Shown here piece after piece: positions 1 through 64,000 of a DNA stretch of 64,000 nucleotides. Position numbers and translations under genes: made by a program. The notes below the pieces were generated by a model, which saw only the letters and a list, made by a program, of their open reading frames with translations, was not told the DNA's origin and ran no database searches. Origin of the DNA: Planctomycetota bacterium (lineage in GTDB: Bacteria > Planctomycetota > Planctomycetia > Planctomycetales > Planctomycetaceae); contig JAQCEJ010000009.1 of NCBI GenBank assembly GCA_027618475.1, positions 1 through 64,000 of the forward strand. The letters are read 5' to 3'. Within the stretch, counting starts at the first letter, position 1, and each line of letters starts with the position of its first letter.

Positions 1-8
1 TTTATACC

Positions 9-275
9 TCACTTAAAATATTCAATGAGATCATCTGGCGTTTTTCGTTGCGCTCGGGTCGTTTTCACAACCGCACCGGTGAAGCGTTTTTCATATTCTA
101 CGATCGCGTCCAATGAGATCCGGTATCGCGGCCTGCCAACGCCGGGCTGGAGCGAGACGTCAAAGGCGCGTAACTGTCCGGCCCGAATTTTTGCGATAAT
201 CGATTCAGCCTTCACACCCCATTGCGCGGCCAATTCGGGCGGAGTGAGTGCGGTTCGCTTTGGCGTCACCGGCAT
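9..275 (-). CDS. Excisionase-like helix-turn-helix protein
   Basis: This 88-residue protein probably binds DNA as an excisionase or small regulator of the integrated element. Residues 11-65 look like the HTH_17/excisionase fold: LTPPELAAQWGV followed by a recognition helix (SIIAKIRAGQLRAF), then a short beta wing ending in GRPRYRI, and a C-terminal helix. The ATG at 275 overlaps the end of the upstream gene by 10 bases, so translation is probably coupled. It is the last gene seen of a minus-strand run that begins with an integrase at 2837. The DNA-binding fold is fairly clear. The excisionase role is inferred from size and neighbours; a repressor role is equally possible. Confidence 0.7.
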   Translation of the reverse strand: MPVTPKRTALTPPELAAQWGVKAESIIAKIRAGQLRAFDVSLQPGVGRPRYRISLDAIVEYEKRFTGAVVKTTRAQRKTPDDLIEYFK

Positions 276-802
276 CGGATTTCCCCCCGTACAAATCGCG
301 CCGCTTTTCGCGCGACCGGTTCACTTACGCGATACCGCCGCAACGATGCAAAGAGACAGAGCGAAAATGCCGTAGACGCATCAACCGGCAGTGCCGGGAC
401 GATCCCCTTACTTCGCCATTCACCGATGGCCGTTGGACGTTTGTCACAAATCTTCGCGAGCGCGGCCATATCGAACTCATCGCGATTTTCCGTCAGACGT
501 GCGAATTTCGTCCAGAGCTCGGCAAGGTCGATGGCGAGAAATCGCACCACGCCGGGAGCGATTTTCCGAAACTTTGCCGACTTTTCGGCCAAAAATACGC
601 GGTCGCCGACAATGACGAGAAAACGGCGACCGTCAGCGAAGTTCTCCGCGAGAAATAACGGCGGCGCGAAACTGACAACGGCCCCGAGGCGCGCGAGTTC
701 ACAGCGTGCTTCTTCTACTCCGTCGTCATCGCCAGCGGCGCGACAGGCGACGAGACGCGCAAACCATAATGTTCGGTTGTCGATAGCGGTTGAAAAATTC
801 AT
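266..802 (-). CDS. Hypothetical protein of the integrated element
   Basis: This is a 178-residue protein that I do not recognise. It is rich in Ala, Arg and Phe and has no signal peptide or membrane segment. The N-terminal half alternates short helices and strands (LFLAENFADGRRFLVIVGDRVFL), and residues 130-155 (AALAKICDKRPTAIGEWRSKG) could form a helix-turn-helix, with TAIGEWRSKG as recognition helix. It lies between a repeat-rich control region and the excisionase-like gene, which it overlaps by 10 bases. A hairpin starts 5 bases upstream of its ATG. By context it belongs to the mobile element. The function is unknown. Confidence 0.55.
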   Translation of the reverse strand: MNFSTAIDNRTLWFARLVACRAAGDDDGVEEARCELARLGAVVSFAPPLFLAENFADGRRFLVIVGDRVFLAEKSAKFRKIAPGVVRFLAIDLAELWTKFARLTENRDEFDMAALAKICDKRPTAIGEWRSKGIVPALPVDASTAFSLCLFASLRRYRVSEPVARKAARFVRGEIRCR

Positions 803-806
803 CTTT

Positions 807-834
807 GACTGACACCCCCTTTGGGGTATCAGTC
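807..834 (-). promoter_or_regulatory. Hairpin over the ribosome-binding region of the 266-802 gene
   Basis: Two 12-base arms (807-818 and 823-834) pair with a single G-T mismatch around a 4-base loop. On the minus strand the hairpin ends 4 bases before the ATG at 802, so in mRNA it would bury the G-rich stretch that could serve as ribosome-binding site. It could instead be a dyad operator at DNA level. No T-run follows, so it is not a terminator. Confidence 0.5.
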
Positions 835-838
835 GGAT

Positions 839-932
839 GGTAACAACAGGGTAACATTGTCACCGCAGAATCATCTATTTTTTCAGGCCCATTTTTTTTT
901 GGCAGGGTAACATCTAGCGCGAGAATGTTACC
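839..932. repeat. GGTAACA iteron-like repeats
   Basis: Three direct copies of GGTAACA lie at 839-845, 850-856 and 906-912, and one inverted copy at 926-932. Two copies extend to an 11-base identity, CAGGGTAACAT, at 847-857 and 903-913. They fill the gap between the HTH gene ending at 928 and the gene starting at 802. Spacing between the first two is one helical turn (11 bases). This fits operator or iteron sites for an element-encoded DNA-binding protein. Confidence 0.55.
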
Positions 933-1548
933 ATTCGTCGACGGCCTCAATCGAGCCATCAGCTTTTTTTGTTCCCAAGGGTACGCGCCCGAAATCGGGC
1001 GATTTTTCACGCCGAAGTTGGTTCGCCAACTTCGGACATCGTTTCGGCGCGAGACTTTTTTCGTTGCATCTGAGATGCTCGGCAATCTGCCGCTTCGACC
1101 AGCTTGGATGCTCCACCGCAACAGCCAGAGCCCGCATATCGAGAGTTTCCCTTGTTCTATTTTTCTTTTTCGTATCGGGCTTGCAACTCTCCATCAGCCA
1201 GCGAGTGACCTCAATGCTTTTTTCTATTTGCCAGATAAGCGAACGATTATCGAGTGGCTGCACCACGTTTTTGGGCGAATCTTCAAAAGTACGACTCATC
1301 TCGCCGATGCAAGCGAACCAAATTACCGACAACTTTTCGGCTGTGCTCAACGGCGATTTGTTGATTTTGTCGAATCCAACTCTCTTCATTTCAGGCAAAT
1401 CGATAAGGCCGTCGGCAGCAAACGCTTTGATCAGTTTCCCTGCCCGTTGCGTGATATCCTCAAAAAAGTCTTCTTTCGATTCTTCAGTTGTTCCGCACGC
1501 CTGAAGCGATCGAAGGATATCGCTCCACCGTTCGTAATAATTTTTCAT
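928..1548 (-). CDS. Element-encoded protein with C-terminal helix-turn-helix
   Basis: This 206-residue soluble protein has no family I can name. The C-terminal 80 residues look like an HTH of the terminase-small-subunit or transposase type: a helix (MRALAVAVEHPSWSKRQIAEHL), then RCNEKSLAPKRCPKLANQLRR. The N-terminal part is helical and charged. The start at 1548 is chosen because its ATG overlaps the integrase stop in an ATGA arrangement, a typical sign of coupled translation. A longer version from 1578 would overlap the integrase by 34 bases. The repeats downstream (839-932) could be its targets, but that is inference. Confidence 0.6.
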   Translation of the reverse strand: MKNYYERWSDILRSLQACGTTEESKEDFFEDITQRAGKLIKAFAADGLIDLPEMKRVGFDKINKSPLSTAEKLSVIWFACIGEMSRTFEDSPKNVVQPLDNRSLIWQIEKSIEVTRWLMESCKPDTKKKNRTRETLDMRALAVAVEHPSWSKRQIAEHLRCNEKSLAPKRCPKLANQLRREKSPDFGRVPLGTKKADGSIEAVDEW

Positions 1549-2837
1549 TTCGCACCGCCATTCGTCGCGAACAGCCAATTGCGAACGAGGTTCGTAACAT
1601 CTCGCAATCTGTCGTCGCTAATCGACTCGCGATACAGCGACGCCATGTCGTCGCGTGCATGTCCCATGATGTAATCCACCGCGACTTGATCGCGGGATTC
1701 TCCGGCGACGGTTTCAAAGCCGTGCCGAATCGCGTAGAACGAAACGCCTTTGCGTTTAATTTTCAACCGGTTCAGCAGTTTTGCGAACTCTTTTCCGATT
1801 GCATCGTCGGGCGTGCCCGTCGCGTTTGTTTTAACGAACCGATGTCCGTATTTTGTGATGAACACCAAACCGGCATCGTCATCATCTTTCGGCAACGGAC
1901 GTCGTTTCAGCGCGTCGCGAACCGCCTCTATCGTTTCCGGCCATAGCGGGCACCGTCGCTGGACTCCCGTTTTGGGACGTGGATAGTCCACCCATCCGGC
2001 ATCTAAGTCGATTGCCGCCAACGGTAGCGACGATAGATCGGACTGTCCGAATCCGCAATTCGCCGCGAGTAGTATCATCGCCCGCAACGGCTGGTCGGTC
2101 GCGTCAAGAATCGTCCGCAGTTCAGCGGCGTCGAACATCCGGCTGCCGTGCGCCAGCTTTTTTTCGTTGCGATGAATGCGTAGCGTCTTGCGGCTCGGCT
2201 TTTTGAAGTCCTGCCCGAAGCGAACCGGCGTTTCGATCAGCCCGGCGTCGAAGCCGTACTTGAACACCATGCGGATGCGTTGAATCTCATTGCCCAGGCT
2301 GACCGGTCCGCGCGTTTTTGCGTAACTCGCCCGCAACCGGCGGAAATCATCGGCGACAAGATCGACCACGGTGCGATACTTACCGAGTTCGTTCACAAGC
2401 CGGTCACACGCGGCATAGTAGCCCTGATACGTCCGCTCCGACAGTTCACCAGTTTCGAGAAGATGTTTCTTCGCCGTCATGAAGTGATTGCAGAGCCGAG
2501 CAATCGAGAGCCCGTCCGTTTTCTCTCGCGGCGTTCGGCCCGCAAGGTGCGCCTCTTTCTCGTCCAGCCACTTGTTGAGCGCGAGTTCTCCCGATGGATC
2601 ATCAGCGACCTTGCCGAAATACAGAAACCGGCCTTTGACCTTTTTGCACCAACGGCCCGATGCGTGCTTGAACAGCGGGAACTTGCCAGCGGTCGACTTG
2701 GCAGGCTTGCGGCGTTTCTTCGGCGTGCTGGCAGGTGCCAAAACGGGGGTCACGGGCTCATCGTCCGTGAAATCATCGGGACTGGAAAGCGAACGGGCGG
2801 ACTTGCGGCTGTGTCCTGACATGGTAGAATGCGTCAT
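1545..2837 (-). CDS. Tyrosine recombinase / integrase with altered catalytic boxes
   Basis: A 430-residue site-specific recombinase expected to integrate and excise the element. A basic N-terminus is followed by a core-binding helical domain (about residues 90-210) and a C-terminal catalytic domain. The box II equivalent reads YAIRHGFET (about 366-374), then MGHARDDMASLYRES with the probable nucleophile Tyr near residue 401. The box I region reads AANCGFGQSDL, so the usual TGxR arginine is absent, and the usual HxxR histidine is Tyr. The start at 2837 is preferred because AAGGTG sits 5 bases upstream; an in-frame ATG at 2909 has no such site. The gene is followed directly by the HTH gene and lies about 170 bases from a tRNA-Arg gene. 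Confidence 0.85.
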   Translation of the reverse strand: MTHSTMSGHSRKSARSLSSPDDFTDDEPVTPVLAPASTPKKRRKPAKSTAGKFPLFKHASGRWCKKVKGRFLYFGKVADDPSGELALNKWLDEKEAHLAGRTPREKTDGLSIARLCNHFMTAKKHLLETGELSERTYQGYYAACDRLVNELGKYRTVVDLVADDFRRLRASYAKTRGPVSLGNEIQRIRMVFKYGFDAGLIETPVRFGQDFKKPSRKTLRIHRNEKKLAHGSRMFDAAELRTILDATDQPLRAMILLAANCGFGQSDLSSLPLAAIDLDAGWVDYPRPKTGVQRRCPLWPETIEAVRDALKRRPLPKDDDDAGLVFITKYGHRFVKTNATGTPDDAIGKEFAKLLNRLKIKRKGVSFYAIRHGFETVAGESRDQVAVDYIMGHARDDMASLYRESISDDRLRDVTNLVRNWLFATNGGAK

Positions 2838-2928
2838 GTCGTCACCTTCTCTCTCAAACGGTGGTGGTGATGGCCGACACCCGGAATCTAACTCATTCGC
2901 GGGTGTCATTTCTAACGCGATTTAGCAT

Positions 2929-2952
2929 AACAGGTGTCAAAACAGGTGTCAA
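2929..2952. repeat. Perfect tandem 12-base repeat upstream of the integrase
   Basis: AACAGGTGTCAA occurs twice back to back (2929-2940, 2941-2952), and a partial GGTGTCA lies at 2902-2908. The repeat sits between the integrase gene and the tRNA-Arg gene. Arm-type integrase sites or an operator for the integrase promoter are both plausible. Confidence 0.5.
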
Positions 2953-3006
2953 GCGAATGACAGCCACATCCGACAAGAAACGCAAGTCACTATAAAACAA
3001 AAACTT

Positions 3007-3079
3007 GCACTCGTAGCTCAATGGATAGAGCATCGGTCTTCGGAACCGAGGGTTGGGGGTTCGAATCCCTCCGAGTGTA
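3007..3079 (+). tRNA. tRNA-Arg, anticodon UCG
   Basis: The 73-base cloverleaf folds completely. The acceptor arms GCACTCG and CGAGTGT pair with one G-U. The D-arm GCTC/GAGC, an anticodon stem TCGGT/ACCGA with loop CTTCGGA (anticodon TCG), and a T-arm with loop TTCGAAT follow. The discriminator is A, and CCA is not encoded. It reads CGA arginine codons. It marks the boundary between the integrated element on its 5' side and chromosomal genes on its 3' side. Confidence 0.93.
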
Positions 3080-3226
3080 TTTGAAGCCTCTGACGCCATG
3101 TGGTGACACGTGGCGTTGATTATTGAAGGGATCGAGTTTTTCTCCGCAAAGACGGTTCTCATCGGCTCTGTTTCCCCGATACCTTTCCCTTGCTTCATCA
3201 CGGTTAGCCAATCGGTCGGATTCATC

Positions 3227-3859
3227 ATGCACATTCTCATTACGGCCGGTCCCACGCGCGAATACCTCGACGACGTGCGATATCTCTCGAATGCCAGCAG
3301 CGGGCGGATGGGATACGCGCTCGCCGCCGCAGCGATCGACCGTGGTCACACCGTGACTCTGATCAGCGGACCGGTCAGCATTTCGGCTCCGGCCGGGTGC
3401 CACGTCATCGCTGTCGAATCGACGCAGCAAATGTACGAGGCGTGCGTCGAACGCTTCGCCGACTGTGACGGAGTGATCGGGACGGCGGCGGTCTGCGATT
3501 ACACGATCAAGAACCGCATCGCCGGAAAAATCAGCAAGACCGGTCAGTCGCTCACCCTCGAACTCGTAGAGACGATCGACGTGCTCGCCGAACTGGGCCG
3601 ACAGAAGGGGACTCGCTGGATCGTCGGTTTTGCCCTCGAATCGCAGGATGCCCGGTACAATGCCGTCCGCAAGTTGTATCAGAAGAACTGCGATGCGATC
3701 GTGCTCAACAGTCCGCAAGTGATCTCCAGCGAAGAGACGTCGGTCGATCTGATCGATCAATCAGAATCGGTGATCGAACATTGGTCGGGTAGTAAGACCA
3801 CCGTCGCCCGGTTGCTGATGAGCTGGATCGACGAACATCTCCCCGGGCGCATCCGTTAA
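3227..3859 (+). CDS. coaB: Phosphopantothenoylcysteine synthetase (CoaB domain protein)
   Basis: This 210-residue protein matches the CoaB half of the CoaBC/Dfp family. CoaB joins 4'-phosphopantothenate and cysteine in coenzyme A synthesis. The start motif ILITAGPTREYLDDVRYLSN and the SSGRMGYALA nucleotide-binding segment are diagnostic. DGVIGTAAVCDY and the NxxxVLNSP-like segment CDAIVLNSPQ follow. No flavin CoaC domain is attached, so the decarboxylase must be encoded elsewhere. The ATG at 3227 puts the family motif at the N-terminus. Longer in-frame starts back to 3110 add residues foreign to the family. It stands alone just after the tRNA. Confidence 0.88.
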   Translation: MHILITAGPTREYLDDVRYLSNASSGRMGYALAAAAIDRGHTVTLISGPVSISAPAGCHVIAVESTQQMYEACVERFADCDGVIGTAAVCDYTIKNRIAGKISKTGQSLTLELVETIDVLAELGRQKGTRWIVGFALESQDARYNAVRKLYQKNCDAIVLNSPQVISSEETSVDLIDQSESVIEHWSGSKTTVARLLMSWIDEHLPGRIR

Positions 3860-3873
3860 GTGGTGATGGTCTA

Positions 3874-3994
3874 CCGGCCCGAAGGGCCAGCCATTCCTAT
3901 AGCCAGGTCCGCAAGGGCCTGGTCCATGTGGTGTGTAGGCATGTCTTGAAGGCCCAACGGGCCGGGCTAGACGAATTTCTGGCCCTTTGGGCCG
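3874..3994. repeat. Cluster of four short palindromes downstream of coaB
   Basis: Four short GC-rich inverted repeats follow the gene: GGCCCGAAGGGCC near 3876, CCAGGTCC/GGGCCTGG at 3903-3922, GGCCCAACGGGCC near 3951 and GGCCCTTTGGGCC at 3981-3993. Each has a 3-4 base loop. They look like a REP-type dispersed intergenic repeat and could end transcription or protect the mRNA end. Confidence 0.5.
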
Positions 3995-4421
3995 GAAAAC
4001 AGGGAATCACCATTTATCGGAGGCACACCATCTCCCCGCCAACAGCTGATCGACGAACCGGCGATCGCTACAATCGTTACGATATCCGCCGATGTTGCCG
4101 TTTCGCCACATCGACTGTCGCCATTTTCCGACACCCCGCGATCTATGTGATAGATTTACGATGTGACACGAACGTCGATCCACAGTCGGGTCGGCTGGTT
4201 AAAACACCCACCGAATTCGTTCTCTCTTCTCTGCGAACGTAGCGCAAAAGAGATGCTGACGGCAGAAGCCGAACGGGCTCTGTCCCCCTTTCGATTTCCG
4301 AGGAGAGCTTGCGCGCCGAGTTTTGCGCCGACGGATTAACCATGATCGAATGATGTGTGACGAGCCGGGGATGTCAATCCACCGTCTCCTTGTCCGATTC
4401 ATCCTTCATACTTTTCATATA
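3995..4421. other. Intergenic region before ftsK
   Basis: No convincing gene is seen in this 427-base stretch. It should contain the ftsK promoter. Short open frames here lack ribosome-binding sites and family signatures. Confidence 0.5.
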
Positions 4422-6845
4422 ATGCCGATGAATTACCAACGACTCAAAACCGATTTGATGGGGCTGTGCCTGTTCGCGGCGACGGTATTCGTGTCGCTAA
4501 GCCTGTTCAGCTACGACCCGGCCGATCCTCCCTCCACCCTCGTCGCTCCGCAGAACATCGCCGCGACCAATCTGTGTGGACAGGCAGGGGCTTATGCCGC
4601 TCATGCTCTCCGTTTTACATTCGGTGTCGGTTCGTTTGTTTTCGTCATGGGAATGCTCTTTCTCTCGGTGCGATTGTTTTACCGCTCCGACAAGTGGGGA
4701 CCATTGTGGGAAGGGCTCGGCTGGGGACTGTCGATTGCGGCAGCCTGCGTGTCGTTGCAAATTCTCGTTCCCGCTTGGGGTGACAACCTGCTGATCGGCA
4801 GCGGCGGTTATCTGGGCGTCGGTGGCAAACTGCTGCTCGAAGAGCACGTTTCGGCTCAAGGAACCATGATTCTCCTGGCCGCGACTCTGGGAGCCGGTTT
4901 TCTGCTCACGATCGATTCACCGCTCTGGCGGTGCACATGGTGGGGAGCGACCACCCCCTTCTGGATCGTCAGTCATCTCGCCTTCGGTTCGCTCTCTGCC
5001 GGCACAACGACGAAGAAACCCTCGACCAAGAAAATCAAGGAACCCGATCTGCTCGAACAAATCATGGCAGGCGAACTCCCGGCTTCGACGTCCTCAGGTG
5101 AGGCTGAGGACGTCGAACCAGAGTTGCCGCGCATTCCGCTCGTCGGTGACGACGAACTCGACGAGGTCGATGACGAGTTGCACAACGACGAGGTTGCTTT
5201 CGACGACAGCGAAGAAGCCGATGAAGATGAACTTCCCTTACCTGTCGCGGATAAACCGAAGGCGATTCATGTCAATCCCCCCCGTTCGGCTCCCTCGGCA
5301 CGGGACGAGATCAAGTCGCGACTCGAAGCTGGTAGCAGCCTGAACCCCGATTGCGAATACGAACTTCCTGCGCTCGACATTCTCGAAGAAGCGGAAGAGT
5401 TCCCCTTCGAGTTGCTGGCTCAGAAGGCACAAATCGCCGCGACGACGCTGGAAAAAACGTTTCAGGAATTTGGTCTCAACGTCAAAGTCAAAGAAATTGA
5501 CACCGGTCCGGTGATCACGCTGTTCGAACTGGAGCTCGAAGCGGGACTGCGGGTCTCGAAGGTTACCGCGCTCGCCGACGACCTCGCGATCGCACTGCGT
5601 GTTCCGGCAGTTCGTGTCGTCTCACCGATTCCAGGTAAAAACACGGTCGGAGTTGAAGTTCCCAACGACAAGCAGGTGATGGTTCGACTGAAAGAACTGA
5701 TCGAATCGTGTCCGCAGTCGATCGACAAAATGCGAATCCCCGTGTTTCTCGGCAAAGATGTCAGCGGTCGACCGCTCGCCGTCGATCTGGCAAAGATGCC
5801 CCACCTGTTGATCGCCGGACGTACCGGGACGGGCAAGAGCGTCTGCTTGAATACGCTGATTCTTTCGATGCTGATGACGCGATCACCTGATGACGTGCGA
5901 ATGCTGATGATCGACCCCAAGATGGTCGAACTCAGCCCGTACAAACGAATTCCGCACCTGATGCATCCGGTGATCACCGACATGAAAAAAGCCGAAGCGG
6001 TTCTCGCATGGGCTGTCGATAAGATGGAAGAACGGTACGACTTGCTCGCACGTTCGGGCGTGCGTCATCTCGACGGATACAACAAACTCGGCCGGGAGGC
6101 GATTCTCGAAAAAATGGGGGTCGCTCCCGATGACGAAGAAGCTGAGCGAATTCCCGATCACATGCCATACATCGTCATCATTGCCGACGAAATGGCCGAC
6201 ATGATGATGACGTCGGGAAAAGACGTCGAAGGACACATCATTCGCCTGGCTCAAAAATCACGAGCGGTCGGTATTCATCTCGTGCTCGCCACACAGAAAC
6301 CGACGGTGGATGTCATCACCGGACTCATCAAGTCGAATCTGCCGGCGAGAATCTCTTTCCAGGTGGCCAGCCGGGTCGACAGCCGGGTTGTGCTCGACGA
6401 AATGGGAGCCGACCGTCTGCTCGGCAACGGCGACATGCTGTATCTCGCTCCGGGGACGAGCCATCTCACACGGGCTCAGGGAACGTACGTCAGCGATGAT
6501 GAAATCAACGGCGTCATCGATTCGTGGTCTGAATACGAACCACAATACAGCACCGAACTCGCGCAAGTCGGAACATTGCGGGCCGGAGGATCCTCCGGCA
6601 TCGATGCCCTTCGTCAGCGCGACGAAGTCTATGAACAGGCCATCGAAGTCGTCATTCGCGAAGGGCGCGGCAGCGTCTCGCTGTTGCAGAGAGCACTCGG
6701 CATCGGCTACGGACGAGCCGCCCGGTTGGTCGACTACATGGCCGAAGACGGCATCGTCGGGGATTACAACGGTTCGCAGGCCCGCGAAGTGTTATACACA
6801 CTCGAACAGTGGGAAGAGCTGAAGCTCGGCGAACCGGTCGGATAA
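4422..6845 (+). CDS. ftsK: DNA translocase FtsK/SpoIIIE
   Basis: An 807-residue ATP-driven DNA pump that clears chromosomes from the division site. About four membrane segments lie in the first 190 residues, then an acidic linker (about 205-300, rich in D and E). The motor follows, with Walker A GRTGTGKS at 466-473 and Walker B IIADEMAD near 583. Residues about 735-800 form the winged-helix gamma domain (EQAIEVVIREGRGSVSLLQR). The full domain order matches FtsK. The start is uncertain: ATGs at 4422 and 4428 both precede the first membrane segment and neither has a clear ribosome-binding site; an upstream in-frame ATG at 4323 would add an untypical leader. No division partner is adjacent. Confidence 0.94.
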   Translation: MPMNYQRLKTDLMGLCLFAATVFVSLSLFSYDPADPPSTLVAPQNIAATNLCGQAGAYAAHALRFTFGVGSFVFVMGMLFLSVRLFYRSDKWGPLWEGLGWGLSIAAACVSLQILVPAWGDNLLIGSGGYLGVGGKLLLEEHVSAQGTMILLAATLGAGFLLTIDSPLWRCTWWGATTPFWIVSHLAFGSLSAGTTTKKPSTKKIKEPDLLEQIMAGELPASTSSGEAEDVEPELPRIPLVGDDELDEVDDELHNDEVAFDDSEEADEDELPLPVADKPKAIHVNPPRSAPSARDEIKSRLEAGSSLNPDCEYELPALDILEEAEEFPFELLAQKAQIAATTLEKTFQEFGLNVKVKEIDTGPVITLFELELEAGLRVSKVTALADDLAIALRVPAVRVVSPIPGKNTVGVEVPNDKQVMVRLKELIESCPQSIDKMRIPVFLGKDVSGRPLAVDLAKMPHLLIAGRTGTGKSVCLNTLILSMLMTRSPDDVRMLMIDPKMVELSPYKRIPHLMHPVITDMKKAEAVLAWAVDKMEERYDLLARSGVRHLDGYNKLGREAILEKMGVAPDDEEAERIPDHMPYIVIIADEMADMMMTSGKDVEGHIIRLAQKSRAVGIHLVLATQKPTVDVITGLIKSNLPARISFQVASRVDSRVVLDEMGADRLLGNGDMLYLAPGTSHLTRAQGTYVSDDEINGVIDSWSEYEPQYSTELAQVGTLRAGGSSGIDALRQRDEVYEQAIEVVIREGRGSVSLLQRALGIGYGRAARLVDYMAEDGIVGDYNGSQAREVLYTLEQWEELKLGEPVG

Positions 6846-7155
6846 CCGGGCGAATCGCCAAATGAATCGCGGATCGCCGATATGTCCCCGCTGTATCGCG
6901 CGGAGGGAGAGATCCATCTTGCGGATTTCTCTTGAAATTCGTCCCTTTGGTGACAGGCCTTCTGGTCCGTCACATTTTCATCAGTCGAACAAACCTGCGA
7001 TCCTGTGTTGTCAGATTACCCCATTTTACGATATGATTCGTTCATGACGACAGGTTCTGCAGGAGCAAACCCGTAGCGCAGCGACGATGAAATACGGCCC
7101 CGACACCCGTGTGAACGTGTTCATAGTCGTTAGAAAATCTCCTCGGAGGAAGATC
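6846..7155. other. Intergenic region between ftsK and flgM
   Basis: About 310 bases without a supported gene. A GGAGGA ribosome-binding site for the flgM-like gene lies at 7145-7150. No terminator hairpin with a T-run is obvious after ftsK. Confidence 0.45.
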
Positions 7156-7467
7156 ATGGATGTTAATCGTGTAGGGTCAACTTCGCCCGCATTTCCAGTT
7201 CAGTCGACCGGCAATGCGAAATCGCAGGTTCCCGCCAAACCGGCAGGAGTCACACCGATCGATACCCAGGACCAGTTGGAGATTTCTCCCGCCGGCAAGC
7301 TGATGGAGCAGATCGTCCAGCAGGGAGGGGATGTACGCTCCGAACGCCTGGCGCAAATTCGCGCAGCGATTGACGCGGGCGAATACGACTCGCCGCAGAA
7401 ACTCGAAGCGGCGCTGTTGAAAATGATCGACCAGGTGGAAGCCGATTTCACTTCGGAAACTCAGTGA
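7156..7467 (+). CDS. flgM: FlgM-type anti-sigma-28 factor
   Basis: A 103-residue protein with the FlgM layout: a flexible N-terminal half and a C-terminal helical region (DQLEISPAGKLMEQI, then RLAQIRAAIDAGEYDSP and KLEAALLKMIDQ) that binds the flagellar sigma factor FliA. The family holds late flagellar genes off until the hook is finished and FlgM is exported. The ATG at 7156 follows GGAGGA by 5 bases, which rules out the longer frame from 7087. No other flagellar gene is nearby, as often in planctomycetes where these genes are scattered. It implies a motile stage, since the match to the RxxxIxxxIxxGxY motif is good. Confidence 0.8.
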   Translation: MDVNRVGSTSPAFPVQSTGNAKSQVPAKPAGVTPIDTQDQLEISPAGKLMEQIVQQGGDVRSERLAQIRAAIDAGEYDSPQKLEAALLKMIDQVEADFTSETQ

Positions 7468-7501
7468 TAATACGAAATCGGTCAACTGCCAGGAGTAGTT
7501 T

Positions 7502-8029
7502 GTGTACGACAGTGAGAAGGTGACCAAGGTGGAAGAAAGTCTGACGGCGATTCCCGTAGCGGTCTCTCCGATCGAAAAATATCGTGAGTATCTCGCAACT
7601 CGCAAAAAACGACTGACCCGCGAAAAACTGGCCATCATCGAAGATGTCTTCTCGTCGCACGAACATTTTGATGCCGAGCAACTCGTAACGCGCTTGAGCC
7701 AACGGAAAGAAGGTTTGCGCGTCAGCCGGGCGACTGTTTATCGCGCCTTAAACGACCTCGTCGAAGCAGGAATGATCCGCAAAGTCGCCCGCAGTAACGA
7801 CCGCGAAGTCTTCGAACACGACTACGGCTACCCACAGCACGACCACCTGATCTGCAAGTCGTGTCAGAATCTGATTGAGTTCCACAACGAAGAAATCTCA
7901 GAACTCATCGAGTCCGTTGCCGCCCAACACAATTTCCGCATCACCGGCCATCGGTTGGAAGTCTACGGACTCTGCCAACAGTGCAGTCGCCCGCCGAAGC
8001 GAAGACATCGCAAGCTCGACATGGTCTGA
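7502..8029 (+). CDS. Fur-family metal-responsive transcriptional repressor
   Basis: This 175-residue protein is a Fur/PerR/Zur-type regulator. An N-terminal winged helix (about 35-95, with RVSRATVYRALNDLVEAGMI as recognition region) is followed by a dimerisation domain carrying metal ligands. These are HDHLICKSC (His pair and CxxC), the FHNEEI segment and a final CQQC. The two CxxC pairs form the structural zinc site typical of the family. Start is GTG at 7502, 6 bases after AGGAG (7491-7495). A 25-residue N-terminal extension precedes the conserved domain. Whether it senses iron, zinc or peroxide cannot be told from sequence alone. The flgM-like gene ends 34 bases upstream, so the two may be cotranscribed. 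Confidence 0.9.
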   Translation: MYDSEKVTKVEESLTAIPVAVSPIEKYREYLATRKKRLTREKLAIIEDVFSSHEHFDAEQLVTRLSQRKEGLRVSRATVYRALNDLVEAGMIRKVARSNDREVFEHDYGYPQHDHLICKSCQNLIEFHNEEISELIESVAAQHNFRITGHRLEVYGLCQQCSRPPKRRHRKLDMV

Positions 8030-8073
8030 TTCACCATCGGATATTGGTTGCAGGCAGAGATCATTCACACGCC

Positions 8074-8691
8074 ATGACCTCGACCAGCGCTGCTGCTCTC
8101 TTCACAACTATGCTCATTCTCGCGGTTGCTCCCGGACCAAGCGATTTTGCTGTCGTTGCGCGGGCCATTGCCGCCGGGTTCAAACAGGCGGCATTGATGG
8201 TCGTCGGAATCGTCATTGCCGATTTCCTGTTCATCGTGCTGGCAATTTACAGCCTTTCTGAAATCGCCGAGTCGATGAGCGGTTTGTTCACCGTCGTGAA
8301 GTATCTCTGCGGTGCGTATCTCATCTGGTCAGGAGTAACGGCGTTGCGGTCTCGGTCGGCGGAAACCAGCGCGACCGAGACGAGCACGAAGGGAGACGGG
8401 TTTTCCAGTCTCATCGGTGGATTCTTGATAACGCTGGGAGACCCCAAGGCCATCGTCTTTTACATGGGCCTGTTCCCCGCATATGTCGACGTCACAAAAA
8501 TATCCCTCGCCGATACGATCACGATTATGCTGATTGCCACCGTGGTGATCTGCAGTGTGAAGCTGACGTACGCCTATCTCGCCGGTCGGGCCAAGAGACT
8601 GTTCGAATCATCGGGGTTTGGAAAAACAATGAACGTCATCGCCGGTGTCGTGCTGATAGCAACCGGAGGGTGGTTGGTGGGGAACGGATGA
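8074..8691 (+). CDS. LysE/RhtB-family amino-acid exporter
   Basis: A 205-residue inner-membrane protein with about six hydrophobic segments. It matches the LysE/RhtB family of amino-acid and small-molecule exporters. The APGPSDFAVVARAIAAG motif near the N-terminus is the family signature (usual form PGP). GGFLITLGDPKAIVFYMGLFP in the middle corresponds to the conserved NPKxxLF region. The ATG at 8074 places the first helix at the very N-terminus. An earlier in-frame ATG would overlap the Fur-family gene. The substrate is not evident. It lies 44 bases after the regulator, so common transcription is possible. Confidence 0.88.
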   Translation: MTSTSAAALFTTMLILAVAPGPSDFAVVARAIAAGFKQAALMVVGIVIADFLFIVLAIYSLSEIAESMSGLFTVVKYLCGAYLIWSGVTALRSRSAETSATETSTKGDGFSSLIGGFLITLGDPKAIVFYMGLFPAYVDVTKISLADTITIMLIATVVICSVKLTYAYLAGRAKRLFESSGFGKTMNVIAGVVLIATGGWLVGNG

Positions 8692-9067
8692 GTCCGAATG
8701 TTGCCGTCCGAACGTACGGCACTCGACTTCGACCAATAAAAAAGGCGTCCTGAGTGACACCACCACTCAAGACGCCTATATCCCTGACACTGACGAGTAC
8801 GGGCCGGAACTCGTCAGCATGTCTTAAGAGAAATGCACGAACTGTGCCAACTTGAGAGCGGGGACAGAAAAAACGAGCCCGTCCTCTACATTTCTTCAAA
8901 TATGGTCGAAATACAAGGGGTTTTTCAGGAAGTTGAGACTAATCGATTTTCATTTACCTGAGAAAAAGTCACCGACGCAAACGCTATTGGAACACTTGAA
9001 CGTTGCAATTTGCGGCAGAAAACCATCAACGGTGATGCAAAACTGCACATGCCGAAATCGAACGGCA
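8692..9067. other. Intergenic region between convergent lysE-like and DUF1080 genes
   Basis: No gene is supported. The region holds a strong hairpin (described separately) and about 290 bases of AT-richer sequence on its right. Confidence 0.45.
8738..8776 (-). terminator. Rho-independent terminator reading leftwards
   Basis: A 13-base stem (8744-8756 with 8764-8776, one G-T pair) closes a 7-base loop, and six A residues at 8738-8743 give a U-run on minus-strand transcripts. It would stop transcription from the DUF1080 gene. On the plus strand it may also shield the end of the lysE-like gene, but no T-run follows there. Confidence 0.7.
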
Positions 9068-9796
9068 TCATGGAACCTGTACAGACAGATTGCGAAATTC
9101 GACGTCGTAGTTCTCGGCCTGAAAGGCAATGCGACCTGAAATTAACTCCGTCGGTTGCGACCGGCTGATGAGTTCACCGTTCAGGGAGACAGTCAGCCCA
9201 CCCGCTTGGCTTACGATTTCAACCTGGTTCCATTCTCCCGGTGGCAAGAGTTTTTCGAGACGAACCTCGGGAAATTCTTCGACAGAAACGGTCAAATCTT
9301 TGCGGCCGTTGACTTTGATCGAACCGGTTTCGGGATATTTCCCCTGCACTTCAAGGCATACCGGCCAAATCTTGTCGAGAGGATCGATATAGATGAGACA
9401 ACCGGTGTTCCCCATAAAGTCGGCAAGTGTCTCTTCGGACGTCAGGGGAGGAAATCGATACTCGTAACGGAGAATGAAGTCGCCGAATACCTTATTACTC
9501 GCAAAATATCCTTTGGGTTGGCCTGATGTTTTCCAGATCCCGTCGTTCAAGGTCCACGACGAATTACCTTCAGCCGGGAAACTGGTGAAATCGTTGAACG
9601 AAAGCGGGACAAACTCGCCATTCGTCGATTCCGCGGCGGGATATTGTTGTGCCGTCTCCCGTTCCGTATTCGCTCCTGCAGGTATGATTTTTTCTGAACT
9701 TTGCGGCGAGTCGATTGATGGCGATTTCACCTCGATCTCCGACTGAGCACAGCCGGAGAAACACAACGCCAGAACACACAACAGTGGAACACGCAT
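9068..9796 (-). CDS. DUF1080 (3-keto-disaccharide hydrolase-like) lipoprotein
   Basis: This 242-residue secreted lipoprotein has a signal peptide with lipobox CFSGC (Cys at 16). A Ser/Thr/Pro-rich linker follows to about residue 60. The rest is a concanavalin-like beta-jelly-roll: FNDFTSFPAEGNSSWTLNDG, then FGDFILRYEYRFP, GNTGCLIYI and PPGEWNQVEIVS. This order is typical of DUF1080, a family very expanded in planctomycetes and linked to cleavage of 3-keto-glycosides. Typical members read WxVxDGxL and xNSGxxxR at these places; here the second is GNTGCLIY. ATG at 9796 has AAGGA 9 bases upstream. The terminator at 8738-8776 probably ends its transcript. Confidence 0.82.
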   Translation of the reverse strand: MRVPLLCVLALCFSGCAQSEIEVKSPSIDSPQSSEKIIPAGANTERETAQQYPAAESTNGEFVPLSFNDFTSFPAEGNSSWTLNDGIWKTSGQPKGYFASNKVFGDFILRYEYRFPPLTSEETLADFMGNTGCLIYIDPLDKIWPVCLEVQGKYPETGSIKVNGRKDLTVSVEEFPEVRLEKLLPPGEWNQVEIVSQAGGLTVSLNGELISRSQPTELISGRIAFQAENYDVEFRNLSVQVP

Positions 9797-10858
9797 TGTC
9801 GTAAATCCTTATTGACCGAAATTTTTGGAGTGCGGGAGAGGGATAAGCATCATCTCGCCATTAACGCCAACATGCCTGAATACATCCCGTCGATTGAAAG
9901 CGGCACAGAAGTGAATTCGATGGCCCTATAGATAATAGAGAGCCGAACCGCAAAACATACGATCTGCCAGTTTTCCAGTCCCTTTCACTATTTTTTGACG
10001 ATTTCTTCGGCGGATCATACTCACGATACCAAGCGGGTGAACGAGATGAAACTCAACAGGGGCGCGAAGCACAACAGGGGGATTCGACATAACCGTCGAT
10101 CTCTACTGTGGACGGTACAACGTGCAGAAACGTCATCTCTTCAGCAGGTCTGTCAGATTTTCAGGTTTCTCTCCCTGTTGAGTTTGCCTCCGCCCAATTG
10201 GTTGTCGATATGAACATCAGCCGGTCGCAATGACACAGGGAAAAGTGCTCGCTGAATTGAGGATTGACGACGTTTTGCCAGGTTCGCCTGGAAAAACGAC
10301 TCCTCGCCGGTCCTGCCAGTTTTCAGAGATGTCTTCTCCCCACTTGAGGAAGGAAATCCTGCATGAAGAACGCCTCACCGTCAGAATTGGGAATTTCAGT
10401 CTTAGAGTGGTTAACGACGGAACTCCGCGAGGAGATCGACCGTCGACAAATTCACCGGCAGCAACCTCCGATGATGCGGCGAATGAGCCGACTTGTTTCT
10501 GCCAGTATCGCTGGGATCTCCATGGTCTGCCTGAAGTTGTTATACCCGTAGGCTCGCCAGCTCGAATTGCACCACGATTGACCTTAGACATGTTTCATCA
10601 CCCTCTGGACATCGGTTTTTCCGCCTGAGTATTCAGGAGGAAGCCGCTGCCAACCGGGTCATGAAACACGTTCACACCGTTGGCGAGTTCCCATGGACCT
10701 CCCCTGACAGATTCCCGACTCGCATCCCGCCCGAACGTCTCGCCTCGTCATCACTCCACCCTGCGGTTTTCGCCGGCTGGCATTATGTACGAAGGTTTGT
10801 TTCGGTCGACGATCGAGTTGAGATTCTGTGAGGGGAGTCTCCTTTTGAGAGAAAAGGA
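9797..10858. other. Long intergenic region before ftsW
   Basis: About 1.06 kb with at most one small gene (10363-10551, listed separately). Longer open frames on both strands overlap each other and have no recognisable family. It may contain gene remnants and the promoters for the DUF1080 gene and the ftsW run. Confidence 0.45.
10363..10551 (+). CDS. Possible small protein, unknown
   Basis: A 62-residue frame begins with ATG 8 bases after a good purine-rich site (AGGAAGGA at 10347-10354). The product has an amphipathic helix (SVLEWLTTELREEIDRRQ), a basic middle and a short hydrophobic end (LVSASIAGISMVCLKLL) that could sit in or on a membrane. No family is recognised. A longer frame in another phase (10230-10628) overlaps it. 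It could be a real small gene or chance. Confidence 0.35.
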   Translation: MKNASPSELGISVLEWLTTELREEIDRRQIHRQQPPMMRRMSRLVSASIAGISMVCLKLLYP

Positions 10859-12046
10859 ATGAGTCAGAATCTGGTCGTACAGGACTGGATCGAAGATCGC
10901 GGCGAAAATCTTTCGCCCGATGCCGCGGCGCGCGCCGGCGAACGGCACTTTTTTCTCTGCCTCGCGCTCGTGCTCGTCGGTTGTGGCATGTTAATGGTGC
11001 ATAGTGCGAGCATCACCAGCTATCCGACGGAGTTCGAACGGGTTTATCTGTCGCGGCATCTGACGTTTCTCGCAATCGGCTTGCCTCTCGCCTGGATCGT
11101 GTCGCTATTGCCGGCGTCGTTCTGGCGAACCTGGGCACCGTTCTTCTTTCTGGCGTCAACCGCACTGTTACTTTCGGTGCATATTCCCGGTTTGGGAACG
11201 CGCGTCAATGGTTCGCAGCGGTGGATTCGTATCGGCAGTTGGACGATGCAACCATCGGAGATCGCCAAGGTCACGCTCCCTTTGATGATGGCGTGGCAGT
11301 TAACCTGCCCGCGTATCCGGCGTTCGCGATCATTTTTCGTGCGTTTGTTTCTCGTCTGGCCGCTGCTGTGTGTTGCGCCGCTGATTGTCCTGCAACCTGA
11401 TCTGGGGACGACGTTATTTCTGGCGTTGAGTATGTTGATCGCCCTCTTCCTCGGCGGGTGGCCGTTGTCGTACTTTGTGGCAGCGACGTTGGCGTTGATT
11501 CCACTTGCCGGGACACTGCTGGTGCTCAAACCGTATCAATGGCAGCGAATCACCGGATTTGTGCAGACGTGGGTCGATTTCAATCAGGCCCCCTATCAGC
11601 TTAAACAGTCGCTCGTGTCACTCGGATCAGGAGGTCTGCAAGGAGTCGGCATCGGCCAGGGATGGCAGAAACTGAGCTTTCTACCGGAGGCAAATACCGA
11701 TTTCGTATTCGCGGTCGTGGGCGAAGAACTCGGTCTTGTCGGCACCCTGGGCCTCACCCTCTTATGGATCGGCTTTTACACGATGGGGCTGCGGATTCTC
11801 AGGCATCTTCCGCAACGTTCGTTCGCGGCAATCGCGGGAATTACGCTATTAAGCCAGCTGGTAATGCAGGCGGCGATTAACGTCGCCGTGGTGACTGCAA
11901 TGGTTCCTCCCAAAGGGATATCGCATCCGTTCATCAGTTACGGCGGCAGCAGTCTCGTGGTGTCGCTGGTCACGGTCGGACTGATTCTCTCGTTCGCGAA
12001 AGAAGAGAATCCGGCTGCCGAGATTCCGCGCGACAGCGACGACTGA
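10859..12046 (+). CDS. ftsW: Peptidoglycan polymerase FtsW (SEDS family)
   Basis: A 395-residue polytopic membrane protein with about ten hydrophobic segments, matching FtsW/RodA/SpoVE glycosyltransferases that polymerise lipid II. Signatures include GSQRWIRIGSWTMQPSEIAK, LQPDLGTTLFLALS, the loop LPEANTDFVFAVVGEELGL and the C-terminal PPKGISHPFISYGGSSL. These cover the conserved catalytic and fold-defining positions. FtsW is chosen over RodA because murG starts 14 bases downstream, the order found in dcw clusters. The ATG at 10859 is preceded by a purine-rich GAGAGAAAAGGA. In a phylum that lacks FtsZ the protein must work in a different division or growth apparatus. Confidence 0.9.
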   Translation: MSQNLVVQDWIEDRGENLSPDAAARAGERHFFLCLALVLVGCGMLMVHSASITSYPTEFERVYLSRHLTFLAIGLPLAWIVSLLPASFWRTWAPFFFLASTALLLSVHIPGLGTRVNGSQRWIRIGSWTMQPSEIAKVTLPLMMAWQLTCPRIRRSRSFFVRLFLVWPLLCVAPLIVLQPDLGTTLFLALSMLIALFLGGWPLSYFVAATLALIPLAGTLLVLKPYQWQRITGFVQTWVDFNQAPYQLKQSLVSLGSGGLQGVGIGQGWQKLSFLPEANTDFVFAVVGEELGLVGTLGLTLLWIGFYTMGLRILRHLPQRSFAAIAGITLLSQLVMQAAINVAVVTAMVPPKGISHPFISYGGSSLVVSLVTVGLILSFAKEENPAAEIPRDSDD

Positions 12047-12059
12047 TAGAATTCGCCCC

Positions 12060-13172
12060 ATGAACAACGGAAATCTCGCGCCAGGCTTCATACTTGCGGG
12101 GGGGGGCACAGGAGGACATCTCTTTCCGGGGATGGCCGTCGCTGAAGAACTGCGCCGCCGTGCCGCCGATGTCGCGATCGAATTCTGGGGAACCGAACGC
12201 GAACTCGAACGACGCATTCTCGCCGAACACGGCTGGACGCATCGCTGTCTGAGCGGCGAACCATCAACCAGCTTGCGTCGGCATCCGTTGCGCGTCATGA
12301 GTGGTAACTGGCAGGCGTATCGACAGTCTCATCGCTGGCTGAAGCAACACCCCCCTTCTACCGTAATCGGACTCGGTGGATTCAGCAGCGCACCGGTCGT
12401 GTATGCTGCGCAACGGCTGGGCATACCGATTGTGCTGCTCGAACAGAACACGATTCCTGGGCGTGCGACTCGTTATTTGTGCCGCTGGGCCGATGTTGTC
12501 TGTACGTCGTTTCCCGAGACGCAATCGTTTTTGAGAAACGGCTGCCGTGTCGAGTTGACCGGTAATCCCATTTCGAGCGAAATCGCGAATTTAACCACCG
12601 ACAGTCCATCGCTACCGAGCCGCCTTTTAATTCTTGGCGGAAGTCAGGGAGCCGCGGCGATCAATCAGGCAATGATCGCCGCGATACCCCTGTTAAAACC
12701 TCACCTGAAAGACTGGCACATCGTCCATCAGACCGGTGCTGCCGACGTCGACCAGGTGCGAGCGGCTTACCGGCAACACGACATCGCAGCGCGGGTTGAG
12801 GCATTTCTTTCGCCGATGTCCTTAGCCTATGCTGAGGCAGGCTGCGTCGTCAGCCGGGCGGGTGCGACCACACTGGCAGAACTGGCCTGCTGCGGAATTC
12901 CTGCGATTCTGGTACCCTATCCTCATGCCGTCAATCAGCATCAATTGCGTAACGCTGAATTTTTTCGCGACAATCACGCCGCAATTCTCGTCGAACAACG
13001 GGATGAGGCTTCGAACTTTCCCAACCGTCTGGCCGATCGGCTGATTCCCCTGCTGACGGACGAATCGCAACGAAGGAAAATGAACCGATCGATGCGTCAA
13101 CTCGCTTCCCCCGACGCTGCTGCAAACGTCGCCGATCTTGTCGTACAACTGGCGAAATCGTCGAAACATTAG
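12060..13172 (+). CDS. murG: MurG, lipid I N-acetylglucosaminyltransferase
   Basis: A 370-residue GT28-family glycosyltransferase that adds GlcNAc to lipid I at the inner face of the membrane, giving lipid II. The N-terminal GGGTGGHLFPGMAVAEEL loop binds the acceptor phosphate. GGFSSAPVVYAA and LLEQNTIPGRATR are conserved, as are ILGGSQGAAAINQ at the start of the C-domain, VSRAGATTLAELACCGIP and VPYPHAVNQHQLRNAE, which bind UDP-GlcNAc. Length is normal for the family. It follows ftsW at 14 bases and is followed 30 bases later by an SDR gene, so the three probably form one transcript. Confidence 0.94.
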   Translation: MNNGNLAPGFILAGGGTGGHLFPGMAVAEELRRRAADVAIEFWGTERELERRILAEHGWTHRCLSGEPSTSLRRHPLRVMSGNWQAYRQSHRWLKQHPPSTVIGLGGFSSAPVVYAAQRLGIPIVLLEQNTIPGRATRYLCRWADVVCTSFPETQSFLRNGCRVELTGNPISSEIANLTTDSPSLPSRLLILGGSQGAAAINQAMIAAIPLLKPHLKDWHIVHQTGAADVDQVRAAYRQHDIAARVEAFLSPMSLAYAEAGCVVSRAGATTLAELACCGIPAILVPYPHAVNQHQLRNAEFFRDNHAAILVEQRDEASNFPNRLADRLIPLLTDESQRRKMNRSMRQLASPDAAANVADLVVQLAKSSKH

Positions 13173-13202
13173 ACACGCATAAGAAGAAAATAGAGTACCT
13201 TC

Positions 13203-14222
13203 GTGAAAATAACCTCATCGGATACGATTCTCGTGACAGGTGCCACGGGCCTGGTCGGCAGCCACTTCGTTGAGAACGCGCTGTCGCTCCCCGCTCAGGT
13301 GCGAGCCTTGGTCCGTCCCGCTTCCGACACAACGCTGTTAGAGAGCTGGAACGTACCGATTGTCCGCGGAGAATTTCACGATGCCGAAGCGATCAAGGCC
13401 GCGATGCAGGAGGTGACGGTTGTCATCCATTGCGCGGCAAAAGTCGGCGACTGGGGATCGGTCGAAGAGTATCGACAGGTCAATGTCGCCGGTATCGAAC
13501 GGTTGATCGAAGCGGCACAAGCGACCGGTAGTCTTAAAAAGTTCGTGCAGATCAGCACGCTCGGAGTTTATCCCGCGCGCGATCATCACGGGAGCGATGA
13601 ATCGGTATCTCCCTCGGCAAGCGGATTTGACGGTTACACTCGCACAAAAATTGAAGCGGAAGAAGTCATTCATCGAGCGATTGACGAACATCGATTTCCC
13701 GCTGTGATTTTGCGTCCGGGGTTCATTTACGGTCCGCGCGATCGCACGGTTTTTCCGAAGTTGCTCGCAAAACTGCAAAATGGCATGTTCGCCTACCTCG
13801 GCGACGGAAAAAAAGTTCTCAACAACACCTACGTCGGTAACTTGGTTCGGGCGATCATTCTGGCCATTGAAAATGACGACATTGTCGGCCAGACGTTCAA
13901 TATTCGCGATGGGCGTCTCGTGAGTCGACGCGAATTCATCGCGTCGATCTGCGAGCAGGCGGGCTACCCCGTGCCGACGCGTAAGGTGCCAATGTCCGTA
14001 GCTCGACCGTTGACCTGGTTGATGGAATCGTGCGCACGATTCGCCGGAAAAAAAGAAGCTCCCCTCTTATCCCAGGCCCGGATCAAGTTTCTCGGCCTCA
14101 ATCTCGATTTTTCCATCGATAAAGCCCGGCGGGAACTCCATTACGAACCCGAATTCGACTTTCGAGACGCCATCGTCACCACAATGAACTGGTTTCGCGA
14201 TCACGAGATGATTCCCCGTTGA
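13203..14222 (+). CDS. NAD-dependent epimerase/dehydratase (extended SDR)
   Basis: A 339-residue extended short-chain dehydrogenase. The Rossmann motif is VTGATGLVGSH (residues 10-20). Next come VIHCAAKVGDWG and the catalytic pair within YTRTKIEAEE (YxxxK), then VILRPGFIYGPRDR. The overall pattern is nearest to the 3-beta-hydroxysteroid-dehydrogenase-like and NDP-sugar epimerase group; the true substrate is unknown. The start is GTG at 13203. It lies 30 bases after murG and could act on a sugar nucleotide or lipid in envelope synthesis, but that is inferred only from position. Confidence 0.85.
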   Translation: MKITSSDTILVTGATGLVGSHFVENALSLPAQVRALVRPASDTTLLESWNVPIVRGEFHDAEAIKAAMQEVTVVIHCAAKVGDWGSVEEYRQVNVAGIERLIEAAQATGSLKKFVQISTLGVYPARDHHGSDESVSPSASGFDGYTRTKIEAEEVIHRAIDEHRFPAVILRPGFIYGPRDRTVFPKLLAKLQNGMFAYLGDGKKVLNNTYVGNLVRAIILAIENDDIVGQTFNIRDGRLVSRREFIASICEQAGYPVPTRKVPMSVARPLTWLMESCARFAGKKEAPLLSQARIKFLGLNLDFSIDKARRELHYEPEFDFRDAIVTTMNWFRDHEMIPR

Positions 14223-14384
14223 CGAGTTTTAATTCGCAAGGGGAGAGCGGATCCCTCTGTGTCACTTTTGACGATATGCCCACCGTGATCGTGAACCGCA
14301 GACAGGTTTTCTTCGTTACAATGATCATGGTTCGACTTGCAACTATGCCCCGAGGACATAATTCTTCTTGCGCGAGGATGTCTG

Positions 14385-15452
14385 ATGACTGAAACTCCCC
14401 TTGAATCGGTTGTGCCCGGACCGGAACCGACTGCGGCAGAAAAATCGCTTGCCCATTATCTGTTTTATACGATCTCGCTCCCCGAACGAACGGTCCGCAG
14501 CACCGTCGGAATCGCCGCGGGAACATTACAAGAGGCGGCATCGCTGCTCGTTCCTTCGGCGTTTCAAACTTCGAAGACGTATGAAGTCGTCGTCCGCAAC
14601 TCATTGCGGTTTCTAACTGACGACGTCGGCGGAGCAAAACCGGCCGTCGATCCGAACGCTCAACCGGCACAAGACGATTACCTCGCCCGCAAGACCGTCG
14701 GCAACTTTCTCGACCTCGCGGGGTTGGCGACACTGCACCTTTCCCCCCTCTGGATGCTCGCGATCGTCAGCGACGTGGCATACGGTTCGCGGAGTTACCT
14801 CAAAGAACTCGCCCGCGAACTCAAAGAGCAGGGACTCATCGACGAAAACTCCACAATCAATCACGCCGAAGATCTGCTGACGGCGATCCAGAAATCGTCG
14901 GGGCAGGCCGCAGGACTCTTCGACACGCCGCCGTTATCGGTCGAGCAATTACGAAAAACGTTGAACGAAACCCGCGAGACGTTGTCGTCAACCGATGTCC
15001 GCAAGGTGCTCCCTGAGGGGGAACTCAACCGTTACTGGGAAGAACTCCGCCAAATCTCGCAACAGGAACACGTCAGCTTGTTGCACGTCGGCAGTGCGGT
15101 GACGATGCAGAGCCTGAAGCGCATGAAAACGATCACCCACGGCACGCTGATGGGGATACAAGTCGCCGGGGGACTGTTCAACCGCCATGTCGTCATGCAT
15201 TACTTCGAAGCGGTACAGACGATTCACAAGAAAGGCTTCTACTCCTCATTGTCCGAGTCGTATCAGCCGTATCTCGAAGGGGTCTGGAACAACTTTTCGT
15301 CGCAGAAGCTGACATGGACCGAACAGTTGATTCGCGGTCACTGGATCAAGTCGATCACATCGCTGTTCCGTCGGAAAGCGAAAGTCGCCCCGGTCCTCCC
15401 CGCTGAACCTCCGCCGGCCGATCCCTCTTGCCACACCGAGCCGATCTCGTAA
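14385..15452 (+). CDS. Conserved hypothetical protein, probably planctomycete-specific
   Basis: This 355-residue protein has no family I can name. A hydrophobic stretch lies near residues 110-130 (LDLAGLATLHLSPLWMLAIV) and another near 250-265. The rest is helical and charged. The C-terminus is Pro/Ala-rich (APVLPAEPPPADP). No signal peptide is seen, so it is more likely membrane-associated than secreted. The ATG at 14385 follows GAGGA (14374-14378) at 6 bases. A frame from 14337 would add 16 residues without a site. It sits between the SDR gene and a LysM lipoprotein gene in a plus-strand run, suggesting an envelope function. Confidence 0.7.
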   Translation: MTETPLESVVPGPEPTAAEKSLAHYLFYTISLPERTVRSTVGIAAGTLQEAASLLVPSAFQTSKTYEVVVRNSLRFLTDDVGGAKPAVDPNAQPAQDDYLARKTVGNFLDLAGLATLHLSPLWMLAIVSDVAYGSRSYLKELARELKEQGLIDENSTINHAEDLLTAIQKSSGQAAGLFDTPPLSVEQLRKTLNETRETLSSTDVRKVLPEGELNRYWEELRQISQQEHVSLLHVGSAVTMQSLKRMKTITHGTLMGIQVAGGLFNRHVVMHYFEAVQTIHKKGFYSSLSESYQPYLEGVWNNFSSQKLTWTEQLIRGHWIKSITSLFRRKAKVAPVLPAEPPPADPSCHTEPIS

Positions 15453-15502
15453 AATGCGGCCGTGCGAGAATTGAGGATCGAAAACTAAAGCCGGGGGGAA
15501 AA

Positions 15503-15865
15503 ATGATTCGCGGGGGCATGATCGTCTGCCTGCTGTTTGCCGGTTGCCAGTCGCAACTGGTCAACTCGGGGTCCGAGCATTCGCGGCCTCCGCAAGGACC
15601 GGCCTTGACGCCGCCAGGCACCAGTGCCGCTCCCCGCGATCAGGTGCCTCACATCCCGGCGACGGCCGTGCTGGGACAACCGCAAAACTCGTCGAGCGTC
15701 TCGGCGCGGCATTATCAGGTCGGCAATGGGGAAACGTGGGAGAGCATCGCCCGTCAATTCGGAGTCGCCGTCGATCGTCTGCTCGATGAAAATGGAAGAG
15801 AGGGGAGTTCCTCGCCCATTGTCGGCGACTGGATCGTGATTCCCTCCGCCGTGACGAACCGTTAA
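15503..15865 (+). CDS. LysM-domain lipoprotein
   Basis: A 120-residue exported lipoprotein. The signal peptide MIRGGMIVCLLFAGC ends in the lipobox LFAGC with Cys at 15. A Pro-rich linker follows to about residue 65, then one LysM domain (HYQVGNGETWESIARQFGV, then DRLLDENG and GDWIVIP). LysM binds the GlcNAc backbone of peptidoglycan, so the protein is probably anchored in a membrane and touches the wall. The ATG at 15503 is preceded by a G-rich site (GGGGGGAA). It ends 16 bases before the HIT gene. Finding a peptidoglycan-binding protein here agrees with ftsW and murG upstream. Confidence 0.82.
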   Translation: MIRGGMIVCLLFAGCQSQLVNSGSEHSRPPQGPALTPPGTSAAPRDQVPHIPATAVLGQPQNSSSVSARHYQVGNGETWESIARQFGVAVDRLLDENGREGSSSPIVGDWIVIPSAVTNR

Positions 15866-15881
15866 CGATAAAGGCAACGCA

Positions 15882-16370
15882 ATGACCGACTCGCTCTGGG
15901 CACCGTGGCGACTGTCGTACGTCAAGCACGATGACGAGAATCACAATCTTCCGAAAGGTTGCTTTCTCTGTCATTACTGCGATACGCCCGCCGAAGATGC
16001 CTCGCACTGGGTGATTGACCGCGGCGAGCTGACGCTCACCGTACTTAATCGTTTTCCCTATAACAACGGCCACCTGCTCGTTGCTCCGCTGGCTCACAAG
16101 GCAAGTCTCGCCGAGCTGACCGACGACGAAGCCTTCGCCTGCACGAAGCAACTGCAGCACTGGATTTCCCGGCTCACCGACCTGATGCACCCCGACGGTT
16201 TCAATGTCGGCCTCAACCTCGGAAGCGCAGCCGGAGCCGGCGTCCCCGGCCACCTGCACTGGCACATCGTCCCCCGCTGGAACGGCGACACGAATTTCAT
16301 GCCCGTGGTCGGAGATGTGAAGGTGATCCCGCAGTCGTTGCAGTCATTGTGGGATCTGCTGACCGGGTGA
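15882..16370 (+). CDS. HIT-family nucleotide hydrolase/phosphorylase
   Basis: This 162-residue protein carries the histidine triad HLHWHIVPRW (residues about 126-135), with the middle His as nucleophile. It has an N-terminal CFLCHYC that may bind zinc, and RFPYNNGHLLVAP, which is the nucleotide-binding beta-strand region of the branch acting on Ap4A or ADP-type substrates. Both features fit the AP4A phosphorylase-like HIT group (WxPWR N-terminus, here LWAPWRLSYV). The length is typical. It closes the plus-strand run that starts at ftsW. The exact substrate is undetermined. Confidence 0.9.
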   Translation: MTDSLWAPWRLSYVKHDDENHNLPKGCFLCHYCDTPAEDASHWVIDRGELTLTVLNRFPYNNGHLLVAPLAHKASLAELTDDEAFACTKQLQHWISRLTDLMHPDGFNVGLNLGSAAGAGVPGHLHWHIVPRWNGDTNFMPVVGDVKVIPQSLQSLWDLLTG

Positions 16371-16407
16371 GGAAAGAGATAGAGAGCGCAATGAGGTAAC
16401 ACGCCCC

Positions 16408-16694
16408 CGGGTGGCCCCGAAAAATTCGGGGCGGCGCTGCCGTACGAGGCCCCTGCAACATCGCTCGCAGGAAAGCGCAGCCGTCATCTGTTCGTTCGAC
16501 CCGTCACTTGGCGTTCAAACGATTAAAACATGATTAAGAAAAACCTCTGCGAACTCCGCGTTTCAGAAAAGGAGATAGAAGCACAGAGAGACAACATGTC
16601 GTCTTCTTCGACTTGATTATTTTTTGAAGTGATTGCCTCCCGATGAGCGGCCTCACACGGCTGCGCCTCCCCGATGGCATCAGGGCCGCCACGG
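16408..16694. repeat. MITE-like dispersed element, copy A
   Basis: The left end (16408-16444) and the right end (about 16656-16694) are imperfect inverted repeats built on GTGGCCCCGA and GGCGGCGCTGCCGT. The interior resembles that of 23416-23733 along its length. It contains no protein-coding potential. It appears to be a short non-autonomous mobile element or large BIME-like repeat, more degenerate than copy B (for example GGGCCGCCAC instead of GGGGCCACCC at the right end). Confidence 0.6.
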
Positions 16695-17082
16695 ATGAAT
16701 ACGGGAGTGTTTGCCCGTATAACATCAATCGAGGAGATCCTGATCGGTTAACTCGTCGACAAACAGGCAACGTCAGTGTTTCGTCGATTCAATTGCACTG
16801 TCTGTATGAGCACGATGAACTCCCTTTGAGAAACATCGAATTTGTTGACGGCTGATTTATGTACCCTGCTTGATCTTGAATTCCTTCCCGCTCCCCCTCA
16901 TAGTCTGTTATTGATTGCACGAAGGTACGGCCTCAACGATTGCTCTCTTCCTTGAATGGGAGAGGCATTTGCCTATTTTCTGATGTGCAATCGGTCATGT
17001 CTGAGCTAAGATGAGAATGACCTGTCCCGATATCTATGCTGGCGATCGCCGTCCCATGAATTCATTACTCAGGAAGCATTCG
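16695..17082. other. Intergenic region before the TPR-DUF1549 gene
   Basis: Nothing is supported except the ribosome-binding site AGGAAG at 17071-17076. The region must hold the promoter of the unit that starts at 17083. Confidence 0.45.
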
Positions 17083-20000
17083 ATGCCACAAACTAAACGA
17101 TTTGCCTTTCGTCGGATTCTCCGCATGCGACGCGTCGTCGCGACCGTTGTTTGTGTGAGCGCATTCTGCGTGCAGGTGATACCACACGCCGCAGTTGCTT
17201 TTCAGGCCGCCCCCTCACAAGCCAATGCGAATCCCAAACCCGAAGTCAAGTTGACCCCCGCTCAATTGCTTGTCGTTCAGGCACGCGAGCAGATTAAGAA
17301 TTCCCAATGGGATCTCGCTCTAGAAACCAGTGATAAGGCCTTGGCACTCGAACCGACAAACGCCGGTGCCTTTGTTGCCAGGGGAATGGCACTTAACGGA
17401 AAAAGAGATTACGACGCGGCCATCGCCGAATTCGATAAAACCACGGCTCAAGGTGGCCGCGATCCGTTGTTACTGGTCCATCGTGCCGACGCGTATGCCC
17501 ATCGTTCGGTTGCCTTGTATCAGAAGGGACAGTATCTCGACGCGATCAACAGCGCCTATTTCGCATTGCTCGAAAAAAACGACCATCACGAAGCGCATCA
17601 TTTTCGGGCCGTGGCGTACATTGCCCGATCTCAGTTCGATAAGGCCATCAACAGCACGAATCGTGCGATCGGCGCCAAGGCGGATTATGCCGAAGCGTAC
17701 AGCACCCGAGGGGTCGCTTACGCGGGTAAGGGGAACGACAAACAGGCCTTGGCAGATCAAGACAAGGCTCTCGAACTTCAATCCGATCTGGCGATTGCTC
17801 TTCAGCGACGTGGCAGCCTTCATGCGAAGAAGGGCGACCTCGTTAAAGCGATACAAGATCTCGATCAGGCCGTGAAAGTTGCTCCCCAATCACCTGACGC
17901 ACTTTGCGATCGGGCTTTCATTTATGGAATAGGGCGTGATCTGACAAAAGCGGCCGCCGACATCGAAGCGGCTCTTAAACTCGATCCGTCGTTTCCCAAA
18001 GCCAAATTCCAGAAGGGAATGATGCTTCTCGATGCCGGAGAATTCGACGCTGCCATTAAAATGTTCGATGAATCAATCGCTCTGGGCAACATGACGTCAG
18101 CGGTATTTTGTTTTCGAGGGTACGCTCACAGTGGAAACAAATCTTACGAGTTGGCCATCAAAGATTTTTCAGAAGCCCTTAAGATCGATTCAAAAAACAC
18201 GATGGCCCTGTCGGGACGAAGCACTGCCTATCGCAAATCGGGAAATTCAAAAGAAGCCGGGGCCGATGCCTCCGCGCTGAAAAAACTTCAACCCCCTGAA
18301 AAGAAGACTGCGAAGAAAGGCAAAGATAAAGAGAAATCGGATAAGGACGAACCCCCGCCGCGGTTCATGGTCTCGTCCAAGCCGGTCCATCCCGATCGAC
18401 GAACGTTGGCACTCGCTTCGGCAAAACGGATCGACACAATGGTTGCGGCCAACTACGCCAAGCATAAAGTGACTCCGAATCCCAAGACCGACGACGCCAC
18501 ATTCTTGCGGCGAATTTATCTTGACATCACCGGCACAATTCCCACTTATCAACAGACACGGAAGTTCCTCGGATCAAGCGACCCCGATAAACGGGAAGAT
18601 TTGATCGACGAACTGCTGAACAGCGATGGGTATGCCAGTCATTACTTTAATTATTGGGCCGATGTGCTGCGATATACCGACAATCTCAACGGTAACGATC
18701 GGGGCGAACCGTATCGACAGTGGATCAAGCAGTCGCTGGCCGAGAACAAACCGTGGGACAACATGGTGTTCGAAATGCTGACGGCTGAAGGACTGATCTG
18801 GAATAACCCGGCGACCGGATATCTTCAGCGCGATGCCGGTATGCCGCTCGATAATATGAATAACACCGTCCGAATATTTCTCGGCACACGAATCGGATGC
18901 GCTCAATGCCACAATCATCCGTTTGATCGGTGGACGCAAAAAGAATTTTATCAGATGGCTGCCTTTACCTTCGGCACTCTGACGAATACCGGTGGTAGCG
19001 ACACCCGGTACTGGGATAGCAATCCCAACGAACGGTTGCAGGAGCAATACGAAGCGATCGAACAGGAAGAAGAAGACCGGCGAAACAATTCCTATCGTTT
19101 CAATCGACTCATCGGAATCAACATGAGGATCGTTAACGATCAACCGGCTCGCAAGATCACGTTGCCGAAGGATTACGCCTACGATGATGCAAAACCAGGC
19201 GACGTCATCGCACCCAAAGCATTGTTTGGTGAAGACGCCGAAATTCGCTCTGGTGAAACGCCCCGACAGGCGTTTGCACGCTGGCTCACATCGACTGAGA
19301 ACCCACGATTTGCGCTGACCATCGCCAATCGACTCTGGAAGCAGGCGTTCGGCATCGGCCAGATCGAACCCGTCGACGACATGATGGACGACACCGTTGC
19401 CGAAAACCCGGAACTCATGCAACATCTCGAAAAAGAAATGAAGCGACTCAAGTTCGACATGAAGGAATTCTTGCGAATTCTGTTCAACACCGAAACCTAT
19501 CAGCGCGAGGCTTGCTACGACGAAGTGGTGCTCGGTGCTCCTTACCATTTCCCGGGGCCGATTCTGCGGCGCATGACCGCCGAACAGGTCTGGGACTCAT
19601 TTATCACACTCGCGGTCGTCGATCCCTATGAATATCGCGAACTCCCGGCGAATTACCGTACGGACATCATCGGCGTCGATCTGAACGAAATATCGGCCGA
19701 AAAACTTCTCGAAGCCGATTCGCAAGGAAATGTCATCGACGGACAACAGGGGCAACGGCAGAAGAAGTACACCTACAAGGGTGTGGTTCTGGCCCGGGCG
19801 TCGGAACTCCCTTCACCGGTTCCGGCCAGCCATTTTCTTCGCATGTTCGGCCAATCGGACCGCGAGTTGATCTCGGCCTCATCGACAATGGGGTCGGTCC
19901 CGCAGGTGCTGTTTATGTTCAATGGCCCGATCTCACACATGATGCTGGAAAAGAACTCCACCATCTACAATAACGTGATGCGCAAGAAAACAGTCGACGA

Positions 20001-20157
20001 CGGCGTTCGTGCCGTCTTCTGGACCATTCTGAATCGTGATCCTGCCCCGGAAGAACTGGAGCTGGCCAAAGAAGAAGTCAAACAGAACGGTCCGGCGGGT
20101 TACGGTAACATTGTCTGGTCTCTGGTCAACACGCGCGAGTTTCTGTTCATCCAATAA
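17083..20157 (+). CDS. TPR - DUF1549 - DUF1553 fusion protein, exported
   Basis: A 1024-residue exported protein. A basic N-terminus and hydrophobic segment (VVATVVCVSAFCVQVI) form the signal peptide. About nine TPR repeats span residues 60-400. A Lys-rich linker (KKGKDKEKSDKD) follows, then DUF1549 from about 445 containing CAQCHNHPFDRW near 607, and DUF1553 from about 724 to the end (NPRFALTIANRLWKQAFG). DUF1549/DUF1553 proteins usually begin with a cytochrome c-like domain; here TPRs take its place. Only the internal CxxCH remains. The start is the ATG with AGGAAG 6 bases upstream; an in-frame ATG at 17056 lacks a site. A DUF1501 gene and a sialidase-like gene follow. The biochemical role of the family is not established. 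Confidence 0.88.
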   Translation: MPQTKRFAFRRILRMRRVVATVVCVSAFCVQVIPHAAVAFQAAPSQANANPKPEVKLTPAQLLVVQAREQIKNSQWDLALETSDKALALEPTNAGAFVARGMALNGKRDYDAAIAEFDKTTAQGGRDPLLLVHRADAYAHRSVALYQKGQYLDAINSAYFALLEKNDHHEAHHFRAVAYIARSQFDKAINSTNRAIGAKADYAEAYSTRGVAYAGKGNDKQALADQDKALELQSDLAIALQRRGSLHAKKGDLVKAIQDLDQAVKVAPQSPDALCDRAFIYGIGRDLTKAAADIEAALKLDPSFPKAKFQKGMMLLDAGEFDAAIKMFDESIALGNMTSAVFCFRGYAHSGNKSYELAIKDFSEALKIDSKNTMALSGRSTAYRKSGNSKEAGADASALKKLQPPEKKTAKKGKDKEKSDKDEPPPRFMVSSKPVHPDRRTLALASAKRIDTMVAANYAKHKVTPNPKTDDATFLRRIYLDITGTIPTYQQTRKFLGSSDPDKREDLIDELLNSDGYASHYFNYWADVLRYTDNLNGNDRGEPYRQWIKQSLAENKPWDNMVFEMLTAEGLIWNNPATGYLQRDAGMPLDNMNNTVRIFLGTRIGCAQCHNHPFDRWTQKEFYQMAAFTFGTLTNTGGSDTRYWDSNPNERLQEQYEAIEQEEEDRRNNSYRFNRLIGINMRIVNDQPARKITLPKDYAYDDAKPGDVIAPKALFGEDAEIRSGETPRQAFARWLTSTENPRFALTIANRLWKQAFGIGQIEPVDDMMDDTVAENPELMQHLEKEMKRLKFDMKEFLRILFNTETYQREACYDEVVLGAPYHFPGPILRRMTAEQVWDSFITLAVVDPYEYRELPANYRTDIIGVDLNEISAEKLLEADSQGNVIDGQQGQRQKKYTYKGVVLARASELPSPVPASHFLRMFGQSDRELISASSTMGSVPQVLFMFNGPISHMMLEKNSTIYNNVMRKKTVDDGVRAVFWTILNRDPAPEELELAKEEVKQNGPAGYGNIVWSLVNTREFLFIQ

Positions 20158-20280
20158 CGACGGCGGTATTCAGTCAACGGGTTCGAATTTTTCATCGAGA
20201 CAATTCAACGACCCCGTCATGGTTTCAACCAATCGGTGTCGTAACCTACAACGCAAGAAAGCGAATTCAAGAGTAGACCT

Positions 20281-21567
20281 ATGAAAGAACTTGTTTCCAA
20301 ACTCAATGGTTACGATCGCCGCCAGTTTCTCGAATACGCCGCGAAATCGATGTTGGGAGTCAGCGTACTTCCTCTGTTCGGTAAAACGTCCGTCGCTCAA
20401 ACCGAACCGGTGGGCAAAGCGAAGCGGATGATTTATTTATTCATGAACGGCGGGATGACACATCTCGATACATTCGATTTGAAGCCGGGACACGAAAATC
20501 AGGGAGAAACCCAGCCGATCAATACGGCGGTTCCGGGGCTGCAAATCAGTCAGTATCTGCCGACCCTGGCGGGGCAATTCGATAAGATCGCCGCCATCCG
20601 CTCGATGTACACTCAGACGGGAGATCACCAGGCGGGCGAATACCTGATGCGTACCAGCTATGAAGAAATCGCGACCGAACGCCACCCCTCTATGGGGCCG
20701 TGGATTCAGCAATTCAAAGGACGGCAGAACAAGTCGCTTCCCGATACCGTGCTGATCAGTGCGCCGGCGCGGCATCCCGGTGCCGGATTCTTCGATCCGA
20801 CCTTCAGTCCTCTGCCGATTGGCGATCCCAACCGCGGACTCGAGAATACGGTGGCCCCATCGTATCTTTCGCAGAATTCATTCGAAAAGCGGATACAGCT
20901 GATCGACGCCTTCGACAAAAGATTTCGCACCAAGTACAACAAGCCGAAAATGGTCCAGACGTACAACGATTTCTACACCGAAGCATCGACCCTGCTCGCG
21001 AGCGAAGAACTCAAAGCCTTCGATTTGAACGAGGAAGAGGCTGTCGATCGCGATCGATACGGCCGTGATCCATTCGGTCAGGGATGCCTGTTGGCGCGTC
21101 GTCTTATTGAAAATAACGTGCGCTGTGTCGAAGTCACCTGCGGCGGATGGGATATGCATAGCAGTATTTACGCTGGCGGTACGTTGCCTGGTCGCGCCGG
21201 CATACTCGACCGGGCGATGGGCAATCTCATCACCGACCTGGCCGACCGGGGCCTGCTGGATGAAACGCTGGTCGTGTTAACGACCGAATTCGGACGCTCG
21301 CCTGTGATCAATTACAACGCCGGCCGCGATCACCATCCCGCCGTCTTTTCGGCAGCGATCGCAGGGGGAGGCATCAAAGGTGGGCAGTTCTATGGGACGT
21401 CCGATGCTGCGGGCCATGCCGTCGATAAAGATGGCGTCTCACCCGCCGACTTTAACGCGACGATTGCCCACTCCTTGGGACTCCCGCTGGAGAAGGTCGT
21501 TATTTCTCCCACCGGCCGTCCCTTTAAAGTGGCTCACGACGGAAAGCCGATCGCCGCGCTCGTGTAA
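20281..21567 (+). CDS. DUF1501 protein with Tat-type leader
   Basis: A 428-residue protein of the DUF1501 family, which shares the alkaline-phosphatase/sulfatase fold. The leader YDRRQFLEYAAKSMLG resembles a twin-arginine signal. Family markers are LFMNGGMTHLDTFDLKPGH, RSMYTQTGDHQAGEYLM, VEVTCGGWDMHS, LTTEFGRSP and GRDHHPAVFSAAIAGGGIKGG. The Asp and His residues in these motifs correspond to the metal sites of the superfamily. It lies 123 bases after the TPR-DUF1549 gene, the standard pairing in planctomycetes. The substrate is unknown; polysaccharide breakdown is usually suspected. Confidence 0.9.
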   Translation: MKELVSKLNGYDRRQFLEYAAKSMLGVSVLPLFGKTSVAQTEPVGKAKRMIYLFMNGGMTHLDTFDLKPGHENQGETQPINTAVPGLQISQYLPTLAGQFDKIAAIRSMYTQTGDHQAGEYLMRTSYEEIATERHPSMGPWIQQFKGRQNKSLPDTVLISAPARHPGAGFFDPTFSPLPIGDPNRGLENTVAPSYLSQNSFEKRIQLIDAFDKRFRTKYNKPKMVQTYNDFYTEASTLLASEELKAFDLNEEEAVDRDRYGRDPFGQGCLLARRLIENNVRCVEVTCGGWDMHSSIYAGGTLPGRAGILDRAMGNLITDLADRGLLDETLVVLTTEFGRSPVINYNAGRDHHPAVFSAAIAGGGIKGGQFYGTSDAAGHAVDKDGVSPADFNATIAHSLGLPLEKVVISPTGRPFKVAHDGKPIAALV

Positions 21568-21608
21568 TTGGCACGGTTTCCGTGACGAATGTCAAAGAAG
21601 GCATCAAT

Positions 21609-22880
21609 ATGCTACGGTCGTCGCGTATGCAGATTCTCATGATCGCCGCGTGTTCGATGCCGTTGTACCCGACGGTCATCGAGGCGTTTACCGAGAAAAA
21701 TTCATCTGCCGGAGCATCGGTATTTGATCAGCCCCCCTACGACGGGATCTCCCTCCTCCACCGGGAGAAGGGAGACGCCGTCTGGCAACAGGCAATTCCC
21801 GAACCGTGGCGTAAACGTCTTGCGATCATTTCCGGTAAACCTCCGCTGATCGATGTTCCTTATCAATACGAAGATGCAACAACACCTGTCCCCGAACAGG
21901 AAAACATCTACCGTAACGCGTTCTCGATTGTCTACGACGATAAACGCTGCGTCGCCATCTCGATCGTCAGCCGCCACGGATACGATACCGGCGTCGGTTT
22001 CCCTGACGAAAAGCTGTGGTATTGCGTCTCAACCGATGGGGGCAAAACCTATGATCCCGACCGTCCAATCATTCAGCACGGCGAAGAATACACTCCCCTG
22101 CACCCCAACAAGTACGTCTACGTTGGCAAGAACGGTTTCGAGACATCGGGGGGGTGGATCAACCGGCTGAGTAACGGGCAGATCCTTTTCCCCTTCTGTT
22201 ATGCGCCGCTGGACGAGAACGGCAAGCAGTACAACCCTGTGGGGGGTTACACCTTCAGTTATGTCGCCTGTCTCCTCGGAACGTGGAACGAAGCGGGAGA
22301 TGATGTAATCTGGGACGTCAGTCGGGATATTCAAATCTCGGGCGAGCTGTCGTCGCGGGGCGTCAACGAGTGCGCTCCCGTGGAATTGAAGGCGCCCGGA
22401 CATGTGCTGATGGTCAGCCGAGGCGGCAATTCGCCAAACACCGGCACGCAGAAGGCCTGTCATTGGAAGACGCTTTCGACCGATTATGGAAAAACGTGGT
22501 CGGAGTATACTCGTTTTACGTACGACACTGGCGAAGAGTTCAATTCTCCCTCGTCGTTCGCCAATGCGATTCGTAGTTCCAAAACCGGAAAAGCGTACTG
22601 GGTGGGCAACATCAGCCGAACGAAACCGGAAGGAAACGCACCCCGTTTTCCCATTGTTATTGGCGAGATCGATGAAGAATCACTCAGTCTGAGGAAGAAG
22701 ACCGTCACAATCATCGATGACTTTCATGAAGGAGATCCTGCGGGATTGCAACTCTCGAATTTTGGTCTCGTCGAAGATCCTCAGACCGGGCACCTCGTAA
22801 TAACTCTTAACCGCACCGACCATCTCGAACCGGTGTTGGAATGCGAAGGAGTCCATTCGTACGTCATTGAGGTGAATTAA
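21609..22880 (+). CDS. Sialidase-like (BNR/Asp-box) six-bladed propeller protein
   Basis: A 423-residue protein with a signal-like N-terminus (LMIAACSMPLYPTVIEAF). Two Asp-box motifs are clear, STDGGKTYDP and STDYGKTWSE, typical of sialidase-type beta-propellers, and further blades match loosely. The N-terminal Arg of true sialidases (FRIP motif) is not evident, so it may be a glycoside hydrolase of other specificity or a binding protein. The ATG at 21609 has AGAAGG 8 bases upstream and is preferred to 21582. It begins 41 bases after the DUF1501 gene, so the three genes from 17083 probably form one operon dealing with a sugar polymer. Confidence 0.75.
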   Translation: MLRSSRMQILMIAACSMPLYPTVIEAFTEKNSSAGASVFDQPPYDGISLLHREKGDAVWQQAIPEPWRKRLAIISGKPPLIDVPYQYEDATTPVPEQENIYRNAFSIVYDDKRCVAISIVSRHGYDTGVGFPDEKLWYCVSTDGGKTYDPDRPIIQHGEEYTPLHPNKYVYVGKNGFETSGGWINRLSNGQILFPFCYAPLDENGKQYNPVGGYTFSYVACLLGTWNEAGDDVIWDVSRDIQISGELSSRGVNECAPVELKAPGHVLMVSRGGNSPNTGTQKACHWKTLSTDYGKTWSEYTRFTYDTGEEFNSPSSFANAIRSSKTGKAYWVGNISRTKPEGNAPRFPIVIGEIDEESLSLRKKTVTIIDDFHEGDPAGLQLSNFGLVEDPQTGHLVITLNRTDHLEPVLECEGVHSYVIEVN

Positions 22881-23025
22881 GTATCGCACACTTCACCTCG
22901 CTACTTACTGTATTTTAGCTGATGTGCCCCGGATCACTTTCAATCCCTTCCCATTCGTTTTGGATGGCACCGATGCGATCAGATCGAACCAGGATAAAGT
23001 CCACCCCCAATTTTCACGGCTCGCA

Positions 23026-23063
23026 GTGGTGTGGCCCGAATGAATTCGGGGAGATTTGCCGTA
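23026..23063. repeat. Isolated end of the MITE-like element
   Basis: GTGGTGTGGCCCGAATGAATT and the following bases to GCCGTA resemble the left terminal repeat of copies A and B (16408-16444, 23416-23452) with several changes. No matching right end is seen nearby, so it may be a solo, decayed end. Confidence 0.35.
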
Positions 23064-23141
23064 TCATTTCCACCAGGGCACCTGGCAATGAATTCATGGC
23101 ATCCCCCCCGTGAAAACGAATCCTTTTGGGAGAATCCCTTC

Positions 23142-23384
23142 ATGGCCCTCGAAACCGCCCGCACGTTTCTGCTCTGGTGTTTCGTCATCAACTACGCCAT
23201 TCTCGTCGTCTGGTTTTTGATGTTCTGGCGGGGGAGGAACTGGATCCACCGGTTTCACGGAGAGTGTTTTCGGATGTCGACCGAGCAATTCGACGCCATT
23301 CATTACCTGCTGCTGGGAATCTACAAGATCGGGCTGATTCTGTTCGTCATCGTGCCGTATGTTGCTCTCAGTCTGATCGAGTGA
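23142..23384 (+). CDS. DUF6868-type small membrane protein
   Basis: This 80-residue protein has two membrane helices, LLWCFVINYAILVVWFLMFW and IYKIGLILFVIVPYVALSLI. The sequence between them (HGECFRMSTEQFDAIHYLL) is the conserved core of the DUF6868 family as I recall it. The function is unknown. The start at 23142 has GGGAGA upstream; the frame extends back to 23031 but the added residues come from the decayed repeat end. It is flanked by repeats on both sides. Confidence 0.75.
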   Translation: MALETARTFLLWCFVINYAILVVWFLMFWRGRNWIHRFHGECFRMSTEQFDAIHYLLLGIYKIGLILFVIVPYVALSLIE

Positions 23385-23415
23385 CGGCCAAGAATCGCTT
23401 CTCGTGCCAAAACCA

Positions 23416-23733
23416 CGGGTGGCCCCGAAAAATTCGGGGCGGCGCAGCCGTACAAGGCCACTGCAAAATCGCTCGCATGAAATCGCAGCTGTCACCTGGT
23501 CATTCGCCCCGGCCACCCGGTGCTTAAACGATTATAAGAATAATGATTGAGAAGCACCTCCGCGAACTCTGTGCTCTCTGCGTTTCTATCTCTTTCTTTT
23601 TGAAACGCAGAGAGCGCAGAGGACGCTGAGAAGCAACACTTTGCTTTTACAACTTGACTATTCCTTGACGCTCTTGTCAGTCGATGAGCTGCCTCGCACG
23701 GCTGCGCCGCCCCGATTTCATCGGGGCCACCCG
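23416..23733. mobile_element. MITE-like dispersed element, copy B
   Basis: This 318-base element has terminal inverted repeats of about 36 bases: CGGGTGGCCCCGAAAAATTC on the left and its counterpart ending CATCGGGGCCACCCG on the right, each including GGCGGCGCAGCCGT or its complement. A perfect internal 14-base inverted repeat (23573-23586 with 23602-23615) forms a central hairpin. The interior aligns with copy A at 16408. It encodes nothing recognisable. Such a structure fits a non-autonomous mobile element or a large palindromic intergenic repeat. Confidence 0.65.
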
Positions 23734-24045
23734 GGCACACTTCACCCCCGGGTAGCCGGAACAGCTTTGTGTCCCGGTCGCGCAACGATAAGAGGTCTTC
23801 GACCTCGATCCGGCCTCACAGAGGCCAGCTACAGAGGCATAACGGAAGAAATCATCATTTAACGGATGCCCCCGGGACGGCGAAGGGGATGAACAGGCCT
23901 CGCATTCGGGACGCGAGGACAGTTATAATCAAATGAGGTGAAACGACCGCTACCGGTCTGTATGGCCTCATGACGTTTAACCCACCGGCTGTCTCGATCA
24001 GCCTCTGCCTGCTGACGGCCTTTTCGCGTTGATACGGATCATGCC
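23734..24045. other. Intergenic region before the cytochrome-DUF1549 gene
   Basis: No gene is supported in these 312 bases. The promoter of the following unit is expected here. Confidence 0.45.
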
Positions 24046-27000
24046 ATGACGAATTGTCCCGCCTCTGGTCGACGGATTTCTCGACGAACTTCACCCGCCG
24101 TCTGGTTGCCTCTGTTCACCACGGCGTTTCTCGCCTGCGGCGTTTTTGATTCTCTGCATGCAGCCGAGAAGTCTCCTTTTCAGACCGATGTGCTGCCGTT
24201 GCTGAAGAACAATTGCCTGAAGTGTCATGGCGTGGCGAAGAAAGAAGGGGAACTGCAACTTCACACGGCGGTGCGGGTGTTTCGAGGCGGTGAATCGGGC
24301 CCTGCGGTTGTGCCGTCCGATCTAACGAAAAGTCTGCTGTGGCAGCGGGTCATCAACGATGAAATGCCTCCCGAGCATCCGCTGACCGCCGACGAAAAAG
24401 CGGTGCTGAAACAATGGATCGCCGACGGAGCCAAAGGACTCTCCATCGACGAAGCCGAAGCGACAGCGATGGAAAAGGACGAACACTGGGCGTTCACACG
24501 ACTGCAAGCGCCGGCGGTTCCCGAGGTAAAATCGGAGGCCATTTGCCGTTCGCCGATCGACCGGTTTATCGAAGCAGAACTCGAGCAGGCGGGCTTGACG
24601 CTCAACGACGAAACCGATCGCCGTACGCTTATTCGCCGGGTGAGTTTTACGCTGACGGGACTTCCACCGACTCCGGACGAGATCGAGGCGTATCTCGCCG
24701 ACGAATCGCCCGCTGCCTGTGAGCAAATGATCGAGCGGTATCTCGCGTCGCCTCAGTACGGCATTCGCTGGGGAAAATACTGGCTCGACGCGGCCGGGTA
24801 TGCCGATTCGAACGGCTACTTCAACGCCGATACCGATCGTCCACTCGCTTATCGCTATCGCGACTATGTGATTCGTACCGTCAACGCCGACAAGCCGTTT
24901 GATGAATTCATCCGCGAGCAGATCGCCGGCGACGAGTTGTCGGGCTTCGATCCGGAAGAAAACCTGACGAACGCCACGCCGCAGATGATCGACCGGCTGA
25001 TCGCCACGCATTACATTCGCAACGGTCAGGACGGCAGCGGAGAAAGCGACGGCAATCCCGACGAAGTCCGCATCGATCGATACACGGCACTCGAATCGTC
25101 ACAGCAGATCATCGCGTCGTCGCTGTTGGGTCTGACATTTCAATGTGCGAAATGTCACGACCACAAATTCGAACCGCTGACGCAGCGCGATTTTTATAAT
25201 TTTCAATCGGTGCTGTATCCGGTGTTCAATCTGCAAAGTTGGCTCAAGCCTAACGAACGCCTCACGCAGGCGAATTTGCCGGGGGTGTACGAGCGCTGGA
25301 AGTCGCAGCAAAGCGAACTGGAAACGCAAATCGCCGCAAAACGAAGCGAACTGAGCGACTGGATTCGCGAGCATCGCCCGCCGGGGACGATTCGCTTCGA
25401 AGACAACTTCGACGACCCGTCTCAACTCGCGCTGCATTGGTCGAATACGATTCCTGGCGACGACAGCCCTGCCGGTGTCGCCGCCGTGACACTGATCGAG
25501 GACGAATCGGGCGACACGTCGCAGACGCCGCTTCCCGCAGCACAAATCAAGAGCGGCCAATTGCAGATCATCGAAGGGGGAGCGTCGGGCGACAAGTTCT
25601 TGTGTACGAACGCCGTATTCGACTGGACTCCCGATGCCGAAGGAACGTGGATTCAAGTCAGCTTCGATCTCGTCGATACCAAAGTCGACAGCGGCGCAGC
25701 GTCGGCCGAACGAATCGCCTACCTGATTGCATTGCACGACTTCAACGACAACAGTAACGTCGGCGGCGGCAACATTCTGATCGACGGTAACCCGGCGGGA
25801 GGTGCTAACCTGTTTCTCGATTATCCGGGGGACGACATGTCGATTGCGGGACCGCTCGGTTCGGCCAAATACGAAGCGGGAACGAATTTCGGCGTGCGGG
25901 TCACGCACATCGAAGGGGGAAAATTCCGTCTCGAACATCTCGTCAATGGATTTCCCGAAGGCCCGTATCGCGACTTCGACGAAGCCGACCTTCCCGATGG
26001 TGGATTTGGATTCGAGTTCTGTTGCGGACGGAGTTTTATCGTCGATCGCGTGGTTGTTGAAACGCTCTCGGCGTCGGCCGATTCCGAAGAGGGACCATCG
26101 GCCGACGAGATCGCCGCTTTCAACGCCGAGATTCAGGCCCGGCAACAAGAGATCAGTTCGCTCACCGAATCGCTCGACACGTTAAAGGGGGCAGAACCGG
26201 GACGCATTTCATGGGTCACCGATACCGTCGCCGAGGCTCCGGACGTCTATCTGCTCGACCGGGGGGAGTATTCACAACCGACCGAAAAAGTGTCGCCCGC
26301 GCCGATCTCGGCCCTGTACGACGTCGACAATGCGATGACCATTGTACCGCAGCCCAACGGTGCGACGACCGGTCGCCGATTGGCGTGGGCGAACTGGGTG
26401 ACAAAAAAAGAGACTCGTGCCGCCTCGCTGATGGCCCGCGTGCAGGTCAACCGGATGTGGCAATATCATTTCGGTACCGGCATCGTGAGCACGACCGAAA
26501 ACCTGGGGATGAGCGGTTCGGACCCGACGCATCCCGAGCTGATCGACTGGCTGGCACACGAGTTCATTCGGTCGAACTGGAGCATGAAACATCTGCATCG
26601 CTGCATTCTCGCATCGGCTGTCTTTCGGCAGTCGAGTCTGGGACACGACAATGGGATGAAAATCGATCGTTACAATCGGTTGTTGTGGCGGTATCCGTTG
26701 CGACGCCTCGATGCCGAGGCGCTGCGCGACTCTCATCTTGCGATCAGCGGCGAGCTCGAAGTGACGTTCTCCGGTCCTTATGTACCGACGACGCGCGATG
26801 ATGCCGCCGAGGTGATCGTTCCCGAAGATCGTCCGGGGGCTCACCGTCGTTCGATCTTTTTGCAACAGCGACGAACGCAGGGATTGAGCATGTTGAACGT
26901 GTTTGATGCCCCGTCGATCGTCATCAATTGCACACGGCGACCGGTGACGACGATGCCGCTGCAATCGCTGAATCTGCTGAATTCCGACTTTGCCGTCGCG

Positions 27001-27243
27001 CGCGGCACACACTTCGCCGAACGGATCGAAGCGGCAGCCGGTGACGACGTCGAAGAACGCATGCGACTGGCGTTTGAACTCGCCCTCGGCCGTGAGGCGA
27101 GCAAGATGGATATCAGCGATTCGCTGAAGTTTTTGCACGCGCAGCAAGCGGCCTACAGCGAACAGGATAACGCTGAAAAGAGAGCATGGGTCGATTTTTG
27201 TCAGTTGTTGCTGGCGAGCAATCAATGTTTGTATGTGGAATGA
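24046..27243 (+). CDS. Cytochrome c - DUF1549 - beta-sandwich - DUF1553 exported protein
   Basis: A 1065-residue planctomycete-type protein. After a signal peptide (LPLFTTAFLACGVFDSLHA) comes the PSCyt1 cytochrome domain with CLKCHG (haem site near residue 57). DUF1549 starts at about 165 and contains CAKCHDHKFEPL near 367. A coiled stretch at 415-440 and an embedded beta-sandwich of the concanavalin/LamG type (about 450-672) follow, then a second coiled coil (about 690-715) and DUF1553 from about 776 to the end (MARVQVNRMWQYHFGTGIV). The family is predicted to act on extracellular polymers with redox help from haem; no activity is proven. The DUF1501 gene 138 bases downstream is its usual partner. 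Confidence 0.92.
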   Translation: MTNCPASGRRISRRTSPAVWLPLFTTAFLACGVFDSLHAAEKSPFQTDVLPLLKNNCLKCHGVAKKEGELQLHTAVRVFRGGESGPAVVPSDLTKSLLWQRVINDEMPPEHPLTADEKAVLKQWIADGAKGLSIDEAEATAMEKDEHWAFTRLQAPAVPEVKSEAICRSPIDRFIEAELEQAGLTLNDETDRRTLIRRVSFTLTGLPPTPDEIEAYLADESPAACEQMIERYLASPQYGIRWGKYWLDAAGYADSNGYFNADTDRPLAYRYRDYVIRTVNADKPFDEFIREQIAGDELSGFDPEENLTNATPQMIDRLIATHYIRNGQDGSGESDGNPDEVRIDRYTALESSQQIIASSLLGLTFQCAKCHDHKFEPLTQRDFYNFQSVLYPVFNLQSWLKPNERLTQANLPGVYERWKSQQSELETQIAAKRSELSDWIREHRPPGTIRFEDNFDDPSQLALHWSNTIPGDDSPAGVAAVTLIEDESGDTSQTPLPAAQIKSGQLQIIEGGASGDKFLCTNAVFDWTPDAEGTWIQVSFDLVDTKVDSGAASAERIAYLIALHDFNDNSNVGGGNILIDGNPAGGANLFLDYPGDDMSIAGPLGSAKYEAGTNFGVRVTHIEGGKFRLEHLVNGFPEGPYRDFDEADLPDGGFGFEFCCGRSFIVDRVVVETLSASADSEEGPSADEIAAFNAEIQARQQEISSLTESLDTLKGAEPGRISWVTDTVAEAPDVYLLDRGEYSQPTEKVSPAPISALYDVDNAMTIVPQPNGATTGRRLAWANWVTKKETRAASLMARVQVNRMWQYHFGTGIVSTTENLGMSGSDPTHPELIDWLAHEFIRSNWSMKHLHRCILASAVFRQSSLGHDNGMKIDRYNRLLWRYPLRRLDAEALRDSHLAISGELEVTFSGPYVPTTRDDAAEVIVPEDRPGAHRRSIFLQQRRTQGLSMLNVFDAPSIVINCTRRPVTTMPLQSLNLLNSDFAVARGTHFAERIEAAAGDDVEERMRLAFELALGREASKMDISDSLKFLHAQQAAYSEQDNAEKRAWVDFCQLLLASNQCLYVE

Positions 27244-27260
27244 TGAGTTTGCTGTTGAGC

Positions 27261-27315
27261 GCGAGGGGCGAAGCGGAGCTTCGAAGACTTGTGTTCCCAG
27301 GCGGAGCCTGGGAAC
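27261..27315. repeat. Inverted-repeat unit R1 (hairpin GTTCCCAGGC/GCCTGGGAAC)
   Basis: A perfect 10-base stem, GTTCCCAGGC GGA GCCTGGGAAC, is preceded by GCGGAGCTTCGAAGACTTGT. The same unit occurs in the opposite orientation at 28849-28899, so the two copies bracket the DUF1501 gene. It may act as a terminator-like or mRNA-protecting element between the paired genes. Confidence 0.6.
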
Positions 27316-27380
27316 AAGAAAATCTTTCGCATAAAGTGCAGCCGATGGGAGAGGGTTAAGAGTACGAAGAGGACGATCTT

Positions 27381-28814
27381 ATGGATTCACTGTCGATGTG
27401 GAATCACGAATACCGCAATCAGGTCTCCCGACGCATGTTTCTTGGCCAATATGCGGGGAGTCTCGGAATGCTCGCGCTCGCTTCGTTGCTGAACGACGAA
27501 CGACGGGTGCGTGCGGCATCGGATGAATCGCTCCCCGGTTCCCACTTCAAGCCGCAGGCCAAGTCGGTGATTTGTCTCTTTCAGAACGGCGGGCCGAGTC
27601 AGGTCGACCTGTTCGATCCGAAGGAAGAACTCACGAAGTGGCACGGTAAGCCGTATCCCGCCGGCGAACTCGAAACTCATTTTGACAAGCAGAAGGGAAA
27701 TGTGCTCGGTTCGCCTTACAAGTTTCACAAGCATGGCGAATGCGGCATGGAGTTGTGCGAACTCTGGAAACACACGTCGGAAATCGTCGACGACTTGACG
27801 ATGATTCGTTCGATGACGACTGGTTCGGTCGATCACGAAGCCGCATTGCGGATGATTCACTCCGGTCGATTATTTGCCGGTATGCCGACGTGGGGGTCGT
27901 GGGTCACATATGCGCTGGGGAGCGAAAATCGAGACTTGCCGTCGTATGTCGTTCTTACCGATCCGGGAGGGCTTCCCATCGACGGCGAAAAGTGCTGGAG
28001 TTCGGGTTGGCTCCCCGCCGTCTTTCAGGGGACGGTCTTCCGTTCGGGGTCGTCGCCGGTGCTCAATCTGCAAAGCCCCGACGGTGTGACTTCCGCCGCA
28101 CGGTTGAATCAGCTCAATTTTGTCAATCGACTTAACGCACGTCAGGCCTCGCGGTATCCCGAGAACACCGAGTTGACCGCCCGCATCGAGAACTTCGAAA
28201 CGGCTGCCCGCATGCAGACCGCCGTACCGCAGTTGCTCGACTTGTCGGATGAAACCGAAGCGACGAAAAAGATGTACGGGTTGGACAATCCCACGACGCA
28301 AGAGTACGGTTCGCGCTGCATGATCGCCCGCCGGCTCGTCGAGCAGGGAGTTCGTTTCGTGCAGGTCTTTTTGAGCAGTCAGCCGTGGGATACTCACAGC
28401 CGAAACGCCGAAAGTTTGAAGGGACTTTGCGCCCGCACCGATCAGCCGAGCGCGGCGCTGGTGAAGGATCTCAAACAACGGGGTTTGCTGGATGACACGA
28501 TCGTGATCTGGACAGGCGAATTCGGACGCTTGCCGATTTCGCAAGGTTCTGATGGCCGCGATCACAACCGTCACGCATTCTCGCTCTGGATCGCGGGAGG
28601 GGGATTCAAACCCGGTTACGTTCACGGTGCGACCGATCCGTTCGGTTACAAGTCGGTCGAAAATGTCGTCAATGTGCCGGACTTGCATGCCACGCTCTTA
28701 GCCGCGCTGGGCCTCGATCACATCCGGCTGTCGCAACCGTACGACGGCCGCGAAACAAGCCTGACCGACGCCGAAGTCACACATGCGAAGGTCGTTCCGG
28801 AGTTGTTTCGGTGA
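27381..28814 (+). CDS. DUF1501 protein with Tat-type leader
   Basis: This 477-residue DUF1501 protein pairs with the preceding cytochrome-DUF1549 gene. The leader SRRMFLGQYAGSLGMLALA matches a twin-arginine signal. Core motifs are CLFQNGGPSQVDLFDPK, SMTTGSVDHEAALRMIHSG, QVFLSSQPWDTHS, WTGEFGRLP and GRDHNRHAFSLWIAGGGFKPG, with the Asp/His metal-site positions kept. ATG at 27381 follows GAGGA at 7 bases. It is about 50 residues longer than the DUF1501 at 20281, mainly in the middle. Its substrate is unknown. Copies of a palindromic repeat flank it on both sides. Confidence 0.92.
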   Translation: MDSLSMWNHEYRNQVSRRMFLGQYAGSLGMLALASLLNDERRVRAASDESLPGSHFKPQAKSVICLFQNGGPSQVDLFDPKEELTKWHGKPYPAGELETHFDKQKGNVLGSPYKFHKHGECGMELCELWKHTSEIVDDLTMIRSMTTGSVDHEAALRMIHSGRLFAGMPTWGSWVTYALGSENRDLPSYVVLTDPGGLPIDGEKCWSSGWLPAVFQGTVFRSGSSPVLNLQSPDGVTSAARLNQLNFVNRLNARQASRYPENTELTARIENFETAARMQTAVPQLLDLSDETEATKKMYGLDNPTTQEYGSRCMIARRLVEQGVRFVQVFLSSQPWDTHSRNAESLKGLCARTDQPSAALVKDLKQRGLLDDTIVIWTGEFGRLPISQGSDGRDHNRHAFSLWIAGGGFKPGYVHGATDPFGYKSVENVVNVPDLHATLLAALGLDHIRLSQPYDGRETSLTDAEVTHAKVVPELFR

Positions 28815-28848
28815 TCGTCACTCGCCATAATATTCGACGAGATTCCTT

Positions 28849-28899
28849 GTGTTCCCAAGCGGAGCCTGGGAACACGAGTCTTCGAAGCTCCGCCTCGCG
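28849..28899. repeat. Inverted-repeat unit R2
   Basis: It reads GTGTTCCCAAGCGGAGCCTG followed by GGAACAC and GAGTCTTCGAAGCTCCGCC, which is the reverse complement of R1 at 27261 with few changes. The stem has one mismatch (AAGC versus GCCT). It lies between the DUF1501 gene and the dehydrogenase gene. Confidence 0.6.
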
Positions 28900-28946
28900 T
28901 CGTACCAAATACCCTGAATTGAATCAGTCGAAAGGATCTGTATACC

Positions 28947-29933
28947 GTGTTAGCTGGACTCATCCCCGAGCGTGGCCGCATTGAATTGATCGACGTCGAC
29001 GAGCCGGAGTTGAGTCCGCAGGGTCTGAAATCTCCTGCGGGAGAAATCATTTTCGAGCCCGAACTCGCCTGCTTGTGCGGGTCGGACTTGCCGTTCTTCG
29101 ACGGTGACGAACACGAATATCCCATTCAGGTCGGCCAGAGCCTGCATGAAATGATCGGCCGCGTCGTCGCTCAGCAGGGAAGCCGTTACCAGATCGGCGA
29201 CCGTGTACTCGTCGTGCCGGTCGAACATTTGGGGTTGTTCGAGCGATACACGGTCGATGCGGCACGGGCCGTACCGTTTACCGCCAAGCCGAACGATGCG
29301 TGTGCGTTGCTCGCACAGCCGTTGGGAACGGTGATTTATGCACTCAAGAAAATTCCTGACCTCATCGACAAAGATGTTGTGATTGTCGGACAAGGGCCGA
29401 TGGGGCAGTTCTTCAATCTTGCCGTTCGCAATCTTGGTGCCCGACAGATCATCGGCGTCGACAAGTGCGCCGCCCGGCTCGAAACAAGCAAGAAGGTCGG
29501 TGCTACGGCGACCATCTGCAACGCGACCGAAGACCCGGTCAAACGCATTGCCGAACTCACCGACGGGCAAATGGCCGATGTCGTCATCGAAGTGGTCGGA
29601 CATCGCGATCAGGCGTTGAACCTGTGCATCGATTTGTGCCGCAAGTTCGGCCGCATTCTGTTTTTTGGCGTCCCCGAGCCCGAAATCAACAACGTTCGCT
29701 GGCTCGACATGTTCTTCAAGAACATCACGATTCATACGAGCGTGCATCCCGATTTCAAACGCGATTTTCCGCTGGCAATGCGGTGGATCAACGAAGGGCG
29801 TGTCGACGTCTCTCCCTTGATCACGCACACATATTCGCTCGCCGATATTCAGACGGCGTTTGAAGTCTTCCGCGATAAGAAAGATGGCGCACAAAAAGTG
29901 TTCGTCGAATTTCCGGCGTATCGAAAGCGGTAA
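28947..29933 (+). CDS. Zinc-type (MDR) alcohol/polyol dehydrogenase-like protein
   Basis: A 328-residue medium-chain dehydrogenase. The catalytic-zinc loop reads LACLCGSDLPFF, and the usual GHE becomes LHEMIGRV. The Rossmann motif is VVIVGQGPMGQFFNLAV (about 148-164), followed by GVDKCAARLETSKKVGA. The four-cysteine structural-zinc lobe normally found after GHE is missing, so only one metal site is likely. The start is GTG at 28947 with AAAGGA 10 bases upstream. It is the third gene after the cytochrome-DUF1549 and DUF1501 pair, so it may oxidise a sugar or sugar alcohol released by them. The substrate is not determined. Confidence 0.85.
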   Translation: MLAGLIPERGRIELIDVDEPELSPQGLKSPAGEIIFEPELACLCGSDLPFFDGDEHEYPIQVGQSLHEMIGRVVAQQGSRYQIGDRVLVVPVEHLGLFERYTVDAARAVPFTAKPNDACALLAQPLGTVIYALKKIPDLIDKDVVIVGQGPMGQFFNLAVRNLGARQIIGVDKCAARLETSKKVGATATICNATEDPVKRIAELTDGQMADVVIEVVGHRDQALNLCIDLCRKFGRILFFGVPEPEINNVRWLDMFFKNITIHTSVHPDFKRDFPLAMRWINEGRVDVSPLITHTYSLADIQTAFEVFRDKKDGAQKVFVEFPAYRKR

Positions 29934-29935
29934 AA

Positions 29936-30118
29936 GAGTTTGTCCGCAGATTTTCTGCAGATCAGCGCAGATGGTAAAGGCAAATTTAATATGCCTTTAA
30001 CCACAATGAGTAAATCTTAAACAACAAAAATCGAGAATAATTCCTATCCGGCGTTTTGCATTTCATGCAGCCATTCTCATTTCATCTGCGCTGATCTGCG
30101 AAAATCTGCGGACAACCT
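29936..30118. terminator. Long inverted repeat between convergent genes
   Basis: Arms 29936-29973 and 30083-30118 match over about 36 bases (GTCCGCAGATTTTC, GCAGATCAGCGCAGATG) with two small differences, separated by 109 bases. It begins within 3 bases of the end of the dehydrogenase gene and ends 6 bases before the helicase stop. It could terminate both genes or be a dispersed repeat. Confidence 0.45.
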
Positions 30119-30123
30119 CTTCC

Positions 30124-32673
30124 TCATCCCCCAGCCGGTTTCACTTCGGTTTCTGCGGTGAGCACGTCGCCGGCCTGAGCCATTTCCATGATGTCGTCGG
30201 TACTTTCGGGGTCGACGGCTCGGCAGCTTTCGGTGAGCATGTCGGCGAGGCCGCGCAGGTCGTCCTGCCACTCGAACGGATCCCCTTCGAGCGGTGTGAG
30301 TTGCAGAAACTCGCCGCACAGCAGAATCAACCGCAACAAATGGCGGAAGATCGCCCCTTCCTGCTTGACGAGTTGTTGCGACGTCACATATTTATTGAAA
30401 TCACCATGAAAGCGCAGCAGATTTCCGGCGACCCACACGGGAGAAATGCGCACGTCGGCAACGCCGGGGAATTCGGAATCGAACAGCAACTTCAGTTTTT
30501 CAGCGAGACAGGGCTTCCAGAGGTATCGTTCTTCGAATGGTGCGAATGTTTTCTTCGCAGGATCATTGTTCGGGTCGTCTTCGTCGGCACCGAATTTGAG
30601 TTGTGCGGGCGTTACCAGTCCGTGGTCGAGAAGTGACCTATCGAGCCGGGTGGTCGCGAGTGGTCCGGGAGGAAGCTCTTCGAGCGGAGGAACTTTGACG
30701 TCGCGCCACATCGACGTCGGGAGTTCGAGAACGCTTTCGAGAGCTTGAATTCGCTCCTCCCGGCTGGCGATTCCCAGATGCTGCAACAAAAACGAACCGT
30801 AAATCGGATTGACGCTGCGAAAAATCAGCAGCCGATCGAGCATAGGCGTGGGGTGGGCCTGTTGTGGTTCGTATCGCTGTTCTTCATCGCGAATCGAATC
30901 GGCTCGCTCAGGACCGCCGAATTTGTTCTGAAGTTCGCGTTTTTCTTTCTCGCTGATGCGTCGCGGCTCGGACGTGGCATTCGCTTTCTTTTTCTGTACT
31001 TCGGCTTTCGCCGTCTCGCGGGCTTCGTTCAAGAGCGAGCCGAAGAGCCCCGTCGTTACAGGTGGTTCCGGTTCGGGTTCTGCCACGGATACATTCTGCG
31101 GTGATTCAGCCGGCACATCTGCTCCCGTATCCGATTTGACTTCCGGTTCCGGCGGCGGCGGGTCGAGCGTGACGTAACCACCGGCCCAGAGCGTCAGCAG
31201 CATTTGTGTCAGTTCACGTTCGCCTCGTTCGCGTTGTTTGGGGTCGAGCAATCGTTTGCGAACGACGTTCCGCAAGAGCCCGACATTTGGTGACGTCTTC
31301 AGCAAATAAGCGAGCAGACGCCAGGGAAGGTGGCCGCGGCTCGATAGCTGCCCCGGTGGCGATTCGATCAGCTTTTGAAATTGCGTTTCTGTCCAATACA
31401 CCTCGTCCGTCTTCTTTTGCGGCATCTTCTTTTTGAGATTCTTCTTTGCGCGAATAAGTTTCGGGTCTTTCGTATCTTCGGGAATCGAATCGTAGCGGAC
31501 TTTCCATCGCAAGAGCTTGACGTCATCTTCGTGAGCGAGCACAAAGACATGCCCCTGTGTGTCGAACTGCGGTCGCCCCGCGCGGCCGAACATCTGATGA
31601 GCCGAACTCGGATCGATGAGCTTGCGTTTTTTCGGCGGACCTTTCACCAAAGTCGTCAATACGACAGACCGGGCCGGCAGATTGATTCCCGCAGCTAACG
31701 TTTCGGTACAGACGACGACCGAAAGCAGTTTTTTCTGAAACAGCGATTCGATCAATCGCCGGTATTTCGGCATAATTCCGGCGTGATGGATGCCGACCCC
31801 TCTGAGCAGCAGCGGCCTGAGCCTGGGACCGGCGCCTTGCGTCCAGTCGTGATGTTCAAGGCTTTCGATCAGCCGTTTTTGCTGTCCCTCCTTGAGTAGC
31901 GACTTTCCTTTGAGTTGCTCGGCGACGCTCCAGCATTCGTTGCGATTAAAACAAAAGAGTAACGCGGGCGTTTTTTGTAATTCGTCGTCCCCGCCGGCCA
32001 TCTCTTCCATCTGTTCGTTGAGAAGCTGATCGCCGACCCAATGATAACTGAGCGGAATTTTACGTTCGGTTCCCTGAAAAAGTTGCAAGGTTCGACCGTG
32101 TGACCGCGAAAGCCAGACGAGAAATTCGGCGGAGTTGCCGACGGTCGCCGAGAGAAGAATCAGTCGAACGTGTTTCGGCAGCAGGCTGAGAGAGAGTTCC
32201 CAGACGATTCCCCGTTCGGGATCGTTGAAACTATGAAATTCATCCATCACCACTCCCGAGACCTTGCTGAAGTCGAACGCTTCGGGATGCAAGAGCCGGT
32301 TCAGCAGAATCTCGGCGACAACGACCAGCACCGGTGCGTCGGGATTGACTTTGCGGTGCCCCGTCACCAGACCGATCTTATCGGTTGAGAACCCCCAGCG
32401 GACGGCGAGCTGTTGAAATTCGCGGAACTTCTGTTCGGTGAGCGCGATCAACGGAGTCGTGTAGTACGCCGTCGAACCATCTTGACGCGACAGCGCCTCG
32501 AACAGGGCGGCTTCGGCGATCAGCGTTTTGCCGGTTCCTGTCGGGGCACAGACCATGATCCCCTGATCGGTGGTGAACCAGCCGAGCAACGCCTCTTCCT
32601 GCAAAGGGTACGGAGCGTACGGGAGAAGGTCGAGGTAACGCGAAGCGAATTCACCGCGATCGAATTTGGTCAT
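30124..32673 (-). CDS. Ski2-like DEAD/DExH-box RNA helicase
   Basis: This 849-residue helicase has Walker A APTGTGKT (43-50) in its first RecA domain, then TTPLIALTEQK (motif Ia), DEFH (motif II, in VVMDEFHSF) and LLSATVGN (motif III). Motif VI is HQMFGRAGRPQFD in the second RecA domain. The order and the DExH box match the Ski2/Mtr4/Lhr-like group that unwinds RNA for decay or processing. A 300-residue C-terminal region begins with an acidic Pro/Glu-rich linker (PEPEVKSDTGADVPAE), followed by a helical part. It is transcribed away from the secreted protein gene at 33282 and converges with the dehydrogenase gene. The physiological substrate is unknown. Confidence 0.9.
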   Translation of the reverse strand: MTKFDRGEFASRYLDLLPYAPYPLQEEALLGWFTTDQGIMVCAPTGTGKTLIAEAALFEALSRQDGSTAYYTTPLIALTEQKFREFQQLAVRWGFSTDKIGLVTGHRKVNPDAPVLVVVAEILLNRLLHPEAFDFSKVSGVVMDEFHSFNDPERGIVWELSLSLLPKHVRLILLSATVGNSAEFLVWLSRSHGRTLQLFQGTERKIPLSYHWVGDQLLNEQMEEMAGGDDELQKTPALLFCFNRNECWSVAEQLKGKSLLKEGQQKRLIESLEHHDWTQGAGPRLRPLLLRGVGIHHAGIMPKYRRLIESLFQKKLLSVVVCTETLAAGINLPARSVVLTTLVKGPPKKRKLIDPSSAHQMFGRAGRPQFDTQGHVFVLAHEDDVKLLRWKVRYDSIPEDTKDPKLIRAKKNLKKKMPQKKTDEVYWTETQFQKLIESPPGQLSSRGHLPWRLLAYLLKTSPNVGLLRNVVRKRLLDPKQRERGERELTQMLLTLWAGGYVTLDPPPPEPEVKSDTGADVPAESPQNVSVAEPEPEPPVTTGLFGSLLNEARETAKAEVQKKKANATSEPRRISEKEKRELQNKFGGPERADSIRDEEQRYEPQQAHPTPMLDRLLIFRSVNPIYGSFLLQHLGIASREERIQALESVLELPTSMWRDVKVPPLEELPPGPLATTRLDRSLLDHGLVTPAQLKFGADEDDPNNDPAKKTFAPFEERYLWKPCLAEKLKLLFDSEFPGVADVRISPVWVAGNLLRFHGDFNKYVTSQQLVKQEGAIFRHLLRLILLCGEFLQLTPLEGDPFEWQDDLRGLADMLTESCRAVDPESTDDIMEMAQAGDVLTAETEVKPAGG

Positions 32674-33281
32674 TTGTATTCATCCTTGCACATCCCGGCA
32701 GATGACGTCATCTCACGCAAAAAGTGACGGAGTTCCCGCGTTTTTGCCGATAATTCACCGCTGTAGTATTGTCGAACATCCGATGGGTCTATGTCCTTCG
32801 CGGCGATCATACGTAAATCTTCAATGCCGACAGAAGTCCCGCTACGTTCAAACCAGGATTCGCCATAAAACCAATTTCCCGTGGTTTAATCTGGAGAGGA
32901 TGGGTGAAGCTTTCCGATTGACAACAGTACTGGTAGAATTCCGTTGGGTTTGAAGCTGGGAAATTTTAAAATTGATCTGCCGTCTCGATTGCTGGATCGA
33001 CGATGGCCATCATTTACGTCACGTGGAATCGCCACCCTGCGCGTTCGGTTCCGGGCGTAACGATGTGAAGATCGAAAAATTCTCCCCGCCATGTGGTCTG
33101 TCCGATACGCCGTTCTTCTGGTCGTTGTGGATGCGCGTGTTGGAGTCCCTCGAAACCAAATGAGGATTTACGTTGCCGATGCAGGACAGGCCGTGGGTTG
33201 AGTTCGTGTTGATGAGTATAACGGGTCTGGGGATAAATTCATTCAACACAGGGATCAAGAAACGAATCAAGGATAGACATC
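32674..33281. other. Intergenic region between divergent genes
   Basis: About 608 bases with no convincing gene. Open frames on the minus strand (33019-33270) lack a family or ribosome-binding site. Promoters of the helicase and of the 33282 gene should both be here; AAGGA precedes the latter. Confidence 0.45.
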
Positions 33282-34418
33282 ATGTTGCGAATCACAAACG
33301 GTTGGCTGTTGGTTGGCGCATTAGCGATTGTCTGCGCGAATTCGATCCCGGCGGTCGCGCAGAACGAAGACGCGAATCAAGAGAATGCTCAATCCGCCAA
33401 TAAGCCGATCGAAGTTGATCCTCTGCTGTTAAAGGTCGAACAGGCGCTGCAGTTATCGCAAAAACGCTACCTGTCGGCGGAAATTCATACCCCCTGGCAG
33501 ATTTCGCACGGCATTCTCGCGTATCGCAACGAATTCGAGATCAAGAAAAACGGCCGGCTCGTCAACGCCATCGACTGGGTTTCGGATAACGCCACCTACA
33601 AGGGAACACCGTGGTTCGAGAAGACCCCCTACGGCGGTCGTGCCCAGCCCTTTACGCAGCGATATATTTTCCAGGGACATCCGAATCAGTTTCTGGGATA
33701 TTTCACGTTGTCGCGATTGCCGCTGGATCACGAATTTCATAGCGGCAAAGACATCATTACCATTAAAGATCTCGTCGAGAATGCGAAAATGGAGGTCAAT
33801 TCCCGCGAAGAAGTCACCTGGACGTTATGGGCCTTGAGCCATTATCTCCCCGTCGACGCCGAATGGCGAAACCAGTACGGCGAACACTGGAGTATCGAAC
33901 GTCTCGTGCAGATTCAGACCGATGAATCGGTCTATAACGGTGCCTGCGGCGGAACCCATGGGCTTTTCGCCCTCTCGTATGCCCGTAACAAATACCTGTA
34001 TTCGTCGGGAGGACAGATTCGAGGCGTCTGGCTCGAGGCCGATCAGAAAATTCGAAAGTATATCACCGCAGCGAAGGAGTCGCAGAACTCCGACGGAACG
34101 TTCTCGACAAACTACTTCAAAGGTCGGGGACGAAGCGACGATTTCAATACACGGCTGGCGACCACGGGGCACATGCTCGAATGGCTGACGGTCGCTGTGC
34201 GATCGGACGAGATCCGCTCTTCGTGGATTCGGCGTGCCGTCGAATCGGTGTGCGACGACCTGATCACATCGAAAAACCAGACCGCCGACGTCGGCCCGCT
34301 TTACCACGCCGTCGACGGATTGAAGATCTATTACATGCGGGTAAAACCGAAGACCGACGTCACGAGTACCGCGCGCGACGTAAGTCAGAACTCAGGATCA
34401 GACGCCGGGGGCGAGTAA
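33282..34418 (+). CDS. Secreted alpha-helical (terpenoid-cyclase-like toroid?) hypothetical protein
   Basis: A 378-residue exported protein with signal peptide LLVGALAIVCANSIPAVA. Its body shows repeated helical hairpins with Gly-rich turns: ISHGILAYRNEFEI, YNGACGGTHGLFALSYARN, SQNSDGTFSTNYFKG, LATTGHMLEWLTVAV and GPLYHAVDGLKIYY. These look like the alpha/alpha-toroid repeats of prenyltransferase/squalene-cyclase-type folds. Conserved His and Gly in GGTHGLFAL and TGHMLEWL might line a pocket. I know similar proteins only as planctomycete hypotheticals. ATG at 33282 has AAGGA 8 bases upstream. It ends 68 bases before the convergent HDAC-like gene. Confidence 0.65.
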   Translation: MLRITNGWLLVGALAIVCANSIPAVAQNEDANQENAQSANKPIEVDPLLLKVEQALQLSQKRYLSAEIHTPWQISHGILAYRNEFEIKKNGRLVNAIDWVSDNATYKGTPWFEKTPYGGRAQPFTQRYIFQGHPNQFLGYFTLSRLPLDHEFHSGKDIITIKDLVENAKMEVNSREEVTWTLWALSHYLPVDAEWRNQYGEHWSIERLVQIQTDESVYNGACGGTHGLFALSYARNKYLYSSGGQIRGVWLEADQKIRKYITAAKESQNSDGTFSTNYFKGRGRSDDFNTRLATTGHMLEWLTVAVRSDEIRSSWIRRAVESVCDDLITSKNQTADVGPLYHAVDGLKIYYMRVKPKTDVTSTARDVSQNSGSDAGGE

Positions 34419-34485
34419 CCAGACGGCACTCGACTGAAGAAGCCTTCGGCACTGTCGGTGCAAGTGTTGCCGATGCCTCGTCTCG

Positions 34486-35430
34486 TCATTTTTTCGCTTC
34501 GTGCGCCAGCATCGTTTCGAGATGGCATCCCACCGATTCGGCCAAAGCGTCGACGTTGTATCCTCCTTCGAGCAGGCTGACGACCTTGCCGTCGGCATAT
34601 TGATCGGCCACCTGTAGAACGAGTTTTGTCAACGGTTCGAAGTCTTCGGTCTCGAGGTCGAGCGAACCGATCGGATCGTTTTTGTGAGCGTCGAAGCCGG
34701 CGCTGATGAGCACCAGTTGCGGCCGGCATTTCTCGGCCGACTGCGTCAGCATGGTTGTGAACTGTTCGAGATAGCTTTTTCGCGGCGTTCCATAGGGGAT
34801 CGGCAAATTGAAAATAGCCCCCTGCCCTCGCCCCCGTCCGGTTTCGTTTTCGGAACCCGATCCGGGATAAAACGGATACCGATGAGCCGAAAAAAAGAAG
34901 ACCGTTCCGTCGTCATAGAAGATGTCCTGCGTGCCGTTGCCGTGATGCACGTCCCAGTCGACAATTAAAACGCGCTCGACGTCATGTTTTTTCTGGGCAT
35001 ACCGCGCCGCGAGCGAGACGTTGTTGAACAGGCAGAATCCCATAGCCCGATCTGTCAGCGCGTGATGTCCCGGCGGACGGATCAGACAGAGAGCGGTTTT
35101 ATGTCGGCCTTCCATCACCTCGTCGACGGCGGCGAAAGTCGTGCCGGCAGCTAGTGACGCGACGCGAAACGAAGCAGGAGAAGCCACCGTATCGGGATCG
35201 AGACGCCCACCACCGTTCGAGGCAACGGTCATGATTTCCCGAACATGGTCGGCGTCATGAACAAGGGTGAGTTCGTCTTCATTCGCAGACCGGATTTTTC
35301 CCTTTGTCATGCGAGAGAGAATTTGCGTGCTTTCGAGATGCTCTGTCATTCGTTTGAGTCGTGCCGGTGATTCCGGATGACGTCCGGTTTCATGTTCGAG
35401 GAAGACAGGATCGGTAAAAATAAGCGTCAT
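34486..35430 (-). CDS. Histone-deacetylase-superfamily hydrolase (AcuC/APAH-like)
   Basis: A 314-residue zinc amidohydrolase of the arginase/deacetylase fold. Family sites are HPESPARLKRM, RPPGHHA (catalytic His pair), DWDVHHGNGTQ (zinc Asp and His), SAGFDAHKNDP (second zinc Asp) and LEGGYN, all intact, so it should be active. Bacterial members deacetylate acetylpolyamines, acetyl-CoA synthetase or other small substrates; which one applies here cannot be told. The ATG at 35430 is preferred because AGGAAAAAG lies directly upstream; the in-frame ATG at 35448 would place that site inside the gene. It converges with the secreted toroid-like protein gene. Confidence 0.93.
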   Translation of the reverse strand: MTLIFTDPVFLEHETGRHPESPARLKRMTEHLESTQILSRMTKGKIRSANEDELTLVHDADHVREIMTVASNGGGRLDPDTVASPASFRVASLAAGTTFAAVDEVMEGRHKTALCLIRPPGHHALTDRAMGFCLFNNVSLAARYAQKKHDVERVLIVDWDVHHGNGTQDIFYDDGTVFFFSAHRYPFYPGSGSENETGRGRGQGAIFNLPIPYGTPRKSYLEQFTTMLTQSAEKCRPQLVLISAGFDAHKNDPIGSLDLETEDFEPLTKLVLQVADQYADGKVVSLLEGGYNVDALAESVGCHLETMLAHEAKK

Positions 35431-35457
35431 TTGATCTTTTTCCTGCATCGGATGTGA

Positions 35458-35664
35458 TTACATTCCGATCTCGAAATAGGTCGATAAAGCACCGCGCCGA
35501 ACCGGCGTTTTTGAACGTGTGTCAAATGGCCGGACCGGACAAACATGAATAACCCGAATGGCGCGCGTCTCTGTCACAACCGTCATAACAGTTCCCCTCG
35601 TCGATCGTTCTGTATCGGGTTCGATAACGACGACAATGGCAAGGCCGCAGAATCGGCTTGACAT
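35458..35664 (-). CDS. Possible small protein upstream of the HDAC-like gene
   Basis: A 68-residue frame ends 27 bases before the HDAC-like start, on the same strand. The product is basic with one hydrophobic stretch (CGLAIVVVIEP). There is no recognisable domain, and no clear ribosome-binding site precedes its ATG. It may be chance. Confidence 0.22.
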   Translation of the reverse strand: MSSRFCGLAIVVVIEPDTERSTRGTVMTVVTETRAIRVIHVCPVRPFDTRSKTPVRRGALSTYFEIGM

Positions 35665-36163
35665 TGAATCAAAAGCGGTGTTAACGTAACAATAATACAG
35701 ATCTTACGTTCAAATTTGCCGAACTGGAAAAGGTGCTCTTATTCTAACCGGCTCGTCGGCGATCATTGTCATCATTTCATTACCTCTTCGATTTGGAGCC
35801 GATTTCGGCCATTCCCAAGTAGTAAATCGCCGGAAGACAAAGTATTCTGTATGATAACCAGAACTGATGCAACTCGTCATGCCTGTTGAAAGCGTTCGAT
35901 TTCGTACAGGACTTCGCGATACGTCACCGTTGTGTTAGAATTTAGAGGTCACGTCCGACTCGGCGGTTAACACAAACGACTGCCGATTTCCATCGAAAAA
36001 ATAGAACGACTTTAGATTTTCAGGTCCGGTCGGTGATAAGGGCTAGCTCATAATACGCAGGCGGGCGTGGCAGAAGTATGACTGTTTCGAGCGAATTCAT
36101 TCGAATCAACACGTGTCGAATTAATTTCACTTTGTGGCGGAACGCAATACGAAGGATTCATCT
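35665..36163. other. Intergenic region before the HEAT-like gene
   Basis: About 500 bases with no supported gene and no clear repeat. It must hold the promoters for the two diverging units. The ribosome-binding site GAAGGA is at 36151-36156. Confidence 0.45.
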
Positions 36164-37609
36164 GTGAGACGTCTCCCTCACGCCGCTATCCCTTTCAAGA
36201 GTTCTCATCGGCGTTTTGTCGGCATGATGGCGCTGATCGGTATTCTCGTGCTCGTTGCTGACGGGGGTATTGCACGGGCTCAATTCGGGGCACAACGGGG
36301 GGCCGGTGTTCGACCCAACGCGCGACCGTCGAATCGGCCAGGCCCGGCGGCTCCGGCTAAAAGCAACCCGGCCTCAACCATTCCGAAGGACTTTGTCCCC
36401 CCCCGCCCGATTCCCGACGTGATGACGATCGACGAAGAACTCATCACTGAAGCGGAAGCAACCGAATTTCGCAAAAGAGATTTGCTCAAATATCAGAAAG
36501 CGCTGCGAGACGGTGTCCTCGATGCCACCAGTCGCGATCTGATTACGCGGGGCGTGAAGTACCGTCTGTATCGGATGACGCGAAAAGCCAATCGGACAAT
36601 GCTTCCCATCATGCGGCACGAACTGCTCGCCCAGGATATGTCGTTCGCCTCCAAAGGGGCCGGGGCACCGATCGATGCCCGGGAATTTTTTCTCGAACAG
36701 GTGACCAAAGTCTCGGGCGATCTGCTCGACAATAATTTTCATGTGCGGCTGAATGTCGTCATGGTTCTGGGGAACCTGGTTCTTGTCGAAGAAGACAATC
36801 GAGCCGGGGTCAAGGAAAAAGCCTACACGCCGGCCATCGAAATGCTATTGAAGATTTTCGACGACAAATCGCAGCTCGAAGCGATTAAAATTCCGGCCGT
36901 TCAGGGTATGGAACGAATCTGCATCATCGGCGAACCGAACCGCGATCAGCGATTGCGCGTCGCCGAAGTGCTGGTGGACGAGCTCGCCAACCCCGCTGCG
37001 AACACGTGGTATCAGACGCGACTGGCCCAGGCGCTGGGCAACGTGGGAATCATTCACGATCGCCAGCCACGTCCGTTTGTCGTGCAATCGCTCGCCACGG
37101 TGCTCGTCGATCAGAAGCGGGACTGGCAAGTGCGTGCACAGGCGGCAAAGGCATTGGGTCGGGCGCCGCTCGACGGCTCGATTAACGTCGGACTAATCAG
37201 TTACGCCATCGTCGATCTCGGACTGCAGGGCTCGAACGCCTATAATCAGTCGATCACCAACGAAAGCACCGCCGCAGCGTCGGTTCCCTATTGGAAAGAC
37301 TTTTTCATCACTCTGTATTTCGCGTTCCAGCCGGTGAATGCGGCAGAACGTCAGGCCGGACGCGGGTTTATGCTCAAGAACAAGAATCTTACCAGCGAGG
37401 CATACGATACATTGCTTCCGGTCGTTCGCCATGTGATCCACCAGGAATCACCGAATTTGCAGGCGATCGCCAAAGAACAGCTTGATGCGCTGGCCGATTG
37501 GATTGGTAAAAACACCCCCAACGACTACCGCGTCGCTCCGACCGAGCCACCGATCATTGCCGCTGAAAAAGCAGCTACCGACAGCGAAAAAGTCGCCGGC
37601 AACAAGTAA
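36164..37609 (+). CDS. Exported HEAT-like repeat protein, hypothetical
   Basis: This 481-residue protein has a signal peptide (FVGMMALIGILVLVADGGIARA) and a low-complexity Pro/Ala/Arg stretch (about 50-85). Helical repeats follow, resembling HEAT/ARM units (LNVVMVLGNLVLVEEDN, AIKIPAVQGMERICII, VRAQAAKALGRAPLDG). HEAT proteins scaffold other proteins, so this one is probably structural or an adaptor in the periplasm. The start chosen is GTG at 36164, 7 bases after GAAGGA; a GTG at 36134 gives a 491-residue version without such a site. The next gene downstream, 314 bases away, is the acidic DUF11 protein. No enzymatic motif is seen. Confidence 0.72.
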   Translation: MRRLPHAAIPFKSSHRRFVGMMALIGILVLVADGGIARAQFGAQRGAGVRPNARPSNRPGPAAPAKSNPASTIPKDFVPPRPIPDVMTIDEELITEAEATEFRKRDLLKYQKALRDGVLDATSRDLITRGVKYRLYRMTRKANRTMLPIMRHELLAQDMSFASKGAGAPIDAREFFLEQVTKVSGDLLDNNFHVRLNVVMVLGNLVLVEEDNRAGVKEKAYTPAIEMLLKIFDDKSQLEAIKIPAVQGMERICIIGEPNRDQRLRVAEVLVDELANPAANTWYQTRLAQALGNVGIIHDRQPRPFVVQSLATVLVDQKRDWQVRAQAAKALGRAPLDGSINVGLISYAIVDLGLQGSNAYNQSITNESTAAASVPYWKDFFITLYFAFQPVNAAERQAGRGFMLKNKNLTSEAYDTLLPVVRHVIHQESPNLQAIAKEQLDALADWIGKNTPNDYRVAPTEPPIIAAEKAATDSEKVAGNK

Positions 37610-37923
37610 CAACGCGGCGTCTTTTCTGTATTCGCCCGGCTCCTGGAAGCAAAATTTATCCTGCGAATTGTAAATTCTGCCCTGATCGAGCGGGATTGCT
37701 CTTTTGCTGTTTTGGGACTTTTGCTATGAAATGCCCCCCGTAAACTCAATGATCAGGGGCATTAACCGCAAAAAGACCCATCCGTTTGTTTTGACGTGAT
37801 ACAAAAACCTGTATCGGTGACAACGATTTCAGGGACCGGCGTGTTCGAACGAATTGACTCCCCGACGCGTCGCTTTCACATTCAAAACAATCTCGGTAAG
37901 TCCCCAATTGGGAAAGGACTCCC
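37610..37923. other. Intergenic region before the DUF11 protein gene
   Basis: About 314 bases without a supported gene. A GGAAAGGA-type site directly precedes the ATG at 37924. Confidence 0.4.
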
Positions 37924-40713
37924 ATGCAAGGTACTATCGCTAAGCTCACCGTTGTTGCAGGCGTGATCGGAATCGGACTCCTCGCTCTTCTGCAGGTTAA
38001 CGGCTACATTCAAACTACGAATACAGAGTCAACGTCTACCAACGACGGCGTCGATGATCTCGCTCTCGAGAGCGAACTCGATGGGGAGAACGAAGCGTCA
38101 CCGTCGTCAAAATCGACCGCGGCGACGTCTGCTCCTCCGTCGGGACAATCCGAGCCCGAGTTCGACAACGACGATAACTGGGAAAAAGAGTTGCTCGAAC
38201 CGACCGGCGGCTCTACCGAAACCTTGCACGCAGACGCCGACACCACCGCAGACGACAACAATGATCTCTTCGGCGGGCTCGACACGTCAACGCCCCCAAC
38301 GGCGACGAAGTCGCGTGTCGTCTCTTTCGATGATGAAAACGATGACGAGGCGGGCCAACTCGCCGACGCCGAATTTTCAGACGGCTCAGAGATGTCGCTG
38401 AATGCGACGATCGAACTCGATGACGAAACCTCGGCCGACGACGATTCTCTCACGTCTGACGAGACCGGCGACAACGAGCCGTCGTTCTCCTCGGACGACC
38501 AAACGGAAATCAAAACGCCGAAGAAGGAACGTCCACGAACGGCGGAACTCGCAATCGATCAGACAATCGCCTCCGATTCCGGGCCGCAACTTTTTTCGGC
38601 CACTCCCGAGCAGAACGATTCGAGTGAATTTGAAGACGATTTAACTGAACTGGCCCCCGATGATTCGTCGACGTCCGCCTTGCAGTTGTCGGGCGACGAT
38701 TCGACCATCGCCAAAAACGAATTTGCCGACAACGATAGTGAACCGAGCCTTCTGCAAATTGATGAAACGGTGCAGCCGTTGAACCCGAATTCAGTCCCCG
38801 GCGACGTATTGAAAACGCCGAAGCGTATGCCGGCGAAATCTCTGCGACAAGACGAGCTTCTCGTGGTCAGCGACGATGACGATCCTTTTCCAAGTGAAGA
38901 GGAATCGTCGGATCCCGCGTTTTCGGACGTGACGTCGAACTCAGATCAGACCGAATTGGCGTTGCCCGATATCGAGTTGCCGCGTGACGAAGCGGCCGAC
39001 AGTGACGGCGATCACGCCGATGAACTGCTATTGCCCCAGTCAGACAAACCGTTGGATCAAAATCCACTGTCTGTCGACAATGGCAATGCTCCACCTAAAC
39101 CTGCAAAGTCGTCGGAACTGCTGAATCCGTTTCCGCGAAACGAACAGCCGAGTCTTTCGCGTTCACCTCCAAGTTCAACCGGGACGTCGCGCCGCGAAAG
39201 CCGTGGCAGCGGCGATGGTAACGACGATTCATTGATGCCTCCGCAGAAGATACTTCCGCGCAATGTGGAGCCCGAACCGACATCGACGGCCACGCCTTTT
39301 GTCGATCTGCGCGGTGACGCCACCGTCGACCAGAATGTTCCCCAAGGTGTCTTGCGGCCTCACCTGACGATCGAAAAAGTCGCCCCGAAAAACGCCGTCT
39401 TGGGGCAACCGATGGTTTATCAGATCATCGTAAGAAATCTGGGTGATGCCGAGGCGCATCAGGTGGTGGTCGAAGACCGCATTCCTCGCGGCTCGCAACT
39501 TTCAGGAACCGATCCTCAAGCCGTGCTCACCGACCGAAAACTGGTCTGGGATCTCGGAACGCTGGCAGCGAACGAAGAGCGTACGATTGCCGTTCGCGTT
39601 GTACCGACCTCCGAAGGCTCGATCGGCAGTGTGGCGACGGTCAACTTCGTCGCCGAAATTACCGCCGAGACAATTATCACCGCACCGAAGCTCGAACTCG
39701 AACTGACCGGCCCGCAAGCGGTCGACGTCGGCGACACTGTCGCGTTGCATTTCAAATTGAGCAACGCCGGTAACAGCGAGGCCGGTGCCGTATTTATCCG
39801 CGAGATCATTCCCGCCGGTTTCGAGCATCCCTCGGGAGACGATCTGGAGTACGAAGTCGGTGGACTTTCTCCCGGGCAATCGCGTGAAGTCGATTTGAAG
39901 CTGAAGGCCATCCAGCCGGGGCATTACATCAATCGCGCTGTCGCGACGGCGGAGGGGGGATTCGAAGTCGAAACCAAGATCGATATCGAGATTGTCGGTC
40001 CGCAATTCACGATCACCCGCGACGGTCCCAAACGCCGCACGATCGGGCGTCCCGCTGCGTATTCAAATACGATCGAGAATAATGGAAACCGCATCCTCCG
40101 CGATGTCAGCATCGAAGAAGCGTTGCCCGAAGGAATGGAATTTGTCGAAGCCTCGGACGGCGGCCAATACAACGAACAAGACCGCGTCGTCATTTGGCGA
40201 TTGAACGAGTTACTGCCGGCGTCGCGGCACAAGGTGAGCGTGGTGCTGACCCCCCGTTCGCGCGGGGCGATGGAGAGCACCGTGCGCGTCGTCGATTCTC
40301 GCGGAATTCCTGTGGAAGTTCAATCGCTAACCGATGTCGTCGGGCATCCCTCGCTGTCGATCGATACCACGGCCCTCGACGGACCGATTAACGTCGGCGA
40401 AGATGTCGGTTTTCGCGTACAGATTCGTAATCGAGGAACGGCCCCCGCGACGAATATCGACGTTCGTATGGCGATTCCTCCCGGGCTAAAATTCGTGGCG
40501 GCGCGAGGACTCACACAGGATAATGCAACCGAAAGCCTGGTAAGTTTCGTTCCCGTCGAACGCCTGGGGCCGGACGAAAACCTCGAATTTGAGCTCGTCT
40601 TTCGTTCGATCGAACCGGGTGATTCCCGCGTCAAGATCGACGTCAAAACCGACCAGATGCAACGCCCCTTGAGCCGCGAAGAAGCAGTCGTTATCTTTTC
40701 GGATGAAAAGTAA
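37924..40713 (+). CDS. Acidic membrane-anchored protein with four DUF11-type repeats
   Basis: A 929-residue protein. One hydrophobic segment (VVAGVIGIGLLALL, residues about 9-22) anchors or exports it. Residues about 35-470 are extremely rich in Asp, Glu, Ser and Thr and look disordered. Four beta-sandwich repeats of the DUF11/conserved-repeat type follow from about 480: LTIEKVAPKNAVLGQPMVY, LELELTGPQAVDVGDTV, FTITRDGPKRRTIGRPAAY and LSIDTTALDGPINVGEDVG. Each is about 100 residues and keeps the pattern (N)xGxxxAxxVxVxDxxP. DUF11 domains occur in large surface proteins of planctomycetes and chlamydiae. A surface or cell-wall role, perhaps binding cations through the acidic region, is inferred. 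Confidence 0.82.
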   Translation: MQGTIAKLTVVAGVIGIGLLALLQVNGYIQTTNTESTSTNDGVDDLALESELDGENEASPSSKSTAATSAPPSGQSEPEFDNDDNWEKELLEPTGGSTETLHADADTTADDNNDLFGGLDTSTPPTATKSRVVSFDDENDDEAGQLADAEFSDGSEMSLNATIELDDETSADDDSLTSDETGDNEPSFSSDDQTEIKTPKKERPRTAELAIDQTIASDSGPQLFSATPEQNDSSEFEDDLTELAPDDSSTSALQLSGDDSTIAKNEFADNDSEPSLLQIDETVQPLNPNSVPGDVLKTPKRMPAKSLRQDELLVVSDDDDPFPSEEESSDPAFSDVTSNSDQTELALPDIELPRDEAADSDGDHADELLLPQSDKPLDQNPLSVDNGNAPPKPAKSSELLNPFPRNEQPSLSRSPPSSTGTSRRESRGSGDGNDDSLMPPQKILPRNVEPEPTSTATPFVDLRGDATVDQNVPQGVLRPHLTIEKVAPKNAVLGQPMVYQIIVRNLGDAEAHQVVVEDRIPRGSQLSGTDPQAVLTDRKLVWDLGTLAANEERTIAVRVVPTSEGSIGSVATVNFVAEITAETIITAPKLELELTGPQAVDVGDTVALHFKLSNAGNSEAGAVFIREIIPAGFEHPSGDDLEYEVGGLSPGQSREVDLKLKAIQPGHYINRAVATAEGGFEVETKIDIEIVGPQFTITRDGPKRRTIGRPAAYSNTIENNGNRILRDVSIEEALPEGMEFVEASDGGQYNEQDRVVIWRLNELLPASRHKVSVVLTPRSRGAMESTVRVVDSRGIPVEVQSLTDVVGHPSLSIDTTALDGPINVGEDVGFRVQIRNRGTAPATNIDVRMAIPPGLKFVAARGLTQDNATESLVSFVPVERLGPDENLEFELVFRSIEPGDSRVKIDVKTDQMQRPLSREEAVVIFSDEK

Positions 40714-40749
40714 CGATCGATTTTCGCGTGCCACAGACGAGGGACATTG

Positions 40750-41112
40750 ATGACGGCCGATTTCTGCAAGGTTCTGGAAACGTTTGAGAATCCGTTTCCC
40801 GATCGCGACTACGTGATTGACACCGTTTGTCCCGAATTCACATCGATGTGTCCTAAAACCGGGCAACCCGATTTCGGCACGTTAACGCTCTCGTACATCC
40901 CCGACAAACTCTGCTACGAACTGAAGTCGTTAAAGCTGTATTTGCAGCAATATCGCAATGTCGGCGCGTTTTACGAAAACGTCACGAATCGCATTCTCGA
41001 TGATCTCGTCCAAACGACGCAACCGCGTTGGATGAAACTCGTCGCCGCCTTCACTCCCCGCGGCGGAATTCATACCACGGTGACCGTCGAATATCCCCGT
41101 AGGAATAAATGA
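40750..41112 (+). CDS. queF: QueF, NADPH-dependent preQ0 reductase (short form)
   Basis: This 120-residue enzyme reduces 7-cyano-7-deazaguanine to preQ1 in queuosine synthesis. The nucleophile Cys34 and proton donor Asp41 lie in the expected spacing in [12 protein letters not shown]. The QueF signature ELKSLKLY follows near residue 60, and NRILDDLVQ with the C-terminal RGGIHTTV completes the T-fold. Its size fits the unimodular YkvM-type subfamily. The start at the ATG 40750 has GAGGGA just upstream; a TTG one codon earlier is less likely. It stands alone: no queC, queD or queE is in the window, so the preQ0 precursors are made elsewhere. No preQ1 riboswitch was recognised in the 36 bases before it. 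Confidence 0.92.
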
Positions 41113-41155
41113 TCTTGGTGAGTGGAATCGCACGACGATTTCCGGTTTGACTCGC

Positions 41156-42568
41156 TTACCCGAATAAATCGAGAATCGGGTCTCCCTCGGCGAGGAGATT
41201 GAACGGACGGTTCTCGCTATCGAAGATTTCGAGATCGTGGACTCCCATCGCGTGGTACACCGTCTTGGTGATGTGTGCCGGGGTCACCGGTTTGTCGGCG
41301 GGATATTCACCGTATTTGTCGCTTGAGCCGTAGGTCTGTCCGCCGCGGAGTCCACCACCGGCGAGGACGTTACTATGACAATGCGTCCAATGATCGCGTC
41401 CGGCACCGGCTTGCCCCCCACTGCGCGGGTCGCCGATTTTGGGCGTGCGTCCCATTTCGCTGGTGACCAGCAGCAACGTGTCATCCAACATGCCGCGATT
41501 GTCCAAGTCTTCGATTAATGCCGAAAAGGCGCGATCGAATTCCGGCAGCAGATAATCTTTCAGGCAATTGAAATTGTTGCCGTGAGTATCCCAGCCGCCG
41601 GCGCTCTTGCACTTCGACGAGATCTTTTCGTTTTCCATCCAGAAGACGGTGACGAATGGTATTTCAGCTTCGACGAGTCGCCGGGCCACGAGCAAGCTCA
41701 TGCCGTTAACGGTCTCTCCATATCGCTGCCTCAGTTCGACCGGTTCGCGGGCCACGTCGAATGCGACGGTCGCCTTGGCCGACGACAACAATCGAAACGC
41801 GCGTTGTTCCTGTTGATTCCACGTTCTGACGGCCGCATGACGATCAAAGTCGGCGTGGGCCGCGTTAATCGCACTCAGTAATCCATGACGCGAGTCGAGA
41901 CGAGTCGTGTCGACTCCGGTCTGAAGCTCGAGCGCCGGCACGCGAAATTCGAGAGGCTTGTCGACGCTCCCCTGCACATACAACGGATCGAATTCGACCC
42001 CGAGTCGAGCGGCAAATTGTCCCGGCCGCGTATAAGGAGCACGGCTCGGCTTATGCGGTAACGTGACGGCATTGGGAAGAAATTGATTTTGTTCGCGACG
42101 CGACGCCACGACCGTTCCCATGTAAGGCCAGTCGTCGGGAAACGGCGTGCGATTGTTTCCCAGCGATATGAACGACGGATCGGGAACGTGTCCGGTCAGA
42201 TTATAATAGTAACCGGCGTGATGGTCGTTGGTGTTGACGCTCGCCCCCACCGAGTTGACGACACATAAATGATGGGCCTGTTGCGCGAGCATCGGCAAAT
42301 GCTCGGAAAGACAAACCCCCGGTGCCGATGTTTCAATCGGATTGAACTCGCCCCGATATTCGACGGGAGCCTTCGGTTTCAAATCCCACATATCGATATG
42401 GGAAGAACCGCCGCACAGAAAAAAGAGAATCGTCGACTTTGCCGGTCGCTGCACCTCTTCGAACGATTCGGTCGCCTGCAACGAACCCGGTTTTCCAAAG
42501 CGAAAACCGGCAAACCCAGCTCCGGAGGCGACTAGAAATGTTCTGCGCGAAATCGTCATCTGCATCAC
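41156..42568 (-). CDS. DUF1501 protein with Tat-type leader (unpaired)
   Basis: This 470-residue DUF1501 protein has a twin-arginine leader (ISRRTFLVASGAGFAGF). Markers are FFLCGGSSHIDMWDLKPK, SVGASVNTNDHHAGYYYN, GGWDTHGNNFNC, VTSEMGRTPKIGDP and GRDHWTHCHSNVLAGGG, matching the metal-site positions of the family. Unlike the two other DUF1501 genes here it has no DUF1549/DUF1553 partner next to it; its neighbours are queF (convergent) and a DUF817 gene (divergent). The start is not certain: GTG at 42568 and ATGs at 42565 and 42559 are all possible, the last placing the Arg pair nearest the N-terminus. The substrate is unknown. Confidence 0.9.
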   Translation of the reverse strand: MMQMTISRRTFLVASGAGFAGFRFGKPGSLQATESFEEVQRPAKSTILFFLCGGSSHIDMWDLKPKAPVEYRGEFNPIETSAPGVCLSEHLPMLAQQAHHLCVVNSVGASVNTNDHHAGYYYNLTGHVPDPSFISLGNNRTPFPDDWPYMGTVVASRREQNQFLPNAVTLPHKPSRAPYTRPGQFAARLGVEFDPLYVQGSVDKPLEFRVPALELQTGVDTTRLDSRHGLLSAINAAHADFDRHAAVRTWNQQEQRAFRLLSSAKATVAFDVAREPVELRQRYGETVNGMSLLVARRLVEAEIPFVTVFWMENEKISSKCKSAGGWDTHGNNFNCLKDYLLPEFDRAFSALIEDLDNRGMLDDTLLLVTSEMGRTPKIGDPRSGGQAGAGRDHWTHCHSNVLAGGGLRGGQTYGSSDKYGEYPADKPVTPAHITKTVYHAMGVHDLEIFDSENRPFNLLAEGDPILDLFG

Positions 42569-42956
42569 TCATTAAATTGAAGAAGCAAAACCGGGTGGAA
42601 ATACCCTGTCATCCAGCCCCGAAATATTCCATCCTTTACTATCCATAAATGATAGCACATATCACGGGTGTCGTCGAGCAATTATCGTGCTGAAAAGTCA
42701 TGCCGGTCGACGCCTGACTCACGACATTTTGGGAGATTTCTGCACTTTTTTCGCGACTCGACTTAGCAAATCGACTCGATTTCACCGTAACTGGGGAGAC
42801 CCGTCGCGCCGATCCGCTTCTTGAAGCAAAGCGGTCTATTCAAATAGACACACCCTTCGTTATTCTTCGGCGATTTCACACGGGATTCTTAACGGCTAAC
42901 GACACGGATATTCGCGCCGCCTGTTCATTTCTTTCTCTCGTTCGATGGGCTGAAGC
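42569..42956. other. Intergenic region between divergent genes
   Basis: About 388 bases, presumably holding divergent promoters. A palindromic GTCTATTCAAATAGAC lies near 42834-42849, which may be an operator. No gene is supported. Confidence 0.45.
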
Positions 42957-43802
42957 ATGAAACTTCACACGCTCGACGAGCATCTGCTCTCACCCGCATT
43001 ACCTTCCGATGTATCGGGACTTTCCCGCTTAGTGACGGAGTTTCTGTACTTCGGCGTCAAGAACGTGCGAGCCTGCCTGTTCGTCGCTCTATTTTTTGGT
43101 GCGGTCGTCACAATTCCCAATGAAGGCATCTGGGGCATCCCTCGTTACGATCTATTGCTGATTGCCGCATTAGCCATTCAGTTCTGGATGGTGTGGGCGA
43201 AACTCGAAACGGTTGATGAACTCAAGGCGATCACATTGTTTCACGCGGTCGGGTTCTGTCTCGAACTCTTCAAAACGTCCGATGGCATTCGCTCGTGGAG
43301 TTATCCCGATTTCGCCTACACGAAAATCGCCGGCGTGCCGTTGTTTTCGGGATTCATGTACGCCTCGGTCGGCAGTTATATAATACAGTCGTGGCGGCTG
43401 ATGGATTTGCGCATCCGCCATCATCCCTCGTATTGGATGGCGACACTCGTCGCACTGGTGATCTATGCGAATTTCTTCACGCATCACTACATCGGTGATT
43501 ACCGCTGGTACATCGCCGCGTGCGTGTTAGGATTGTATTCGCGCACCACAGTGACGTTCCGACCGTATGACCGCGATCGTTCGATGCCGATGTTGCTTTC
43601 GTTTACTCTTATCGGGTTTTTCATCTGGCTGGCAGAAAACATCAGCACGTTTTTCGGCGTCTGGAAATATCCGAACCAACTCGGTGCCTGGTCGACGGTG
43701 CACATCGCCAAATGGAGCTCGTGGTCGCTGTTGGTGATTATGACGATTACCATCGTCGCGCACTTGAAGCATATCAAAGAACGAATTCATGTGCCGGAGT
43801 AA
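42957..43802 (+). CDS. DUF817 integral membrane protein
   Basis: A 281-residue membrane protein with about eight hydrophobic segments. It matches the DUF817 family (YoaT of Bacillus). Diagnostic sequence includes YFGVKNVRACLFVALFF, then HAVGFCLELFKTSDGIRSW, SYPDFAYTKIAGVPLFSGF, ANFFTHHYIGDYRWYI and FIWLAENISTFFGVWKYPNQ. The several Trp, His and Tyr residues at helix ends are family-wide. No activity is known. The gene is followed 25 bases later by a cyclase-family gene, so the two may be cotranscribed, but no functional link is known. Confidence 0.88.
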   Translation: MKLHTLDEHLLSPALPSDVSGLSRLVTEFLYFGVKNVRACLFVALFFGAVVTIPNEGIWGIPRYDLLLIAALAIQFWMVWAKLETVDELKAITLFHAVGFCLELFKTSDGIRSWSYPDFAYTKIAGVPLFSGFMYASVGSYIIQSWRLMDLRIRHHPSYWMATLVALVIYANFFTHHYIGDYRWYIAACVLGLYSRTTVTFRPYDRDRSMPMLLSFTLIGFFIWLAENISTFFGVWKYPNQLGAWSTVHIAKWSSWSLLVIMTITIVAHLKHIKERIHVPE

Positions 43803-43827
43803 GACTAAGTTCAGAGGATGAAACATC

Positions 43828-44631
43828 ATGCATAAACCCATTCTGTTCAGCATGTCGATGTATCTGGCAACGGCATGGACAACGTTTTCATTTGCTCAGA
43901 CGCAGTCCCCCTCTCCGTTCGATGCCGGGAATATCAAGATCATCGATCTCGGATTATCGCTCGATGCGAAGAATCCCTTCTGGCCGGGGGACAACTATTT
44001 TGCCTTCGACCTGAAAACCATCTCCACGCTGGAAAACGACGGCGTGCTCTCGAAAACATTTTCGATGCCCGAACATCTCGGGACGCATATCGACGCCCCT
44101 AACCACTTCGAAAAAGGCCAGCCCTCCGTCGATGAAATTCCCGCCGAGCAACTCTTCGGCCCCGGCGTGGTCATCGATATCTCGATGAAGGCCGAGGTCG
44201 ATGCCGACGCCTGGCTGACTATTAATGACATTCGCGACTGGGAAACAGATCACGGCGAAATACCGCAGCGAGCGATCGTGCTGCTGCACACAGGGTGGGG
44301 ACGATTCGTCAAAATGCCGAGCCGCTACCAGAATCGCGATACGCTCGGCAAGATGCACTTCCCCGCGTTTTCCCCCGAAGCGGCGACATGGCTGATCAAA
44401 CAAAGAAACATTCGCGGTCTCGGCCTCGATACCATGAGCATCGATCGCGGCATTTCAACGAAATTCGAAGTCCATCACATCGTCAACGGTGCCGGCCGGT
44501 ACGGACTCGAAAATGTGATGCATCTCGACATGCTGCCGCCGTGCGGGTTTTCGCTCATCGTCGCACCGATCAAGATCGCCGAAGGAACCGGTGGCCCGAC
44601 GCGCATCTGGGCCGTTGTCCCGAATGAATAA
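43828..44631 (+). CDS. Exported cyclase-family (kynurenine-formamidase-like) hydrolase
   Basis: A 267-residue metal-dependent hydrolase of the cyclase/KynB superfamily. The signature HLGTHIDAPNHF (residues 90-101) supplies the metal ligands HxGTHxDxPxH, and VHHIVNGAGRYGLENV with LPPCGFSLIVAPIKIAEGTGGPTR completes the fold. An N-terminal hydrophobic stretch (ILFSMSMYLATAWTTFSFAQ) looks like a signal peptide, so it probably acts outside the cytoplasm. True kynurenine formamidases are cytoplasmic, so a different amide or lactone substrate is likely. Its last codon lies 3 bases from the convergent isochorismatase-family gene. Confidence 0.88.
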   Translation: MHKPILFSMSMYLATAWTTFSFAQTQSPSPFDAGNIKIIDLGLSLDAKNPFWPGDNYFAFDLKTISTLENDGVLSKTFSMPEHLGTHIDAPNHFEKGQPSVDEIPAEQLFGPGVVIDISMKAEVDADAWLTINDIRDWETDHGEIPQRAIVLLHTGWGRFVKMPSRYQNRDTLGKMHFPAFSPEAATWLIKQRNIRGLGLDTMSIDRGISTKFEVHHIVNGAGRYGLENVMHLDMLPPCGFSLIVAPIKIAEGTGGPTRIWAVVPNE

Positions 44632-44634
44632 GCG

Positions 44635-45186
44635 TCACTTTGCGATCCGTCGACACCACTCGTCGGTACTGATGACTTCGCTGAGCAGCATCTGCTGCGA
44701 ACACAAAATTGCCCTTTGCAGTTCTTCGGCGGTGACATCGCCTGCCGAATTGCTCAACGGCAGCGTTCCGGTGGCATCGCTCAGGAATTCCACCGTAAAA
44801 CCGCGATGCACGGCTTCGCGGGCCGTCGTATCGCAGCACATGTGCGTCATATAACCCGAGACGACGACGGTGTCGATCTCATGTTGGCGCAGCCACGATT
44901 CGAGTTCGGTCTTCGTAAAACTTCCCGGCAGGTTCTTTTCGATCAACAGGTCGCGCGGCCGGTCTTTCACGTCGTCATGCAATTCCCACGCCGCCGTCCC
45001 GCGTTGAAAGAACGGCTTATCGGGCTGCGGAAACGTATGCTGTACGACGACGACAGGGATGTTCTGAGCCTGCGCTTCATCCATCGCTTTGACGATGTTC
45101 TGCAAATGTCCCGTGGGATGCGAAATCGGCAGTGCCCCGGTGAAGTATTCGTTCTGAACGTCGACCACGACGAGAGCACGTTTCAT
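44635..45186 (-). CDS. Isochorismatase-family cysteine hydrolase
   Basis: This 183-residue protein has the family triad Asp (VVDVQNEY), Lys (LIEKNLPGSF) and Cys (SGYMTHMCCDTTARE). It has the usual size and order for isochorismatase-like amidases and nicotinamidase relatives. A cis-peptide region precedes the Cys as expected. The ATG at 45186 is chosen because AAGGA lies 9 bases upstream and the conserved strand begins right after it; the longer frame to 45312 covers intergenic DNA. It faces the cyclase-family gene tail to tail. The substrate is unknown (isochorismate, nicotinamide and other amides are all possible). Confidence 0.9.
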   Translation of the reverse strand: MKRALVVVDVQNEYFTGALPISHPTGHLQNIVKAMDEAQAQNIPVVVVQHTFPQPDKPFFQRGTAAWELHDDVKDRPRDLLIEKNLPGSFTKTELESWLRQHEIDTVVVSGYMTHMCCDTTAREAVHRGFTVEFLSDATGTLPLSNSAGDVTAEELQRAILCSQQMLLSEVISTDEWCRRIAK

Positions 45187-45839
45187 TGCGGCGTCCTTGT
45201 TATTGATTATTCTGAGTGACGTCGAAGCCGACGAATCTCGGCTGACGACTGGGACCACTATGGTAGCGAACCTGTCGTCAGGATCAATCTTGCCGGGATT
45301 GACCCGGCACACGCGACGGTTTCAGATGTCAATTCGGCGTGAGAGGAACCTGACGTTCCTTAGCAAATTCGATAACCTGAGTTAACATTTTTCGCGTCGT
45401 TATCGGGCAAAAGATTCCATTTGGAAACATTTTGTGAGATTTGTTGAAATTCGCCACCATCACCGAATCCATTCAGAGAAAACAAGTTACGGCGATATCA
45501 ACACCGAAATGTTGTCCGTGAACCCGGCTTGGGTGTGAATCAGCGACGTCTACATCGTGCCATCGGCACTCGTCGTGCATTTTCACTGATCCGTTCTCAG
45601 TCAGTCGAGTGAATCACGACCGAGGATTAGCCCGCCGTTCATTACAAAACGGGGGCGTGCCATTGGAATTGACCTGCAGGTTTACGGTGATGACGTCGGC
45701 CGACGCCTTCACCAGACCCGAGACGATTCGTACGCATTCGTCCCGGGTCGACATCTCCGAAGAGTTAACACGTCTCTTGGGAAGATTCAACATGTTCAAT
45801 CACAAAACGACTCTCAAATATCGAAAAGGAACTCTCATT
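45187..45839. other. Intergenic region upstream of the first pilin-like gene
   Basis: About 650 bases between divergent genes. A palindrome TTCCATTTGGAA lies near 45415-45426. The ribosome-binding site AAGGA (45826-45830) serves the pilin-like gene. Longer in-frame starts for that gene back to 45609 add sequence without similarity. No other gene is supported. Confidence 0.45.
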
Positions 45840-46166
45840 ATGTTACGTAAACTGTGGAATGACGAAGCTGGTTTCATCGTTTCTGCCGAACTCGTCCTCG
45901 TGGCCACGATCCTGGTCATCGGCATGATCGTCGGACTGAGCGAAGTTCAACACGCTGTGGTTCAGGAACTGGGTGACGTCGGCGAAGCCATCGGCTCGGT
46001 CAACCAGAGCTACGGTTATACCGGTTTTTCCGCGAAAAAGAGCGGCTTGAAAGGTGGAATCAAGTCCTTCACCGCTGGTTCGCTGTTCAATGACATCACC
46101 GACGATTGCGACAACAACCAGTGCGATCTGGCCTGTGATCCCGCAATGCCGGAAGCCCCTAAATAA
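45840..46166 (+). CDS. Pilin-like small exported protein, copy 1
   Basis: This 108-residue protein begins MLRKLWNDEAGFIVSAEL, followed by a 20-residue hydrophobic helix (VLVATILVIGMIVGL) and a soluble tail ending in TDDCDNNQCDLACDPA. The basic leader, Gly-Phe junction and hydrophobic helix with an internal Glu resemble type IV (Flp/Tad) prepilins cleaved by a prepilin peptidase. The tail holds three Cys and several Asp. In Flp pilins the Glu is the fifth residue after the Gly; here it is the sixth. The ATG at 45840 is 9 bases after AAGGA. A strong terminator follows at 46214. Copy 2 downstream is about 70% identical by eye. Confidence 0.75.
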   Translation: MLRKLWNDEAGFIVSAELVLVATILVIGMIVGLSEVQHAVVQELGDVGEAIGSVNQSYGYTGFSAKKSGLKGGIKSFTAGSLFNDITDDCDNNQCDLACDPAMPEAPK

Positions 46167-46213
46167 GCATGATCACTTTCGAGTCTCTGGCTTGAAATGC
46201 AGAATGCGAAATC

Positions 46214-46249
46214 AAACACCCCTGAAGCGGTTGCTTCAGGGGTGTTTTC
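46214..46249 (+). terminator. Rho-independent terminator after pilin-like copy 1
   Basis: A perfect 14-base stem (46215-46228 with 46233-46246) with loop GGTT is followed by TTTT. It separates the two pilin-like genes, so each is its own transcript. Confidence 0.85.
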
Positions 46250-46576
46250 GTCTTTGCACTGTGAAGAAATTCGATCAGTGGGAAACACCGCTCTTGTCAA
46301 TTCACGTCAAGAGAGCTTTACAAAAACACGATTCGTCAAGTTATCATGTTTCCAACCGGATACAGTTTTCGTTCGAAGGTCCGATTATAACGGCTCGATA
46401 ATTCGCGTTCTGGACGAGAGTTACAGAATCTCGTCAGCCGCCGTACCAACGAGGCCGGCCCCTCTGCGACAGAATTGCCTCCGCTGTCGCCGTGATGGCA
46501 TCTCTCATGCAATTTCTCTCCTGCATCACTCGACTTGACGACTGTTGAACACTCAAAAAAATCGGAGAAAAACCAC

Positions 46577-46912
46577 ATGTTGAAATGCCTTTGGAACGAC
46601 GAACAGGGATTCATCGTCTCGGCGGAACTGATACTCGTAGCGACGATTCTTGTCATCGGACTCGTCGTCGGCATGAGCGAAGTGCAACACGCCGTCGTGC
46701 AGGAACTCAACGATGTCGGCGACGCGATCGGTTCGGTCAACCAGTCGTATGGATACAGCGGATTCTCTTCGAAAAAGAGTAACGGTAAGCTGAAGTCGTT
46801 CTTTTCGGGCTCGCGTTTCAACGATACGACTGACGACTGCGACAATAATCAATGCGATATCGCCTGCGATCCCGCCAGGCCGGAACAGCCGAAGGGACAT
46901 CACCACTACTAA
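46577..46912 (+). CDS. Pilin-like small exported protein, copy 2
   Basis: A 111-residue paralogue of the preceding gene: MLKCLWNDEQGFIVSAELIL, hydrophobic helix (VATILVIGLVVGM), conserved SEVQHAVVQEL and SVNQSYGY segments, and the Cys/Asp tail TDDCDNNQCDIACDP. It ends in a His-rich GHHHY absent from copy 1, and carries an extra Cys at position 4. The start at 46577 aligns with copy 1 and has GGAG upstream; an in-frame ATG at 46535 adds 14 residues. It has its own promoter region and terminator. The pair may form heteromeric pili or a surface fibre. No Tad secretion genes are in the window. Confidence 0.75.
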   Translation: MLKCLWNDEQGFIVSAELILVATILVIGLVVGMSEVQHAVVQELNDVGDAIGSVNQSYGYSGFSSKKSNGKLKSFFSGSRFNDTTDDCDNNQCDIACDPARPEQPKGHHHY

Positions 46913-46956
46913 TCGCTTCACTTTGCGAATCACCCATTCTCTCAGCTCGCCTCACG

Positions 46957-46999
46957 ACTCCCGTCACCCCGCTCAAGGGTGACGGGAGTTTTCTTTTTT
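46957..46999 (+). terminator. Rho-independent terminator after pilin-like copy 2
   Basis: A perfect 13-base stem (46957-46969 with 46977-46989), loop of 7, followed by TTTTCTTTTTT. It is a strong intrinsic terminator. Confidence 0.88.
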
Positions 47000-47061
47000 G
47001 CCCGCAACAATTCACGAGTGATGCAAGTAGATCGTCCACTACACACCCTCAAGCCAAAAGC

Positions 47062-47214
47062 GCCACGCACAAAGTCAGCGGCTAACAGCCCGTTGAAAAT
47101 GAGGGATGATCAAATTGTGTGTGCCACGGGTGTCTTGTCCACCCGTGGTTTTGCGATGTCTCACAACCACACTTCCGGACAAGTCGGCAGTGCCACCCAT
47201 TTTTCAACGGGCGG
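47062..47214. repeat. Palindromic intergenic repeat element
   Basis: Outer arms GCCCGTTGAAAA and TTTTCAACGGGC (47088-47099, 47201-47212) enclose an inner hairpin CCACGGGT/ACCCGTGG (47124-47131, 47141-47148). The left part GCCACGCACAAAGTCAGCGGC (47062-47082) recurs with one change at 62160-62180. No gene is present. It looks like a dispersed repeat; the region 47215-47428 to the right shows nothing else. Confidence 0.5.
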
Positions 47215-47428
47215 CCAACCTCACCACCGAAGACCTGCGGATGTTTTCTAGAACTGATTTCTATACGATCCGATGACCGGTACATGACTTTTGCGATCGA
47301 AGATCTATGAGGGGAGCGATCACTCTTGACGTTCATTCAGCACGATCGTCAGTCTTGATGGGACGTTTCATCCCTTGATTGTCGGCGGGGAAGCGGCCTT
47401 GTGCGGTTTCGCCGTGATCTGAAAAGAA

Positions 47429-47469
47429 AAACGCCCGACCTTCGCATGAATCGAAGGTCGGGCGTTTTG
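47429..47469 (-). terminator. Terminator of the YTV-repeat gene
   Basis: A perfect 17-base stem (47429-47445 with 47453-47469) around a 7-base loop, rich in GC, ends in a U-run for minus-strand transcripts (TTTTTCTTTTC). It lies 47 bases after the YTV gene stop. Confidence 0.88.
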
Positions 47470-47515
47470 ATTGGAACTCATCGTGTGTGAAAAACCGGGA
47501 GGTTTTTCACGGGGA

Positions 47516-48883
47516 TTACGCAGCCGGATCGGCGTTGTCGGCTTCGGGTTTCGGCGGTGCCGAATCGGCAGGAACGCCGTTATCGGGAACCGGCTTGGCC
47601 GACTCGAACGTCGACGGGCTGCCGTCACTGGGAACGTTGCAATTACCGCCGGGGCAACTGCCGTTGCAATCTCCGCTCAGGCAGCATGTCTGTTGCGGAC
47701 AGACCTGCACCGGAACGATGCGGCAAACTTCGTACGGTTCCTGACGGCTGACGCAGCGGGCGACCATGCGGGTGCACGTGACAGGTTCTTCACGTGTCAC
47801 GCAACGGGCGACCCGTTGATTGACCGTGTATGGCTCCTGTCGAGTCACACACACAGGCACTTTGCAGACTTTCGTTTCGCAGACCATCCGGCAGGTCGTC
47901 ACCGGAATCTTGCGAACGCATTCTTCGGCGACCATGCGGCAGGTCTTGACCGGAACCTGACGGTTTACGGTTTCGCAGACCCAGCGGCACGTCTTAACCG
48001 GAACCTTGGTCACCACTTCTTCGGCGACCATCCGGCAGACCTGGTAGGGAACTTTTTCTACAATTTCACGCGGGCAGTAGCGAGTCACCTGCACCGGGCA
48101 GTTCTGGCGAACGACTTCTGTCACATACGTCGTCACCGGCACCTGACGTTCGCATACCTGTGGATTCCAGACGCGACGACAGGTGTAATATCCGGGGCAT
48201 TGCACCATGCAGGTGCGAGGCACGCCGCAGTCCCAGGTCACGCGCGGTACGGTCGGGCCGGGGTGGTACACTCGTTGAGTGACCCAGTTCCCCGTGGTAT
48301 AACGTTCGGTGCGACAGGTCGTCACCGGACGGCAAACCGTGTAGCAGCGAACCTGATTGACCGTTTCAGTCACCGGTTCCATCACGACGCGGCGGCATTC
48401 CCGCTCGACGGTTTCGGTCACGGGACGCATGACGGTGTGTCGGCATTCCCGTTCTGACGTTTCGACGACGGGACGACGCACGGTGTAGCTGCAATCCTTC
48501 ATGGTGGTTTCCCACACCGGACGCATCACCATATGACGTTCTTCGCGCTCGGTCGTTTCGTACACAGGTCGGCTGACTGTGTACTCTTTATCCTGGTATT
48601 GAGTCTCCGTCACGGTGCGGTAACATTGCACCTTACGATCCTCGTACACGATCTCATTCACGAGTCGATTGACCGTGTACTGTTGCGGTTCGTAAACCAT
48701 TTCGTTGACGGTGCGGTAACATGTCTCGCGTTCGACGCGACACGCAGTGTAGCATGCTACGGGGGCGCAAGAGTCGGTCGGACAACAGCCATAACGACCG
48801 GCACCGCAATAGCGACCGGCTTCAGCTGAATTTCCGGCAAGCAAGGCCAACGCAGCCACGATTGCCGTTACAATCAATCGCAT
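47516..48883 (-). CDS. Cysteine-rich YTV-repeat cell-wall protein
   Basis: This 455-residue exported protein has a signal peptide (LIVTAIVAALALLAGNSAEA) and about 40 cysteines. The body is a chain of short repeats such as YTVNRLVNEIVYEDR, YTVSRPVYETTERE, HTVMRPVTETVERE and VPVKTCRMVAEE, matching the YTV domain described in Rhodopirellula and found in isolated planctomycete cell walls. The periodic Tyr/Thr/Val strands and paired cysteines suggest a disulfide-linked beta structure. A Pro/Asp-rich tail (SAPPKPEADNADPAA) follows. ATG at 48883 has AGGAG 7 bases upstream; a strong terminator ends the transcript, so it is expressed alone. Its role is inferred as structural wall protein. Confidence 0.88.
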   Translation of the reverse strand: MRLIVTAIVAALALLAGNSAEAGRYCGAGRYGCCPTDSCAPVACYTACRVERETCYRTVNEMVYEPQQYTVNRLVNEIVYEDRKVQCYRTVTETQYQDKEYTVSRPVYETTEREERHMVMRPVWETTMKDCSYTVRRPVVETSERECRHTVMRPVTETVERECRRVVMEPVTETVNQVRCYTVCRPVTTCRTERYTTGNWVTQRVYHPGPTVPRVTWDCGVPRTCMVQCPGYYTCRRVWNPQVCERQVPVTTYVTEVVRQNCPVQVTRYCPREIVEKVPYQVCRMVAEEVVTKVPVKTCRWVCETVNRQVPVKTCRMVAEECVRKIPVTTCRMVCETKVCKVPVCVTRQEPYTVNQRVARCVTREEPVTCTRMVARCVSRQEPYEVCRIVPVQVCPQQTCCLSGDCNGSCPGGNCNVPSDGSPSTFESAKPVPDNGVPADSAPPKPEADNADPAA

Positions 48884-49338
48884 GTGATTCTCCTTTTGTC
48901 AGTACATCTCATGTTGTAATGCGAAGTGGTATATTTACTCTTGCCCGCAGTTTCACCCATTCACACATTATGGGCAAACCCGCTAACTCAATGCAAATTA
49001 TTAATTGCGGTTGAACGCCATCTGACAAAAAAATCTCCGTGCTCTGTGGATTGACCTCAAAATATAGAACACGAAGTTCGCCAAAATTGAGCAAACTATT
49101 CCGATTGAGCAAAATCTCGCGTTAACATAAGGAAACATGCGATGAAAATTCGAACGCCCGATACAACCGGTCGCCCTGAACAAGCGGGCCGGATGATCGT
49201 AAGTCGAAATGCCATTTCAGTTAAAATACCGAAAGTGCGTGTCGCGACCGTGAGCTCCCCTGCGTTGAATCGGTAAGATGGGATCATGCCTACGACCAGA
49301 CGTTGCGATTGAATTCTCCCGTTTGAGAGTCACTACCC
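48884..49338. other. Intergenic region between divergent genes
   Basis: About 455 bases between the YTV gene and the FAD-oxidase gene. It is AT-richer than its neighbours and should hold both promoters. No gene is supported. Confidence 0.45.
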
Positions 49339-50748
49339 ATGACGCCCTTGCCGCTCGATTCCTCCGCGAATTCGTACGGAACGGTCTCTTCGATTCTTTC
49401 CGAACTTCAGGAACGATTCGGCGACCGTGTCACCGTTGATGAGACCATTCGACACGAACATGGACACGACGTTTCGCATCACCCCGTGCAACCTCCCGAT
49501 GCGGTTTTCTTTCCGCGAACGGTTCACGAAGTCGCGAACGCCGTCTCATTGTGTGCAGCACATCGCGTTCCGGTCATACCCTTCGGTACGGGAACCGCCG
49601 TCGAAGGAGGGGTTGTCGCCGTTCATCGCGGTCTCTGCATCGACGTCACAAAGATGAATCGCATCCTCGGTGTCTCGATGGTTGATGCCGATGCCGTCGT
49701 CGAAGCGGGGGTAACGCGGAAACAACTCAATCGTTACCTGGAAGAACAACAGACCGGTGTTTATTTTCCGGTAGACCCCGGAGCAGACGCTTCGCTCGGC
49801 GGCATGGCCGCAACGAGAGCTTCCGGCAGTGCTGCCGTCCGGTACGGTACGATGCGGGAGAACGTTCTCGGACTGACCGTCGTTCTGGCCGGCGGTCAAA
49901 TCATCTCCACCGGAGGTCGGTCGCGAAAATCATCGGCCGGTTACGACCTGACGCATCTCTTCGTCGGTTCTGAAGGTACGCTCGGCATCATCACCGAATT
50001 GATCGTACGTCTCGCACGCATTCCTGAAGCGGCTTCAGCGGCGGTTTGCCCGTTTCCTTCGTTTGAAGCCGCCGCGCAGACGGCTATCGACGTGATTGCC
50101 GCCGGAATCCCCGTGGCCCGACTCGAATTGCTGGACGACGTGCAGATGAAAGCGATCAATTCGTATTCGAAATTGAATTGCAGTGAGGCGTCGACTCTGT
50201 TCTTCGAGTTCCACGGTTCGACATCTTCTGTTGTCGAGCAAGCGCAGCAAGCCGAGCAAATCGCCCGAACCCACGGCGGTAATCAATTTCAATGGGCGAC
50301 CGACGAAGCCGAACGCCATCAACTCTGGCAGGCTCGCCACGATGCCTATTACGCGTCTCTGGCCCTCAAACCGGGGGGCGAAGGGTATGTCACCGACGTC
50401 TGCGTGCCGATGTCGAATTTCGCCGAGTGTGTCGGTCGCACAAAACGGGATCTTCAGTCGTGCTCGCTCCCCGCCCCTCTGTTCGGCCACGTGGGAGACG
50501 GTAATTTTCACGTCGTCTTTTCGATCGATCCCGAGCGGCCAGATGAACTTACCGAGGCAAAACAGTTCAGCGAGATGATGATCACCCACGCATTGGATTT
50601 AGGGGGTACCTGCACCGGAGAGCATGGCATCGGATTGGGAAAACGTGAAGCCCTGATCAAAGAACGGGGCCCGGCGGTCGACGTTATGCGTTCGATCAAA
50701 CGGGCGCTGGACCCGCAGTGTCTGATGAATCCAGGAAAGGTTCTGTGA
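49339..50748 (+). CDS. FAD-linked D-2-hydroxyacid oxidase/dehydrogenase (GlcD/LDHD type)
   Basis: A 469-residue flavoprotein of the PCMH/VAO superfamily. FAD-binding motifs are VIPFGTGTAVEGG, DPGADASLGGMAATRASGS and YGTMRENVLGLTVVL. The C-terminal oxidase domain keeps GHVGDGNFHVVF and GGTCTGEHGIGLGKR, which bind flavin and substrate carboxylate. This pattern covers glycolate oxidase subunit D and mitochondrial-type D-lactate dehydrogenases; the single-subunit arrangement with no glcE or glcF nearby favours the latter. It probably oxidises D-lactate or glycolate and passes electrons to the respiratory chain. It converges with spoVG. Confidence 0.9.
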   Translation: MTPLPLDSSANSYGTVSSILSELQERFGDRVTVDETIRHEHGHDVSHHPVQPPDAVFFPRTVHEVANAVSLCAAHRVPVIPFGTGTAVEGGVVAVHRGLCIDVTKMNRILGVSMVDADAVVEAGVTRKQLNRYLEEQQTGVYFPVDPGADASLGGMAATRASGSAAVRYGTMRENVLGLTVVLAGGQIISTGGRSRKSSAGYDLTHLFVGSEGTLGIITELIVRLARIPEAASAAVCPFPSFEAAAQTAIDVIAAGIPVARLELLDDVQMKAINSYSKLNCSEASTLFFEFHGSTSSVVEQAQQAEQIARTHGGNQFQWATDEAERHQLWQARHDAYYASLALKPGGEGYVTDVCVPMSNFAECVGRTKRDLQSCSLPAPLFGHVGDGNFHVVFSIDPERPDELTEAKQFSEMMITHALDLGGTCTGEHGIGLGKREALIKERGPAVDVMRSIKRALDPQCLMNPGKVL

Positions 50749-50823
50749 TAACCGTTCCCAATGTCGTTGCGGGACGTGCACAACACCGGCATCTGCGGCG
50801 CGGTCAGCCGAACATTTCAGCGA

Positions 50824-50849
50824 CTGTCACCGTAACTAAACGGTGACAG
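50824..50849. terminator. Hairpin between convergent FAD-oxidase and spoVG genes
   Basis: A perfect 10-base stem CTGTCACCGT/ACGGTGACAG closes a 6-base loop, 2 bases after the spoVG stop. No long T-run follows on either strand, so it may stabilise mRNA ends rather than terminate. Confidence 0.5.
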
Positions 50850-50851
50850 CG

Positions 50852-51472
50852 TCAAACGATTCCCTCACCGAACTGGTTGTCGTCCTGCCGCATGGCACTC
50901 TGTTGAGTCGCTTTCTGATTCTGCGAATCCCGTTGAGGGGTCGAGAGTGAGTGGGGAGGCTGCGGCGCGTTCGCTGCCGGTTCGATGCGATGCACCTGAC
51001 CGTTCCCTTCGATGAATTCGAGAGATTGCTCCGATTCGTGTAGCGAGGCGTAACTCTCTTCACCGTAATCGTCGTAGGTGCAGATATATCCCGGTTCGCG
51101 GGCTCTGACCAGTTCCGATTCGTAGGCGGAGATCACCTGCTTTTGAATCATCTCGCGGCAATCGGAATTGATCGGATGGGCGATGTCGGCATACAACCGG
51201 GCGCGGCCATCGGAATCTTTGAGCGCCCGCTCTTCCATCAATCGCGCACCGCATTGATTGCAGAACAGTGAACGAAGATGGTTTTTCGAGTGGCACTTCG
51301 GACAGCGATCGGTCAGCTTGCGGCTGGGCATCGCCACAAAAGAACCTTTGGTTCCCTGAATGATTTTCAGATCGCGAATGACGAATGAACCATCGAGTGT
51401 GATCGAGCAGAATGCCTGCAAACGATCGTGCGGGTCATCCATGAGCTTGATGCGGACTTCGGTGATGTGCAC
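50852..51472 (-). CDS. spoVG: SpoVG-family RNA/DNA-binding protein with zinc ribbon
   Basis: A 206-residue protein. Residues 1-52 carry the SpoVG core ([43 protein letters not shown]). The usual family member is about 85-100 residues. Here a zinc ribbon (Cys57, Cys60, Cys71, Cys74 in CPKCHSK and FCNQCGARL) is inserted, then the rest of the SpoVG fold resumes ([20 protein letters not shown]). A low-complexity Gln/Ser-rich tail follows. SpoVG proteins bind DNA and RNA and affect cell-division and development genes. Start is GTG at 51472 with AGGAGG 6 bases upstream. It lies 24 bases after ispE, an order also found in Bacillus (ispE-purR-yabJ-spoVG). Confidence 0.9.
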
Positions 51473-51496
51473 GGTATGCCTCCTGATTGCAACCTC

Positions 51497-52408
51497 TCAG
51501 AACCGGCTTTGGACGGTGACGACGAAGGGAACCCCCCGACTTCGTAAACGTGCGGCGGCTGCCTGTGCCAATTTCCGATTGGCACACCATCCGTAATAGG
51601 CAGTTCCGCTGCCACTCATCGAGTGGCCCAAGACTGGTAATTCGCTGAATTTCGCTTTCAATTCGCACAATTCGGATGTCAGAACTTCGGCGGGAGACTG
51701 CAGAGCGTTGTACATCGCTTGCGATGCCGCCGTCTTGTTTCCGCGCTGGAGTTCGTCGATCAGTCGCCCGGCAGACCGGGGCTGACTCGACGGTTTGCAA
51801 CGGGCAAAAACCTGCGCCGTCGACAAACCCTGATGCATTCGTGCAATCACGAAATGAAAATGATGTTGAAATTGTAGAGGTTGTATCGCTTCTCCCCGAC
51901 CGCGACAGATCGCGAGACCGTTCGGGGCAAGAAAGAAATTTACGTCGCTGCCGAGTTGTGCCGCCAGACGATGCAGTTGTGAATCGTCCAGCTCCAGTTG
52001 CCAGAGGCGGTTTAGCGCCACCAACGTCGCGGCGGCATCGCTCGAGCCTCCCCCCAGACCGGAGGCCAGAGGAATTCGTTTGAAAAGCCGGATTTGCACG
52101 CCACGGCGGCAACCGGTTTCTCGTTTGATGAGTTCGACCGCTTTGATGACGAGATTGTTCGCATCTTGCGGCAGAGACAATCCCGAGGCCGGCTGGGGAA
52201 CCACGAATTCGGCGCGAAAGTCGATCGCGTCGTCAGCGACCCCTGGCGATGTCTCGGTAAACGTCAGAGTATCGTGCAAATCGACGGCGATCATGAGCGT
52301 ATCTAACTCGTGATAACCATCGGCTCGTCTGCCGAGGATCTCAAGAAACAAATTGAGCTTGGCCGGCGCGTGAACGAGGAGCGATTGCTCGTGCTGCTGA
52401 AAGAGCAT
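51497..52408 (-). CDS. ispE: IspE, 4-diphosphocytidyl-2-C-methyl-D-erythritol kinase
   Basis: This 303-residue GHMP kinase phosphorylates CDP-methylerythritol in the MEP isoprenoid pathway. The substrate loop APAKLNLFLEILGRRADGYH, the ATP motif IPLASGLGGGSSDAAATLVAL and the C-terminal GHSMSGSGTAYYGW (third GHMP motif) are all kept, so it should be active. The ATG at 52408 has AGGA 10 bases upstream; a GTG at 52417 would leave that site almost touching the start. It is the first gene of a probable two-gene operon with spoVG. Its upstream neighbour is a truncated permease frame on the same strand. Confidence 0.93.
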   Translation of the reverse strand: MLFQQHEQSLLVHAPAKLNLFLEILGRRADGYHELDTLMIAVDLHDTLTFTETSPGVADDAIDFRAEFVVPQPASGLSLPQDANNLVIKAVELIKRETGCRRGVQIRLFKRIPLASGLGGGSSDAAATLVALNRLWQLELDDSQLHRLAAQLGSDVNFFLAPNGLAICRGRGEAIQPLQFQHHFHFVIARMHQGLSTAQVFARCKPSSQPRSAGRLIDELQRGNKTAASQAMYNALQSPAEVLTSELCELKAKFSELPVLGHSMSGSGTAYYGWCANRKLAQAAAARLRSRGVPFVVTVQSRF

Positions 52409-52638
52409 GCCGATCACATCCTGTGAGCTTGCTCAACGTTGAGGAGTCTTGTCAAAAGGATTTATGAAAAATTGCCGCTGATCCACGGCAACTGACACGC
52501 GCAATTTCTCGATTGAGTATCGATTGAGATGCGCGGATGGTAAACCACGATGGACAAAGCGTCAAGTTGAATTTCGGCAAAGCCCCAATATTCAGGGGAA
52601 ATTCAGGTACGAGAGAGAGGATCAACAATACGGAATTT

Positions 52639-53187
52639 CTACGTATTCAGCGCAATGTCACGCTTGATGAGCCAGGCGGAAAGCAACGTGGCGGGGAGAG
52701 CGAACGCGGTTACGAACGCGCCGGCGATCAAAAAGTTCAGGTCGACGCGAGGATGGTGATGGATTGAATTCGACCACAATTCGATGAACGATAACCAGTC
52801 GGGTATTCGTCGCAAATCTGTAAACAACGGAGGCAAGAGAATCGCCAAAACGGCACACAGGGCCAGTATCGTCGCATAGACTGAATGCCGGATGACACAA
52901 GCCGCCAAAACCGCAATGCTGTAAACCAACAGGTGCAGCAGGATGGGAAAACAGACTTCGAGAATCGGTAGATTCGATTCCGCAGACCTCCAAAAGGGAT
53001 GAATGATTCGACTCCACGAGAGCAGCGCGTACGGAACGTCATATAACACGGCAAGCACGAAGAATCCCGCTGCGAATTTCAGCCAGAACCATGCCGCCGG
53101 TGAGATCGGTCGCGAGCGCCAGAAGGTGTGCAGCTTCGGATCTAATTCGTGCACAAAACTGCCAACACCGATGATTAATGCCAACAC
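52639..53187 (-). pseudogene. ABC-2 type permease, 5'-truncated remnant
   Basis: The frame gives 182 residues with four or five membrane helices and the segment LHTFWRSRPISPAAWFWLKF, which I know from planctomycete ABC permeases. In those the segment sits far inside a protein of several hundred residues, so the N-terminal part is missing here. The only start is a GTG inside the T-run of a terminator belonging to the neighbouring gene, with no ribosome-binding site. Codons further upstream run into the hairpin. It therefore looks like the 3' remnant of a permease gene cut by rearrangement. No ATPase partner is nearby. Confidence 0.6.
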
Positions 53188-53226
53188 GAAAAAAAACGTT
53201 CCCCGGTGTTCACTCCGGGGAACGTT
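53188..53226 (-). terminator. Terminator of the BBP7 gene
   Basis: A perfect 12-base stem (53195-53206 with 53215-53226) with an 8-base loop ends in a long A-run (53189-53196) that gives a U-tail on the minus strand. It lies 38 bases after the BBP7 stop. Confidence 0.87.
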
Positions 53227-53264
53227 CTTGAATTTTAATGAAGCCGCGTTGCTGACCTCTGCAC

Positions 53265-54554
53265 TTAGCGAAACAGAATCTCGCCACCGACCGACAGACC
53301 TTGAAGTACGATGTCTCCACGGTTCGGATTGGTGACGACATCGGGGGGGTTCGGCAGTGGTCCGTTGTCGTTGTAGCGGATGATTTCATGCGGACGTTGC
53401 ATGTTGCCGAACCACAACAGATTGTATCCCACCGTCAGGTTTACATTATCGCTTAGGCGAATGCGGGCGTTGAGCCCGAGTTCGGCACCGGCGGCGATAT
53501 CGGTATCGCTCGCCGTCGTTTCAACCGTGGGGTCGGCGAACGACCTCAGGCTGACCGTTTTCACAGAGTCCTGGTAGGTGTTCATACCCAGCATGAGCTT
53601 GGGTTCGACGGCCAAGGTGAACCAGCGATGCACGAGTTCGGTCCGAATGCCGATTTGCGGTCCGTAGATGTTGTTGTTGGTTCGCGATTCGATGGTACTG
53701 GTCAGCGGGGCGATTGTTCCGAACCCATCAAAAACACCCACCTGATTCATATTTTCGCGAATGTTGATATAGCGAAAACCACCCATAGGACGGATATGCA
53801 AACCTTCTCCCTCCATGTCGGGATTGATGATGAAGTTGGCTTCCGTCCCCCAGATTCTGGTCTGCCAGTCGGTTTGAAAACTACTGTCGTACAGAAAGAG
53901 GTTGTCGCCGACCGCTCCATTGACCAGCGTACTCGTGGCGACGAAGTTACCGAGGTCAGGAGGACTCGGCGAGGGCAGATCGTCGGCCACCGAAAGATGT
54001 TTTGCATTCTCGAAGCCGAAGAAATTCGCCTCGAAATCGCCCATCGTTGTCGGAATACCCAACGTACCGCGGATACCATTCACGTTCGTCAAACGAATAT
54101 CGTTCGTATCGGGTACTCTCGCTTGTCCGATGAGCACGCCACCGGCAAATACATCGAACGGATTTCGCGGATTATCGATATTCTGAACAGGCGCTCCCAG
54201 AAGTGTGTCGCCGGGACGTTCAAACGTCCAATTGAGGTATTCGATGCGAATCCAACTGTCGCGAACGACATCCTTGAGCAATCGATCGGCGGCGGTATCC
54301 TGGTACCCCCAACCCCGATCTTCAGGAAGTTGACCGATGGCAATGCCGTTGGAATCACTGAACTGAATTCCCTGGGGATTGACATAACTGGGAGGGCCGC
54401 CCGGCGGCATACCGACATGACTGTAATCCCCGACGGGAGGTCCGTAGGCCGGAGGGGGGTACCCTGTCCCGTATTGAGCCCAGGATGTGTTCCCAGTGCC
54501 GAGAATCCAGGTCACGATCAGGCATGTCGTCAAGAGTGTTGATATTCTGGTCAT
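53265..54554 (-). CDS. BBP7-family outer-membrane beta-barrel protein
   Basis: A 429-residue exported protein. The signal peptide is LTTCLIVTWILGTGNTSWA. A Gly/Pro/Tyr-rich stretch follows (GTGYPPPAYGPPVGD), then alternating beta strands to the C-terminus, which ends in the hydrophobic strand VLQGLSVGGEILFR. The late segments LTVGYNLLWFGNMQRP and GELGLNARIRL-like sequence match the BBP7 (beta-barrel porin 7) family common in planctomycetes. The protein likely forms a barrel in the outer membrane or wall; transport specificity is unknown. Start is ATG at 54554. A strong terminator ends it. The truncated permease beyond it is not related. Confidence 0.82.
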   Translation of the reverse strand: MTRISTLLTTCLIVTWILGTGNTSWAQYGTGYPPPAYGPPVGDYSHVGMPPGGPPSYVNPQGIQFSDSNGIAIGQLPEDRGWGYQDTAADRLLKDVVRDSWIRIEYLNWTFERPGDTLLGAPVQNIDNPRNPFDVFAGGVLIGQARVPDTNDIRLTNVNGIRGTLGIPTTMGDFEANFFGFENAKHLSVADDLPSPSPPDLGNFVATSTLVNGAVGDNLFLYDSSFQTDWQTRIWGTEANFIINPDMEGEGLHIRPMGGFRYINIRENMNQVGVFDGFGTIAPLTSTIESRTNNNIYGPQIGIRTELVHRWFTLAVEPKLMLGMNTYQDSVKTVSLRSFADPTVETTASDTDIAAGAELGLNARIRLSDNVNLTVGYNLLWFGNMQRPHEIIRYNDNGPLPNPPDVVTNPNRGDIVLQGLSVGGEILFR

Positions 54555-54813
54555 CGGGGAGCTTCAGCATTCTGGAGTGACTGAAAGGTGAGGACGGACA
54601 GACCGCCCGTAAGTGGTGCTGACACCGAGACAATAGGATCTACGTCCTGTATCGGTTGTTCCGGTTAGAGGACTTCGGACAAACTCCGTCCGAATGTCAA
54701 ATTGTTCGGATTATGCCGATCGTGCCAGTCAGACTAGGTAAACCAGCGCAACAAGATCGTTGGCATGATCTGGTGGAACAAGCGCAAGCGTGGCATTCTG
54801 CACACGTAAGACT

Positions 54814-56448
54814 TCACGCGGTCGGCCCGGCTTGATCGTCGGAAAGACGTGTGATCACCGCACAACCGCAGGCATCGCTCCAGACATTGACGGTGGTGCG
54901 GCACATATCGAGCACGCGATCGACCGCGAGAATCACCCCCTGGGCCTCCAGTGGCAGACCGACGGCCTGAAGGACGATCGCCATCATCACCAGTCCGGCA
55001 TGTGGAATTCCCGCTGCTCCCACACTCGCCAATAAAGCAGTTACCGCCACCAATATCTGCGCCTGCAGCGACATGGCGAAACCCGGTGTCGCCTGTGCGA
55101 TGAACAGCACGGCAACAGCTTCGTAAAGAGCCGTTCCATCCATGTTAATGGTCGCTCCCAGCGGTAACACGAACGAACTGACCCTGTTTGGAACACCGGC
55201 ACGTGTCTCGACGCTGGTGAGCGTCAGAGGCAACGTCCCGTTGGATGACGCCGTTGAAAATGCAGTCATCAGTGCCGGGCTCATCGCCTGCGCGAATTTC
55301 CACGGCGACCGCCTTCCCACAAATGCAACTAACATCGGCAACACGACGCACGCATGCACGACGAGTGCAAGAAACACCGTCAGCATGTACCACGCCAGCG
55401 TCGAAAAAATCTGTAACCCCTGCGAAGCAGTCGCGTAAATCATGAAGGCCCCGACGCCGATCGGCGCGAGACTGATGACGAACTGCGTCATCCCCATCAT
55501 CACTTCAAACGCCGCTTCGAAGAACTCACGAAAGGTTCGTCCCGCTTTTTCTCCGGCTCGGATCGTGAAGATCCCGATCAACAGGCTGAACGTAATGATC
55601 GACAGAAAATTGGCATCGGTCAGGGCGGCGATGGGATTGGGAGGAATCATATCGTTAAGCAGATTGCCGAAAATACCCCCCAGCGTATTATCCCCCCCTT
55701 CGACAGCTCCGGCTCCTTCACCCGGCAAGATGGCACCGACACCGGGCCGGACGAGATTCACCATGCAGATGCCGGTCGTTATCGCCAGAATGCTGGTGAC
55801 GATGTAATAACCGAGCGTTTTGGCGAACATTTTACCGAGCTGCCGGGAACTCCCGAGCCCCGCCACTCCCGTAACGAGAGACGTCACGATCAGGGGAATG
55901 CTGATCATCTTGAGCATCCGCAGAAACAAATCGCCGACCGCTTTCGCCCACCCGGCCAACGTGCGGGACGGCGTTCCGCCATAAGTGCCATACGCCGGTC
56001 CCCATTCGGGAAATTGTTTCAACAGATCGGCGGGGTCGCGGGCCTGAATCGTGTCGGTGAATGGTTCACTGTCCAAAGTGCCGGAATGCGTCAAGATGAT
56101 CCGGTCGAGATCTTCAGCAATCGTCAGTTGACGCTCTTTTACGATCAGAGTCGCGGCGGACGATACCTTTCCTTGTGAAAATTCTCGGTGATATAGTTCG
56201 GCCAATCGCGGATACCGTTTCTCGAGCGCCGAAAAACTTCCGAGTGTCTGACGCTGGACTCCGGAACCGCCATCGAACCGAACGTGAAAGACTTCGGGAT
56301 CGGGTTCGACGCTCATGACGAGGTCGGGAAGTTCAACGTTTGTATTTCGCCGACTGAATCCGAAGTTCGCTATCAGGCCGACGGTCATGCCGAAGATCAG
56401 CGCTATGAGAATCTGATAATGCAGCGGCATCCGTGTCGAATGATTCAC
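54814..56448 (-). CDS. DAACS-family dicarboxylate/amino-acid:cation symporter with enlarged loop
   Basis: A 544-residue membrane transporter of the glutamate/aspartate symporter family. Re-entrant and substrate-binding motifs are conserved: SNGTLPLTLTSVE (SSxxTLP type), LPLGATINMDGTALYEAVA (NMDGT) and AAGIPHAGLVMMAIVLQAVGLP. About 135 residues between the first two helices (residues 30-165) are extra and hydrophilic, with no known domain I recognise; usual members have about 420 residues. The start is unsettled: GTG at 56448 or ATG at 56430. It follows a Gfo/Idh/MocA gene with 28 bases between, so coexpression is possible. It probably imports C4-dicarboxylates or acidic amino acids with sodium or protons. 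Confidence 0.9.
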   Translation of the reverse strand: MNHSTRMPLHYQILIALIFGMTVGLIANFGFSRRNTNVELPDLVMSVEPDPEVFHVRFDGGSGVQRQTLGSFSALEKRYPRLAELYHREFSQGKVSSAATLIVKERQLTIAEDLDRIILTHSGTLDSEPFTDTIQARDPADLLKQFPEWGPAYGTYGGTPSRTLAGWAKAVGDLFLRMLKMISIPLIVTSLVTGVAGLGSSRQLGKMFAKTLGYYIVTSILAITTGICMVNLVRPGVGAILPGEGAGAVEGGDNTLGGIFGNLLNDMIPPNPIAALTDANFLSIITFSLLIGIFTIRAGEKAGRTFREFFEAAFEVMMGMTQFVISLAPIGVGAFMIYATASQGLQIFSTLAWYMLTVFLALVVHACVVLPMLVAFVGRRSPWKFAQAMSPALMTAFSTASSNGTLPLTLTSVETRAGVPNRVSSFVLPLGATINMDGTALYEAVAVLFIAQATPGFAMSLQAQILVAVTALLASVGAAGIPHAGLVMMAIVLQAVGLPLEAQGVILAVDRVLDMCRTTVNVWSDACGCAVITRLSDDQAGPTA

Positions 56449-56476
56449 ATCCTCGCCTTTCCAGATTCGACCGACT

Positions 56477-57580
56477 CTACATTTTCGCGTCGATCGTCAT
56501 CCATTTTTTCTGTTCGTACGAGTCGAGCACAGCGTCGGCGACGGCCTGAGCACAGGCACCGTCATCGAAACCAGGAACGGCATCGCGTTGTTCTACAATC
56601 GCACTGACAAATTCATAGACCAGATCGTAACGGAAAACCGTGCTCGGCAGACCTTCACTCGGATCGCGCAAACTCGATGCCGGTTTGAGGAACTCCGGCG
56701 GCACGACCTGTTTTTCCATGCTCCCGCCATGCTTGCCGATGAGAATCGAATTCGGTTCGACGAGTTGATAAACCGCCGACCCTTCGCTGCCGTTGATCTC
56801 GGCCCATTCGAACCCGACACCATTGTTGTGATGCCCTTTCATCAGTGTGCTCCCTTCCCACACGCCGACGGCACCATTTTCGAATCGCCCGATCAGGGCC
56901 GACCAATCGTCGACTTCCGACGGGGGACACGGCTGGCCATCAGCTGTCGTATCGCGTTTGGCGAACTGAGCAACGGCACCGCAGACTTCAGTGATCGGTC
57001 CGAGCAGATTCTGGGCGAAATCGATGCGGTGGATTGTCATGTCGAACAGATCCCCTGCTCCCGCGAGCTTTTTGATCTGCCGCCAGCTCCAGCTGGTTTC
57101 GGGGAGATCGAGAAAACGCTGGCTGCGAAAATGCCGCGGTTGGCCGAGTGCGCCGGTTCTTAGCAGATGTTGCAAATAACGCATCGATGGTGCAAAGCGA
57201 TACGTGAACGCCGTCATGTGGCGGACGCTTTTCTCTTTCGCGGCGCGGTACATTTCGGCCGATTCGGCGAAGTTGAGACCAAGCGGCTTTTCACACATCA
57301 CGTGCTTCCCCGCCGCGATGCAGGCGAGCGCGATCGGCTTGTGCGTGAAGTTCGGCGTGGCGATGATCACAGCGTCGATCTCGGGATCGGCGGCGATCTC
57401 TTCGTAATTCGTCGTCTGTTTCGTCGGTCCCCAATCTTTTTGGCGTTGTGCGAGCAGTACTTCGTTGGGATCACAAACCGCTACCAACTCGGCCTGCGGA
57501 TGATATTGGATCCCAGGCACGTGATGAAAATCCGAAACGGCTCCTGCGCCGATAATGGCTAATCGTACTTTTTGTGTCAT
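56477..57580 (-). CDS. Gfo/Idh/MocA-family oxidoreductase
   Basis: This 367-residue NAD(P)-dependent sugar oxidoreductase has a Rossmann domain starting LAIIGAGAVSDFHHVPG, the family motif KHVMCEKPLGLNFAES (residues about 92-107), and a C-terminal beta-sheet domain. VDDWSALIGRFENGAVGVWE and NGVGFEWAEINGSEG are typical of the inositol/sugar dehydrogenase group that is highly expanded in planctomycetes. The substrate is unknown. ATG at 57580. It lies 54 bases after the FG-GAP gene and 28 bases before the symporter gene on the same strand, so the three may be one unit for uptake and oxidation of sugar-derived compounds. Confidence 0.92.
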   Translation of the reverse strand: MTQKVRLAIIGAGAVSDFHHVPGIQYHPQAELVAVCDPNEVLLAQRQKDWGPTKQTTNYEEIAADPEIDAVIIATPNFTHKPIALACIAAGKHVMCEKPLGLNFAESAEMYRAAKEKSVRHMTAFTYRFAPSMRYLQHLLRTGALGQPRHFRSQRFLDLPETSWSWRQIKKLAGAGDLFDMTIHRIDFAQNLLGPITEVCGAVAQFAKRDTTADGQPCPPSEVDDWSALIGRFENGAVGVWEGSTLMKGHHNNGVGFEWAEINGSEGSAVYQLVEPNSILIGKHGGSMEKQVVPPEFLKPASSLRDPSEGLPSTVFRYDLVYEFVSAIVEQRDAVPGFDDGACAQAVADAVLDSYEQKKWMTIDAKM

Positions 57581-57634
57581 TGTCGTTGTTCTTCTAATGG
57601 CTAGCGCTCCGCGTTGCGTCGCGGCTAAACGATG

Positions 57635-58888
57635 TTATTCGCCCGTAACCTGCAACAGCACGTTTACACCCTTCTTGTTCGATAGCACGATGTCGAGTTT
57701 CTCGTCGCCGTTGAAGTCTTGTATTGCGAACTGTGTGCCAACACCGGTGTCGCGGCCGGCTTCGATTTCGTGGGGGATGAAGTGCGGTCGTTCTCCCGCC
57801 GTGCGTTTGATTTCGTACCAGTACATGACCACCGTGTTGTGGGCACCGGGGTCCCCGCCGTTGTGGGCGAAGTAGCGTTTGCCGGTCACGAAGTCTTTTT
57901 CACCGTCACCGTTGATGTCGACCAGGAAGCTCGCATGCGTCTGCGAGAACGATTCGTCGACAACCCGCCGCTGAAACTTCCACTCGTCCCCTTCGCTGAC
58001 ATTCTCGAACCACCAGATGCCGAACTGATGTGGCGAGGCGGTCAACAAATCCTGATCGCCGTCGAGATCGAGATCGATAGCGTGAATGTCGCTCACGGGG
58101 AGGGCAGGGAGATTGCCGTCGGCCGAGAGAATATAAGGGTGCCACTTCCACTCTCCGGTTTCGCGGTTTTCGGGGGCTTCCCACCAGCCGTGAGCGATAA
58201 GGACATCGAGCCGATCGTCGCCGTTCATATCACCGATGCCGAGGCCGTGATAATACTTGAAGGTGCCGTTTTCTTCGGGGACTCCTGGTGTGCCGACCGG
58301 AACGAAGTTCCATTTCTCGGTCGCGTTCTCAGCGGCCGGAACCGACAGAAACCCCAGTTGCGCTTCGGGCTGTGAACCGAGCAGAATCTCGGGATTGCCA
58401 TCGCCGGTCAGGTCGGCGAAATAAGGGCCTTCGTTGCAGGCGCTATGCCAGATGACATGCTCCTTCCAGTTCCCCTCGGCGTTCTTCGGGTTTTCGTACC
58501 AGAAAAAGGGATCGCCGGGGAATCCAATCAGAATCAGATCGGCCCAGCCGTCCTGATTGACGTCGTGGGCAAAGTTCACAAAACTGTTGCTGTACCCCTG
58601 CCCCGCCACGAAGTTACCGACCGGGCGAAGAGCATGCACTTTCCATTCGGGGGCTTCGTACCAGACATCACCGGCAAAGACGTCGGTCAATCCATCGTGA
58701 TTGATGTCGGCGGCGGCCACTCCTTCAGAACGAAACCGCTCGTCGAGTTTGATCCGTTTCCACTGGAGATCGTCGGCACGAACCGGGGAAAACAATAACA
58801 CTGCCGCGAAACTCCCCGCGATCAGCACGTTCGAAACTGGTCGGCGGGAAAAAAACCGAATGACAGATAAAATACGGTGCGGCGTCAT
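57635..58888 (-). CDS. Exported FG-GAP/VCBS repeat protein
   Basis: A 417-residue secreted protein forming a seven-bladed integrin-like beta-propeller. The hydrophobic N-terminus (VSNVLIAGSFAAVLLF) is a signal peptide. At least five calcium-type loops are visible: DINHDGLTD, DVNQDGWAD, DLTGDGNPE, DMNGDDRLD, DLDLDGDQD, DINGDGEKD and DFNGDEKLD. FG-GAP proteins are abundant in planctomycetes and bind sugars or other partners. The start at 58888 has GGAG 9 bases upstream; the in-frame ATG at 58915 has none. It leads a possible three-gene unit with the Gfo/Idh oxidoreductase and the symporter. Confidence 0.85.
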   Translation of the reverse strand: MTPHRILSVIRFFSRRPVSNVLIAGSFAAVLLFSPVRADDLQWKRIKLDERFRSEGVAAADINHDGLTDVFAGDVWYEAPEWKVHALRPVGNFVAGQGYSNSFVNFAHDVNQDGWADLILIGFPGDPFFWYENPKNAEGNWKEHVIWHSACNEGPYFADLTGDGNPEILLGSQPEAQLGFLSVPAAENATEKWNFVPVGTPGVPEENGTFKYYHGLGIGDMNGDDRLDVLIAHGWWEAPENRETGEWKWHPYILSADGNLPALPVSDIHAIDLDLDGDQDLLTASPHQFGIWWFENVSEGDEWKFQRRVVDESFSQTHASFLVDINGDGEKDFVTGKRYFAHNGGDPGAHNTVVMYWYEIKRTAGERPHFIPHEIEAGRDTGVGTQFAIQDFNGDEKLDIVLSNKKGVNVLLQVTGE

Positions 58889-59368
58889 AGATCGAGACTC
58901 CAGAGCGATGTACATTTCAAGGGACTGGAAATTTCAGCACAGAACAAAAGCCGTAACGCAAAACACAATAGTGAGTTACGTGCACGAATAAATCAAGGGT
59001 CCGGAGTCCCCATTTATGAGATTCCCCGAGCGAAAGCCGCCGACCTCTGCCTTTCACCTGCGGGTGACCGGCATTCGACACGGGCATCTCCACCATAAAG
59101 CCGTTGGTTCATGTTACGGAAAAACAGGACTCATACTTACTTGCATTCAGAGATAGGGATGGATACAGTCATAGTTTCTCGGAATCAATTTCATCATGGG
59201 CGATGGTGCAGATCGCATTTTCGTCCGATGACGGGGGACTTCTCGTCGCTGGAATCGAGAGAATAATCGACTATAATTCAGTGGCAACGATGCCACGGTT
59301 CAACAAACATAACAATCATTCAGCAGCATTCCGTAACGCGCCTAATTGAAACGGCAAGGAGAGATTGA
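58889..59368. promoter_or_regulatory. Intergenic region with candidate rpsD promoter
   Basis: About 480 bases between divergent genes. TATAAT at 59272-59277 is a good -10 match on the plus strand, with a weak -35 (CTGGAA, 59249-59254) 17 bases before it. AAGGAGA precedes the rpsD GTG. No gene is supported in the rest. Confidence 0.4.
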
Positions 59369-59977
59369 GTGGGAAGGTATCTTGGCCCCAAAGGACGGAT
59401 CAATCGACGATTGAGTTCCATGGTTTTTGAAAATTCCGGTGCGGTAAAGGTGCTCGAAAGCCGACCGAACCCTCCCGGTATGCATGGTCGCCGTCGCAAA
59501 CTCTCGAATTACGGATTGGCACTCGCCGAAAAACAAAAGATCAAGTTTTATTACGGTATGCGCGAACGCCAACTGCGACGTTACTACGATAAAGCCCAGC
59601 GAATGCCCGGCAACACCGGGGAAAATATGATGATTCTCTGCGAGCGTCGTCTCGACAACGTCATTCGCCGGGCCGGGTTCACCAACACCCGCATGCAGGC
59701 CCGTCAGGCGGTAGTGCACTCTCACTTTCAACTCAATGGTAAAACCGTCGACATTCCCAGCATCTGGGTTCGTCCGGGCGATGTGATCACGATTCGCAAC
59801 CGACCGAACCTGAAGAAAATTTATGCGGAACAGGTCGAATCGGTCAGTGGCGAGCGCGCCGACTGGATTGCCTTTGATAAGAAGGGGCTCGAAGCCCGCG
59901 TGATTACCAATCCTTCGTACGAAGACGTTTCGCTTCCAGTGGACGTCGGCCAGGTTGTCGCTTTCCTGGGCCGGTAA
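59369..59977 (+). CDS. rpsD: Ribosomal protein S4
   Basis: A 202-residue protein of the 30S subunit; S4 binds 16S rRNA early in assembly and helps form the helicase site at the mRNA entry. The N-terminus GRYLGPKGRINRRL, the signature CERRLDNVIRRAGFTNTRMQARQAVVHSHF (S4 domain at about 90-160) and KTVDIPSIWVRPGDVI are all typical. The start is GTG at 59369 with AAGGAGA 8 bases upstream. It is isolated here from the other S11/S13/rpoA genes with which it often clusters. An adenylate kinase gene follows 137 bases later. Confidence 0.96.
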   Translation: MGRYLGPKGRINRRLSSMVFENSGAVKVLESRPNPPGMHGRRRKLSNYGLALAEKQKIKFYYGMRERQLRRYYDKAQRMPGNTGENMMILCERRLDNVIRRAGFTNTRMQARQAVVHSHFQLNGKTVDIPSIWVRPGDVITIRNRPNLKKIYAEQVESVSGERADWIAFDKKGLEARVITNPSYEDVSLPVDVGQVVAFLGR

Positions 59978-60113
59978 CACTCAATGCGTTATCGAACCCG
60001 GTATTCGATGAACTCCGGCTCGAGCACTTACGACGACCGAAGACGTGGAAATGACGTTGCCGCATCGGCATCACCTTTGCGTTGGCACATAGAATTCTGA
60101 AAACGACGATCTG

Positions 60114-60755
60114 ATGTCTGGAAACAGCACTATGGCAGACAAACAAAAGCCAGCCGTGCTCTTGTTTGGAGCGCCCGGCGTCGGCAAAGGGACACAAGGA
60201 AGAATTCTGGGTACGATTCCCGGGTTCTTTCACCTCTCTTGCGGCGATGTCTTTCGATCACTCGACATCGGCTCGGAACTGGGGCAGAAAGTCTACGAAT
60301 TCAGTTCGCAGGGCCGGCTTGTTCCCGACGAAATGACGATCAACATCTGGCGGCACGGTCTGCAAGGGCAGATCGGATTAACGTCGTACAAGCCTCGCGA
60401 AGATCTGCTGGTGCTCGACGGTATTCCTCGAAACGTCAATCAGGCGAAAATGCTCGAAGAAGACGTTCGTGTCCTCCGAGTGATTTATCTCGTGTGCAGC
60501 GACGAGATCAAGATGATTCATCGCATCAAGCGCCGCGCCATTCACGAAAACCGCGCCGACGATGCCAATGAAGAAGTCATTCGACACCGATTCAAGGTCT
60601 ATCGCGATCAATCCGAACCGGTGCTGAATCATTATCCGTCGGAGATCATTTCACGAATCGAAGCCACCGCTTCTCCCGCTCAGGTATTGCGCGACATTCT
60701 GGATGTGTTAATTCCTACGCAAGATGAGCATTTTAAGCTGAACCTCAAACGATAG
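60114..60755 (+). CDS. adk: Adenylate kinase, short-LID type
   Basis: A 213-residue nucleoside-monophosphate kinase. The P-loop is GAPGVGKGTQ (residues about 19-28), the NMP-binding part contains HLSCGDVFRSL, and VLDGIPRNVNQ precedes a short LID (RAIHENRADDANEEVIRHRF). It then gives the helix R-x-VYRDQSEPVLNHY. Full-length LID adenylate kinases have 30-40 extra residues there, so this is the short form that also occurs in eukaryotic AK1 and UMP/CMP kinases. It converts AMP and ATP to ADP. The start at 60114 is the first ATG; 60132 is an alternative with weaker context. It follows rpsD, but a shared transcript is not proven. Confidence 0.9.
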   Translation: MSGNSTMADKQKPAVLLFGAPGVGKGTQGRILGTIPGFFHLSCGDVFRSLDIGSELGQKVYEFSSQGRLVPDEMTINIWRHGLQGQIGLTSYKPREDLLVLDGIPRNVNQAKMLEEDVRVLRVIYLVCSDEIKMIHRIKRRAIHENRADDANEEVIRHRFKVYRDQSEPVLNHYPSEIISRIEATASPAQVLRDILDVLIPTQDEHFKLNLKR

Positions 60756-60851
60756 TTGTTCGTTTCAGTTCGGTACGGATGGTTCGATCGATTCGGTCAT
60801 TCTCGGGCAGGGGCCATGTAGCCGAAATCCCCGGCGAGCAGGACGTGAGAG

Positions 60852-62111
60852 ATGTTCTTTTTTCTCATCCCCGTCAATACCGATGCCCCGATTTATTATT
60901 GGCCATGGACGACGTTGTCGCTGATCGTTGCCAATACCCTGCTTTATTTCGCCTCCCTCTTCGGTGTCGTTTCCCCCGAATGGAACGGCTGGATTCTCAC
61001 CTACGGCCAGGGATTGCATCCTCTCGAATGGCTGGCGTGCAACTTCATCCACTTCGGCTTCTTTCACCTCCTGTTCAATATGATTTTCCTCTGGGGCTTC
61101 GGCCTCGTCGTCGAAGGGAAACTCGGATGGTGGCGATTCCTGCTGCTGTATCTCGGCATCGGGTTGTTGTATGCGTTCGGCATTCAGTTGCTGATGCTCG
61201 GCTACGACGGCACATCCCGTGGCGCCGGGGGAGCTTCGGGCATCATTTTTGGTTTGCTTGCCATTTCGATGGTCTGGGCTCCCAAGAATGAATTCATCTG
61301 CTTTGCGTTCATCTGGTTCGCCTTTGTCATTCGCGCTTTCACGTTTGAAGTCACGATACTGACGTTTGCGATCATTTATTTCATCAGCGAACTGATCTGG
61401 ATGGGGGTCGATTATCTGCTGCAGGAGCGGTTTGTCGCCACCAGCGAGGTCTTGCACCTGACCGGAGCCCTCTTCGGCTTTGCCATCGGCACCGTGATGC
61501 TGAAACAGAAGTGGGTCGACTGCGAAAACTGGGACTTGTTTGCCGTCTGGAAAGGGAGTCACGGCAACGCCAACTCGCTCGAAACGTATCGTTACGGTTC
61601 GGGAGGCATTCTGCACGATACGAAGAGCGGGGCAACCGACAATCCGGTTGAAAACACCGACGACACCGTCGAGGTTTCTTCGCAACGGTCAGCGTTCAAG
61701 AAAAAGACGCTGAAGAAACTCCGGCAGCACATCAGCGATGCCAAGCCGGGCGCTGCCCTCGGCGAACTGCGTAATCTGAAGCACATGTGGAGTTCATTTC
61801 AACTCCCGCAAACCGAACTGCGCCAGTTGATTCAAATTGTCTGGGAGACCGAAAACTGGACGGCCGTCGTTCCGTTAATGGAAGAATACGTCGCCCGGTT
61901 CCCCGGCAACGACCTGCATCTGGAACTCACGCTCGCCGGCATTGTATTGCAGCAGCAGACACGCCCCCGCTACGCTCTCCGCATCCTCAAGCAGTTGCCG
62001 TTCGAGGAACTCACCGAAAAGCAACAGCAATATTATCGAAAAGTGGAACGAAAGTCAGAGCATCTGATCGAAGAAGGGGTGATCGAACTCGATGGGCAGT
62101 CGTGGTCGTGA
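60852..62111 (+). CDS. Rhomboid-family intramembrane serine protease with C-terminal extension
   Basis: This 419-residue protein has six membrane helices in residues 1-230. The conserved N-terminal helix pattern HFGFFHLLFNMIFLWGFG, the catalytic Ser in GGASGIIFG (about residue 128) and the His in VLHLTGALFGFAIG (about 203) form the dyad, so it should be active. Residues 235-419 are soluble and helical (for example RSAFKKKTLKKLRQHISD and LRQLIQIVWETENW), with a TPR-like end; the role of this part is unknown. Rhomboids cleave membrane proteins within the lipid bilayer. The start ATG at 60852 precedes the first helix directly. No partner gene is evident. Confidence 0.88.
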   Translation: MFFFLIPVNTDAPIYYWPWTTLSLIVANTLLYFASLFGVVSPEWNGWILTYGQGLHPLEWLACNFIHFGFFHLLFNMIFLWGFGLVVEGKLGWWRFLLLYLGIGLLYAFGIQLLMLGYDGTSRGAGGASGIIFGLLAISMVWAPKNEFICFAFIWFAFVIRAFTFEVTILTFAIIYFISELIWMGVDYLLQERFVATSEVLHLTGALFGFAIGTVMLKQKWVDCENWDLFAVWKGSHGNANSLETYRYGSGGILHDTKSGATDNPVENTDDTVEVSSQRSAFKKKTLKKLRQHISDAKPGAALGELRNLKHMWSSFQLPQTELRQLIQIVWETENWTAVVPLMEEYVARFPGNDLHLELTLAGIVLQQQTRPRYALRILKQLPFEELTEKQQQYYRKVERKSEHLIEEGVIELDGQSWS

Positions 62112-62159
62112 GAGAGTCGAGTAGTAGTTCATCGATCGCTCAAAATCACGCAACAAGAG

Positions 62160-62180
62160 CCACGCACAAAGTAAGCGGCC
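62160..62180. repeat. Second copy of the 21-base repeat GCCACGCACAAAGT
   Basis: GCCACGCACAAAGTAAGCGGC here matches 47062-47082 at 20 of 21 positions. The rest of the 47 kb element is not repeated after it, so only this end is shared. It lies between the rhomboid gene and a small membrane-protein gene. Confidence 0.5.
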
Positions 62181-62398
62181 AGCCCCACCGCAGAAAGCCT
62201 GTTGATAATTCTACAGAACAAAAGAGGGTCCGCAGATTCACACAGTTGAACACAGATTTCTCGATTCTCACGGAACATCGCTGCTCATCGAATTCCCACG
62301 TTGAAGTCGTATCGAATTATCCATCAGTCGGATGCGACTCGGCGTAATACTTAAAAGGAGAACTATCCAACCTTGCATCCTAGTTAAATCGTGATGTC

Positions 62399-62836
62399 AT
62401 GAACCCTGATTTGAATATCCCGGATGCGGAAGACGACCGGTTTCGCTTTTTCTACTTTGGCTCTACACGTGCCGAACGTCGTAAGTCGATAATCATCGGG
62501 GCAATTACAGTTGTTTGGCCAATTCTTGCCAATTTCATCTGGATGTACCCTTCTGCCTGGGTTGGGAGTCTGCTGTTGTATGTTGCCCTGACATGGAAGG
62601 TCGGTCTCAAATTCACAACAGCGGGCCTGCTTTTCGGAACCGTTCTTGAATTCTTCGACATCGGTTCAATTGAGCCCTATTTCAGACTGCATGGGTTACC
62701 GTTACCGTTCTTAATAATCAGCCTGGAATTCGGGGTTCTTGCCGATTGGATTTCAAGGTTAAATCAAAGGGAGCACGCACGAAAAATATTGGCCGAATCG
62801 AATAGCTGCGATGACACCACCCCGACAGCGGGGTAG
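62399..62836 (+). CDS. Small membrane protein, hypothetical
   Basis: This 145-residue protein has three to four hydrophobic stretches (IIIGAITVVWPILANFIWMY, VGSLLLYVALTWKVGL, TTAGLLFGTVLEFF and LPLPFLIISLEFGVLADW) and a charged C-terminus. No family is recognised. It starts with an ATG but has no clear ribosome-binding site. It is flanked by non-coding DNA on both sides, and its composition is less GC-rich than most neighbours, which would fit a recently gained gene, though this is only an impression. Confidence 0.6.
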   Translation: MNPDLNIPDAEDDRFRFFYFGSTRAERRKSIIIGAITVVWPILANFIWMYPSAWVGSLLLYVALTWKVGLKFTTAGLLFGTVLEFFDIGSIEPYFRLHGLPLPFLIISLEFGVLADWISRLNQREHARKILAESNSCDDTTPTAG

Positions 62837-62970
62837 CTCCGGTTCGACGTTCGATCGCGAGCAAGGACAATAATCGTTCCACGACTCCCCTCACCCGGCT
62901 GCTGTGCAGCCGACCTCTCCCGCGCGGAGAGGTGAAGATTTTCGCTCATCATGCGAACGGCCCGTCATTC

Positions 62971-64000
62971 TTATTCCACCGGCCCTGCCAACGGCGGGGT
63001 TTCGAAGAACTTGCCGTTGTTGGTCAAGCGGGGGTCGCCGGTCTGTTGAAGTTCTTCCCTCAACCGGCGTTCGAGTTCCGCGCGTCTCTTTTCGTATTGC
63101 GGATCGCCAGCCACGTTGTGCATCTGATGCGGATCGTGCTTGAGATCGAACAACTCTTCACATGGACGTTTGCCGTAGGCGTGGTCGAAGAACGGCTTCC
63201 ACTCGGCGGTGTACCGCTTGCCCACGAGCCAGGCTTTCGCGGGGCCGGCGTCTTCGTCGGGAAGCGTGACGCGGGTATTCCCGATCAACTCCTGTTCCGT
63301 TGGTGGATCATCGCCGTCGAGTCGATACGGATCGCCCAACGGCCAGCGATCGGGTTTGAAGTTGATGATGTAAAGAAATTCGTGCGTTCGAATCGCGCGC
63401 TGCGGATACGGCGTGAAATCGGCCCGCGCGTTTTCGACGTGCCGTTCGCGACCGATGAAGACCTCTGTGCGGTTTGATTCACGCGGTTCTGATCCATCGG
63501 ACATCAACATCGGCACAAGGCTCGTTCCCGTCATCGTTTCGGGAATCGGAACCTGCCCCAGTTCAAGAAACGTCGGAGCCAGATCGACCAGACTGACAAG
63601 CTCGTCGACAACGCGCCCTCCATTCGTCCCCGCGCCGCGAACGGCAAGCGGAACCTGCGTACCGAAATCGTAGAGATTGCACTTGCCGTGCGGAAACCCC
63701 GGCGGACCATGATCGCCGCTGACGACGATGAGCGTGTTGTCGAGTTCTCCAAGATCTTCCAGTTGAGTCATCAACACGCCGAGTGCGGCATCGAATGCTT
63801 GAATCTCTCCGAGATAATCGGCGAGATCTTCGCGGACTTCCGGCACATCAGCGAGAAAGGGGGGCAACTTTCCTTCCAGGTCACTCGGTTCTATGTCCCA
63901 CAAGGCTTTGCCGGAACCGGCGATCCACGTCCGATGCACGTTCGTCGGACCAAACCAGTAACAGAATGGCTGATCGTCGTTTCGCTTCGCGAGAAAATCG
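62971..64000 (-). CDS. Sulfatase, C-terminal part (runs off the window)
   Basis: This open frame continues without a stop to the right edge, so at least 342 residues of a longer protein are seen. LDNTLIVVSGDHGPPGFPHGKCNLYDFGTQVPLAVRG is family sequence: the DHG metal-binding Asp-His pair and the following Lys/Asn correspond to formylglycine-dependent sulfatases. Later PLVSLVDLAPTFLEL-like sequence, GTSLVPML and LFDLKHDPHQMHNVA are the usual sulfatase C-terminal subdomain. The N-terminal part with the CxPxR formylglycine site lies outside. Planctomycetes carry many sulfatases for sulfated polysaccharides. The substrate is unknown. Confidence 0.9.
   Translation of the reverse strand, partial: DFLAKRNDDQPFCYWFGPTNVHRTWIAGSGKALWDIEPSDLEGKLPPFLADVPEVREDLADYLGEIQAFDAALGVLMTQLEDLGELDNTLIVVSGDHGPPGFPHGKCNLYDFGTQVPLAVRGAGTNGGRVVDELVSLVDLAPTFLELGQVPIPETMTGTSLVPMLMSDGSEPRESNRTEVFIGRERHVENARADFTPYPQRAIRTHEFLYIINFKPDRWPLGDPYRLDGDDPPTEQELIGNTRVTLPDEDAGPAKAWLVGKRYTAEWKPFFDHAYGKRPCEELFDLKHDPHQMHNVAGDPQYEKRRAELERRLREELQQTGDPRLTNNGKFFETPPLAGPVE

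Follow-up and report, generated by a model that had tools for sequence, protein, structure and literature searches.

Two elements in the window (the whole 64,000-nucleotide stretch analysed here, part of contig C139 in genome G000, whose assembly comprises 5.93 Mb in 218 contigs) are bounded by inverted REP sequences and are probably non-autonomous, internally deleted, MITE-like derivatives of a REP-leader-RAYT-REP transposon, moved in trans as single-stranded DNA. They belong, as atypical members, to a family in which at least 12 copies are paired. As judged by sequence, their ends match a putatively autonomous unit in related genomes, none having been found in their own genome. The preliminary description had called the elements MITE-like, a term that suits a non-autonomous element bounded by terminal inverted repeats, although the ends are REPs and not the terminal repeats of a classical MITE.

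Two REP-bounded elements in the window

The two elements, copies A and B, and their parts are as follows.

16408-16690, plus strand: copy A, REP-bounded non-autonomous element of 283 bp, placed by its similarity to B and the limits of that similarity
16409-16450, plus strand: left REP of copy A, with GTGG, the hairpin CCCCGAA/TTCGGGG, a second hairpin and a tail
16650-16691, minus strand: right REP of copy A, decayed, with GCGG replacing GTGG
23416-23733, plus strand: copy B, REP-bounded non-autonomous element of 318 bp, placed by its similarity to A and its terminal inverted repeats
23417-23458, plus strand: left REP of copy B
23691-23732, minus strand: right REP of copy B
23558-23630, no strand assigned: palindromic repeat of a different dispersed family, nested within copy B

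Both copies, described earlier as about 300 bases long, are real, with the right limit of A corrected from 16694 to 16690. They lie on the same strand, 7 kb apart, and align over 317 columns at 71% identity. Compared together with 1.5 kb on each side, they cease to resemble each other where the elements end, and therefore lie outside any longer duplication; the case of only two copies, arising by segmental duplication, was checked and is ruled out. Shared terminal inverted repeats had been claimed for both copies; they are present in B (43 nt, 88% complementary), whereas the right end of A has decayed. The string GGTGGCCCCGA-N-TCGGGGCGGC occurs three times in the window and in none of 100 shuffles. 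Between the REPs lie spacers of ~200 nt in A and ~230 nt in B. The perfect 14-base hairpin reported at the centre of B (GCTCTCTGCGTTTC/GAAACGCAGAGAGC) is borne out, and sits in the nested palindromic repeat, which is also found on other contigs (C183, C92, C25 and C46 among them).

Further repeats lie close to copy B.

~22921-22975, plus strand: putative left end, truncated, of the canonical form described below (5' extension and start of the left REP), from comparison by eye
~22977-23087, plus strand: copy of a different dispersed repeat, with matches in C10, C218 and C44
23747-23836, no strand assigned: inverted pair of REPs of other families, adjoining B

The 'solo end' formerly placed at 23026-23063 does not hold up: only 21 nt match the REP, at 81%, and the sequence belongs to the repeat at ~22977-23087, which recurs in C10 (77%, 111 nt), C218 (74.5%, 102 nt) and C44 (82%, 50 nt). 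That repeat, present also in loci L057, L153 and L037, contains GTGGCCCGAATGAATTCGGGG. The putative truncated end was compared by eye with the left flanks of the copies on C18, C20, C84 and C203; it has a weak profile match at 22965-22982, and its RAYT-like score of 26.0 is within background. One half of the inverted pair adjoining B (GTAGCTGGCCTCTGTGAGGCC; 23832, minus strand) is a copy of the GTAGCTGGCCTCTGCGAGGCC REP type that flanks a RAYT gene on C172.

A dispersed REP family with a shorter, commoner form

A genome-wide search with B, as proposed in the preliminary description, returned 50 matches; only A and B themselves were full length, the remainder being mostly ends. That description had missed the ~30 ends present genome-wide and the shorter, commoner form. 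At E ≤ 1, the typed REP consensus matched 21 places in the genome, of which the weakest (0.6) is probably due to chance. Profile scanning of the fetched loci gave 30 hits. One, in coding sequence (C139:28710), was discarded, and adding the left end of the C203 copy to the 29 kept made 30 aligned ends. Eleven inverted pairs account for 22 of them (A, B, C18, C20, C22, C34 twice, C54, C80, C84 and C203), the arrangement of two inverted REPs that characterizes REPINs and BIMEs, and 7 are unpaired. In a twelfth pair (C54:3138-3349), the left end is decayed and lies outside the alignment. The commonest, canonical form is an element of ~216 bp (216–219 bp; C18, C20, C34, C80, C84 and C203).

Each end consists of GGGTGG, hairpin 1 (7–8 bp), hairpin 2 and a conserved tail, terminated by GAGGC in most copies. 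Both ends of B and the left end of A, but not the right end of A, conform to the REP rule in the accessible text of PMC6006769 (GT[AG]G 0–2 nt away from a basal stem of 7 bp or more, with a loop of 2–5 nt). The accompanying REP spacing of at most 150 nt is exceeded by A and B; the canonical form, at ~130 nt, falls within it. Several canonical copies (L056, L058, L062 and L009; by eye) have a conserved stretch of ~45 nt (GGGTGCCCCCG..TTTCAATCC..CGTTTT) before the left REP, so the left boundary given here for the canonical element is provisional. The exact REP pattern had 0 matches across a wider genome contig collection that possibly does not include this genome.

Across the aligned ends, 97.1% of 308 cells pair (28 distinct rows), against a shuffled mean of 89.7. 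This pairing, the 19 two-sided compensatory cells and the covariation score of 0.218 were each reached in 0 of 500 shuffles, while two other counts were ordinary: 3 pairs with two-sided change (276 of 500 shuffles) and 7 further pair types (204 of 500). Coming from related rows, the compensatory changes, seen in hairpin 1, support, but do not prove, selection on structure. They would also suit a family that does not move, made up of regulatory or terminator hairpins between genes that recombination has spread or that selection on RNA structure has retained downstream of genes, as would the very strong folding of copy B as single-stranded DNA (z −10.6 against 100 shuffles) and the position of several copies 3' of genes (flanks read by eye). 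We regard that reading as very improbable. Among 59 genomes (own included, with no other member of the window's genus), the canonical element occurs elsewhere only as a single 43-nt end in G005; similarity goes no further than the element ends; the elements had no match in Rfam; and in relatives the REPs are associated with RAYT genes, as described next.

REP-RAYT-REP units in related genomes

We scanned 150 genomes of the same taxonomic family, none other of the window's genus, with the REP pattern. Four had matches (19 in G000, the window's own genome, 9 in G087, 6 in G110 and 1 in G125), and the reversed control had 0. Complete REP-leader-RAYT-REP units were found twice in G087 and once in G110. 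Between the two G087 units (G087_551, 1354-2060; G087_3180, 1361-2063), identity is 76.6%; the outer ends of their REPs fall at 1354/2059 and 1361/2062, and outside the REPs the loci have no likeness. These boundaries coincide exactly with the REPs, from which we infer that the units have moved. In G005, the 3' part of a RAYT gene is followed by a near-identical REP. A REP profile built from the window's genome alone finds the RAYT-adjacent REPs of both G087 (E 7.5e-6) and G005 (E 1.5e-6). A transposase with matching ends, proposed as a check in the preliminary description, is thus represented by RAYTs flanked by near-identical REPs in related genomes, but none was found in this assembly.

The RAYTs flanked by matching REPs in relatives score 99.9, 108 and 113 bits against the NF047646 cut-off of 80 bits, and 30–36 bits against the IS200 cut-off of 55. 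H[VM]H and YMHxNP are visible in their alignment, in keeping with the HUH motif and with Y-x-x-x-NP. Searching the PDB by sequence turned up no relative at E ≤ 0.001. Immediately preceding the REP-RAYT-REP unit is another dispersed repeat (L134, 1210-1350), which G087 and G110 contain in many copies.

A RAYT relic in the canonical copies

Read in reverse, the left half of the canonical element resembles the C-terminus of a RAYT, just before the REP. A strict HMM without frameshifts gave a best hit, in one C54 copy (C54a), at E 0.01 (0.012 for the stretch) and 8.4 bits, against 5.4 for the best in 20 shuffled sets, and scored the canonical consensus at 3.1 bits, a value reached or exceeded by 8 of 999 shuffles. 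Since this result was weak and frameshifts are expected of a pseudogene, we used a frameshift-tolerant alignment with a custom scoring scheme. The score was at least 31 in nine of ten canonical or near-canonical copies: 47.8 for C80, 42.2 for C18 and C20, 41.9 for C203, 38.0 for C54a, 33.1 for C22, 31.9 for C84, 31.6 for C34a and 31.1 for C34c, the tenth being C54b at 16.1. Random 130-mers from the same genome (n = 3000) had a mean of 19.0 (sd 3.7, maximum 41.7); none reached 41.9, 6 reached 38 and 28 reached 31, a conservative background, being drawn from loci that hold some of the elements. For C80, C22 and C34c, the alignment runs as far as the final RAYT residue, which is 8 nt from the REP, a distance close to the spacing in intact RAYT genes. 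These alignments show the canonical ~216-bp copies to carry putative decayed RAYT C-terminal codons on the reverse strand, ending before the 3' REP. No relic was detected in the four copies of the A/B type, which stayed at background level (A 16.4, B 14.8, C129 17.0 and C28 16.2).

The relic bears on whether these are instead ordinary REPINs with spacers of any origin, in which the REP pair itself is the mobile entity and the RAYT-like codons are there by chance or capture. Inverted REP doublets are the unit that PMC3116915, in the part available, defines as REPINs; doublets of a related REP, ~125 bp long, are present in G087 and G110; and A and B have no relic. We nevertheless consider ordinary REPINs an unlikely explanation, as in several copies the relic lies where it should, pointing the right way and correctly spaced from the 3' REP, and REP-bounded RAYT fragments occur in a second family as well. 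Derivation from a REP-leader-RAYT-REP unit by internal deletion is the reading we prefer.

RAYT genes and a second REP family in the same genome

The genome has 14 hits to PF01797, 13 matches to a RAYT protein query and 16 hits to NF047646 at E ≤ 1, 8 of them above the cut-off, and none of these searches found a cognate RAYT with this family's REPs in the assembly. No REP of the A/B family was found in 35 partly overlapping loci of RAYT genes or fragments (~1.5 kb to either side, or less where a contig ends). REPs are expected to have at least one copy no more than 1000 nt from a RAYT gene of their own genome; such proximity is seen for the near-identical REPs of G087 and G005 but not here. 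The cognate RAYT seems to have been lost from the genome or to be missing from the assembly, and the A/B REP family is therefore probably decaying.

Other REP types do flank RAYTs in this genome: GTAGCTCCGGTTGC types, sharing the two-hairpin layout, on C109 and C44, and GTAGGCTGGGAC on C133. In a second family, REPs of the type GGGTGGCCCACACGC bound an N-terminal RAYT fragment on C170 (1401-1718 of L152), and stand before further fragments, N-terminal on C113 and C10 and C-terminal on C117. The C170 element, used as query, had 18 matches, among them paired pieces on C190, C34 and C153.

Insertion sites

The preliminary description had looked to target-site duplications at the ends; none is visible by eye at A or B, and none is expected of an HUH transposase. 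Immediately outside the ends, CGC lay within 4 nt at 10 of 18 leader-side or unpaired ends, against a background of 4.7% (P 1.5e-9; the motif was chosen after viewing the flanks, and the decayed end of A was excluded from the count). The terminal inverted repeats and the size of the elements would agree with a classical MITE belonging to an insertion sequence of the DDE type with an unrecognized transposase. We think this the least probable origin of all, given that no target-site duplication was seen by eye, that the ends match RAYT-flanking REPs in relatives and that the flank preference is on one side. Flanking direct repeats noticed by eye at C22 (~35 bp) and C34 (20 bp) were not counted as target-site duplications, since the one at C34 resembles another dispersed repeat. 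At C22:10612-10845 (L055), ~35 bp of the 3' end of a gene stand on both sides of the element.

The G087_3180 unit is absent at the matching locus in G110 and G023, where the interval is otherwise different too (~2.8 kb of other DNA in G110 and ~75 bp in G023, with flank identity of 73–78%), and this three-genome comparison gave no clean empty site. REP doublets were common to G087 and G110 at the sites that could be compared. At the G110 locus (L232), a row of genes for similar ~200-aa proteins with GWWxEG or GWWVH C-termini stands in place of the RAYT unit.

Origin and relation to known systems

We propose that an HUH Y1 transposase (RAYT) acted on single-stranded DNA, where it would have bound the GTGG-hairpin ends, cut out the REP-bounded segment and re-inserted it without target duplication. 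Internal deletion would then have produced derivatives of 216–320 bp that moved in trans; A and B would be longer derivatives, in which the nested palindromic repeat may have been acquired before the copy was made.

IS200/IS605-derived non-autonomous elements (PATEs) follow the same HUH Y1 logic, with hairpin ends and no target duplication; unlike them, the elements described here end in inverted REPs, and the related RAYTs score below the IS200 cut-off. Like REPINs and BIMEs, the elements have a pair of inverted REPs whose GT[AG]G heads point outward, are intergenic and multi-copy, and fold into a long hairpin; they differ in their longer spacers (80–230 nt) of conserved sequence, in the RAYT C-terminal relic of the canonical form and in low copy number (~30 ends). 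The units in related genomes resemble REPtrons or RAYT (TnpA_REP) units (NF047646) in their REP-RAYT-REP order with matching REPs and in proteins that pass the cut-off. REPtrons are mostly single-copy and their mobility is unevidenced, according to the text available of PMC8266576, whereas here there are paralogous units with REP-exact boundaries, together with deletion derivatives. A RAYT-like gene bounded by long, partly double-palindromic terminal inverted repeats that are also dispersed describes TIRtrons (TIRYTs) as well; in the accessible part of Di Nocera 2013 (PMC3733652), which also reports GTAG repeats in the PVC superphylum, TIRtron repeats are mostly unrelated to REPs, many carrying GGGGWSAS, whereas the ends here are GTGG REPs.

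According to the available text of Nunvar 2010 (PMC2817692), a pair of inverted REPs invariably flanks RAYT genes, forming a unit that recalls transposable elements. In the accessible parts of later work, RAYTs are domesticated, with 'no evidence of tnpAREP mobility' (PMC8266576), and tnpA_REP mobility is unevidenced, REPtrons seemingly not transposing as a unit (PMC6006769). RAYT goes unmentioned in a review of prokaryotic MITEs (PMC10969869), and within the terms searched we found no open-access paper on RAYT-derived internal-deletion elements.

Our broader proposal, which we hold in even balance, is that REPtrons in this lineage are or recently were true transposons: REP-RAYT-REP would move whole, and REPs and REPINs, the window's elements included, would be its internally deleted offspring. 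If true, relic-bearing REP-bounded elements and REP-exact paralogous units would together constitute evidence for the mobility of tnpA_REP and REPtrons, and would offer a route by which REPs and REPINs may have originated.

Follow-up and report, generated by a model that had tools for sequence, protein, structure and literature searches.

Two genes on the forward strand, ORF1 (45840..46166, 108 aa) and ORF2 (46577..46912, 111 aa), encode small pilin-like proteins in the 64 kb window, that is, the whole stretch of DNA analysed; all features given below in window coordinates lie on the same strand unless stated. SD-like sequences precede both starts, AAGGAA at 45826-45831 for the ATG at 45840 and GGAG at 46564-46567 for the ATG at 46577. 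For ORF2 this ATG was preferred over an upstream TTG, and the match in the own-genome search also begins at 46577. The two proteins share ~79% identity, with a core dN/dS of 0.07. Each gene was found to have its own intrinsic terminator, as had been proposed from the sequence alone, with a 15-pair stem at 46214..46247 for ORF1 and a 14-pair stem at 46956..46990 for ORF2. Hairpins of at least 10 pairs were likewise present 3′ of 80 of 164 genes of the family described below, against 44 of 452 control ORFs (P = 5 × 10−24). No clear promoter motif was seen in the aligned upstream regions of five near paralogues, which share a short stretch before the start. Convergent with ORF2, on the reverse strand, lies a gene (47516-48883) for a YTV-repeat protein (PF07639, four stretches) of the Cys-rich planctomycete wall type. 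A functional tie between this protein and the gene pair was rejected, as no such YTV gene was found beside relatives at other loci.

Both proteins begin with the pattern ML-x-x-LWNDE-x-G followed by FIVSAEL. The predicted leaders, MLRKLWNDEAG in ORF1 (45840..45872) and MLKCLWNDEQG in ORF2 (46577..46609), end at Gly11, and the conserved Glu17 (45888..45890 and 46625..46627, respectively) is the sixth residue after this Gly in both, as the sequence-only reading had noted. The same reading had called the leaders basic; neither is net basic, and both carry an acidic DE at −3/−2. To place these features in context, a core profile was built from 12 paralogues in the window's own genome, the window pair included, and this identified 166 distinct family members with the same junction, mostly from other genomes and all within Planctomycetota. 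The acidic pair at −3/−2 is conserved across the family, and Gly occupies −1 in 158 of 161 distinct members. Position +6 is Glu in 145 and Asp in 6 of 165 distinct members, position +7 is Leu in 142 and Tyr in 5, and position +1 varies (F 114, V 18, A 15, plus others). Flp/Tad pilins as a rule have a leader whose last residue is Gly, with a hydrophobic helix after it, and prepilin processing depends on this Gly, not on the Glu (PMC4471445). With a Gly that hardly ever changes and a variable residue after it, the sequences are most naturally read as cleaved behind the Gly, which places the Glu at +6 (E6), and we infer that both proteins would be cleaved after Gly11. Cleavage between Phe and Ile, which would return the Glu to +5, was rejected on the same grounds, the Phe position being filled by F, V, A, S, G or I. 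In GG variants such as GGIISTEL and GGLLSAEY the cleavage position is ambiguous. Mature ORF1 is predicted to have 97 aa and a mass of ~10 kDa, the range for the two proteins being 97-100 aa. Several leaders of the window's branch, including that of ORF2 (46577-46609) and others on contig C43 of the same genome, contain a Cys (MLKCLW, MLCKLW, MLCKMW) that cleavage would remove.

Bacterial type IV pilins are said to keep Glu5 almost without exception, and whether this residue serves subunit docking or charge neutralisation is debated. The window proteins had been likened to Flp pilins whose Glu is shifted one residue further along, and profile alignment agreed with this. Using hhalign, the family aligned to canonical E5 planctomycete Flp-type pilins with E = 1 × 10−21, the only gap being one residue long and placed precisely between the Gly and the Glu, and the comparison set comprising seven E5-type or intermediate sequences, three of them ambiguous GG forms. 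One canonical planctomycete pilin of the comparison matches PF04964 (Flp_Fap) at 3.5 × 10−4, and the E5 pilin on contig C37 of the window's genome gave a weak match below the cut-off. Neither ORF1 nor ORF2 matched any Pfam or NCBIfam family, the cut-offs for PF04964 and PF16982 not being reached. Pfam and NCBIfam searches with 53 and 29 relatives returned weak, unrelated matches only, e.g. staphylococcal IsaB, and these were judged to be due to chance because they covered the helix region only and had poor E-values; three of the 53 matched Flp1_like (PF16982) weakly, with a best E of 0.098, which was not significant. The missing database match would suit ordinary small single-span membrane proteins whose pilin-like junction is coincidental. 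This explanation is very improbable given the near-invariant Gly and Glu, the homology to E5 pilins, and the recurrent placement in Tad operons and the co-occurrence across genomes described below.

The family shares with Flp/Tad pilins (PF04964; Caulobacter PilA type) the short leader with its Gly end and preceding acidic pair, the buried Glu, the long hydrophobic helix and, in relatives, gene neighbours encoding CpaB, TadA, TadB, TadC and an A24 peptidase. It differs in having Glu at +6 rather than +5, Leu in place of the following Tyr, no PF04964 match, and ~40 additional C-terminal residues with a predicted β-hairpin and a Cys/Asp tail. The canonical planctomycete Flp-type pilins (RGAVFVEYLLL, ~60 aa, e.g. 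on C37, or locus L093, 18829-19005) have a homologous helix and occur in the same Tad clusters, but are E5-Y6 and lack the C-terminal extension. A core hydrogen-bond network in the Tad pilus of Caulobacter is formed by the Glu together with the next Tyr, residues that have been called conserved across Tad pilins (PMC11067988). A literature search found no prior description of planctomycete Tad/Flp pilins or of Glu6 pilins.

Structure prediction with AlphaFold2 gave ORF1 one long N-terminal helix (residues 12-52, 45873..45995; pLDDT 88-98 over most of it), a β-hairpin (residues 58-83, 46011..46088; pLDDT ~70-80) and a flexible tail (pLDDT ~60), with a mean pLDDT of 79. A Tad-linked relative had a similar, less certain layout (mean pLDDT 71, hairpin at low confidence). 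Tad pilins are reported without a β-hairpin, whereas the E6 hairpin is predicted in the two members at moderate to low confidence. No solved structure was matched by PDB sequence search or by Foldseek. In the tail, TDDCDNNQCDLACDP of ORF1 (46098..46142) and TDDCDNNQCDIACDP of ORF2 (46829..46873) share the motif TDDCDNNQCD[LI]ACDP. The motif was thus confirmed in both proteins, though it does not end them as had been claimed; it lies near the C-terminus, followed by 7 and 12 residues. Across 53 members Asp88 is invariant and Cys90 at least 90% conserved (ORF1 numbering). Most E6 tails contain 2-4 Cys, and each window protein has three. The tail may form a disulfide, either internal or intermolecular, or may bind metal, both of which the sequence-only reading had suggested as possibilities. 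An EF-hand calcium site was rejected because loop position 1 is not conserved (D, E, A or T), and the loop length varies among relatives.

The window's own genome (5.93 Mb, 218 contigs) yielded 13 matches including the window pair (~12 paralogues). Three copies with 84-88% identity lie on contig C43, and further copies on C16, C152 (two), C63, C53 and C193, plus two remote ones on C84 and C37. The search for prepilin peptidase and Tad genes that the sequence-only reading had called for found both elsewhere in the genome (four A24 peptidases; Tad genes on C84, C37 and C53) and no Tad gene within the 64 kb window. On C84, a Glu-less paralogue (GSADYLFLIL) directly heads CpaB/RcpC, TadA (T2SSE), TadB and TadC (T2SSF). 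On C37, the canonical short pilin, with Glu at +5, adjoins a T2SSF protein and a TadE-like ORF, and a TadE/G-like protein lies close to it. C53 carries one A24 peptidase gene in a cluster that also encodes CpaB, a TadZ-like ATPase and a secretin. Adjoining it is the gene for an authentic Flp pilin that has Glu at +5 and scores above the PF04964 cut-off. Short E5 Flp pilins of the canonical type thus occur on C53 and C37, and a further one on C195. Type VII secretion-like genes also adjoin the Tad genes on C84: directly behind CpaB-TadA-TadB-TadC comes a group made up of one WXG100-like gene, a pair of small ORFs and a gene for a 1444-aa FtsK/SpoIIIE ATPase (L063, 1825-7390). By blast, these genes had no counterparts in the other Tad-linked loci.

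A scan of 84,980 species genomes with short peptide patterns, by which remote relatives in other phyla would be missed, found 48 loci, all titled as planctomycetes or bacterial MAGs. In a 392-genome sample of the phylum, matches were confined to the window's class, where the family is present in 123 of 298 genomes. A single genome may carry up to 24 members. The proposal of a distinct planctomycete pilin group is supported by this distribution. Core dN/dS values in the family are 0.015-0.14, and the copies are therefore under purifying selection. The window pair and its nearest relatives occur as scattered single genes or tandem arrays away from Tad genes, and one genome (L158, L159) contains a trio linked to Tad genes as well as seven genes in an unlinked array. 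At L159 (7147-11552), seven or more E6 pilin genes stand in tandem, and their products are nearly identical in the helix and differ in the tail.

Of the 48 loci, 15 have Tad genes no more than 10 kb away from a family member (P = 2 × 10−14 if ~2% of random 20-kb stretches carry Tad genes, a chance linkage assumed at 1-2% from the four TadA-like loci in the window's own genome). The operon order was E6 pilin, Glu-less pilin, (prepilin peptidase), CpaB, TadA, TadB, TadC, and the Tad genes at L101, L091 and L093 were confirmed by Pfam. In Blastopirellula marina (L101) the row reads E6, Glu-less, E6 and E6 pilins, A24 peptidase, CpaB, TadA, TadB and TadC. The same order was seen in 11 of 15 further distinct loci, which were picked as strong profile matches and are not a random sample. 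In a set of 101 genomes from the taxonomic family to which the window belongs, two or more CpaB copies were present in 72 of 79 E6-positive and 2 of 22 E6-negative genomes (P = 3 × 10−13; P = 6 × 10−11 when restricted to genomes at least 90% complete), though these P values overstate the certainty because related genomes are not independent. Since relatives lie directly 5′ of Tad assembly genes, the window proteins are very probably variant subunits of a Tad pilus, and we put at about 0.8 the probability that the products of both genes are prepilin variants of the Tad (Flp, type IVb/IVc) kind.

The lack of Tad linkage in the window's branch, together with the Cys/Asp-rich tails and the adjacent Cys-rich YTV wall protein, would also fit proteins that are processed by prepilin peptidase and never polymerised, serving instead as membrane-anchored, disulfide-linked wall or surface proteins of a cystine-rich planctomycete envelope. 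However, the YTV neighbour is not shared by other loci, which speaks against this, and the helix and junction in the window's branch are under the same constraint as in Tad-linked members; we consider such a role unlikely.

The Glu-less paralogues have no acidic residue at the junction (GVASAYGLIL, GAVYASQMML, GSVSPFATVL), form a supported clade and lie next to E6 genes in Tad operons (L101, 9424-9813; L116, 10471-10995; L042, 1001-1291; L012). This group may be a minor or tip pilin. At L090 (5837-8363), four pilin types, E5 (VFVEY), D6 (TTD), Glu-less and E6, occur in one cluster. The core tree was built on so few alignment columns that the order of the E5, E6 and Glu-less groups could not be read from it.

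It is possible, if less plausible than a shaft role, that the E6 proteins are themselves minor, adaptor or tip pilins on a shaft of canonical short E5 Flp pilins. Canonical Flp genes coexist with them in the window's genome, many relatives have one VFVEY pilin near TadE beside the E6 set, and in Myxococcus the Flp-type minor pilins KilK and KilO are tip adaptors on a KilP shaft (PMC12075869). As proposed here for E6, the Myxococcus Kil system relies on a single Tad machine for several Flp-type pilins; its set, unlike E6, consists of one major and 14 minor pilins (PMC12075869). A minor role fits less well, however, with the copy number per genome and the strong separate terminators, with Tad operons that have no nearby E5 pilin (L154, L158, L100, L163, L167), and with the Glu-less paralogue of the same operons, which is the better minor-pilin candidate. 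On the strength of the copy number and of the operons without a nearby E5 gene, we lean towards a shaft role and infer that E6 pilins would be major rather than minor subunits.

If the window proteins are Tad prepilin variants, their 11-residue leader would be cut off after Gly11 by an A24 prepilin peptidase whose gene lies elsewhere in the genome, and the hydrophobic helix would then hold the mature protein in the inner membrane. The Tad machine (CpaB, TadA, TadB, TadC), encoded on other contigs, would then add the subunits to a filament, or mix them into one, with the β-hairpin and flexible Cys/Asp tail presumably exposed on its surface. Relative to canonical Flp pilins, the helix would be longer by one residue in the segment that separates the cleavage site from the buried Glu. 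With the Glu shifted and the Tyr replaced by Leu, subunit contacts would have to differ from the Caulobacter Glu5-Tyr6 network, if a filament is made. The window's branch, multiplied as scattered single genes with their own terminators, could supply alternative subunits for one shared machine. More speculatively, and with rather low probability, E6 pilins may build a separate class of Tad filament with a subunit register unlike that of all known type IV pili, in which interchangeable, tail-varied subunits produce varied fibre surfaces, possibly the 12-nm crateriform or 6-nm stalk fibres.

The E6 family, which lacks the Tyr, is linked to ordinary Tad machinery and often lies beside E5 and Glu-less paralogues, offers a natural test of Glu function. 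In the literature consulted, no protein was found assigned to the planctomycete surface fibres seen by microscopy, and the family provides named candidate genes for them.
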